Assembly (NCBI GenBank): GCA_003223255.1
Contig: QHYJ01000193.1
Span: 1-34,555 of the forward strand
DNA from: Acidobacteriota bacterium
Lineage (GTDB): Bacteria; Acidobacteriota; Terriglobia; Acidiferrales; UBA7541
Direction of reading: 5' to 3'
Length of the DNA stretch: 34,555 bases
A program made the translations under genes and the position numbers. The first letter of the stretch is position 1. Each line of letters opens with the position of its first letter. Shown one piece after another: positions 1 through 34,555 of the stretch. Under the pieces are notes generated by a model. It made no database searches. It was not told where the DNA came from and worked only from the letters and a program-made list of their open reading frames with translations.

Positions 1-1
1 C

Positions 2-1219
2 GTGACACTCTTAGCGCTGGCCGTAGTTCTTGCCAGTGGCTGGTTCGTGGTGCACTCCAAGGAGTCCGCCGGAAGCGCCCCGGATGCGTCGATCCCGACC
101 TTTTCTACCGGCGAAATCGGGCGCGAAGGTCATTTCTACGTGGGCGGCCATTACGTGGGGGAGCCCGGCAACGAAACGATGCATGGCGCCATGTATGTCG
201 AAACGTGGGTACCAAAGAACATCCGGCATCCTTATCCCATTGTGTTCATCGCCTGGAGCGTGGGGCAGGGAGAGTATGAATTGATGCAAACCCCAGACGG
301 GCGGCCGGGCTGGGCCTATGACTTTGTTAATCAGGGCTACACCATCTACATGATGGATTTTCCCGGGCTAGGGCGTTCGGGGTTTATTCCGGAGGTCGAC
401 GGCGGGGTCACGTCTCAACGCTCAACCAACTTGATAGAGGAGATCTGGACTGGTGGAAGGTCGCCGTCGTCGGAGTGGAGTAAAGAGCAGCATATCCGTG
501 AGCATCGAGTGCAAGAATTCGCGGATTGGCCACAATGGAAGAAGGAGACGCAATGGCCAGGTGAGGGGCCGAATAAAGGCAAGAAGGGAGACCCGGTGTT
601 CGATTATTACGCCAAAATGGAAGTCCATGGTGTGTCTGGGTTTGACTTAGAAGGTGAGGACACGCTGGACGATATCGTGCAACTGTTGGATATGATCGGC
701 AAACCAGTCATCTTGCTACTCCACTCGGGTTCATCTGTTGGTTGGCTCGTGGCAGATGCCCGGCCGCAGCTTGTCAAAGCTATCCTCGCACCAGAACCGA
801 ACTCCCCGCCTATTGTGAGCGCCGAAAGGGGGTCAACTGGACCGGGAAATGAATGGGGCCCGACCCGTTCCTTCATTCATTATGATCCCCCGATCAAGGA
901 ACCTTCGGAATTGCAGCCTGTTCGGCAAGAGAAGGCAGATGGCCCAGACCTTCTACCGTGCTGGCTGCAGAAAGAACCGGCGCACAAGCTCATCAATCTC
1001 GCGTCCATCCCGGTCCTCAACGTCACCGGAGAGGCGAGTTACCACCGCCCGTACGCTCATTGCGAAGCCAAGTGGCTCAATCAGGCGGGTGTGAAAACTA
1101 CTTTTGTGAGACTTGAGGATGTGGGCTTGCCGGGCAATGGCCACCAGATGATGTCCGAAAAGAACAGTGCCAGCATCGCCAAGTTCTTCATGAACTGGCT
1201 CGACAAAAACGTCCACTGA
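2..1219 (+). CDS. Exported alpha/beta hydrolase, probable esterase
   Basis: A 405-residue protein read from a GTG at the window edge; the true start may lie upstream. Residues 2-18 are hydrophobic and look like a signal peptide or membrane anchor, so the enzyme probably works in the periplasm. The fold is recognised from a nucleophile elbow G243-S-S245-V-G247 after a hydrophobic strand and His241, a candidate oxyanion strand near residue 80, and a C-terminal GNGH motif with His381 as the likely catalytic base. An acidic residue around 340-350 (near VTGEASYHRP) could complete the triad. The long insert at about 135-215 resembles a cap domain. The substrate cannot be told from sequence. The next reading signal downstream is a recombinase remnant, so this gene sits at or in an accessory region. 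Confidence 0.72.
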   Translation: MTLLALAVVLASGWFVVHSKESAGSAPDASIPTFSTGEIGREGHFYVGGHYVGEPGNETMHGAMYVETWVPKNIRHPYPIVFIAWSVGQGEYELMQTPDGRPGWAYDFVNQGYTIYMMDFPGLGRSGFIPEVDGGVTSQRSTNLIEEIWTGGRSPSSEWSKEQHIREHRVQEFADWPQWKKETQWPGEGPNKGKKGDPVFDYYAKMEVHGVSGFDLEGEDTLDDIVQLLDMIGKPVILLLHSGSSVGWLVADARPQLVKAILAPEPNSPPIVSAERGSTGPGNEWGPTRSFIHYDPPIKEPSELQPVRQEKADGPDLLPCWLQKEPAHKLINLASIPVLNVTGEASYHRPYAHCEAKWLNQAGVKTTFVRLEDVGLPGNGHQMMSEKNSASIAKFFMNWLDKNVH

Positions 1220-1250
1220 ACAACCCTGAGGGCGTGTGGAGTCGATCTGC

Positions 1251-1401
1251 AATCCGTATTCGATTGGCAAGGTCACTGAATACGGGCTGTGGCCAGCGCT
1301 CGAAAAACTGAAGATCGAGAGGGCGGGTCTGCACGCCTTCCGTCAACACAGCCGCGAGCGAACTGCTTGAGCAGGGTGCACCGCTCACGGTGGTACAACG
1401 C
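1251..1401 (+). pseudogene. Remnant of tyrosine recombinase C-terminal domain
   Basis: No open gene, but two frames give recognisable pieces of a phage-type integrase. 1251-1370 reads NPYSIGKVTEYGLWPALEKL and then KIERAGLHAFR, the H-x-x-R box region of the catalytic domain, before an in-frame TGA at 1368. 1354-1401, one frame over, reads ASELLEQGAPLTVVQR, the helix that normally follows. The final conserved His and the Tyr nucleophile are missing because the sequence switches at about 1401 into a DUF4424 coding fragment. This is inference from family pattern; it is too short and broken to be functional. Confidence 0.6.
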
Positions 1402-1409
1402 CCGCCTTC

Positions 1410-1859
1410 GGCAATGACGGAGCTGCCTCGGTGGCAGCCGGAGGAATTCAACTCAGACAGGAAGCTCGCATTTCAATGGAGAAGGGGCGTCTGTCAATCA
1501 GCGAGAAGAAAGTGACTGTCGAATATGAGTTCCTCAACAATACAGACAAAGACGTAACCACCGAGATAGCATTTCCAGTGCCGCCGTACGATGAGACCTA
1601 TCTCGATGCTAGCTTTAACAAAAGGATCGACGATTTTCGAGTGTGGGTTGAAGGGCGCGAGACGAAATTTCAGACCGAAGTCAAAGCAACCTTTGATCCA
1701 CAATTCGACAGCGAGAGGTTTTACGTGCGCGATGGGGCAATCTCCCCATTTGGGCCGGATCTGGCTCCTGATCCCAATGGTGAGAAGCGGCGCGTCGCTG
1801 GCTCACCTCCTTCGGAGGTTTGTACGGTTGACTGGACTCCATCCGATGTGACACAATGA
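1410..1859 (+). pseudogene. Truncated DUF4424 family protein
   Basis: The frame is open from 1371 to 1859. From 1410 it reads GNDGAASVAAGGIQLRQEA and continues with the run NNTDKDVTTEIAFPVPP, which matches the start of the mature part of DUF4424 proteins (exported proteins of roughly 300 or more residues, function unknown). No signal peptide precedes it: the sequence upstream is a recombinase remnant, and the only start in frame is GTG 1431. The similarity fades after about residue 105, and the frame ends at 1857-1859, overlapping the first ATG of the antitoxin. Both the secretion signal and the C-terminal half of the domain appear lost, so I call it a fragment. A short secretion-less protein is possible but unlikely to be active. 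Confidence 0.55.
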
Positions 1860-1864
1860 GTCAC

Positions 1865-2119
1865 ATGAAGACCATTACTATCCGCGAGCTTCACCAGGAA
1901 ACAGGGCGGTGGGTCCGGCAGGCGTCAGCGGGAGAGGTGTATGTCACCGAACGGGGGCGCCTGGTCGCCAAGATTGTGCGGGCGTCGCCCCTGCCCACCA
2001 AGCCGTTCTTCGCCAATCCTCGCTTTACGCGGGACTATCTGGCCCACCGCAAATCCCTTCGCGGAGGAACGGATTCGACGGAAATCATCAGCCAAGACCG
2101 CGACCGTGAGGTGCTGTGA
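1865..2119 (+). CDS. Antitoxin, Phd/YefM-like (partner of PIN toxin)
   Basis: 84 residues from ATG 1865 (87 from the alternative ATG 1856). I prefer 1865 because the family usually opens MKTITIRELH; neither start has a strong ribosome binding site. The first 45 residues, with I-R-E-L-H, a middle G-E-V-Y-V-T-E-R-G-R and the run L-V-A-K-I-V, match the DNA-binding and dimerisation part of Phd/YefM/VapB antitoxins. The C-terminal half is charged and probably unfolded until it binds the toxin. Its stop overlaps the toxin start by four bases (GTGA at 2116-2119), the usual sign of coupled translation. Expected role: neutralise the PIN nuclease and repress its own promoter. Confidence 0.82.
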   Translation: MKTITIRELHQETGRWVRQASAGEVYVTERGRLVAKIVRASPLPTKPFFANPRFTRDYLAHRKSLRGGTDSTEIISQDRDREVL

Positions 2120-2547
2120 TCTATTTCGATACCAGCTATCTGGTCCGCCTCTATTATCAAGAACCCGGTGCAGATGCGGTTCGCGGTCTTGCGGCAACGG
2201 ACCATGTGGCCTGTGCGGGCCACGGGCAGGCGGAAATGATGGCCGCCTTCCATCGGAAGCTGCGCGAAGGGGCCATCCGGCCAACGGCGTATGCCGCCTT
2301 AATGAACCAAGTTGCGGTGCATATCAAGGCGGGAGCTTTCCAGTGGCTGGCGCAGGATGGGGAGATCCTCTCCCGCGTCAGGCGCGTCTATCAGAATCTG
2401 CCAGCCTCGGTGTTTCTGCGCGCGGCCGATGCCATTCACTTGGCTACGGCTGCCGAGGCGGGCTTCCGCATGATCTATTCCAATGACGCGCATCTGCTGG
2501 CGGCGGCAAAACATTTCGGCATCGCGGGAAAGAACGTGATCCCCTAG
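2116..2547 (+). CDS. PIN-domain toxin, VapC-like ribonuclease
   Basis: 143 residues from GTG 2116, overlapping the antitoxin stop by four bases. The PIN acidic residues are all present: Asp5 in MIYFDTSYLV, Glu40 in GQAEMM, Asp105 in RAADAIHLATA and Asp124 in YSNDAHL. These hold Mg/Mn for cleavage of RNA; VapC toxins of this kind typically cut tRNA or rRNA, though the target here is unknown. The length is normal for the family and no frame damage is visible, unlike the recombinase and DUF4424 fragments on either side. The pair is therefore probably still active and may be what stabilises this otherwise decayed island. Confidence 0.88.
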   Translation: MIYFDTSYLVRLYYQEPGADAVRGLAATDHVACAGHGQAEMMAAFHRKLREGAIRPTAYAALMNQVAVHIKAGAFQWLAQDGEILSRVRRVYQNLPASVFLRAADAIHLATAAEAGFRMIYSNDAHLLAAAKHFGIAGKNVIP

Positions 2548-2766
2548 AACCTCTCCCTTGGGTCGCCCGGTAACAAAGCCCTTGCAGAACGAGGGTTTTG
2601 CAAGAAGCTGTATTTGCAGCCGTTCACGCCCAAATAGGTCGTTGAATACTCACGTTCCGTCTTCGATCTCTCGCTTGACACCACCGCGACGGTCGCCACT
2701 TGACTCCACGAAAAAACTCTCGGGCACCCGTATTTTCTTCCTTTCGTCTGCAAGCAATTATCTGGC
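2548..2766. other. Intergenic spacer, no gene seen
   Basis: No convincing coding or RNA gene. A weak hairpin (CTTGCA 2581-2586 with TGCAAG 2599-2604) follows the toxin gene but lacks a T-run. Confidence 0.3.
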
Positions 2767-3380
2767 ATGACAAGCGAGATTCAGCCGGACAGGCTCGAAC
2801 CAAGCTGGCCCGCGATACTCGGTCAGTTAGGTCGCGAAAAGTTCCGGCTGGACGTGTCGCAGCTAAGCGCCAAGGAATTCGATCTCATCCACCAATGCAG
2901 GGCAGGCTGCCGACGCCGGGTCGAAAAGGACCTTGCGATGAGCGGACCGATTAGGCCATGGATCGTGGAAGTGTGTGAACGCGGCCTAAGATGCCGTGAG
3001 GCTTCCCAGAAGCCTGTACCTATAGACGGCGCACTGCTTGATGGTCTGCGAGATTGGAGCACGCAAGCACCGTACCGACAGCCGGGTGATTGGGTGTTTG
3101 CCAGCCCCGTCATGGATGGCAAGCAACCGTATTGGCAGAAACAATGCTGAAGTGCTACGTTCATCCCGCCGCGAAGCGCGTAGGCATCACCAAGGTTCTC
3201 GGATGGCATTCCTTCCGTAGAACGTTTGCAACGCTTCTAAGAGGCGGCGCTGAAGACTTGAAGACAGTCCAAGAACTGATGGGGCACGCACGGTCTCTAA
3301 CCCCGGCCAAGCCAGCCGCCCATCGAAAGTTGGTTGAATTGATTCGGCCAGCAGCAGAGACAGCAAATGGTCCTTTGTAG
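2767..3380 (+). pseudogene. Degraded tyrosine recombinase (site-specific integrase)
   Basis: Two frames together give a recombinase C-terminal domain. 2767-3147 ends with KPVPIDGALLDGLRDW and then DWVFASPVMDGKQPYW, typical of the region before the catalytic box. The next frame continues ETMLKCYVHPAAKRVGITK, then GWHSFRRTFATLL and VQELMGHA to a stop at 3380. Reading cca instead of ca near 3137 would join the frames, so this break equals one lost C of a CC pair. The segment that should carry the Tyr nucleophile (after MGHA, before LTPAKPAAHRK) is also missing, and most of the N-terminal core-binding domain is absent or unrecognisable. The enzyme is therefore dead even if the frameshift is an error. 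It ends 41 bases from the tRNA-Gly 3' end, the normal place for an integrase of a tRNA-targeting element. Confidence 0.72.
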
Positions 3381-3401
3381 TCCCACGCCGAAAACCAGTC
3401 G

Positions 3402-3420
3402 CTGTAAGTGATTGATTTTA
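3402..3420 (-). repeat. Short repeat copy 1, abutting tRNA 3' end
   Basis: The + strand reads CTGTAAGTGATTGATTTTA. On the minus strand it directly follows the tRNA-Gly CCA end. Two close relatives occur in the rplM-rpsI spacer (31340-31357 and 31411-31428), in the same orientation. Confidence 0.55.
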
Positions 3421-3494
3421 TGGAGCGGCCTATCGGAATCGAACCGACACCTGAACCTTGGCAAGGTTCCGTACTACCACTATACTAAGGCCGC
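3421..3494 (-). tRNA. tRNA-Gly (GCC)
   Basis: Read on the minus strand, it is a 74-nt cloverleaf with a perfect seven-pair acceptor stem (GCGGCCT with AGGCCGC), an anticodon arm with loop TTGCCAA giving anticodon GCC (glycine), a T-arm with GGTTCGATTCC, and a discriminator T followed by an encoded CCA (complement of 3421-3423). It is preceded by its own promoter at 3510-3538. Its 3' end faces the degraded integrase, so it is the probable attachment site of the element that brought the 1-3400 region. Confidence 0.95.
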
Positions 3495-3509
3495 TTAAGT
3501 GCCTTCCTC

Positions 3510-3538
3510 TTTATAACATGCCGGATAAGCAGCTACAA
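3510..3538 (-). promoter_or_regulatory. Promoter of tRNA-Gly
   Basis: Minus strand: -35 TTGTAG (3533-3538), 17-nt spacer, -10 TATAAA (3510-3515). The predicted start is about eight bases before the mature tRNA 5' end. Confidence 0.6.
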
Positions 3539-3598
3539 GAGCGCGCCCGCCCAGACCGCCCAGAGAGCCAATGCGGCAGGGCACGGGACGGAGAGAAA

Positions 3599-3820
3599 TC
3601 AAGAGACCTGAGTAACGCGAGCTGTTTTCACCACCGGTGAGCGACGCTGGCGCTCGGCGAAGCGCGTGGCCTTGTCCTTGTCCGTATACACGCGACCGAA
3701 CTTCTCCCCATCGGCGTAGTAAACACTTACCAGCCAATGATGGTGTTTACGGCGACGGTCCCGGCCAAATACGTCCTTATCTTTCGAATCTTTCGAAGCA
3801 TCTTTTGTCACTGTGAGCAT
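3599..3820 (-). CDS. Small basic protein of unknown function
   Basis: 73 residues, highly charged. The first 27 residues are Lys/Asp/Arg-rich and end in a His cluster (RRRKHHHW), followed by a compact part with W-L-V-S-V-Y-Y-A-D-G-E-K-F-G-R-V-Y-T and a Lys/Arg-rich tail (ATRFAERQRRSPVVK). There is no signal peptide or membrane helix. A purine-rich AGAGAGGG lies immediately before ATG 3820, closer than ideal, so the start is not certain. The alternating aromatic and charged strand pattern looks like a real folded domain rather than a chance frame, but I do not recognise the family. It lies alone between the tRNA gene and a non-coding stretch. Confidence 0.5.
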   Translation of the reverse strand: MLTVTKDASKDSKDKDVFGRDRRRKHHHWLVSVYYADGEKFGRVYTDKDKATRFAERQRRSPVVKTARVTQVS

Positions 3821-4203
3821 CCCTCTCTTTGAAGGATCGGTACGGCACTATCGCAAGGAAGCGCGCGCTGCGCAAGTACCAATAGCAATACTAACACGCC
3901 ACCTATTACACCAAAAAATAGGCTGAGGGGAAACCTCAGATGTCCATGAACGAGTAAATAAAGAGGACTCTCCGGGCGAGGCTGCACATTTCTAGCGTGT
4001 TTCGATGAGCTCCGGGCAGTCTGCGCGCCAGGTTGCGAGAAGCCGGCAGTAGCTGGCCCTTGGCAGCGAAAAAGGGCTTTTCGTGGATTCGGCAAACCGT
4101 GACGACAGGCCAATTTGTCTACAAACGGCGCACAAATTGTTGCAACCCATGAAACATTTTTGGGTTTCTTTCGTCTGTATAGGTGAGGAGAAGATAAGCT
4201 GGA
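3821..4203. other. Non-coding spacer of about 380 bp
   Basis: No gene I can support. A minus-strand frame crossing 3808-4275 contains one hydrophobic run but overlaps two better genes and has no family signature. GTATAG at about 4177-4182, near the right end, could be a weak -10 element for the + gene that follows. Confidence 0.3.
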
Positions 4204-4221
4204 ATGTGGCGGAGTAAAACC

Positions 4222-4488
4222 ATGACGATGCCCATCACAAAACAACCGCCCCTGTTGGAAGATTTGCGAAACCATTCGCAGGAGCAGGTTGCGGAATTGC
4301 GCCAGCTTTTGACCGTGGGAGCTCGGTCGAGACCCGATCCGCGCCGGCCAGGTTTCTATGAAGTAGAAGGCCGCGGCTACACGTACTACGTGTTCAAGTA
4401 TCCGTCCGGCACAAAAGTGCTCCTGATCGCTGTGTGGGAACGCGACCCGGTCGCAGAAATGGTGGCGTGCTCCTGCCCAGCAGCTTGA
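4222..4488 (+). CDS. Small conserved-looking protein of unknown function
   Basis: 88 residues from ATG 4222, chosen over ATG 4204 because GGAG at 4211-4214 lies seven bases before it. The N-terminal 30 residues are predicted helical and polar (LLEDLRNHSQEQVAELRQLL). They are followed by a beta-rich part (PGFYEVEGRGYTYYVFKYPS then TKVLLIAVWER) and a Cys pair near the end (V-A-C-S-C). There is no signal peptide. The strand pattern suggests a small alpha+beta domain; the function is unknown. A strong intrinsic terminator follows 29 bases after the stop, so it is a single-gene transcript. Confidence 0.6.
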   Translation: MTMPITKQPPLLEDLRNHSQEQVAELRQLLTVGARSRPDPRRPGFYEVEGRGYTYYVFKYPSGTKVLLIAVWERDPVAEMVACSCPAA

Positions 4489-4517
4489 TTTTCCTGGTTC
4501 CCTTGAGCGAGAAATAG

Positions 4518-4549
4518 AAAGCGCCCCGGCTTCAACTGGGGCGCTTTTT
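4518..4549. terminator. Intrinsic terminator between convergent genes
   Basis: AAAGCGCCCC, ten-base loop, GGGGCGCTTTTT: a perfect seven-pair GC stem (4521-4527 with 4538-4544) extended by A/T pairs and followed by a T-run on the + strand. It serves the gene ending at 4488. On the minus strand it starts right at the msrB stop codon and has a weaker T-run, so it may act in both directions. Confidence 0.9.
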
Positions 4550-4953
4550 CAGTCTTCGTCGAGGCTCAAAGCTGCGGAGTTAATGCAATAGCGCAAGCCC
4601 GTGGGCTGGGGGCCATCGTCAAACACGTGCCCAAGATGAGCATCGCAGCGGCTGCATTTCACCTCGATGCGGCGTATCCCGTGGCTGGTGTCGGATTCCT
4701 CCTCGATGGCGCCTTCGCCGGCAGGAGCAAAAAAACTCGGCCAGCCTGAGCCCGAGTGATATTTCGTCTCCGAACGAAACAGCGGTTGGCCGCAGCAGAC
4801 GCATTTGTACGTCCCGGGCGTTTCCGTATCTTCGTATTCCCCCGTGAAAGGGGGCTCAGTTCCCTTTTGCCGGGTCACATAATACTGATTCGGCGTAAGC
4901 TGTTTTTTCCAGGCCTGCTCGTCTTTTTTAACCTTTTTAACGTTGTCTGCCAT
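4549..4953 (-). CDS. msrB: Peptide-methionine (R)-S-oxide reductase MsrB
   Basis: 134 residues, full length for a single-domain cytoplasmic MsrB. It reduces the R epimer of oxidised methionine in proteins, using thioredoxin. Two zinc-binding pairs are seen, C51-x2-C54 and C100-x2-C103, with the fold motifs HSGSGWPSF (66-74) and [10 protein letters not shown] (106-115). The catalytic Cys is at position 123 in RYCINSAAL. An additional Cys at 53 sits inside the first zinc knuckle. ATG 4953 has GGAAGG upstream on the minus strand at suitable spacing. The gene is on its own, convergent with the small unknown gene and divergent from the his operon. Confidence 0.96.
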
Positions 4954-5067
4954 GTCGATTTACCTTCCCCATTACTTTCCGTCCCATGTTAGCAGGAGGC
5001 GATTCCGGGCGAAAACCGCGCAATGCGTCCGTAAAATCATGCGCGCTGCACGCGCTGCAGGTGCTGA

Positions 5068-5096
5068 TTGACACGCGCATGGATTTGCTTTATTTT
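5068..5096 (+). promoter_or_regulatory. Promoter of the histidine operon
   Basis: -35 TTGACA (5068-5073) is a perfect match, the spacer is exactly 17 nt, and the -10 is TATTTT (5091-5096). The predicted start at about 5102-5104 lies only a few bases before the ATG of the His-rich leader frame (5107), so the leader mRNA would have almost no 5' untranslated region. Confidence 0.75.
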
Positions 5097-5106
5097 TGAG
5101 CTTGCA

Positions 5107-5184
5107 ATGGACCTCATGCACACAAGCCGGGCGCGTCGACACCATCATCACGGCCAAAGGCCGCGCCCGCTGAGGTGTGCATAG
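5107..5184 (+). CDS. hisL: Histidine operon leader peptide
   Basis: A 25-codon frame from ATG 5107 to TAG 5182, reading MDLMHTSRARRHHHHGQRPR and then PLRCA. It has one His at codon 5 and four consecutive His codons at 12-15 (5140-5151), far above chance in a peptide this short, placed between the promoter and the intrinsic terminator that precede hisI. This is the known design of his attenuation leaders in Enterobacteria, though no sequence similarity is claimed. A GAG at 5098-5100 is a possible weak ribosome binding site; given the predicted transcription start, the message may instead be translated leaderless. ATG 5116 is an alternative start that keeps all His codons. Confidence 0.85.
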   Translation: MDLMHTSRARRHHHHGQRPRPLRCA

Positions 5185-5250
5185 CAATCCGCTAAACAAA
5201 GCACTCTTCGGCCCGCCGGCACGACCAAGCCTGGCGGGTTTTTTGTTTTT
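5128..5250 (+). promoter_or_regulatory. Histidine attenuator (leader RNA structures)
   Basis: Three competing elements can be drawn. Hairpin 1 pairs CGGGCGCG (5128-5135) with CGCGCCCG (5162-5169), a perfect eight-pair stem whose loop holds the four His codons. An alternative pairing of GGCCG (5159-5163) with CGGCC (5209-5213) would consume the left edge of the terminator stem. The terminator is 5212-5250. Proposed logic: a ribosome stalled at His codons blocks hairpin 1, frees 5159-5163 to pair downstream and prevents termination. The stems are seen in the sequence; the switching is inferred. Confidence 0.7.
5212..5250 (+). terminator. Attenuator terminator upstream of hisI
   Basis: CCCGCC (5212-5217) pairs with GGCGGG (5233-5238), the inner GGC/GCC pairs add three more with one bulged T, and TTTTTTGTTTTT (5239-5250) follows. 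It lies 27 bases before hisI with no gene upstream other than the leader peptide. Confidence 0.9.
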
Positions 5251-5277
5251 GAACCGCGAAATTCGGAGGCAAAGGAA

Positions 5278-5667
5278 ATGAACATCGACTTTCAGAAAGG
5301 CGGCGGGCTGGTGCCAGCCATTATTCAAGACGAACGAAGCGGCGACGTCCTGATGCTTGGCTTCATGAACGCGGACTCGCTGAAGGAGACGCAGCGCTCC
5401 GGCGCAGTGGTGTTCTTTAGCCGCTCCCGAAACAAACTTTGGAAGAAAGGCGAATCCAGCGGACACGTTCTGCGCGTCCGCGAAATTCGCGTGGATTGCG
5501 ACGCGGACGCTTTGCTGGTGCGCGTCGAAGCTGTCGGGCCAGGCGTCTGTCACGAAGGCTATCGAAGCTGCTTCTTTCGTGCCGTCGAACCCGGCGGAGA
5601 TATGAGGGTCATTGCGGAACGCACGTATTCGCCGGAAGAAGTTTATGGATCGGAGAAGCGCCAATGA
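5278..5667 (+). CDS. hisI: Phosphoribosyl-AMP cyclohydrolase HisI
   Basis: 129 residues, the monofunctional size, without a fused HisE pyrophosphatase domain. It opens the adenine ring of phosphoribosyl-AMP, the third step of histidine synthesis. The signature region is intact: [10 protein letters not shown] (54-63), the metal-binding acids D73-C-D75-x-D77, and the zinc cysteines C91 (GVCHEGYRS) and C98 (SCFF), with C74 as the other family Cys. GGAGG at 5265-5269 sets ATG 5278. It is the first structural gene after the attenuator, and its stop overlaps hisG by four bases (ATGA), indicating coupled translation. A separate HisE must be encoded elsewhere. Confidence 0.96.
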
Positions 5668-6536
5668 GCCTGTTGAAGCTCGGAATACCGAAAGGCAGTT
5701 TGCAAGAAGCAACGCTGGATCTTTTTGCGCGAGCAGGCTGGAAAATCACGCTGAGTTCGCGGAGTTACGTACCCGCGATTGATGACCCAGAAATCGAATG
5801 TTTAATGGTACGTGCCCAGGAAATGGCGCGCTACGTGGAGTCAGGCACGTTGGACGCCGGAATCACCGGGCACGATTGGGTGGTGGAGACCGAGGCGGCT
5901 GTCGAGGAGCTTTCTGAGTTGGTTTATGCCAAGCAGCGACTGGCGCGAGTGCGCTGGGTGCTGGCCGTTCCGGAGGATTCACCGGTTCGCGGGCCACGGG
6001 ACTTGGAAGGCAAAGTGATTGCCACCGAGGTCGTGCAAATCACAAAGAAATACCTGGCGGAGCACGGCGTAAAGGCACGCGTGGAGTTTTCGTGGGGCGC
6101 GACGGAAGTAAAAGTGCCGCAACTTGCGGACGCCATTGTAGAAGTGACGGAGACGGGCTCGTCGCTGCGCGCCAATCGCCTGCGCGTCGTGGATACAGTT
6201 CTCGAATCCGCGACGGTCTTCATCATGAATCATCCTGCTTCCGCAGACTGCTGGAAGCGTGAAAAAGCGGAAAACCTGATCTTAATGCTGCAAGGCGCCA
6301 TCGCTGCCACAAGCAAAGTCGGGCTGCTCCTCAACGTACATCGCGACGATCTGCCTGGAGTGCTCGGCGTGCTTCCTGCGCTCAAAAAGCCGACGATTTC
6401 TGCGTTGAGCGATCCGGAATGGGTGGCCGTCAACACCATCATCGAAGAAGCCGTGGTGCGGCAGATTCTGCCAAGACTGAAAGCGGCCAAAGCCCAGGGG
6501 ATTGTCGAATATCCCTTGAACAAAATCGTGCTGTGA
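5664..6536 (+). CDS. hisG: ATP phosphoribosyltransferase HisG, long form
   Basis: 290 residues, the long (HisG_L) form with a C-terminal ACT-like regulatory domain at about 215-290, so it should be a hexamer inhibited by histidine without needing HisZ. It joins ATP and PRPP in the first, committed step. Seen: an N-terminal LGIPKGSL motif, DAGITGHDW (about 72-80), and the PRPP-binding region with [14 protein letters not shown] (about 155-168). A longer frame opens upstream, but ATG 5664 is chosen because it overlaps the hisI stop as ATGA, has GGAG at 5652-5655 and gives the family N-terminus [13 protein letters not shown]. The stop overlaps the hisD start by one base. Confidence 0.96.
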
Positions 6537-7786
6537 TGCGAATCCTGAAGCTCACACCCCAGACCGAAAAGTTGTTGCTGGCGCGCCGCGAGCAGCAAGA
6601 CGCCGAAGCCCAGGCGACTGCCACAGAAATTGTCGCGGACGTGCGCAAGCGTGGCGATGCCGCACTTTTTGCTTACACGAAGAAATTCGATCACACAGAT
6701 CTGGGTAAGACCGGAGTTTGGATCACACCACAGGAGATCCGAGCAGCTCACATAGCGACCAGCACAAAGTTTCGGAAAGCTATCGAAAAAGCCGCGGAGA
6801 ATGTTCGACGCATTGCCGAAAAGCAACTTCCGCGGCCCTGGACCGTCGAGACGACACGCGGAGTGAAGATTCGCCAAGTGGTCCGGCCTATCGCGTCCAT
6901 CGGTTGTTACATCCCGGGAGGCCGATTCTCGCTCGTTTCGACGCTGATTATGACAATTGTTCCGGCGAAAGTTGCTGGCGTGCCGAAAATCATCGCCGTT
7001 TGTCCCAAACCGAATCCTGAGTTACTGGCGGCTGCAAGAATTCTCGGCGTGGAGCGAATCGCACGGATCGGCGGGGCACAAGTCATCGCCGCGTTGGCTT
7101 ATGGCACCAAGAGTGTGCCGCGCGTGGACAAGATTTTTGGGCCGGGAAACAAATACGTCACCGCCGCCAAGCAACTTGTAAGCAACGACTGCGCGATCGA
7201 TTTGCCCGCGGGACCTACGGAAGCCATCGTCTTTGCGGAGCACGGCAATGCGCGATGGATCGCTGCCGACTTGCTGGCTCAAGCGGAACACGCAAAAGAC
7301 GCCGCAAGTTTCTTCGTCACGACTTCCCAAAACCTGGCTTGCGAAGTTCAACAAGAGGTTCGCAAACAGCTCGCGGGGCTATCCCGCAACATGGCTCTCT
7401 GTTCCACGCAAAACTCAGGCGCGATCCTTGTCTCAGAATCGGTTGATCAGGCTTGCGAATTCATCAACCGATTTGCCCCTGAACATCTCAGCCTTCCGGA
7501 AAACGGCGAGAAAGTTCTCCCGAAGATTCGCGCGGCCGGGACTGTATTTCTTGGCCCATGGGGAGCGCAGCCGCTGGGCGATTATGCCACGGGAAGCAAT
7601 CACGTTTTGCCGACCGGCGGCTGGGCGCGGCGGCGCGGCGGACTTTCCACCGCTGACTTTGTAAAATGCATCAGCGTGCAAACGATCACCAACAAAGGAT
7701 TCCTTTGTCTCGCAGAAACTGTGGAAACTCTGGCGGAATCGGAGGGCCTGATGGCCCATCGCAACGCCGTGGGAGTCCGCCGATGA
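6536..7786 (+). CDS. hisD: Histidinol dehydrogenase HisD
   Basis: 416 residues, near the usual 430. It oxidises histidinol to histidine in two NAD-dependent steps with a zinc ion, the end of the pathway. Motifs in order: GCYIPGGRFSLVSTLIM, KIFGPGNKYV, DLPAGPTEAIVFAE, DLLAQAEH, the catalytic pair E316-H317 in RFAPEHLSLP, and D349/H356 in GDYATGSNHVLPTGG. The second half of the last motif continues WARRRGGLS as in the family. ATG 6536 overlaps the hisG stop (TGATG); upstream in-frame sequence is inside hisG and is not used. The stop overlaps hisC by four bases. Confidence 0.97.
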   Translation: MRILKLTPQTEKLLLARREQQDAEAQATATEIVADVRKRGDAALFAYTKKFDHTDLGKTGVWITPQEIRAAHIATSTKFRKAIEKAAENVRRIAEKQLPRPWTVETTRGVKIRQVVRPIASIGCYIPGGRFSLVSTLIMTIVPAKVAGVPKIIAVCPKPNPELLAAARILGVERIARIGGAQVIAALAYGTKSVPRVDKIFGPGNKYVTAAKQLVSNDCAIDLPAGPTEAIVFAEHGNARWIAADLLAQAEHAKDAASFFVTTSQNLACEVQQEVRKQLAGLSRNMALCSTQNSGAILVSESVDQACEFINRFAPEHLSLPENGEKVLPKIRAAGTVFLGPWGAQPLGDYATGSNHVLPTGGWARRRGGLSTADFVKCISVQTITNKGFLCLAETVETLAESEGLMAHRNAVGVRR

Positions 7787-8868
7787 AAGTACAGTTGCCC
7801 GTGCGCCAGGCAATCTTGAATCGCCGCACGTACGAGGCTCCCGGAGAAGGGCGCTCCGGCAAAGTGCGCCTCGACTTCAATGAAAACACTTCCGGGTGCT
7901 CGCCCGCGGTTCGGCGTGCCCTGGCCAGGCTCACGGCCAAACAGTTGGCCATGTATCCCGAGTATCAGAAGCCGACAAATCGGCTGGCGCGTCATTTCGG
8001 GGTCCGCCCGGAGGAGCTGCTGCTCACCAATGGCGGCGACGACGCGCTGCGCGTTTTCTTCGATACCTTCGTCGAGCCGGACACCAGTATCCTGATCTGC
8101 GAGCCGACGTTTCCCATGTACCGCTATTGGGCAGAGATTGCCGGAGCCCGAGTTTGTGCGGTTCGCTGCGGCGCGAACATGGAATTTCCAGTCGATGATG
8201 TTCTTGCGGAGCTGCGCAAGAATCCTCGTGTTCTGTTTATTGCGAACCCGAACAATCCAACTGGCACGTTGATATGCGAAAAAGAGCTGCGGCGCATTCT
8301 GCAAGCCGCAACGGGCACGGTCGTGGTGATGGATGAAGCTTACGCGGAGTTCTCCGATTTCACGGCGCTTCCGTGGATTCACAAATATCCGCAACTGTTT
8401 GTCGCGCGAACGTTCTCTAAAGTTGCGGGACTTGCGTCACTGCGGCTCGGCGCAGTGCTTGCGTGTGCAGACTCACTCGCACTGGTGCGCCGTGCCATGC
8501 CGCCCTATCCCGTCAATCTGGCTGCGCTCATCGCTGCCCAAGCAGCCGCGGATGATCCTGCGACGATGCGCGCGTATGTGGCCGCGGTAAAACGCCTGCG
8601 TGTATGGGTGGCCAAGGAATTGTGTGGGCTGGGGCTCACGACTTACGCGAGCGCAGGAAATTTTCTTTTGGCGGATTTTGGGCCCGCTGGACCAGCGCTG
8701 TTTCGCAAGCTGGAACGACAAGGCATTTTGGTACGTGACCGGAGCAAGGACATGGGGAGCGGCTTCGTGCGCATCACCATTGGGACTGCCGCTGAAATGC
8801 AGCGGCTACTCAAGGCGATACGCAAGGAGTGGAAGCCGCAGGCGAAAAACGGCGCCACTCCTGAATGA
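7783..8868 (+). CDS. hisC: Histidinol-phosphate aminotransferase HisC
   Basis: 361 residues, fold-type I PLP enzyme that transfers an amino group from glutamate to imidazole-acetol phosphate. N155-P-N-N-P-T-G161 is the family motif around the substrate, DEAYAEF carries the Asp/Tyr that hold the cofactor, and Lys213 in [14 protein letters not shown] is the Schiff-base lysine. LDFNENTSG near residue 30 is the N-terminal substrate loop. ATG 7783 overlaps the hisD stop as ATGA. In this operon order the enzyme sits between hisD and hisB. The phosphatase that follows in the pathway (HisN or the HisB N-domain) is not in the window. Confidence 0.95.
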
Positions 8869-8875
8869 ACGGAAC

Positions 8876-9466
8876 ATGACTCGCATGGCGACAATTCACC
8901 GAAAAACCAACGAGACAGACATCCGGCTGAAGCTTTATCTCGATGGACGTGGCAAGGCGCAAATCGCCACCGGAATCCGCTTCTTTGACCACATGCTGGA
9001 TTTGGTTGCTCGCCACGGAGCTTTCGATCTAGAGATAAGCGCTCGCGGCGACCTGGACGTCGATCAGCATCATACTGTCGAGGATGTCGGAATTACGCTT
9101 GGCGAGGCGGTACAGAAGGCGCTTGGCTCGAAGCGCGGCATCTTGCGCGCCGGCTATTTCCTCATGCCCATGGACGAAACGCTTGCCGCCGCTGCCGTGG
9201 ACCTGAGTGGGCGTCCCTGCTGCGTTGTGACCGCGAAGATTGCTGCGGAGCGCGTTGGCGACTTTCAAGTGGAGCTGATGGAGGATTTTTTTCAGGGTTT
9301 CGCGCAAGCCGCGAGGGCTAACGTGCACTTGCGCGTTTTGTACGGGCGCTCCTCACACCATCAGGTGGAGGCTGCGTTCAAGGCGTTCGCGCGAGCGTTG
9401 CGCTTCGCTGTTTCGAAAGACAAGCGCCTGCGAAGAGTTTTGCCCAGCACGAAAGGGCTGTTATGA
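8876..9466 (+). CDS. hisB: Imidazoleglycerol-phosphate dehydratase HisB
   Basis: 196 residues, the monofunctional dehydratase without the N-terminal phosphatase domain found in Enterobacteria. It removes water from imidazole-glycerol phosphate at a di-manganese centre. The metal-binding repeats are seen: FFDHMLD (about 35-41), [10 protein letters not shown] with H65-H66, [16 protein letters not shown], and [16 protein letters not shown] with H161-H162 and E165. ATG 8876 gives the family opening MTR-x-A-x-I-x-R-K-T; ATG 8885 is a possible alternative with better spacing to a GGA. Seven bases separate it from hisC, the only non-overlapping junction in the operon. The stop overlaps hisH as ATGA. 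Confidence 0.96.
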
Positions 9467-10068
9467 GAGTCACGATTATCGACTATGGCGCGGGAAATGT
9501 GCCTTCTGTCGAGCGCGCGTTGCAGCGGCTCGGCGCAGAATCGCAACGAACTGGTTCGCCGGAGCAGATTTCGAAAGCCGAAGCCTTGCTGCTACCGGGC
9601 GTGGGACACTATGCCACACTGGTTCGCGCGCTCGATGAACAAAAGATGCGCGCACCCTTGATCGATGCCATCACACGCGGCGTGCCTTTTCTCGGTATCT
9701 GTCTGGGGTTGCAGGTGCTTTTCGAGTCGAGTGCGGAGGCACCCCCATTGCGCGGCTTCAACCTTCTTCCGGGGAAAGTGTGCGCTTTGCCATCTAATGT
9801 AAAACTGCCGCACATGGGATGGAATCAGATTGCTTTAAATCGTAAATCGCAGTTGCTCGAGGGCATCGATTCGAGCGCTTACTTTTATTTTGCGCATTCC
9901 TATGCCGCGCCCGAGTCGAATGGCTCCACCACCGCCACTTGTTTTCATGGGACTAACTTTGCAGCTGTCGTGGAAAATCACAACATCTGCGGCGTGCAAT
10001 TTCATCCCGAAAAGAGCGGAGACGCTGGCTCTCGCCTACTCCGAAACTTTCTCAGGTTGGCGGCATGA
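9463..10068 (+). CDS. hisH: Imidazole glycerol phosphate synthase, glutaminase subunit HisH
   Basis: 201 residues, class I glutamine amidotransferase. It releases ammonia from glutamine and passes it to HisF. The triad is Cys80 in [12 protein letters not shown], His181 and Glu183 in GVQFHPEKS. The N-terminus [10 protein letters not shown] and the oxyanion loop around LPGVG (44-48) fit the family. The start overlaps the hisB stop and its own stop overlaps hisF, both as ATGA, matching the need for equal amounts of the two subunits. Confidence 0.96.
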
Positions 10069-10829
10069 GTCTTGCGCATCGCATCATTCCCTGCCTCGAC
10101 ACGGACGGAGGACGCGTCGTGAAGGGCGTGAACTTTGTCGGCTTGCGGGATGCGGGTGATCCTGTGGCTTTGGCTGCCCGCTACAACGACGAAGGTGCGG
10201 ATGAACTCGTGGTACTCGATATCGCCGCTTCGCGTGATCGCCGCCCCACGTTTCTAGAGACCATTCGGCGCGTCGCCGCGGAGCTTTCCATCCCACTCAC
10301 CGCGGGCGGCGGCATCCGAACGCTCGAAGACGGCCGTGCCGTTGTGCGGGCCGGCGCAGACAAAGTCACGGTGAACACGGCAGCGGCAGCGCGGCCCGAA
10401 TTGATTTCCGAGCTCTCGCGCGAATTTGGCGCGCAAGCCGTGGTTTTGGCCATTGACGCAAAGCGAAATGGCCATCACTGGGATGTCATGATTCGCGGCG
10501 GCCGTGAATCCGCCTCTCGGGACGCTATTGAATGGGCGAAGAACGGCGTTCGATTGGGCGCCGGAGAAATTCTCCTCACTTCTGTTGACCGCGACGGGAC
10601 GCAGATGGGCTTTGATACGAAGCTAACCGCCGCAATCTCCAAAGCCGTATCTGTTCCCGTCATCGCTTCTGGGGGCGCCAAGCTACCGGAACATTTTGTT
10701 GAGATTTTCAAGGAAGGAGCAGCGGATGCAGCGCTGGCCGCTTCCATCTTTCATGATGGCGTGCAACCCATTCGCGCGCTCAAGGAGTTTCTCGCCGCCA
10801 ATGGGGTTGAGGCTCGCTGGCCGTGCTGA
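10065..10829 (+). CDS. hisF: Imidazole glycerol phosphate synthase, cyclase subunit HisF
   Basis: 254 residues, a TIM barrel that uses ammonia from HisH to form imidazole-glycerol phosphate and AICAR. The two catalytic acids are Asp12 (IIPCLDTDGGRVVKG) and Asp131 (VLAIDAKRNG), one position later than the usual 11/130. Phosphate-binding loops AGGGIRTLED and ASGGAKLPEH are at the ends of strands 3 and 7. The distinctive TSVDRDGTQMGFD motif separates it from HisA. The stop is overlapped by the hisA GTG start by seven bases. Confidence 0.97.
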   Translation: MSLAHRIIPCLDTDGGRVVKGVNFVGLRDAGDPVALAARYNDEGADELVVLDIAASRDRRPTFLETIRRVAAELSIPLTAGGGIRTLEDGRAVVRAGADKVTVNTAAAARPELISELSREFGAQAVVLAIDAKRNGHHWDVMIRGGRESASRDAIEWAKNGVRLGAGEILLTSVDRDGTQMGFDTKLTAAISKAVSVPVIASGGAKLPEHFVEIFKEGAADAALAASIFHDGVQPIRALKEFLAANGVEARWPC

Positions 10830-11512
10830 TTCCCTGCATTGATCTGCAGGACGGGCAAGCCGTTCAATTGGTGCACGGTCGAACGCGCGAACTTGCCGTC
10901 GCCGACGTTTTTGGCCTGCTGCAGAAATTCAAGAAGTATCCGTGGCTCCACGTCATCGACCTTGATGCGGCCATGGGCAAAGGATCGAACGACGAACTCG
11001 TTCGCGAGCTTTGCGCGCAGGCAGAAACAAAATTCAAAATGAAAGTTCGCGTGGGCGGCGGGATTCGCACAATTCTTCGCGCAGCACAAATTGCCTCATG
11101 GGGAGCAAATCAGATTGTCGTCGGAAGCGCAGCGTTCCGCGATGGAAAAATCAATGTCCGCTTTTTGCGGCGACTCACTAGACAAGTGAATCGTAAACGC
11201 ATTGTCATCGCATTGGATACCTTGCAAGGAAGAATCACGATCCATGGCTGGCGCAAGCAGATCGCGCTACAACCAGAAAGAGTGATGCCGCAACTCGAGC
11301 CCTTTTGTGCGGGCTTTTTATGCACTGATGTGGACCGCGAGGGCACCATGACCGGCGCAAATCTACAATGGTTCCGAAAACTCCGCGCTGCAACCGATCA
11401 TCCCATTATCGCTGCCGGTGGCATTCGAACGCGGCGCGAGATCGCCACGCTCGAAAAAATGGGCATGGATGCCGCGGTTGGCATGGCTTTGTACAAAAAC
11501 TGCCTTCGTTGA
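10823..11512 (+). CDS. hisA: ProFAR isomerase HisA
   Basis: 229 residues, TIM-barrel isomerase acting on ProFAR, closely related to HisF. Catalytic acids are Asp7 in MLIPCIDLQDGQAVQL and Asp132 in IVIALDTLQGRITIHGW; phosphate loops are VRVGGGIRT and IIAAGGIRTRRE, and CTDVDREGTMTG matches the family strand-6 loop. The GTG start at 10823 lies inside the end of hisF, so translation is probably coupled. It is slightly shorter than the usual 240-245 residues. As the last gene of the operon it runs toward the phosphorylase gene with a 42-base gap and no clear terminator. Confidence 0.94.
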   Translation: MLIPCIDLQDGQAVQLVHGRTRELAVADVFGLLQKFKKYPWLHVIDLDAAMGKGSNDELVRELCAQAETKFKMKVRVGGGIRTILRAAQIASWGANQIVVGSAAFRDGKINVRFLRRLTRQVNRKRIVIALDTLQGRITIHGWRKQIALQPERVMPQLEPFCAGFLCTDVDREGTMTGANLQWFRKLRAATDHPIIAAGGIRTRREIATLEKMGMDAAVGMALYKNCLR

Positions 11513-11554
11513 TTTTCGCCTCGCAGCTAAGGGTTGAAATACATGCCGGCACCC

Positions 11555-13298
11555 TCAACGCAGATACGCATCCGTGATGTATTGCTGCAGCATGCGCTGC
11601 GTGTTGAAGAATGAGCCGTTGATCGCGATGGTGTGCTGCATCACTTCGAGGCACTTGTGGCGCTCGCCATAGTACAAAGGAAGGATGACGCTCTCGAGTT
11701 TCGAATAAAGCGAGTCGGCCTCCGTTTGGTTGTCGGTCGCGGCGGCGTTGCCGGAGCCCCGGCGCGTGTCTCCAATGGACCAGCCGGTCACTCCCTCGAT
11801 GTGGCCCTCGACCCACCAGCCATCCAAGATGCTCAAGCTGGGAACGCCGTTGAGCGCCGCCTTCATGCCGCTGGTGCCGGAAGCCTCCAGAGGAAACTGC
11901 GGCGTGTTGAGCCACAGATCCACACCGGAAGTCATTTTCCCACCCAATTCGAGGTTGTAATCATCCAGAAACACAACGGGAACATTTTTCCGCAGCGCTT
12001 TTTTCGCCTTGTAAATACGGCGAATGATGTCTTTGCCGCCCGCGTCATTGGGGTGCGCTTTGCCGGCAAAAATAATCTGAAAATGGCCAGCATCTTTCGC
12101 AATTTGGCGCAAGCGATCGAGGTCGGACAAGATGAGGTCGGCGCGCTTGTAGCCGGTGGCGCGGCGTGCGAAGCCAATCGTAAATATCTCAGAATCCAGA
12201 TGGAGGCCCGTTTTCGTACGGACCAATTCAAGCAATTCGTGCTTGGCGATCAGAAGCGCCGCCCAAAGATCCTCTGCGGGTAGGCCAAGCGCGCTGCGCA
12301 GACTGAAATTGTCTTCGCGCCACGAGGGAATGTAGCGATCGAAAAGCTGCTGAAACGCTGGGCATGTCCAAGTCCCCGCATGGACGCCATTCGTGATGGC
12401 TTCAATGGGCACCTCGGGAAACATTTGGCGTGAAGTTTCGCCGTGCTGTTTGGCCACTCCATTGACGTAGGTGCTCAAGCTCAATGCCAATTGTGTCATG
12501 TTCACCGCAGCGCCTTGTCGCGCGGCTTCCTGCAAACCGGATATATTTCGATCCGATTGCAGAATCCGCCTCACCAGGTCCGCAGCGGAAGCATCGCTCA
12601 AGTCAAAAAAGTTGAGCTGCTCGGGAAACACACGAGTGAGGTACTCCATCGGAAAACGATCGTGCCCGGCGGGAACTGGCGTGTGCGTAGTGAAAACGCA
12701 CTTGCTGCGGACTTTTTCGATATCCTCGCCGCGGATGGAGCTGCGGCCAGCCTTCTGAGCCTCCTCTCCCAGCAATTGCAAAGCGAGAAGAGCCGCATGG
12801 CCTTCATTCATGTGAAACCGGGTGAGATCGTTGTAACCCAGTGCGCGCAGCATGCGGACACCGCCAATGCCGAGTATGACTTCCTGGCAAATTGCGATCA
12901 AACTCCGTATTCGAAGGCAAATCAGCGTCCAGAAAGTACACCGGTACCTCGAATCCGTGAACCCCCTTGACGGCGTACTTCCAGCAGCGAAGCTCGAGCC
13001 GCCGATTTTCAATGGGAACGCTGGTGCGCGCTGATTCTTCGGTCAGGAAGTCGGCGACGTTCCACTCGACCGGCTCTTCCGTTTGCGATCCGTCCTCCGC
13101 AAGGCGTTGCGTGAAGTATCCTTTGCGATAGAGGAGCGAGACGGCCACCATCGGAACGCGCAAGTCCGAGGCGGCGCGAACGGTGTCGCCCGCCAGCACG
13201 CCAAGCCCGCCGCTGTAGCTGGGCATGGCGTTTTGCAGCGCAATTTCCATCGAAAAGTAAGCAATGAATTGTTTTGCCGAATTCGACTGCGTGGACAT
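11555..13298 (-). pseudogene. glgP: Alpha-glucan phosphorylase (GT35), frame broken by a deletion
   Basis: Two minus-strand frames make one short-type glycogen/alpha-glucan phosphorylase. 13298 to about 12894 encodes the N-terminus ([20 protein letters not shown], then [17 protein letters not shown]) up to [14 protein letters not shown]. About 12889 to 11555 continues [20 protein letters not shown] through [37 protein letters not shown] and the PLP-lysine region EASGTSGMKAALNG. The stretch usually lying between (about 14 residues, L-T-H-x-L-Y-G-G-D-like) is absent, so roughly 40 bases appear lost and the frame shifts. The enzyme would release glucose-1-phosphate from stored glycogen. If the deletion is real the gene is dead; everything else is well conserved, so decay is recent or the break is an assembly error. 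ATG 13298 follows a weak GAGTGAG. Confidence 0.85.
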
Positions 13299-13485
13299 CT
13301 CACTCGCTTTTGATCGGGAACAACATGCTCAACCTGCCCGGGAAAACACACTTTCGTAAAACTTCTATTGTCGGGGATAGGCCAATCTCAAGCAAGCGCT
13401 GCGTGTCTCATCCGTATTCCGCAACATTTCGTAAAGAATGGGCGGCCCGCTCGTGAAGGCGCGTCGGTTTCTTGCCAAAGCAAGA

Positions 13486-13526
13486 GCGGCAGAACTCCCC
13501 AGGTAAGTACCGAGGACTCCTGCCGC
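13486..13526 (-). terminator. Hairpin downstream of the TonB receptor gene
   Basis: GCGGCAG (13486-13492) pairs with CTGCCGC (13520-13526), with an imperfect inner stem. It lies 19 bases past the receptor stop. No strong T-run follows on the minus strand, so the terminator role is only likely. Confidence 0.4.
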
Positions 13527-13544
13527 CCGGAAACGCGCTGTTTT

Positions 13545-16500
13545 CTAGAACTCGAAGCGCACGGCAAGCTGCGCCTGGCGTGGATCACCGACTCCGACGC
13601 GCAGGAAGCCGTTGAAGTCAAACAGTTGCGGCGAGGACAGTGGATTCACGTTGTTCTTGTTATTGAACGTGTTGAACATTTCGATTCTCGGGATGAGCTT
13701 CATCCGTTCGCCGAGGCTAAAGGGACGATCTACACCAAAGTCGAACGTGAAGAAGGCGTTGTCCTTGCGCAGGTGATTGCGACCGCAGTCAATGGGTGTT
13801 CCGCCCCCGGCGGGTATCACGAAGCGTGTTCTCGAATTTTGGAAACTGCAAGGCGCACCGGAGCCGTCGCCGTTTACATTGTCCGTGATGGGTTGCGCGG
13901 AATGTGCCTGCATTCGAACGTTGCCATGGACCCCCCCTGGAAGATCTGCAACCGTGTAGGCATTGAACTTATGCCGCTCGTCGCGATCCGAGTTCGAATA
14001 CTCTGCAGCGAGATTGAACAGATTTGCGTAGCGGAAAGTGAACGGGTCGCGCTCATTCGAATCGTCATCTTTGTCGACCGAATAAGTATAGTTCGCGTCA
14101 AAGAGGAAACGGTGGCTGAACCGCTTGCGCATTCCAAAGGTCACTCCACGGTAGAGAGATTTCGCCGAGCTCGCCGTATCCGTTATGTCTCCAAGATTTG
14201 GAAATGGAGCATGCACACCGACGTAGTTAACGGTGTCCTGTCCCGTGGTGGGCAAGGTGAATCCAGTCCCCGCGTTCGGATTAATGAACCGGGTAAGGTG
14301 GACACCCTTGGACATGGTGAAGTCTACATAGGCCGCGTAGTCGCCCACGAGTTGCTGTTCATACCCTACGTTCGTCGTATAGATCCTCGGGTTGGCATAG
14401 CTTTTGCTAAACACCGTGACTCCGGCGCCTACCAGGGGCAACGTCGCGGGAGTCACAGGAACCGTTCCCGGGTAAGTAGGAGGATTGCCGCCGGCGGAGT
14501 TGAATCCGGTAACGGCAACGATCTCCTGTTGTTGCACGCCATTCGTCGTGATAGGGCCAACTTGGGTCAGCATGTTTTGCCGGGCGTTGAAGATGCCCCA
14601 ACTGGCACGAAGGGCTGACCTTCCATTGCCCCGAACATCCCATGCTAAGCCAGCGCGCGGCTGGAACTCTTTATACTGATTGGGAAGGAATCCAGTCGAA
14701 TCAAACGCCGGATCGCTCAGGTATTGGCCATAGGAAGTCTTCGAGGGGGGCACAACGGGATCTGGGAATTTCTGTGCATCCCATCGTAGGCCGTAGTTCA
14801 GTGTAAAGTTGCGCCAGATTTTCCACGTGTCCTGGACGAAAACAGAGGTGTCTTCGTTGGCGAAATTCGCCTTGCCCGACTGGTCGAGGGTCTCCCCGGA
14901 AGTTGTCGGTCCGTGCTGCAGATAAAGGAAGAGAGGTCCACCCGACGGTGCTGTTCCGGCCGGGCAAGACTGGCTCGGGCCTACGTAGGCGGTCGGATTG
15001 AAATTTGCATCGTCGCACTCTACCGCAGTCGGCCCGAACCCATTGCCCAAAGAGGCTGGGGAAGCATAGTGAAGGAACCCAGTTACGCTGCTGAAGATGT
15101 ACCGGCCCGTGAAGAAGCCACGGAAGATTTGGTCGTTGCGGCTGTGGATCCACTCACCTCCGAATTTCCAGGTGTGCGCGCCTCGGATAATCGAGAAATT
15201 ATCGCGGATGTCAGTTCGGTAGAAGAGTTCATCGATGGTCGGTTCAAGAAAGAATGGTTGACCGAACCGAAAAGTGGGGCTGAAGCCCATCGCCGTATCC
15301 GGCACGCTGGAACGGTCAATTGCCCCACGGGGCCGGTTCTCCCTTGCATAGGTAAAATGCGCCTCGTTGAGCAAATTATTGGAAAGCGTGTCCACCCAGT
15401 TCGTGCTAATCGCCTGGATCTTCGAGGGCCCCTCGACACCGTTCGCGGTTGAGCCGTACGTCGGCACATCGAAGGTCTGATTGGGATTCTTGGACCAATC
15501 AAAGTTATACGAGCCGAAAATCTGGTTCTTGGCATTTAGGTTGTAGTCCACGCGCCCGAATATGGAAGCATTCCTCACCTGGTGAATGACAGGCAGGCTG
15601 TCGTCCTCATTGAAATTGCTCTTCATGAAGTTCAGGAGGACTTGTCTCTGGCAATCGGGGCTCGTCGCAATCTGGGCATCTGTAATGTTGCTGTTGAATA
15701 CGGGGTTAGAAATCGCGCAGGCCGTTCCCAGAGGCACGCTGAGATTCGTGCGCGTCAGATTCTCTCGGATCCCCTCCCCGGCGCCGAAGAAGAACAATTT
15801 GTCTTTTACAACCGGCCCGCCGAGGCTGCCGCCAAACTGATTGCGCCGAAGATCCTGCAGCGGCTTACCATCCGAAGTGGCCGCCGTGAGTCCCTCGGTG
15901 CGGAAATATTCGAAAAGGGCGCCATGAACCGTGTTCGTCCCTGACTTTGTCACCACGTTGATCACGCCGCCGGCGCTGCGTCCGAATTCGGCGTTTGCGC
16001 CGCTGGCGGTAATCTGAAACTCCTTGACAGCTTCCAGAGTGATGTCAATCGCGGCGCGCTGCCCGCCCATTTGCTCGCCGAAGAACCCGTTATTGTAGTC
16101 GCCCCCGTCCAAGCTGACGTTATTGAAAATGCCCCGCTGGCCGTTGACGTTGATCTCGTCTCCGTCGGGCCCTTGCACAATGCTGACGCCGGGCGTCAGC
16201 GTGAGCAAATCCTCGAACTTGCGGCCCAGCACCGGTGTCGTGGCCACGGAAAGCTCGTCCAGTGTGGAAGCAGACTCGGTTTTCGTGACTTCAACGATCG
16301 GGACTTCCGATACGACGATTTGTTGCGCCACTGCGGAAACTTTCAGAGTCACCGGAATGTTGATCGTCTGTCCCACGGTCAAATTCACGTTTTGCTGTAG
16401 AACCGTGGCGAATCCCTGCTTGGTGATCGTGAGGGTGTAGCGCCCAGGGGCAAGGCTCAGAAAGGCGAAGTGTCCGTCGGTGTTGGTCGTTTCCGTCTGT

Positions 16501-16676
16501 GTGAAATTGGTATCCAGATTCTTTGCTTCCACCGTTGCGCCCGCGACGCTCCCGCCCTTCTCATCAAGAACGTCGCCTTGAACAGTTCCCGAAGTAATCT
16601 GCGCCTGCCCCCACGCCCTTGAGGCAATGCACAACCCCAGTGCCATCACAAAACAGGCACACAATAATTTTTTCAT
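13545..16676 (-). CDS. Oar-like TonB-dependent receptor with carboxypeptidase-regulatory domain
   Basis: 1043 residues from ATG 16676, chosen over an upstream in-frame ATG because a purine-rich GGGAGAG lies just before it and a clear signal peptide follows (MKKLL, then a hydrophobic run ending ASRAWGQA). Residues about 30-115 form a carboxypeptidase-D regulatory-like beta domain (GTVQGDVLDEKGGSVAGATV). A plug-like region follows, with TLTPGVSIVQGP, INVNGQRG and GANAEFGRSAGGVINVVTKS, and the rest is beta-barrel ending in A-V-R-F-E-F with the terminal aromatic used for outer-membrane insertion. This architecture is expanded in Acidobacteriota and is thought to take up or bind oligosaccharides or peptides; the ligand is unknown. 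No SusD-like partner is adjacent. The neighbouring broken phosphorylase could hint at glucan use, but this is weak. Confidence 0.9.
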   Translation of the reverse strand: MKKLLCACFVMALGLCIASRAWGQAQITSGTVQGDVLDEKGGSVAGATVEAKNLDTNFTQTETTNTDGHFAFLSLAPGRYTLTITKQGFATVLQQNVNLTVGQTINIPVTLKVSAVAQQIVVSEVPIVEVTKTESASTLDELSVATTPVLGRKFEDLLTLTPGVSIVQGPDGDEINVNGQRGIFNNVSLDGGDYNNGFFGEQMGGQRAAIDITLEAVKEFQITASGANAEFGRSAGGVINVVTKSGTNTVHGALFEYFRTEGLTAATSDGKPLQDLRRNQFGGSLGGPVVKDKLFFFGAGEGIRENLTRTNLSVPLGTACAISNPVFNSNITDAQIATSPDCQRQVLLNFMKSNFNEDDSLPVIHQVRNASIFGRVDYNLNAKNQIFGSYNFDWSKNPNQTFDVPTYGSTANGVEGPSKIQAISTNWVDTLSNNLLNEAHFTYARENRPRGAIDRSSVPDTAMGFSPTFRFGQPFFLEPTIDELFYRTDIRDNFSIIRGAHTWKFGGEWIHSRNDQIFRGFFTGRYIFSSVTGFLHYASPASLGNGFGPTAVECDDANFNPTAYVGPSQSCPAGTAPSGGPLFLYLQHGPTTSGETLDQSGKANFANEDTSVFVQDTWKIWRNFTLNYGLRWDAQKFPDPVVPPSKTSYGQYLSDPAFDSTGFLPNQYKEFQPRAGLAWDVRGNGRSALRASWGIFNARQNMLTQVGPITTNGVQQQEIVAVTGFNSAGGNPPTYPGTVPVTPATLPLVGAGVTVFSKSYANPRIYTTNVGYEQQLVGDYAAYVDFTMSKGVHLTRFINPNAGTGFTLPTTGQDTVNYVGVHAPFPNLGDITDTASSAKSLYRGVTFGMRKRFSHRFLFDANYTYSVDKDDDSNERDPFTFRYANLFNLAAEYSNSDRDERHKFNAYTVADLPGGVHGNVRMQAHSAQPITDNVNGDGSGAPCSFQNSRTRFVIPAGGGTPIDCGRNHLRKDNAFFTFDFGVDRPFSLGERMKLIPRIEMFNTFNNKNNVNPLSSPQLFDFNGFLRVGVGDPRQAQLAVRFEF

Positions 16677-16918
16677 GTTCTCTCCCTCACCCTTCACACC
16701 CACGTTTTCGCCAGCCAGGAAACCCCCAAAGGATGAGGCGGCTTTTGAAAACAATTGTTCGCAGGCAGTGTAGTGCGAGAGGCTTTCGAAACACAAGAGG
16801 AGGCCTGTGGAAACCTCGCGCTGGCCCACACAAATTCTTCATGGAATCGATTGGCTCTACGAGGATGCGGGTAATTCGCACGCAGCCTCTGCAAAAACCC
16901 TAGAAAGCACTTGTCGGA

Positions 16919-16924
16919 TATAAT
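16919..16924 (+). promoter_or_regulatory. Consensus -10 element before the CoA-transferase remnant
   Basis: TATAAT sits nine bases before the GTG start at 16934, so the transcript would begin at about the start codon. No good -35 is seen 17 bases upstream. The remainder of 16677-16918 holds no gene. Confidence 0.5.
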
Positions 16925-16933
16925 CGCCCCGCC

Positions 16934-17613
16934 GTGAAAGCCATCTTGGAAACGATCCGCGCTGTCGAGCTGACCGAGGCGCTCGCCGGTCCTTATTGCG
17001 CCATGCTTCTCGGAGATCTGGGCGCCGATGTCATCAAGATCGAGCGCCCCGGCGTTGGCGACCAATCGAGGTCGAGGGGCTGGGGCCCGCCGTTTGTCGG
17101 CGGCGAATCCGCCTATTTTCTAGCGGCCAATCGCAACAAGCGCTCCATCACGTTCAACTACGATCATCCTCGCGGCGCAGAAGTGTTCCAAAAACTTCTC
17201 TCTAGTGCCGACGTTTTCCTTCACAACCAGCCTTCCCTGGCGTCTCTTCAAAAGCGCGGAATCGATGCCGAAACTCTTTGTGCGAAAAATCCTCGGCTCA
17301 TCTATTGCAGCATTACCGGCTACGGTTTCACCGGCCCCAAAGCGGGAATGCCCGGCTACGACATCCTCGCTCACGCGAAGCAGGCGTCATGAGCTTCACC
17401 GGCGAACCCGCCGGCGGGCCGATGCGCTATCCCATTGCCATCGCGGACATGACCTGCGGGATGTATGCGGCCATGGGAATTCTCGCGGCGCTTTTGCACC
17501 GAGAGAAGACCGGGCGCGGGCAAATCCTCGACATGGCTCTTTTCGACTCGCAGCTCACGTGGCTTGCGAACGTCGGCAGCAGCTACCTGAACGCCCGCGC
17601 CTCTCCCCAGCGT
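16934..17613 (+). pseudogene. Family III CoA-transferase (CaiB/BaiF), frameshifted and truncated
   Basis: 16934-17392 encodes the N-terminal domain of a formyl-CoA-transferase-like enzyme (LTEALAGPYCAMLLGDLGAD, then VIKIERPGVGD, NRNKRSITFN and SITGYGFTGP). After PGYDILAHA the frame changes and EAGVMSFTGEP, then IADMTCGMYAAMGILAALL (with the probable catalytic Asp) and GRGQILDMALFDSQLTWLAN follow to SSYLNARASPQR at about 17613. The break is explained by one lost G of a GG pair near 17377. Independently, the remaining 150-200 residues of the C-terminal domain are missing: the reading continues into unrelated sequence. So it is a fragment even if the frameshift is an error. The native substrate cannot be judged. 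GTG 16934 is preceded by TATAAT only nine bases away. Confidence 0.8.
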
Positions 17614-17655
17614 TGCCTGACGCATCTTATTGAAAAAGAAAGGGAAGCGGAGAAA

Positions 17656-18084
17656 ATGGGGGGGCATGGAGAGTCAAGAGGTGTCGGTTCGGTGGATACG
17701 AAGCTTGAAGAACGAAACTGCAGAGTGCGCGGTTGTAATAGCGCCGCGGCTACTTCCCTCGATCAGCAGTCTTTTTGCCTGGATCATTTCCTCCTTCGCT
17801 GTTACGCAAGGTTGGAAGCGGTTGACCCCCGCGGCAAAAAATCTCGCGAAGAGCGCGTCGATCTCGCCGCCATGCGCGCCTTCATTGAGGAATGCTCGCG
17901 TCGCGCCCTGGAAGTCAGTCTGCAAGCAGAGAATCTCACCAACCGCGAGCGCGCGCGTCTGCTCGACATTTTGCTTTGGGCCAGCGAACTGTTTCTAATT
18001 TCCCGCGCGCCCCGCGTTACTCCCGAGTCTGCAGCCACGCCAAGTGCAGACGAAGCCAGGCGCTCGGCTTCCCGGCGCTCCTGA
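17656..18084 (+). CDS. Small Cys/His-rich protein of unknown function
   Basis: 142 residues from ATG 17656, which has a GGAAGCGGAG ribosome binding region just upstream. It shares the frame of the CoA-transferase remnant, but the content changes completely here. Residues 22-50 carry C22-x4-C27-x13-C41-x2-H44 (NCRVRGC to FCLDHFLLRCY), likely a zinc knuckle, with another Cys at 49. Residues 60-120 are predicted helical and charged (REERVDLAAMRAFIEEC, then LTNRERARLLDILLWASELF). The tail is disordered, rich in Ser, Ala and Arg. I do not recognise a named family; a small zinc-binding regulatory or nucleic-acid-associated protein is a guess. It stops 95 bases before the convergent RND pump gene. 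Confidence 0.62.
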   Translation: MGGHGESRGVGSVDTKLEERNCRVRGCNSAAATSLDQQSFCLDHFLLRCYARLEAVDPRGKKSREERVDLAAMRAFIEECSRRALEVSLQAENLTNRERARLLDILLWASELFLISRAPRVTPESAATPSADEARRSASRRS

Positions 18085-18179
18085 CTTCGCGCTTCGCTTG
18101 ATTCTTTCTTGCGACTGGCAAGCAGCGATTCACTGGTTACCGGAAGGAACCGGGGCGAGCGACGGACAAAGTTGGCGGC

Positions 18180-21100
18180 TCAATCATCCGACGGGTCCTG
18201 AGCTCTGGGGACCCGGCCTAGAAGCCGAGCAACCCATTCCGCCCCAGAAACCGCTTCCAGTTCGGCCAGGTAAGAATAAGCCACCGGCACGACGAGCAGC
18301 GTCAGCAGCAGACAAAGCGTCTGCCCGCCAATGATAGTAACGGCGATGGACGCGCGCTGCTCCGAGCCAGCGCCAATGCCAATCGCCACGGGAATGAGTC
18401 CGGCAATAATCGAAAGCGTGGTCATTAAAATAGGACGCAACCGCACGCGGTTGGCTTCGAGGATAGCTTCCCGCAGAGGCATTCCTGTGGCGCGCAGGCG
18501 GTTCGTGTAATCCACCTGCAAGATGCCATTCTTCTTCACAATGCCCAAAAGCAAAAACATGCCCAGCGCGCTCCACAGGCTGAGAGCGCGTCCGGTGATC
18601 CACAAGGAAAATAACGCAAACGGCACGCTCAGCGGAAGCGTCAGCATGATGATGAACGGATAGGAAAAGCTTTCGAATTGCGCCGCCAGCACCATGTACA
18701 TGAAGATGGAGGCGAGCAGCATCGCCAGCAAAAGATTCCAAGTGGTCTCTTCGAGAACTTTGACTTGCCCCGTGAAGGTATACGAATAGCCGCTCGGCAA
18801 TCCTACTTCTTTGATAGCCTGGACGGTGTGCGCCGCGGCCAAGTCCAAGGGATATCCCGCGGCTACGTTGGCGTAGACGCTCACTTGAAACTCGCGGTTG
18901 TAGCGTTGCAAGGTAGCAGGGCCAGCGCCGCGCTGGATGGTCGCGACATTCTCGAGCCGCACCTGTCCCAGCTTCGCGGAAGGCACCATCATGCGGGCCA
19001 GGACGTCGGGATTGTCGCGCTGCTCCGGCAGCAATTGCATGGTCACGGGATACTGCTCCGAGCCTTCCTTGAAGCGCGTGATTTCATCTTCTCCGGAATA
19101 AAACAGCCGCACGGCATCGCTCACGTCGGTCATTCGAACGCCGATGTCCGCGGCGCGCTGGCGATCCACCTTTACTTGCAACTCCGGCGTATTGAGGTTG
19201 AGGCTCGGATTGACGTCAACCAATTCGGGATACTTTGACATGCGGTCGGCAGCAGCCTTGCTGATTTCCGCAAGTTTCGACAACTCGGGCCCGCGAACTA
19301 TCGCCGCGATCGGGAAATAGATTTCGCCACCGAGCACGGAGGGCAGGCGCACGTTATAGGTCATATTGTGATAGTCCGCGAGAATTTTGCGGATCTCGGT
19401 CGCCAGCTGGTTATGCGTCTTTTTCCGTTCGCTTCGCGGCACGAGCACGATGAAGAGATGCGCATGGTTGGTCGGACCATGCGTAAACGACTGCACAAGC
19501 GATACCTCCGGAAGCGCCTCGACGCGTTCCGCGATTTCCGTTGCCAGCTTTGTGGTTTTCTCCAGAGAGCTGCCTTCGGGCAACGTGTAGGAGCTGATCA
19601 GCTCAGCCTGGTCATCCGCGGGAATCCAGTCGCGTCCCACCAAATGGTAGAAGCCGAAGGTCGAGAGGAACGTCAGCCCGCAAATCACCAAGATGGTGCG
19701 ACGATGGGCCAACGACCAATGCAGGGATTGGAGATAGAACTGTTCGACGGAATGCAGGAATCCTTCGGAATGGGCCTTCTTCTCGCGGCCACCTAACTTC
19801 AACATCCGCGAACTCATCATCGGCGTCAGCGTGAAGGCCACCAGCAGCGACACCATGATGGCCATGGCCATTGTCCATCCGAAAGAATTCACATACTTCC
19901 GGGCGTAGCCGGTCATGAACGCAATGGGCAGGAAAATAATCACCAGCGAGAGCGTGGTGGCCATGACCGCCAAGCCGATTTCCTTCGTGGCTTCGATGGC
20001 CGCCTGGATGCGGTCTCTTCCCTTCTCCTCCATGTAGCGAAAAATGTTTTCGAGGACGATAATGGCATCGTCGATCACGATGCCTACGGCCAATGTCAGG
20101 GCCAACAGCGTCATGTTGTTGAGCGAGAAATCCATGCCGCGCATCAGTGTAAATGTGGCGATGACAGATGCCGGAATGGCTACCGCCGCGATCAAAACCG
20201 CGCGCCAGTTGCGAATAAACACCCAGACCACAAAACTCGCCAAAATACTGCCAAAGATGAGATGTTCGATCAGAGAATGGACGGACGCTTTAATGAAATC
20301 GGAAATGTCATGGACAATCTGAAGCTGAATGCCCGGCGGCAATTGCGAACGCAGTTCCTGCACTTTGGCTCTGACGTCGTCCGCCACGCGCACCGTATTC
20401 ACGCCCGATTGCCGGAGGACTTGGATCGAGACCACATCCTCGGGAGGCGCGTACTTCCGAAAGAGCGCGGACCACGTACGCAGCTCTTGCGCGCCATCTT
20501 CGACCTGCGCCACGTCCCTTACGCGCACCGGCGTTCCGCCCCGTGTGCCAATTACGATTTCGCCGAACTGTTCCGCGGAAGTGACGCGCCCCAGCGTGCG
20601 CAGCCCTAACTCCTGGGGTCCGGTGATCATGCGCCCGCCGGGCGCTTCGATGTTTTCCCGCTGCAAAGCCTCGCGCACGTCTAACACGGTAAAATTGTGC
20701 GAGGTCAGCTTTTGAGCATCAAGCAAGATGCGGATCTGCCGCCCTTGGCCGCCGTTCAGATCGACACTGCCCACGCCGTCCACGGTCTGAATCGCGCGCC
20801 GGACCTTTTTGTCGGCGATCTCCGTCAACTCGCGGCGGCTCACCGGCCCGCTCACGAGCAGTGTGAGGATCGGGTCCGATTGCGGATCTTGTTTGGTGAT
20901 AACCGGCGGCAAGGTATCGCGGGGCAGGCGGTCGATAGCTCCGGCCACTTTCTCGCGAATATCCTGCTCCGCGCCATCGATGTCGCGTTCCAAAACAAAA
21001 GTGCAGGTAATCCAAGCGAATCCTTCAAAGGAGTACACGTTGATTTCATCGATCCCGCTGACGGAGGAGATGGCATCCTCCAACGGCAAGACCACTCCGG

Positions 21101-21281
21101 TCACCACTTCCTCGGGAGTCGCGCCCGGAAGACGTACTTCGACGTTTACTGTGGCAGGATCCGCCTTAGGGAAAAGATCAACCGCCAGTCCGCGATAGGA
21201 GAACGCTCCCAGGGTCACGAGAAAAGCAATCAGCATCACCGTAAAGACGGGATACTTGACGCAAGTTTCGGCGAGCTTCAT
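18180..21281 (-). CDS. RND efflux pump, inner-membrane transporter (AcrB-like)
   Basis: 1033 residues, full length for the hydrophobe/amphiphile efflux (AcrB/MdtB) type. It exports drugs or other amphiphiles from the periplasm or inner membrane using the proton gradient. TM1 is at about 10-30 (VFTVMLIAFLVTLGAFSY). The proton relay is intact: D404-D405 in GIVIDDAIIVLENI (TM4) and Lys917 in LGIVKKNGILQVDY (TM10). The two large periplasmic loops lie between TM1-2 and TM7-8, the latter starting near residue 560 (FYHLVGRDWIPADDQAE). The adaptor gene lies upstream on the same strand, 37 bases away, so they form an operon. No TolC-type outer-membrane channel is present in the window. ATG 21281 has only a weak GAG upstream. 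Confidence 0.94.
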   Translation of the reverse strand: MKLAETCVKYPVFTVMLIAFLVTLGAFSYRGLAVDLFPKADPATVNVEVRLPGATPEEVVTGVVLPLEDAISSVSGIDEINVYSFEGFAWITCTFVLERDIDGAEQDIREKVAGAIDRLPRDTLPPVITKQDPQSDPILTLLVSGPVSRRELTEIADKKVRRAIQTVDGVGSVDLNGGQGRQIRILLDAQKLTSHNFTVLDVREALQRENIEAPGGRMITGPQELGLRTLGRVTSAEQFGEIVIGTRGGTPVRVRDVAQVEDGAQELRTWSALFRKYAPPEDVVSIQVLRQSGVNTVRVADDVRAKVQELRSQLPPGIQLQIVHDISDFIKASVHSLIEHLIFGSILASFVVWVFIRNWRAVLIAAVAIPASVIATFTLMRGMDFSLNNMTLLALTLAVGIVIDDAIIVLENIFRYMEEKGRDRIQAAIEATKEIGLAVMATTLSLVIIFLPIAFMTGYARKYVNSFGWTMAMAIMVSLLVAFTLTPMMSSRMLKLGGREKKAHSEGFLHSVEQFYLQSLHWSLAHRRTILVICGLTFLSTFGFYHLVGRDWIPADDQAELISSYTLPEGSSLEKTTKLATEIAERVEALPEVSLVQSFTHGPTNHAHLFIVLVPRSERKKTHNQLATEIRKILADYHNMTYNVRLPSVLGGEIYFPIAAIVRGPELSKLAEISKAAADRMSKYPELVDVNPSLNLNTPELQVKVDRQRAADIGVRMTDVSDAVRLFYSGEDEITRFKEGSEQYPVTMQLLPEQRDNPDVLARMMVPSAKLGQVRLENVATIQRGAGPATLQRYNREFQVSVYANVAAGYPLDLAAAHTVQAIKEVGLPSGYSYTFTGQVKVLEETTWNLLLAMLLASIFMYMVLAAQFESFSYPFIIMLTLPLSVPFALFSLWITGRALSLWSALGMFLLLGIVKKNGILQVDYTNRLRATGMPLREAILEANRVRLRPILMTTLSIIAGLIPVAIGIGAGSEQRASIAVTIIGGQTLCLLLTLLVVPVAYSYLAELEAVSGAEWVARLLGRVPRAQDPSDD

Positions 21282-21318
21282 CTCATTTCACGCTTGTGGG
21301 AGTTTTATTTTCAGGCTA

Positions 21319-22596
21319 TTACTTCATTGCCGGCGCATTTTCCATACTTCCGCCGGGCTGCTCTTGCACCACAGCGCCATCGTGCAACTCACCGGAGACA
21401 GCCACGGCAACGCGATCCCCCGGTTTCAGGCCTTCTGCCACTTCGAATCGCCGCCCGTGCTCGTCTTCGGTTTGGCCCGCAGGACGGATTTGCCGTTCGG
21501 AAACGCGATTGCCGTTCAGGAGAAAAACCTTGTACACGCCATATCTATAAATCACCGCCTCTTCCGGCAAAAAGATGGTCTTCTCTTCCTTCTCGCTCGG
21601 GATGGAGGCTTGTACAAAGAAGCCCGGCTTTAGTTTGCCATCGAGGTTCACGAGCAGCGCCTCAGCCTCGAGGGTCCGAGAGTCCTGCGCCACTGCGGGA
21701 TTGATGCGCGAAATCTTTCCGTGGAAGGTTTCTCCCGGAAACGCTTCCACGTGCAGATCGATGGTGACGCCGTCCTTTACCCATCCCGCCCAGCGCTCCG
21801 GCACGGCCAAGCGCGCGCGCAAACGGTCCGTGCGCACAAGGACCATAACCGGACTTTGCACCTTGAGGTACTCGCCTGGGTGAACATCACGAGTTTTGAT
21901 CGAGCCGGGATAAGGCGCGCGAATGGTGGAGTCGTTCAGTTTCTTCTCGGCCAGCCTCTCGCTCGCTTCGCTGGACACCAAAAGCGCTTTGAGACGGTCC
22001 ACTTCCTGCAGGGCCACGGTGTAAGTCGCTTTGGTGCTCTGGTAACGGCTGGCCGCTTCGTCCAGCTGTTGCTGCGAAATTAGGTTGTCGCGAAACATCT
22101 GCTGCGCGCGCGTGTATTTCTGATCGGCGTCGAACAGATCCGCCTCCGCCCGTTGCACCGAAGCGATTTTCTTGGGGTCGCTGGGCGGAGGATCATCGGG
22201 CCCGATCCCCAGTTGCGCCCGCACTTGCCTTACAATGCCGCGCTGCCGCTCCACCTCAAACTGCAATTCTTCAGGATCGATGCGCACCAGCGGCTGCCCC
22301 TCTCTCACGTTGTCACCAATGTCGGCAAGCACTTCGGCTACGCGGCCTTCCACTTCCGAACTCAGGGTGCTTTCTTCCAGCGCATAAAGGGAGCCAACCG
22401 CCTGAATGCGCCGCCGGGCCGTTTCTTCCGCCACAGTATAGAAATGCACGGGAGCGGGGTGTGCGGCATCGCCCAACACACTGGTAGGTTGCGCCTTCGA
22501 GCAGCCCCCGGCCGCCAAGAGGGCAAGTGTTGCCGCCAGGGCAAAGTCCACCTTCCCCCGGCAAGATTCACATTTTGTGCTTATGCGAAAGGGCAC
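21319..22596 (-). CDS. RND efflux adaptor (membrane fusion protein), probable lipoprotein
   Basis: About 425 residues from GTG 22596. This start is preferred because GGGGGA lies about ten bases before it and it gives a positive N-region followed by LAATLALLAAGGC, with Cys33 as the likely lipidated residue. ATG 22668, in frame, is the longer alternative. Then come a split lipoyl domain (SLYALEESTLSSEVEGRV and IRAPYPGSIKTRDVHPGEYL), an alpha-helical hairpin (about 115-215, Gln/Arg-rich, with NLISQQQLDEAASRYQSTK), a beta-barrel and a membrane-proximal domain. It joins the RND pump to an outer-membrane channel. It is the first gene of the pump operon. Confidence 0.9.
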   Translation of the reverse strand: MPFRISTKCESCRGKVDFALAATLALLAAGGCSKAQPTSVLGDAAHPAPVHFYTVAEETARRRIQAVGSLYALEESTLSSEVEGRVAEVLADIGDNVREGQPLVRIDPEELQFEVERQRGIVRQVRAQLGIGPDDPPPSDPKKIASVQRAEADLFDADQKYTRAQQMFRDNLISQQQLDEAASRYQSTKATYTVALQEVDRLKALLVSSEASERLAEKKLNDSTIRAPYPGSIKTRDVHPGEYLKVQSPVMVLVRTDRLRARLAVPERWAGWVKDGVTIDLHVEAFPGETFHGKISRINPAVAQDSRTLEAEALLVNLDGKLKPGFFVQASIPSEKEEKTIFLPEEAVIYRYGVYKVFLLNGNRVSERQIRPAGQTEDEHGRRFEVAEGLKPGDRVAVAVSGELHDGAVVQEQPGGSMENAPAMK

Positions 22597-22668
22597 CGAA
22601 CAGAGTTCCCCCGTCTTGCTATTTTGACGCACGGCGGGCGTCAATCGTTTCGGAGCATATTGGGACAA

Positions 22669-22901
22669 GATCAGCCGTTAACGGTCGGCTATGCCCGCAA
22701 ACAGGGCAAGCCAGTAAATTCTAGCAAGAAATACAGGCGGGAGCCTGTACCTAAGTCTAAGGTTGCAGTGGTCGGCGGCATACCAATAAGGCAGGCTGCA
22801 AGAACGGGGTTGAACGGACACCCGTAGCGTGTCAACAAACAAAAGCGCAGATTTCTTGTGAGCCATTCGGCTCTCGCACTGGAGGCCAGATGTGAACCAC
22901 T
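22669..22901. other. Non-coding spacer upstream of the efflux operon
   Basis: No gene supported. A small hairpin ACAGGC-GGGA-GCCTGT (about 22733-22748) lies in the middle. No convincing promoter for the efflux operon was found. Confidence 0.3.
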
Positions 22902-23072
22902 CTACTCGCAGTGGACACGTCCAGCGGCGCAGCGAGGGGCGCCGCGACTTCCAATCGCCACCACTACTCCGCCCCGCGGAATTCCCAGCACTACAACATC
23001 GCTTTGCTTGGCATAGGCGGTGAGCCTGGCGGCAAGCCTTCGTCCCGCATCCGTGCGGTCTTCAAAAACCAT
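22902..23072 (-). pseudogene. Phosphoribosyltransferase N-terminal remnant
   Basis: From ATG 23072 (preceded by AAGGCGAG) the minus strand reads MVFEDRTDAGRRLAARLTAY, then DVVVLGIPRGGVVVAI, the N-terminus of the phosphoribosyltransferases that usually open F-x-D-R-x-D-A-G-x-x-L. After VVVAI the frame is wrong; one frame over it continues EVAAPLAAPLDV as expected, then similarity stops. One extra G explains the frameshift, but the catalytic PRPP loop and the rest of the roughly 210-residue protein are missing. It is therefore a remnant. Confidence 0.6.
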
Positions 23073-23255
23073 CTCGCCTTTTGTCACCCCCATTCCCCCG
23101 CTTAACATTCGGCTAAAGGGCAGAAAGCCTCAGTGCGGTTGCTCACTGAGCCCCGTAATCCACATCACATTTTTCGCCAGGTAGGTGTTTCGTTGGGCGG
23201 GCAGTCGCGTGAGAGACTTAAGTGAGAGGATTGCTCAAGAATGGCCCGGGAAGCG

Positions 23256-24803
23256 TCAGTTCTGAGGATGGTCTTTCTTCTCTTTCTGCTCCGCTCCCAG
23301 GTCCCCGAAGGGCCAAATGTTGAACGCCTTGAGTTCCTCATACTCGTGCTGGGCGCGCAGCATCTTTGCCGTGCGCTCCGCCGGCCACGGCCAAGCGAAC
23401 CGCTCCGGCCGGTCGGCAATCCAGAACGCCGCCAGCGCCATCAACGTGGCGTTGTGCGTGAGCACATCCTGTTTCTGCGCTTCGAGCGAATCCGCAGCGG
23501 AGTGATGCGTGTACATGTACTCGCTCGTCTCCTGCAGCATGTTGATGCCCGGCAGTCCGGCCATGGAGAACGGCAGGGTATCGGTTCCCGATTCCACTTT
23601 GTCGTCCACTTGCAACGGCCGGAAATTGGAGAGGGTTTTCACAAACGCCTGGAATGCGGGCACCAAATCGTCGCGCCCACCTAACTGAAAACCCTTCACG
23701 GCCCCCTGCCCATAATCCAGAATCAAGTCGCCAAGATGATTAGCCAGCTCGTCCTTATGCTGTTTCACATAGGCGAACGAGCCATCGAGTCCCTGCTCTT
23801 CGCCGGTGAATAAAACAAACCGGATGGTGCGGCGCGGCCGCTGCCCGGAATGCATAATGGCTTCGGCAGCCCCTAGCGTCGTCGCGATTCCCGAGCCGTT
23901 GTCGGTCGTTCCCTCCGCCAAGTCCCAGGAATCCAAATGCCCGCCTACCACCAGAATCTCTTCCGGATGCTCGCGCCCGCGAATTTCTCCGACCACGTTG
24001 GCCGTCTCTACCGGTCCATTGGTAAAAGTATTTTGCACATTGAAGCGCACGCGCGGTGTCATGCCGCGGTCCAGAAAGCGTTCCAACTGTCCCTGGTCCT
24101 CCGCAGACATCGATACGACGGGAACCGCGAAATCTGCGTTGAAGCCGAGAATTCCCGTGTGCGTCAGGTTCATGCCCGTGGACCTTCCGCCGCCTTGCCC
24201 GCCGATGACTGCGATAGCCCCCGCGGGTCCCGCGGCTTTCAGAAAGTCACCGAACATCGCGAACAGATTCATCTCATTTTGACTGGGCTTTCCTTTGGTG
24301 ATGACCAGTGCAACCTTCCCTTTGAGCCGCGAGACATTTTTGATTTCATTCTCGATGTCGAACATGTTGACGGTCACCACTTCGCCCTCGGTGCCTCCTG
24401 GCGGCGTTGACCCCGTCCACCCCATCGCGTCCACATGCAGTTTGTGGCGCACCGGCGCAAGGATTTCTCCTTCCGCGGTGCCGCGCGTCCAGCCGCGCCA
24501 GATCGTGTATTTCTCCGTATGTACGTTTTCCAGGCCGATGGACTTCATCTTCGCCGCGCCCCACTCTTCCGCCTTGCGTTCCGCGGGAGAGCCCGTCACG
24601 CGGCCACCGACGTCGTCGCTCAACTCCGTCAGGAACTCGAAGGCGTGCGAATTGAGCAAGCCTTCGCCGGCAATGCGCACCAGCGCCGGCTTGGTGCCAT
24701 CTTCGTCCGGCCCCTTGGGTGGCCGATCATCCGCAGGAAGCGGTAGCGCGGCAGTGCTCAAACTCATTGACACCATGGCCATGCCCACAAAAAAACGTCG
24801 CAT
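23256..24803 (-). CDS. Secreted M28-family zinc aminopeptidase/carboxypeptidase
   Basis: 515 residues from ATG 24803, set by GGAGAG six bases upstream and a signal peptide (MRRFFVGMAMVSMSLSTAAL, then PLPADD). The in-frame extension further upstream has no coding character. A protease-associated (PA) insert lies at about 140-250 (KGKVALVITKGKP, then AGAIAVIGGQG). The catalytic di-zinc site is complete: H289-x-D291 in GGHLDSWD, D301 in TTDNGSG, E335-E336 in FTGEEQG, D363 in LILDYGQG and H433/H434 in YTHHSAADS. It probably removes amino acids from extracellular or periplasmic peptides. It is divergent from the DUF3857 gene, sharing a 164-base intergenic region with it. Confidence 0.92.
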   Translation of the reverse strand: MRRFFVGMAMVSMSLSTAALPLPADDRPPKGPDEDGTKPALVRIAGEGLLNSHAFEFLTELSDDVGGRVTGSPAERKAEEWGAAKMKSIGLENVHTEKYTIWRGWTRGTAEGEILAPVRHKLHVDAMGWTGSTPPGGTEGEVVTVNMFDIENEIKNVSRLKGKVALVITKGKPSQNEMNLFAMFGDFLKAAGPAGAIAVIGGQGGGRSTGMNLTHTGILGFNADFAVPVVSMSAEDQGQLERFLDRGMTPRVRFNVQNTFTNGPVETANVVGEIRGREHPEEILVVGGHLDSWDLAEGTTDNGSGIATTLGAAEAIMHSGQRPRRTIRFVLFTGEEQGLDGSFAYVKQHKDELANHLGDLILDYGQGAVKGFQLGGRDDLVPAFQAFVKTLSNFRPLQVDDKVESGTDTLPFSMAGLPGINMLQETSEYMYTHHSAADSLEAQKQDVLTHNATLMALAAFWIADRPERFAWPWPAERTAKMLRAQHEYEELKAFNIWPFGDLGAEQKEKKDHPQN

Positions 24804-24929
24804 CCGTTCTCTCCTCGCGCCTTCGGCGCCCATCAAGACTACCATGCACTCAGACGGAGCCGCGCCCGGATTGTTTTTCTGTGACCGCCGCCGCCCGTGC
24901 TGGCTCCGCAACCGGGCTTCATCGGCGGC

Positions 24930-24958
24930 TTTACCGCTGCCGCCCCTCCCTCTACACT
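24930..24958 (+). promoter_or_regulatory. Probable promoter of the DUF3857 gene
   Basis: -35 TTTACC (24930-24935), 17-nt spacer, -10 TACACT (24953-24958). The start codon is nine bases after the -10, implying a leaderless or nearly leaderless mRNA. Confidence 0.45.
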
Positions 24959-24967
24959 GCTTTCGGG

Positions 24968-27055
24968 ATGAAAAGAAAGCTCTTTTGCCCGTTCCGGGTC
25001 CAGCTTTTCTATACGCTGGCAGCGTGCTTTTTGTTTGGCGTCGGATGTCTGGACTCGTTAGCTCGGGAAGGCCAGCAAAAACCCGCTGCGGAACCACGCG
25101 CGCAAAAAGCCGAGAAACCGGAAAAAGCAGAAAATCCCGCGCAATTCGCGTTGCTCGAAACCAAGGTGCGCTTTGAAGCCACCGGCGACAGCCGCAAGGA
25201 AGTTCACGCCCTGGTGAAAATTAACAGCGAACTCGGCGTTCGCCAGTTCGCTCAGCTCAACTTTAATTTCAACCGCTCGTTCGAATCCGTGGAAATGCTG
25301 CTCGTTCACATTACGCATGCGAGCGGCGGCACTTCTGACATTTTGCCTAGCGCCATCACCGATCGCGCAAATCCTGCGGTCGTGAACGCGCCTGCGTATC
25401 AGGACGTGCGCGTCAAGTCTGTGCGCATCCTGGGCCTCCAGCCCGGCGACACGCTCGAATATCGCGTCGTCCGAACGGTCTCTCATCATCCGCTCGCGCC
25501 CGACTTCTGGCTCGACCACTCCTTCGACCGTTCCGGCCTTGTGACGCAAGAAATCTTTTATCTCGATCTCCCAGGCAATTTGACCTCAACCGCAACCGTC
25601 AGCCCAGAAGGGATTTGGAATGGTCCTCTGCCCGTCGTTTACGCGACAGTTCCATGGACGGACTTTCATAACACAGGGCAAGGCAGCTCCGTTCGCTCTG
25701 TTTACGACTGGGAGATACCGGCAGCACGGAAACTGCCTGCCCCCATGGACGATAACGGTACTTCCACACCGGACGTAGTCGTCACACGCTTTGGAAGCTG
25801 GGGGAAGCTTGTCGAGCTTCTAGGTTCGCACTTGGTGTCTTTGACTGACGCGGATCGGATGGCTGCAATCGATCGACTGCGCTCACTCGGTCCAGACTCT
25901 AAGACCGCGGAATCAAAGTTGCGAGCCGCCTACGACGTCATCTCCCGGACCCTTAAGACCGTTGACCTGCCGCTAGGCGTGACCGGATTTCAGTCGCGTC
26001 ATGTTGCCGAAATCCTTGATTCGGGTTACGCAACACCCGAAGAGAAATGTTCTTTGCTTGCTCACTTCGCAACCGTGGCAGGAATTAAAGCAGAGATCGT
26101 TCTCGTGGGTGCCCCGGAAACGCAAAAGCAGTTCGCTCGTCCCACACCATTCCAGCACGCCTTTGTGATCGCGACGGAACAAAAGAAACGCATTGCCCTT
26201 GATCCCAGCTTGGAGGTCGCTCCCTTTGGCATCGTCGCCTCTGAGTTTAGGGGCAAACCCGCGCTCAGCCTCACTTTGTTTGACGGAGGCGACTTCACGA
26301 GCGCCAACTGGCGGCCACTCCCTACGGACCTTCCCTTTTCAGCTTCTCAGAATGTCAACGTAGATGCCACATTATCGGCGGACGGAGTGCTTGGCTCGAA
26401 AGTGCACTATACCATGCGCGGGGACAATGAACTCGTGCTGCGCGTGGCCTTTCATCAATCGCGCAAAGAAAAATGGAAGGATCTAGCGCAGCTTCTCTCG
26501 CTCACGGACGGCTTCCGCGGGCAAGTCACTACCGTCAACGCTTCTGATCCCTACGCCACGAGAGAGCCCTTCACCGTGGAGTACGTGCTGACTCAGCCGA
26601 AATTCGTGGACTGGTCGAAGAAAACCGTGCGCATTCCCGCGCTGTTGCCGCAGTTGGGTCTGCCGGATCCGCCCACGAAGTCCGTTTCCGGCTCGGCAAG
26701 CGCCCCTATCGAGCTGGGCACGCCGCTCGAAGTCGAGACCCGCATGATCCTTCATCTTCCTCCAGGAACCTCTGTCAGCCCTCCCGCTGGCATTTCCGTC
26801 GAGCGCGACTATGCCACGTATGCCTCGCAATATTCCGCGAATGGCTCGACGATTACGGCCTCGCGCCACATCAAATTCATTTTGAGGGAAGTTCCCGGCG
26901 ATCGCTCCGCCGACTACAACGTCTTCCTTCACGCCGTTCAATCCGACGAAGCGCAAGACTTCACGCTCGAACGGTCGGAATCCTCTCCACCAAAAACAAA
27001 TTCGCCGGCGCCAAATGAGAAAGCGTCGCCGAAAACTGTTCCACCTAAGACCTAA
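24968..27055 (+). CDS. Exported DUF3857 protein with transglutaminase-like region
   Basis: 695 residues from ATG 24968. It starts with a signal peptide (MKRKLFCPFRVQLFYTLAAC, then FLFGVGC); Cys27 might be lipidated, and the next 30 residues are a Lys/Glu/Pro-rich linker. Residues about 48-230 match DUF3857 (YQDVRVKSVRILGLQPGDTL, then EYRVV, then a tryptophan-rich strand region). Residues about 300-410 look like the transglutaminase-type domain that usually follows, but the catalytic Cys-His-Asp triad is not obvious: the region that should carry it has EEKCSLLAHFATVAGIKAEI (Cys around 360) and ATEQKKRIALDPSLE. The C-terminal part is beta-rich and ends in a Pro/Lys tail. The function is unknown; a periplasmic structural or peptide-processing role is an inference. 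It converges with frr, four bases apart. Confidence 0.82.
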   Translation: MKRKLFCPFRVQLFYTLAACFLFGVGCLDSLAREGQQKPAAEPRAQKAEKPEKAENPAQFALLETKVRFEATGDSRKEVHALVKINSELGVRQFAQLNFNFNRSFESVEMLLVHITHASGGTSDILPSAITDRANPAVVNAPAYQDVRVKSVRILGLQPGDTLEYRVVRTVSHHPLAPDFWLDHSFDRSGLVTQEIFYLDLPGNLTSTATVSPEGIWNGPLPVVYATVPWTDFHNTGQGSSVRSVYDWEIPAARKLPAPMDDNGTSTPDVVVTRFGSWGKLVELLGSHLVSLTDADRMAAIDRLRSLGPDSKTAESKLRAAYDVISRTLKTVDLPLGVTGFQSRHVAEILDSGYATPEEKCSLLAHFATVAGIKAEIVLVGAPETQKQFARPTPFQHAFVIATEQKKRIALDPSLEVAPFGIVASEFRGKPALSLTLFDGGDFTSANWRPLPTDLPFSASQNVNVDATLSADGVLGSKVHYTMRGDNELVLRVAFHQSRKEKWKDLAQLLSLTDGFRGQVTTVNASDPYATREPFTVEYVLTQPKFVDWSKKTVRIPALLPQLGLPDPPTKSVSGSASAPIELGTPLEVETRMILHLPPGTSVSPPAGISVERDYATYASQYSANGSTITASRHIKFILREVPGDRSADYNVFLHAVQSDEAQDFTLERSESSPPKTNSPAPNEKASPKTVPPKT

Positions 27056-27059
27056 GTTC

Positions 27060-27635
27060 CTACTTAATCTCTAAGATTTCCTCTTCTTTCGCGGCGGAGA
27101 GGTCCTCGATCTTCTTGGTTTCCGCGTGAGTGAACCTTTCCATCTCTTCAAGCGCGCGCTTCTGCTCGTCCTGGCTGATTTTCTTTTCTTTCTCCAATTT
27201 GTCGATGGCTTCCTTGATGTCTCGCCGGATATTGCGCACAGCGGTGCGGTGATTCTCCAGGATTTTGTGCAGGTGCTTGACGATCTCCTTGCGTCGTTCC
27301 TCAGTAGGCGCGGGCATGGGCACGCGGACGATTTTCCCGTCGTTCGTGGGATTGAGCCCCAAATCCGAGGCGCGAATCGCTTTGTCAATCAGCGGCACGA
27401 CGCTGGGATCCCACGGCGCAATGACCAATAACGTCGCCTCGGGCACCGTCACGGTGCCCAACTGGTTCACCGGCATGGGCGTGCCGTGGTAGTCCACGCG
27501 AATGGCGTCCAGGATGGCCGCGTTGGCACGCCCCGTGCGCAGCGTTGCAAGCTCCTTGCGAAAATCCTCCACCGCTTTTTCCATACGCGTTTTGGCTGCC
27601 GCCATCGCGTCTTTGGTTGTCGCAATCGTCGTCAT
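27060..27635 (-). CDS. frr: Ribosome recycling factor Frr
   Basis: 191 residues, a few longer than the usual 185. It splits the post-termination ribosome with EF-G. The conserved core is seen: ELATLRTGRANAAILDAIRV (about 29-48), YHGTPMPVNQLGTVTVPEA, LVIAPWDPSVVPLIDKAI, then the long helices ending in R-R-D-I-K-E-A-I-D-K-L-E-K. ATG 27635 has GAGG and GTAGAG upstream at fair distance. As in many bacteria it follows pyrH, 93 bases downstream, and it closes the translation cluster. There is no clear terminator before the convergent DUF3857 gene. Confidence 0.97.
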   Translation of the reverse strand: MTTIATTKDAMAAAKTRMEKAVEDFRKELATLRTGRANAAILDAIRVDYHGTPMPVNQLGTVTVPEATLLVIAPWDPSVVPLIDKAIRASDLGLNPTNDGKIVRVPMPAPTEERRKEIVKHLHKILENHRTAVRNIRRDIKEAIDKLEKEKKISQDEQKRALEEMERFTHAETKKIEDLSAAKEEEILEIK

Positions 27636-27728
27636 ACTCTACCTCGGTAGATAGAAACTGGAAATTCGAAATTAGGAAACCAGCCTTGGCAAACGACCAT
27701 TTTCTCTTTTCTGATTTCCAATTTCCAA

Positions 27729-28487
27729 TTAAGCTGGCGTCACCTTCGAACCCACGCGCTCGCCCAACACCACGCGCTTGATGTTCCCCGGCCGGTTCAT
27801 GTTAAACACCACGATGGGCATGCCGTTGTCCATACAAAGCGAAATCGCCGTCGAGTCCATCACTTTCAGGTTCTGGCTCAACACCTCGCGATAGGAAATC
27901 GCGGCAAAAAACCGCGCGTCCGGCACCAGTTCCGGATCCGCATCATAGACTCCTTCGACGCGCGTTGCTTTCAGAATTGCGTCGGCTTTGATTTCCATCG
28001 CGCGCAGCGCCGCCGCGGTATCGGTCGAAAAATATGGGTTCCCCGTGCCCGCGGCGAAAATCACCATGCGGCCTTTCTCGAGATGGCGTACGGCGCGCCG
28101 CCGGATGAACGGTTCGCAAACTTCTTTCATTTCGATGGCGCTCAGCACGCGCGTGAACACGCCTTCTTTTTCCAGCGCGTCCTGCAAGGCCATGGCGTTG
28201 ATCACCGTCGCGAGCATGCCCATGTAGTCGCCGGTCGCTCGATCGATCTCAAAACCTTTCTGCCGCGCACCGCGAAAAATGTTTCCGCCGCCGACCATGA
28301 TGGCCGTTTCCACGCCCAGCGCATGCACGTCCTTGAGCTCGCGCGCGATGGACAGAATCGTTTCGCCGTGAATGCCAAACCCCTGCGGGCCCTGAAACGC
28401 TTCACCGGAAAGCTTCAGCAGGATGCGCCGGTACGCCGGCTTGTGTTTCTTCGCAACTCGAGTAATGCCATTCTTCTTCGAGGCCAT
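27729..28487 (-). CDS. pyrH: UMP kinase PyrH
   Basis: 252 residues from ATG 28487, set by GGAG five bases upstream. It phosphorylates UMP to UDP, feeding RNA, DNA and cell-wall precursors, and is an amino acid kinase family hexamer. The conserved parts are [11 protein letters not shown] (21-31), [51 protein letters not shown] and the C-terminal [15 protein letters not shown]. The first 18 residues are Lys-rich and extend the normal N-terminus by about 10. A terminator lies between it and tsf, so it may need its own promoter or read-through. Confidence 0.97.
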
Positions 28488-28569
28488 GAGTCTCCGATTT
28501 TGCAGCTTTAAATCTTCGGAATTGTAACAAACTATCCCCGGCCTCGCACTTCGCCGAGGCGTGGTAAAC

Positions 28570-28600
28570 AAAAAAAGGCGCCCCGACCGGGTCGGAGTGC
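28570..28600 (-). terminator. Intrinsic terminator between tsf and pyrH
   Basis: Minus strand GCACTCCGAC, loop CCG, GTCGGGGCGC, with one mismatch and one G-T pair, followed by a C and seven T (complement of A-run 28570-28576). It lies 32 bases past the tsf stop and 82 bases before pyrH. Confidence 0.85.
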
Positions 28601-28631
28601 TCTCTATCGATTGCCATGAAATTGTCGTTTC

Positions 28632-29294
28632 TTAGGCCTTGGACGGCGCCGTTTCCGGACCTGCGGATGGCCCGCCGACCACTTCGCCGACTTTGAACCG
28701 CGAGAAGCGCTTGATGACGATGTTTTCGCCGAGATCGGAGATGGCTTGCTTGACCATCTCGCCGATGGTCATGCTTTCATCTTTGATGTAGTGCTGTTCG
28801 TAGAGGCAATTCTCCTCATAGAACTTTTCCATTTTGCCGTTGACGATTTTCTCGACCACTTGCTCGGGCTTGCCGGTGGCCAGCGCCTGCGCGCGGTAGA
28901 TTTCACGCTCTTTTTCGAGCATCTCCGGCGTGACTTCTTCGCGGCGCACGTAGCGCGGGTCCAGCGCGGCGATGTGCATAGCGATATCGTGGCAGAGAGC
29001 CTGGAAACGCTCGGTGCGCGCCACGAAGTCCGACTCGCAGTTCAGCTCCACGAGCACGCCGATCTTTCCCCCGGCGTGGATGTAGCTGCCCACCAATCCT
29101 TCGCTCGCTTCGCGCATGGCTTTCTTCGCGGCCGCGGCCTGTCCTTTCTTGCGCAGAATTTCGATGGCCTTCTCGATCACGCCGTTGGCTTCGATCAGCG
29201 CGGCGCGGCAATCACTGAATCCCGCGTTGGTCCGTTCCCGCAATTCCTTTACGAGTTGGGCTGGAATTTGCACGGCAGATTGTTGTGTACTCAT
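28632..29294 (-). CDS. tsf: Elongation factor Ts
   Basis: 220 residues, the short form without the second long coiled-coil part of the E. coli protein. It exchanges GDP for GTP on EF-Tu. Recognised by [20 protein letters not shown] (14-33), [14 protein letters not shown] (46-59) and the core [16 protein letters not shown] (the family's T-D-F-V is S-D-F-V here), and the end block [22 protein letters not shown] 29294 has AAGGA about ten bases upstream. It follows rpsB as in most bacteria but across a 170-base spacer with palindromes. Confidence 0.97.
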
Positions 29295-29345
29295 CCTTCT
29301 TTTCCTTGCTCATTAAGATCGTGTTGCGTCCACTTCTTGCAGAAC

Positions 29346-29451
29346 GGCCCGCCCCCGAGCCGTTCGGGGCGGGCCAAAGGAATCTCCCACCCTCGCAGCC
29401 TGCCTACCTTAGGCAGGCTTGCCTGCTGCCTGCCCGCGGCAGGCGGGCAAG
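29346..29451. repeat. Palindrome cluster in rpsB-tsf spacer
   Basis: Three adjoining inverted repeats. (1) GGCCCGCCCC 29346-29355 with GGGGCGGGCC 29366-29375, perfect. (2) GCCTGCCTA 29398-29406 with TAGGCAGGC 29410-29418, three-base loop. (3) GCCTGCC 29428-29434 with GGCAGGC 29438-29444, nested in CTTGCC 29418-29423 with GGCAAG 29446-29451. None is followed by a T-run on the minus strand. This looks like a repetitive-extragenic-palindrome type element. Confidence 0.65.
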
Positions 29452-29464
29452 CAGGGCAGGTTTC

Positions 29465-30334
29465 TTAGCGCTCTTCTTCGTCCGGAGGCACGGTGGTTTC
29501 CGCGCCTTCCGCCTGCGGTTCCGCGCCTTCCACGTAGTCGCCTTCCTGCTTTTCGTACTGTTCGTACGCGCTGGCGTCCACGTATTCGACACCCTCGGCC
29601 AAAGCCTGATCTTCCGCAGACTTTTGCTCGGCGACTTGCGACTGCTGGTAGGTGTTTCGTCCTTCGGCCACCGAATCCGCGATTTTTGTCGTAAACAGCC
29701 GAATGGCGCGCAGCGCATCGTCATTTCCGGGAATGATCCAGTCCACCACGTCCGGGTCGCAATTGGTATCCACCACGGAAACCACGGGAACGCCCATACG
29801 GCGCGCTTCCTTCACCGCAATCTCTTCGGCGTTCGAGTCGATCACGAACATGGCGTCGGGCAACTGCGACATATTCTCAATGCCTTCCAAATTCTGGTGG
29901 AGATGCTTCATCTCGCGGTCCAGGCGCGCGCGTTCTTTTTTCGAGAGCTGTTCCATGCGCCCATCTTCGGTCATGGCTTTCAAGAGTTTCAGTCGCTTGA
30001 TGGATTTTTGCAGTGTCGCCCAGTTGGTCAAGGTCCCGCCCAGCCAGCGGTGGTTCACGTAAAACGCCCCGCAACGCTTGGCCTCTTCGGCGACGGCTTC
30101 CTGGGCCTGGCGCTTCGTGCCCACAAACAAAACGGTCCTGCCTTGCGCGGAAATTTCGCTCACGAAGCGGCTCGCTTCGCGAAACATTTTAAGGGTTTTC
30201 TGAAGGTCGATAATGTGGATGCCGTTGCGTTCCCCGAAAATATATTCTTTCATTTTCGGATTCCAGCGGCGCGTCTGGTGACCGAAGTGGACCCCGGCCT
30301 CCAGCAGTTCTTTCATCGTAATTTCTACTGCCAA
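29465..30334 (-). CDS. rpsB: 30S ribosomal protein S2
   Basis: 289 residues, with an acidic Glu-rich tail of about 50 residues beyond the usual core. The S2 core is complete: [20 protein letters not shown] (4-23), [38 protein letters not shown], and [20 protein letters not shown]. The start is TTG 30334: AAGGAGGG lies three to five bases upstream at 30338-30345, and this start gives the family opening MA-x-E-I-T-M-K-E-L; the ATG at codon 7 would cut it. The 283-base region before it is highly structured and may regulate it. Confidence 0.96.
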
Positions 30335-30376
30335 GTTCCCTCCTTAAGGAATAGCTGCTTGCGGCAGCGAGTTGGA

Positions 30377-30498
30377 CGGGTCTGGCCTCGGCGAGAAGCC
30401 TCAGCCCAAAGAAGACCCGCCACTACAACTGCAGAACAGCCTCTTGCCGGCAGCTTGCCGGCCGTGATCTCAGCGGGTTGGCTCGCGCCAACCCGCTG
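30377..30498 (-). promoter_or_regulatory. Structured rpsB leader region
   Basis: Within the 283-base rpsI-rpsB spacer, two strong inverted repeats are seen. CGGGTCT 30377-30383 pairs with AGACCCG 30413-30419, with further pairing inside (GGCCTCGGC against GCCTCAGCC). AGCGGGTTGGC 30472-30482 pairs with GCCAACCCGCT 30487-30497, a perfect 11-pair stem (12 with C30471-G30498) closed by TCGC. Neither has a T-run, so a terminator role is unlikely. A ribosomal-protein autoregulatory leader is one possibility; a repeat insertion is another. Confidence 0.5.
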
Positions 30499-30617
30499 GA
30501 ACTCGTTGTGACTCCGGCTTTCCCGGAATCACAAAAACTAACGCTTCGCGAACTCCCTTCGGATGCCGCTAGCCGCTTCAGGATAAAGAAGCGTTCCAGC
30601 AAAGACCCGCCAAGCGC

Positions 30618-31037
30618 CTAGCGCTTGGTGAACTGGAATTTCTTTCTGGCGCCCTTCTGCCCGTATTTCTTGCGTTCCTTCATCCGGGAATCGCGCGTTA
30701 AAAATCCGTTCTTCCGCAACGATGGCCGCAGCTCCTGGTTGAACCGCGCAATCGCGCGCGACAATCCCATGCGCACCGCGCCCGCCTGCCCGCCGATGCC
30801 GCCGCCGCGCGCGCTCACTACCACGTCCACTTGGTCGGCCAAGTTAGTGAATTTCAGCGGCTCGATCGCTTCATGCTTCCACGCATGATTCGGAAAGTAC
30901 TGCTCCACGGATCGGTCGTTCACCGTGAACTTCCCCGAACCCGCGCGAAGGAACACGCGAGCGACCGACTCTTTGCGCCGCCCTGTCCCCAAAAACCATG
31001 TGTGTGTGCCCGCCACGGGCGTACCTGCTGTACTCAA
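30618..31037 (-). CDS. rpsI: 30S ribosomal protein S9
   Basis: 139 residues. S9 core: GTGRRKESVARVFL (17-30), GKFTVNDRSVEQYFPNHAWK, DVVVSARGGGIGGQAGAVRM, GLSRAIARFN, and the invariant tail DSRMKERKKYGQKGARKKFQ then FTKR that reaches the ribosomal P site. The start is TTG 31037, with AGGAGGA upstream at about six bases. It lies 424 bases after rplM, where the two genes are normally only a few bases apart. Confidence 0.97.
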   Translation of the reverse strand: MSTAGTPVAGTHTWFLGTGRRKESVARVFLRAGSGKFTVNDRSVEQYFPNHAWKHEAIEPLKFTNLADQVDVVVSARGGGIGGQAGAVRMGLSRAIARFNQELRPSLRKNGFLTRDSRMKERKKYGQKGARKKFQFTKR

Positions 31038-31339
31038 CGTTCCTCCTGACTCTCAAAAACCAGAAACCGTGGCCCGGGCCGCTAGGTCCTTCACTTCCCA
31101 GTCCCGCCGACAAGCGGCACCGAAGCGTGGCGACCGGCTGAGACGCCCCACTCTCGCCCTTGCCCCACACCTAGCTGCTTCCCTGCGAAGGCCTGCACCG
31201 GACCCGCGTAGATAGGAACAGCAACGTGCGCAAAAACTCTGAATCTCGTTTACAACAACTGGGCAACCACCAGCAGCTTTGACCGAATCTTCAGAAATAG
31301 TCTGTAACCGCAACCTGGGGCTGCCCCCTCCCCCATTTT

Positions 31340-31357
31340 CTGTAAGTGCGGATTCTA
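31340..31357 (-). repeat. Short repeat copy 2
   Basis: The + strand reads CTGTAAGTGCGGATTCTA. It differs from copy 3 (31411-31428) at only three positions and resembles copy 1 next to the tRNA (3402-3420). Confidence 0.55.
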
Positions 31358-31384
31358 AAGGGGGGTTAGCAATCCCGTAAGCCG

Positions 31385-31430
31385 TTTAAAATCAACACGG
31401 ATAAAACGTGCTGCAAGTGTTGATTCTAAA
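31385..31430. repeat. Short repeat copy 3 within a 14-bp inverted repeat
   Basis: TTTAAAATCAACAC (31385-31398) and GTGTTGATTCTAAA (31417-31430) are inverted copies with one mismatch, separated by 18 bases. The right arm overlaps repeat copy 3, CTGCAAGTGTTGATTCTA (31411-31428). Confidence 0.6.
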
Positions 31431-31461
31431 GAACTTACATTGTGCCTTCTCCTGCCGCGCT

Positions 31462-31911
31462 TCAAATCGCCGCTGCTTGCGGCTTCTGCCCGGCGTGCCG
31501 CGCCAAACCTGACGCATCGCGGTACACGCGCAATTTCTTGGCCCGACGCGCTTGCAGCTTATTCTTCGGGAGCATCCCGAGAATCGCCTCGCGCACAATC
31601 CACTCCGGCCGGGACTCGCGAACGCGCTTCACCGGCACGGTCTTCAGTCCGCCCGGATAGCCGCTGTGCGTGCGATACACCTTCTGCTCCAGCTTATTTC
31701 CCGTCAGACGGATCTTGTCCGCATTAATCACGACCACATGGTCGCCGGAATCCAGGTACGGAGTAAAGCTCGGCTTATCCTTGCCGATCAAAATCCGCGC
31801 CACTTTGGTGGCCAAACGCCCCAGCACGGCGTTCGTGGCGTCCACGACATACCAGTTCGCGCCCGTTTTCAGAGCTTCTGCCTCAGCTCCTTTGGCTACG
31901 TACGTCCTCAT
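31462..31911 (-). CDS. rplM: 50S ribosomal protein L13
   Basis: 149 residues. L13 core: NWYVVDATNAVLGRLATKVA (19-38), ILIGKDKPSFTPYLDSGDHV (40-59), VVINADKIRLTGNKLEQKVY, HSGYPGGLK, and AILGMLPKNKLQARRAKKLR ending in VYRDASGLARHAGQKP. ATG 31911 lies about 33 bases after the predicted transcription start; a GGGGAAAGG is upstream but rather distant. It is the first gene of the cluster rplM-rpsI-rpsB-tsf-pyrH-frr. Confidence 0.97.
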   Translation of the reverse strand: MRTYVAKGAEAEALKTGANWYVVDATNAVLGRLATKVARILIGKDKPSFTPYLDSGDHVVVINADKIRLTGNKLEQKVYRTHSGYPGGLKTVPVKRVRESRPEWIVREAILGMLPKNKLQARRAKKLRVYRDASGLARHAGQKPQAAAI

Positions 31912-31950
31912 CGCGTTCAGTCACACCTTTCCCCTTAGAGATAAACGTTA

Positions 31951-31979
31951 ATTGTAGAGTAGCACTGAGCAGGTGTCAA
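31951..31979 (-). promoter_or_regulatory. Promoter of the rplM ribosomal cluster
   Basis: Minus strand: -35 TTGACA (31974-31979), spacer 17 nt, -10 TACAAT (31951-31956), a near-consensus sigma-70-type promoter as expected for ribosomal genes. Predicted start about 31944. Confidence 0.8.
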
Positions 31980-31980
31980 C

Positions 31981-32308
31981 GCGAATATCGCGGTGGTCGT
32001 GTCTTCTTGGAGAAAGCGGAACGAATCCCGCCCTGAATTTCTTGCAGATTCCGGAGCGACTCGCGTGGTTTACTTACTGAAGGACGCATGGACAAGAACA
32101 GACAAGAACACATAGCTGCAAGAAGAATTCGGGTACAAGATTAGGGGCTTCGCTCGGGAGGTAGATTCGAGAACGGACCGGCCAACGGGGTGTATCGACA
32201 TTTGCAAGGGGCGGATTTCTGGACCATTGTGGTTTGTCAAACGACGGCCAGCGAAGAAAGCGCCGCGGTGCCTTCACCCCAACAGAAATTTTTGTTCTTC
32301 CCTGCCCG
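31981..32308. other. Non-coding spacer between kamA-like gene and rplM promoter
   Basis: No gene supported. A small direct repeat (GACAAGAACA twice, about 32090-32110) is seen. No terminator for the upstream minus-strand gene was recognised. Confidence 0.3.
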
Positions 32309-33703
32309 CTAGCGCTCGGCAAAGACGGGGGTTTGGCGGCGCCACCATTCCTGGCCGGAGGCGGGCAGGGTGTAGACGGGGTCGTAATACTCGTAGAGGC
32401 GATTGAGCGCTTCGGGATCGTTGGCTTCGATGCCCGTGCGGTAATTTTTGGTCCAGTAGGAGATGCCCTTCTCGCGGTTGTACTCCTTGACCTGATGCAC
32501 CCAGCGCTTGCCGACAAAGGGCACGTCGCAAATCACGCGGGGCGTGGCGAACCCGGGCAGGTAGCCCATGATGTCGTGCTGCAGCTGCTGGGCTTCGTGG
32601 ATGGCCAGGCGCCAGTGTTCCGCGTTGGGAATCATGTCGCACATGTAGAAGTAATACGGCATGATTTTGGCGCGATCGAGGAGCGTGAAGCAGAGCTCGA
32701 GCAAGTCTTTTGCGTTGGTATTTACGCCGCGCAACAGCACGCCTTGATTGCGAACATCGCGGAAGCCAAGCTCCAGAATTTTCTTGGTCGCTTTGGCCAC
32801 CAGCGGCGTGATCTGGCTGGCGTTGTTCACGTGCGTGTGCAGCGCCAGATCCACATCCTGCTCGCGCGCTTTTTTGGCCAAGCGTTCGAGTCCCTTCAAA
32901 ACTTCGTCCTGCAGGAAATGCTGGGGAATGCCCATGAGCCCCTTGGTGGCCAGGCGAATGTCCTTGATGTTGGGAATGTCCATGAGCGCGGAGACGAAGG
33001 GCTCGAGCTGTGCGATGGGCATGTTGGCAATGTCGCCGCCCGAGACGACCACGTCGCGCACGGAAGGGGTTTTGCGCAGGTAGTCCAGCATCTGTTCGTA
33101 GCGGTCTTTTTGTGGAAGCTGGAAACGCAGCTTGACGACCTGGGGCACATCGTTGCCGACAAGATCCATGCGCGTGCAGTGGCCGCAGTACTGCGGGCAG
33201 GTCGAGAGCATTTCCGCGAGCACTTTTGTGGGGTAGCGGTGCGTGAGCCCTTCAACGGCCCACATGTCGGATTCGTGCAAGCTGTCGCGACTGGATTTGG
33301 GATGGCTGGGCCAGTCGGGATTGCGATCGTCAAACGCGGGAAGCATGTAGCGGCGCACGGGATCGTTCCACAAATCCTTTTCGTCCATAGTGTTGAGCAT
33401 TTGGGGCGGGATGAGGATGGACATGGTGGCGCGCTCTTTGATGTCGCGCTCCATGCTTTCGAGGAGGCTCTGCGGCAGCAGCGGGCCGAAGACGGCCTGA
33501 AGTTCTTTGAGGTTCTTGACCGTATGGCGGCGCTGCCAGAGGGCCGTTTCCCACTCTGCGGCGGTGACGTCCTTGTAGCCCGGCAGGCGGCGCCAATCGG
33601 GCTCGACAAATTCCCTTGTCAATGGATATTTGAACGGCTGCTCGCCGGTGTGCACTCTGCCGGCGGGCTTCCAGACGGGCCGGGCTGTCTTCACGTCGCT
33701 CAT
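32309..33703 (-). CDS. Lysine 2,3-aminomutase-like radical SAM/PLP enzyme
   Basis: 464 residues from ATG 33703; the in-frame extension to 33793 overlaps the Hsp20 end by three bases and has no family match. The radical-SAM cluster is C169-P-Q-Y-C173-G-H-C176, the CxxxCxxC that binds the 4Fe-4S centre. VVVSGGDIANM holds the SAM-binding GGD-type motif, and LALHTHVNN, GVLLRGVN and PYYFYMCDM fit the aminomutase barrel. The PLP lysine is probably Lys399 in CDVPFVGKRWV; the canonical loop P-G-G-G-G-K is replaced by P-F-V-G-K, one residue shorter. The family moves the alpha-amino group of lysine (or glutamate, arginine) to the beta carbon; the substrate here is uncertain because of this loop. No lysine fermentation or beta-lysine acetyltransferase gene is nearby. 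Confidence 0.82.
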   Translation of the reverse strand: MSDVKTARPVWKPAGRVHTGEQPFKYPLTREFVEPDWRRLPGYKDVTAAEWETALWQRRHTVKNLKELQAVFGPLLPQSLLESMERDIKERATMSILIPPQMLNTMDEKDLWNDPVRRYMLPAFDDRNPDWPSHPKSSRDSLHESDMWAVEGLTHRYPTKVLAEMLSTCPQYCGHCTRMDLVGNDVPQVVKLRFQLPQKDRYEQMLDYLRKTPSVRDVVVSGGDIANMPIAQLEPFVSALMDIPNIKDIRLATKGLMGIPQHFLQDEVLKGLERLAKKAREQDVDLALHTHVNNASQITPLVAKATKKILELGFRDVRNQGVLLRGVNTNAKDLLELCFTLLDRAKIMPYYFYMCDMIPNAEHWRLAIHEAQQLQHDIMGYLPGFATPRVICDVPFVGKRWVHQVKEYNREKGISYWTKNYRTGIEANDPEALNRLYEYYDPVYTLPASGQEWWRRQTPVFAER

Positions 33704-33785
33704 TCGTATTGACCTTGGGCCGTACGTACTCGTTCCCTGAAACGCGAAACGGCCACTTTGGAGAAGTGCGGGGGAAAATTCCGTG

Positions 33786-34264
33786 TCAACCAAGGATACG
33801 ATGAATTTCGGGATAAGGGAACACGCCGTTCTTCAGGGTTGGCCTGCACATCATCCGGACGAACTTCGAATGGGAATTTCACTGTACGGTAGATCTGGTT
33901 GAACTTCTCCTTGAACATGGGCACTTCTTTCTTCTCTTCCTTGAACTCCTTCTTGCCCGTGATGACCAGCCTCCAGCGCTCCACATGGACCTCCAGTCTT
34001 TCTCGGTGAAGCCCGGGACTTCGGCGCGAACCAGCATGGCCTCCTCGGTCTCATAAAGCTTCAGGTTGACCGGACGGAACAGCTCAGGCTCGGCTTGAAC
34101 CAGTTTTCGAACTCGCGAGTGAAGCAGCGTGGTGGGGCGCCAAGCAGTTCGAAGGGACGCCGCGCAATCATGTCAAAGAATTCCTGCATCGGCGTAGTGC
34201 ACTCCTCAAACTCCTCGAAGGGAACGGGCTTCAACCCGTTGGTCTCGATGATTGGCTCTTTCAT
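33786..34264 (-). pseudogene. Hsp20 small heat-shock protein, three frame breaks
   Basis: Starts at ATG 34264 with a strong GGAGG five to six bases upstream. The first frame gives MKEPIIETNGLKPVPFEEFE to ENWFK. After a missing G near 34094 it continues AEPELFRPVNLKLYETEEAM, then LVRAEVPGFTEKD, the start of the alpha-crystallin domain. After a missing C near 33994 it continues LEVHVERWRLVITGKKEFKE to EVRPDDVQA. After an extra A near 33840 it ends LKNGVFPYPEIHRILG at 33786. Rejoined, this is a near complete class A Hsp20 chaperone holding unfolded proteins under stress; only the final tail differs from normal. All three breaks are one-base changes in doublets or short runs, so sequencing error is a real alternative to a pseudogene. 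Confidence 0.75.
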
Positions 34265-34555
34265 AGAATCCTCCGTTTGGGGGATTTTCGTTACGAGAGG
34301 GAGTGTAGCGGTCACGTCAGCTTTGTGATGGGAGGCATCTTCGCTGGCTGTGCTGGACACGGATGGTTCGCGGCTGCCTGGTCACACTGCCTCTTTTTAC
34401 GGAATCCCCCGCGAACCAACGAGCAATCACCCGACCAGCGAAAGCAGTTAAACGGTAGGAAAATGTAAATCGTTTGTGTTCAGTGCCGATCTAACAAGGT
34501 AAAAACGATTTGAGCGCGTTAGCACTTCTAGCTTGAGAAAAATCGCGCAGAAAAC
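34265..34555. other. Region upstream of the Hsp20 gene
   Basis: No gene supported. A perfect inverted repeat AAATCGTTT (34467-34475) and AAACGATTT (34503-34511), 27 bases apart, may be a regulatory site or hairpin. TTAGCACTT at about 34519-34527 equals one half of a CIRCE-like motif, but the other half is absent. Confidence 0.35.

Follow-up and report, generated by a model that had tools for sequence, protein, structure and literature searches.

Transcription of the histidine biosynthesis operon in the genome of a soil acidobacterium is very probably controlled by a ribosome-mediated attenuator. The region concerned lies upstream of hisI in a contig of 34,555 nucleotides (QHYJ01000193.1, assembly GCA_003223255.1), analysed at its full length and referred to here as the window. 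A His-rich upstream open reading frame (ORF) and an intrinsic terminator between that ORF and hisI precede an eight-gene operon, hisIGDCBHFA, as judged from Pfam hits and gene order (Table 1). The initial annotation had proposed his attenuation of the enterobacterial type for this lineage and was right in kind; conservation among relatives and the predicted alternative pairings both support it. The mechanism itself is textbook; the novelty lies in its lineage, in the family of RNAs and in the predicted near-leaderless design.

Table 1. Elements of the putative his attenuator, the operon behind it and a second candidate in the source genome (positions are those of the window unless a contig is named).
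Feature	Position	Strand	Details
Promoter	5068–5096	+	−35 TTGACA 5068–5073; 17-nt spacer; −10 TATTTT 5091–5096
Leader peptide ORF	5107–5184	+	25 codons, MDLMHTSRARRHHHHGQRPRPLRCA and stop; near-leaderless (predicted)
Leader hairpin (1:2)	5116–5182	+	core 5128–5135/5162–5169; outer stem 5116–5123/5175–5182
His control codons	5140–5151	+	CAC CAT CAT CAC, four in a row; fifth His codon 5119–5121
Antiterminator (2:3), predicted	5160–5220	+	5160–5163/5217–5220, 5165–5166/5215–5216, 5169–5175/5206–5212, 5177–5180/5201–5204, 5182–5185/5191–5194
Intrinsic terminator hairpin (3:4)	5210–5240	+	5210–5219/5231–5240; core 5212–5219/5231–5238
Terminator U tract	5239–5250	+	TTTTTTGTTTTT; T6GT5 after hairpin
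Shine–Dalgarno motif of hisI	5265–5269	+	GGAGG; outside terminator and every predicted hairpin
hisI, phosphoribosyl-AMP cyclohydrolase	5278–5667	+	PF01502; first gene of operon
hisG, hisD, hisC, hisB, hisH, hisF, hisA	5664–11512	+	PF01634/PF08029, PF00815, PF00155, PF00475, PF00117, PF00977 twice; hisC, hisH, hisF and hisA named from Pfam hits combined with gene order
Second candidate attenuator (L088)	G000:C201:6487–9526; promoter C201:7987–8026	−	found by promoter-to-ATG pattern search

The leader frame is present as initially described, with 25 codons and five His codons, and ends in UAG at 5182–5184. It had also been called a very short leader; 25 codons are not short compared with the 16 of Escherichia coli hisL, and the short part is the predicted 5′ untranslated region (UTR). 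A HisI scan of genome contigs yielded 80 loci (55–91% identical), making 81 with the window; these are mostly MAGs of Acidobacteria gp2/Acidoferrales, Terriglobia and Bryobacterales. At hisI the best relatives, 82–91% identical, are MAGs labelled ‘gp2’ Acidobacteria, which confirms the acidobacterial origin suspected from the outset. An ORF of 10–51 amino acids that begins with ATG and holds at least four His in seven codons occurs in 70 of the 81 hisI upstream regions; dinucleotide shuffles of the same regions give 0.13 on average, and the reverse strand gives 0. Relatives have 3–6 His codons at the same place, with CAC and CAT swapped, and the first His codon lies a median of 15 codons 5′ of the stop. 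In an alignment of 36 gp2-type rows (A1), the His ORF ends in frame at the same UAG column in 36/36 rows, and gaps between the arms of the leader hairpin (P1) come only in runs of 3, 6 or 12 nt. The constant in-frame stop and the indels in multiples of three indicate that the reading frame is under selection, conservation of the RNA notwithstanding.

The eight-pair hairpin noticed earlier around the His codons is borne out by the exact complementarity of its two core strands and by the minimum-energy fold, which contains nearly the same stem; the outer stem had gone unmentioned. The fold of RNA 5107–5244 has a z-score of −3.5, with 0/200 shuffles as stable. Among the aligned relatives, the leader hairpin (core and outer stem) is 67% paired, against 29–51% in slid controls, and its covariation score exceeds 500/500 shuffles. 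The intrinsic terminator had likewise been placed correctly, just before hisI; its core is paired in 94% of cells, and a compensatory change from U-A to C-G at 5217:5233 is found in eight sequences. A simple scanner missed the window terminator because the loop exceeds 8 nt, and a simple finder gave weak or no terminators for some Terriglobia relatives (L107, L109, L113, L131). By a looser finder, 73 loci have both a leader and a terminator, the latter lying a median of 27 nt past the stop (interquartile range 25–28); a terminator is present in nearly all leader loci. The comparison proposed at the outset, of the region upstream of hisI in relatives, thus finds the His run, hairpin and terminator conserved. 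The compensatory changes expected alongside are clear in the terminator and present in the leader hairpin. In the antiterminator, changes are mostly one-sided and covariation is not above the column-shuffle control; its support comes from the pairing rate and from synonymous recoding.

The antiterminator is predicted at −28 kcal/mol in the truncated RNA, where it takes up the 5′ arm of the terminator. Its own 5′ strand is the 3′ strand of the leader hairpin; as one common strand serves both structures, the arrangement follows a trp-like 1:2 / 2:3 / 3:4 logic. Pairing is seen in 78% of cells, against 30–51% in slid controls. In Bryobacteraceae, the strand GCGACGGGC can pair either with CCGTCGC of the leader hairpin or with GCCCGCCGC of the terminator. 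The initial annotation had suggested a shorter pairing, 5159–5163 with 5209–5213. These segments are complementary, and an alternative pairing that overlaps the terminator arm does appear to exist; the coordinates, however, were wrong, since the partner varies among relatives (CGGCC, CAGCC, TTGGC, TTAGC) and the longer pairing is both predicted and conserved.

Dependence on ribosome position was modelled at 73 loci by removing the RNA up to the ribosome edge and folding the remainder. In the truncated transcript, a ribosome at the first His codon leaves the terminator 5′ arm paired at a mean of 0.79; the value falls to 0.47 for a ribosome at the stop (starved versus stop, Wilcoxon p = 1e-13) and is 0.68 for ribosome-free RNA. 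Synonymous recoding of the leader lowers starved pairing from 0.79 to 0.69 (Wilcoxon p = 4.6e-7), which argues that antiterminator pairing does not simply follow from the encoded peptide; this synonymous null is not beaten in several relatives (L008, L009, L010, L014, L025, L053, L058, L065). Because the loci are related, these p-values overstate independence and are optimistic. The intermediate value without a ribosome means that super-attenuation in the absence of translation is only partly supported by the arm metric. In equilibrium folds of the full-length RNA, the terminator has a mean probability of 0.75 under starvation, compared with 0.92 when the ribosome is at the stop; as it is usually favoured even in the starved state, the model needs the antiterminator to form before the 3′ arm of the terminator is made. 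For E. coli hisL, used as a positive control, the arm metric gives 0.63 starved, 0.28 at the stop and 0.07 with no ribosome, while equilibrium terminator probability is 0.97 in every state. The latter was therefore dropped as a readout, and arm pairing in the truncated transcript was taken as the informative metric. In silico, the antiterminator is accordingly predicted to exclude the terminator in a manner that depends on where the ribosome stands.

On this model, transcription would begin a few nucleotides before the leader AUG, and the peptide would be translated from near the 5′ end of the RNA. With His-tRNA plentiful, the ribosome would pass the His codons and reach the UAG, masking the antiterminator 5′ strand (about 5167–5199); the terminator could then form and RNA polymerase would stop before hisI. 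With His-tRNA short, the ribosome would stall at the run of four His codons and cover the 5′ arm of the leader hairpin. This would free 5160–5185 to pair with 5191–5220 once transcribed; the antiterminator would hold the terminator 5′ arm, and the operon would be transcribed. If no ribosome is present, the leader hairpin would keep the antiterminator strand occupied, and transcription would probably terminate by default. Sequence and comparison establish the ORF with its reading frame, the His codons, the terminator, the mutually exclusive pairings and the distance from promoter to ATG; translation, stalling, termination and the response to histidine are deduced.

It is highly improbable that the His-rich peptide is instead a functional small protein, for instance a metal-binding one, with an ordinary partial terminator behind it and an RNA that is no His-tRNA switch. 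His-rich peptides can bind metals, and the peptide is conserved past the His run, the gp2 consensus continuing as ...RAHRHHHHHGHTPRPLRCA. Against this, the C-termini differ wholesale among subfamilies (RPLRCA, PCPRRLE, RRAxS, SVSAAVSG) with no loss of the hairpin and terminator logic, hisI and a terminator nearly always accompany the ORF, and the predicted antiterminator is weakened by synonymous recoding. Very unlikely, too, is attenuation acting mainly on hisI translation or via Rho rather than by intrinsic termination. Translational versions of such attenuators are known (PMC9413887), and the four Terriglobia loci with weak or no terminators by the simple finder would fit; yet the Shine–Dalgarno motif of hisI in the window is clear of all predicted hairpins, and its terminator, whose GC stem is strong and whose U tract is long, is conserved in nearly all relatives from the HisI scan. 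A chance meeting of a His-rich frame, a neighbouring gene's terminator and a random hairpin, conceivable in so far as GC-rich DNA often has short ORFs and hairpins, is already refuted by the comparative sequence data, with 70 His-rich ORFs where 0.13 were expected, and by the msrB-like (SelR/MsrB) neighbour at 4549–4953, which is divergent, so that the terminator is not its own.

Returning to the ribosome-mediated attenuator, its consensus promoter is present as claimed at the outset, with 10/12 matches against 0.1 expected in shuffles, and predicts a transcription start at about 5102–5104. The 5′ UTR counted up to 5107 would then be about 4 nt long and without a Shine–Dalgarno motif. Most gp2-type relatives have TTGAC(A/G), a 15–18 nt spacer and the same distance to the leader ATG as the window; Bryobacterales-type relatives have TGnTATACT-like −10 boxes instead. 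A TANNNT hexamer ends 7–12 nt 5′ of the leader ATG in 68/72 loci, compared with 3/72 for hisI starts and 3.7% for all ATGs of the same loci. Conversely, a Shine–Dalgarno-like motif precedes the leader ATG in 4/72 loci but hisI in 46/72. For both counts, the in-frame candidate with the highest-scoring −10 box was taken as the leader ATG, a mild bias towards a near-leaderless result, but most loci offer a single candidate. Standard spacing from −10 to +1 gives a predicted 5′ UTR of about 2–5 nt across loci. Given the closeness of the −10 box to the ATG and the near absence of Shine–Dalgarno motifs, we predict a near-leaderless start of the peptide across loci, a feature that the initial annotation had missed and that is added here. 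Leaderless genes in Acidobacteria have been estimated at 13.3% (Zheng et al., PMC3160421). The source genome contains 21 matches to TTGACAN16-18TANNNTN7-12ATG and 2 to the reversed pattern, an excess that suggests a sizeable set of near-leaderless genes; several matches stand before full-length genes, such as transcription regulators.

Beyond the HisI scan, a covariance model of A1 matches in 21/297 sampled acidobacterial genomes, once per genome, and the matches include families outside the class of the window. A His-rich leader is found at 19/21 of these places and is absent at the weak matches L116 and L122. When hisI-first loci in further families (L131–L150) were inspected directly, each proved to have a His-rich frame upstream; the C-termini are subfamily-specific, and the spacing between promoter and ATG is mostly unchanged. 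From the model matches and the inspected loci together, hisI-first operons of Acidobacteriota commonly carry the putative attenuator. At loci whose hisI is part of a long or fused frame (L151–L169), a leader directly upstream is mostly missing, L154 being an exception; this would be expected if hisI is not the first gene there. No similar DNA was found in plasmids. In another acidobacterial family, L120 (positions 1235–1629) has tandem His-rich ORFs, MVIATVSRHHHHHHPILGPGTGARAV with its stop and one ending in HAHHHHHVHFPPG before the stop, each followed by a terminator-like hairpin, with a hisG-like gene downstream; these may be tandem his attenuators. A Candidatus Acidoferrales MAG has a lysine riboswitch (RF00168, 57.2 bits) on the minus strand of L023 (positions 1490–1697), divergent from the his leader.

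The enterobacterial hisL attenuator (RF00514) is alike in its His-codon ORF, alternative hairpins and intrinsic terminator before the first gene of a his operon. Nevertheless, the Rfam model RF00514 (His_leader) matches neither the window nor any of 12 relatives checked, although it scores 131.6 bits on the E. coli control. The 16 codons of E. coli hisL include 7 His next to the stop, whereas in the acidobacterial leader of about 25 codons the His run is farther from the stop; stop and terminator are 61 nt apart in E. coli, and the acidobacterial median is less than half of this. At least about 38 nt also separate the ATG of E. coli hisL from any −10-like hexamer, in contrast to the acidobacterial leader, predicted to be almost without a 5′ UTR. 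In E. coli trpL, attenuation works through the segment pairings 1:2, 2:3 and 3:4. The likeness to this type is that one strand pairs with either the leader hairpin or the terminator 5′ arm and that the stop codon falls in segment 2; here, however, His is the sensing codon, and the RNA sequence is unrelated. A histidine T-box was not found; at E ≤ 5, the Rfam search of the region gave just a sub-threshold anti-hemB hit.

Predicted His-leader attenuators in Firmicutes (hisS/hisZ leader, PMC2965389; Bacillus cereus group and others, PMC9413887) also combine His-codon peptides with a terminator and antiterminator and are thought to have arisen independently; they differ in phylum and RNA sequences. 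A search of these two papers found no function assigned to an acidobacterial attenuator. No earlier report of a his attenuator in Acidobacteria was found in the literature covered, which was incomplete, and it is apparently unreported. Leaderless leader peptides have been described for Sinorhizobium meliloti trpL (PMC7298713) and for polycysteine sORFs of mycobacteria (PMC9031893, citing Canestrari et al. 2020). Both resemble the acidobacterial leader in that the peptide starts at or a few nucleotides from the RNA 5′ end; they belong to other phyla and sense other amino acids, and the acidobacterial start is predicted from the promoter, with a UTR of 2–5 nt rather than zero.

A leader search of the source genome with the single promoter-to-ATG pattern gave a second candidate attenuator (L088) of cysteine/methionine type, with a near-leaderless ORF, MKNCCQMMCCPCACSAMCQMTPISGQRSFRT and stop, and a terminator, GCCCAC...GTGGGCTTTTTT, upstream of a nitrite/sulfite reductase gene (PF01077, PF03460). 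In the fold predicted for starvation, the terminator 5′ arm is sequestered, and the candidate parallels the mycobacterial cysteine sORFs. No attenuators were seen at trpE and leuA of the source genome. We see an even chance that amino-acid attenuators of independent origin form a family spanning the whole phylum Acidobacteriota, with ribosomes loading at the RNA 5′ end on a near-terminal AUG; its his version would control hisI-first operons in several families belonging to more than one class, and its Cys/Met version the sulfite/nitrite reductase of the source genome. If 5′-end loading is true, transcription start and start of sensing would coincide. With the putative attenuator, a major soil phylum would gain a defined regulator open to testing and a family ready for annotation. 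The near-leaderless sensor ORFs would also form a natural set, each with its promoter, start codon, sensing codons and terminator inside about 180 nt.

Three further observations concern the surroundings of the operon in the window. Two small adjacent ORFs on the plus strand (1856–2547) resemble, by eye, a Phd/VapB-type antitoxin and a PIN-domain toxin. At 3090–3494, a tRNA-Gly (gcc) on the minus strand lies beside a short ORF resembling a tyrosine-recombinase remnant (HSFRRTFATLL...ELMGHA), possibly an old integration site. Finally, a gene that by eye is glycogen-phosphorylase-like (11555–13298, minus strand) is split into overlapping frames, 11555–13012 and 12804–13298, possibly by a frameshift or an assembly error.
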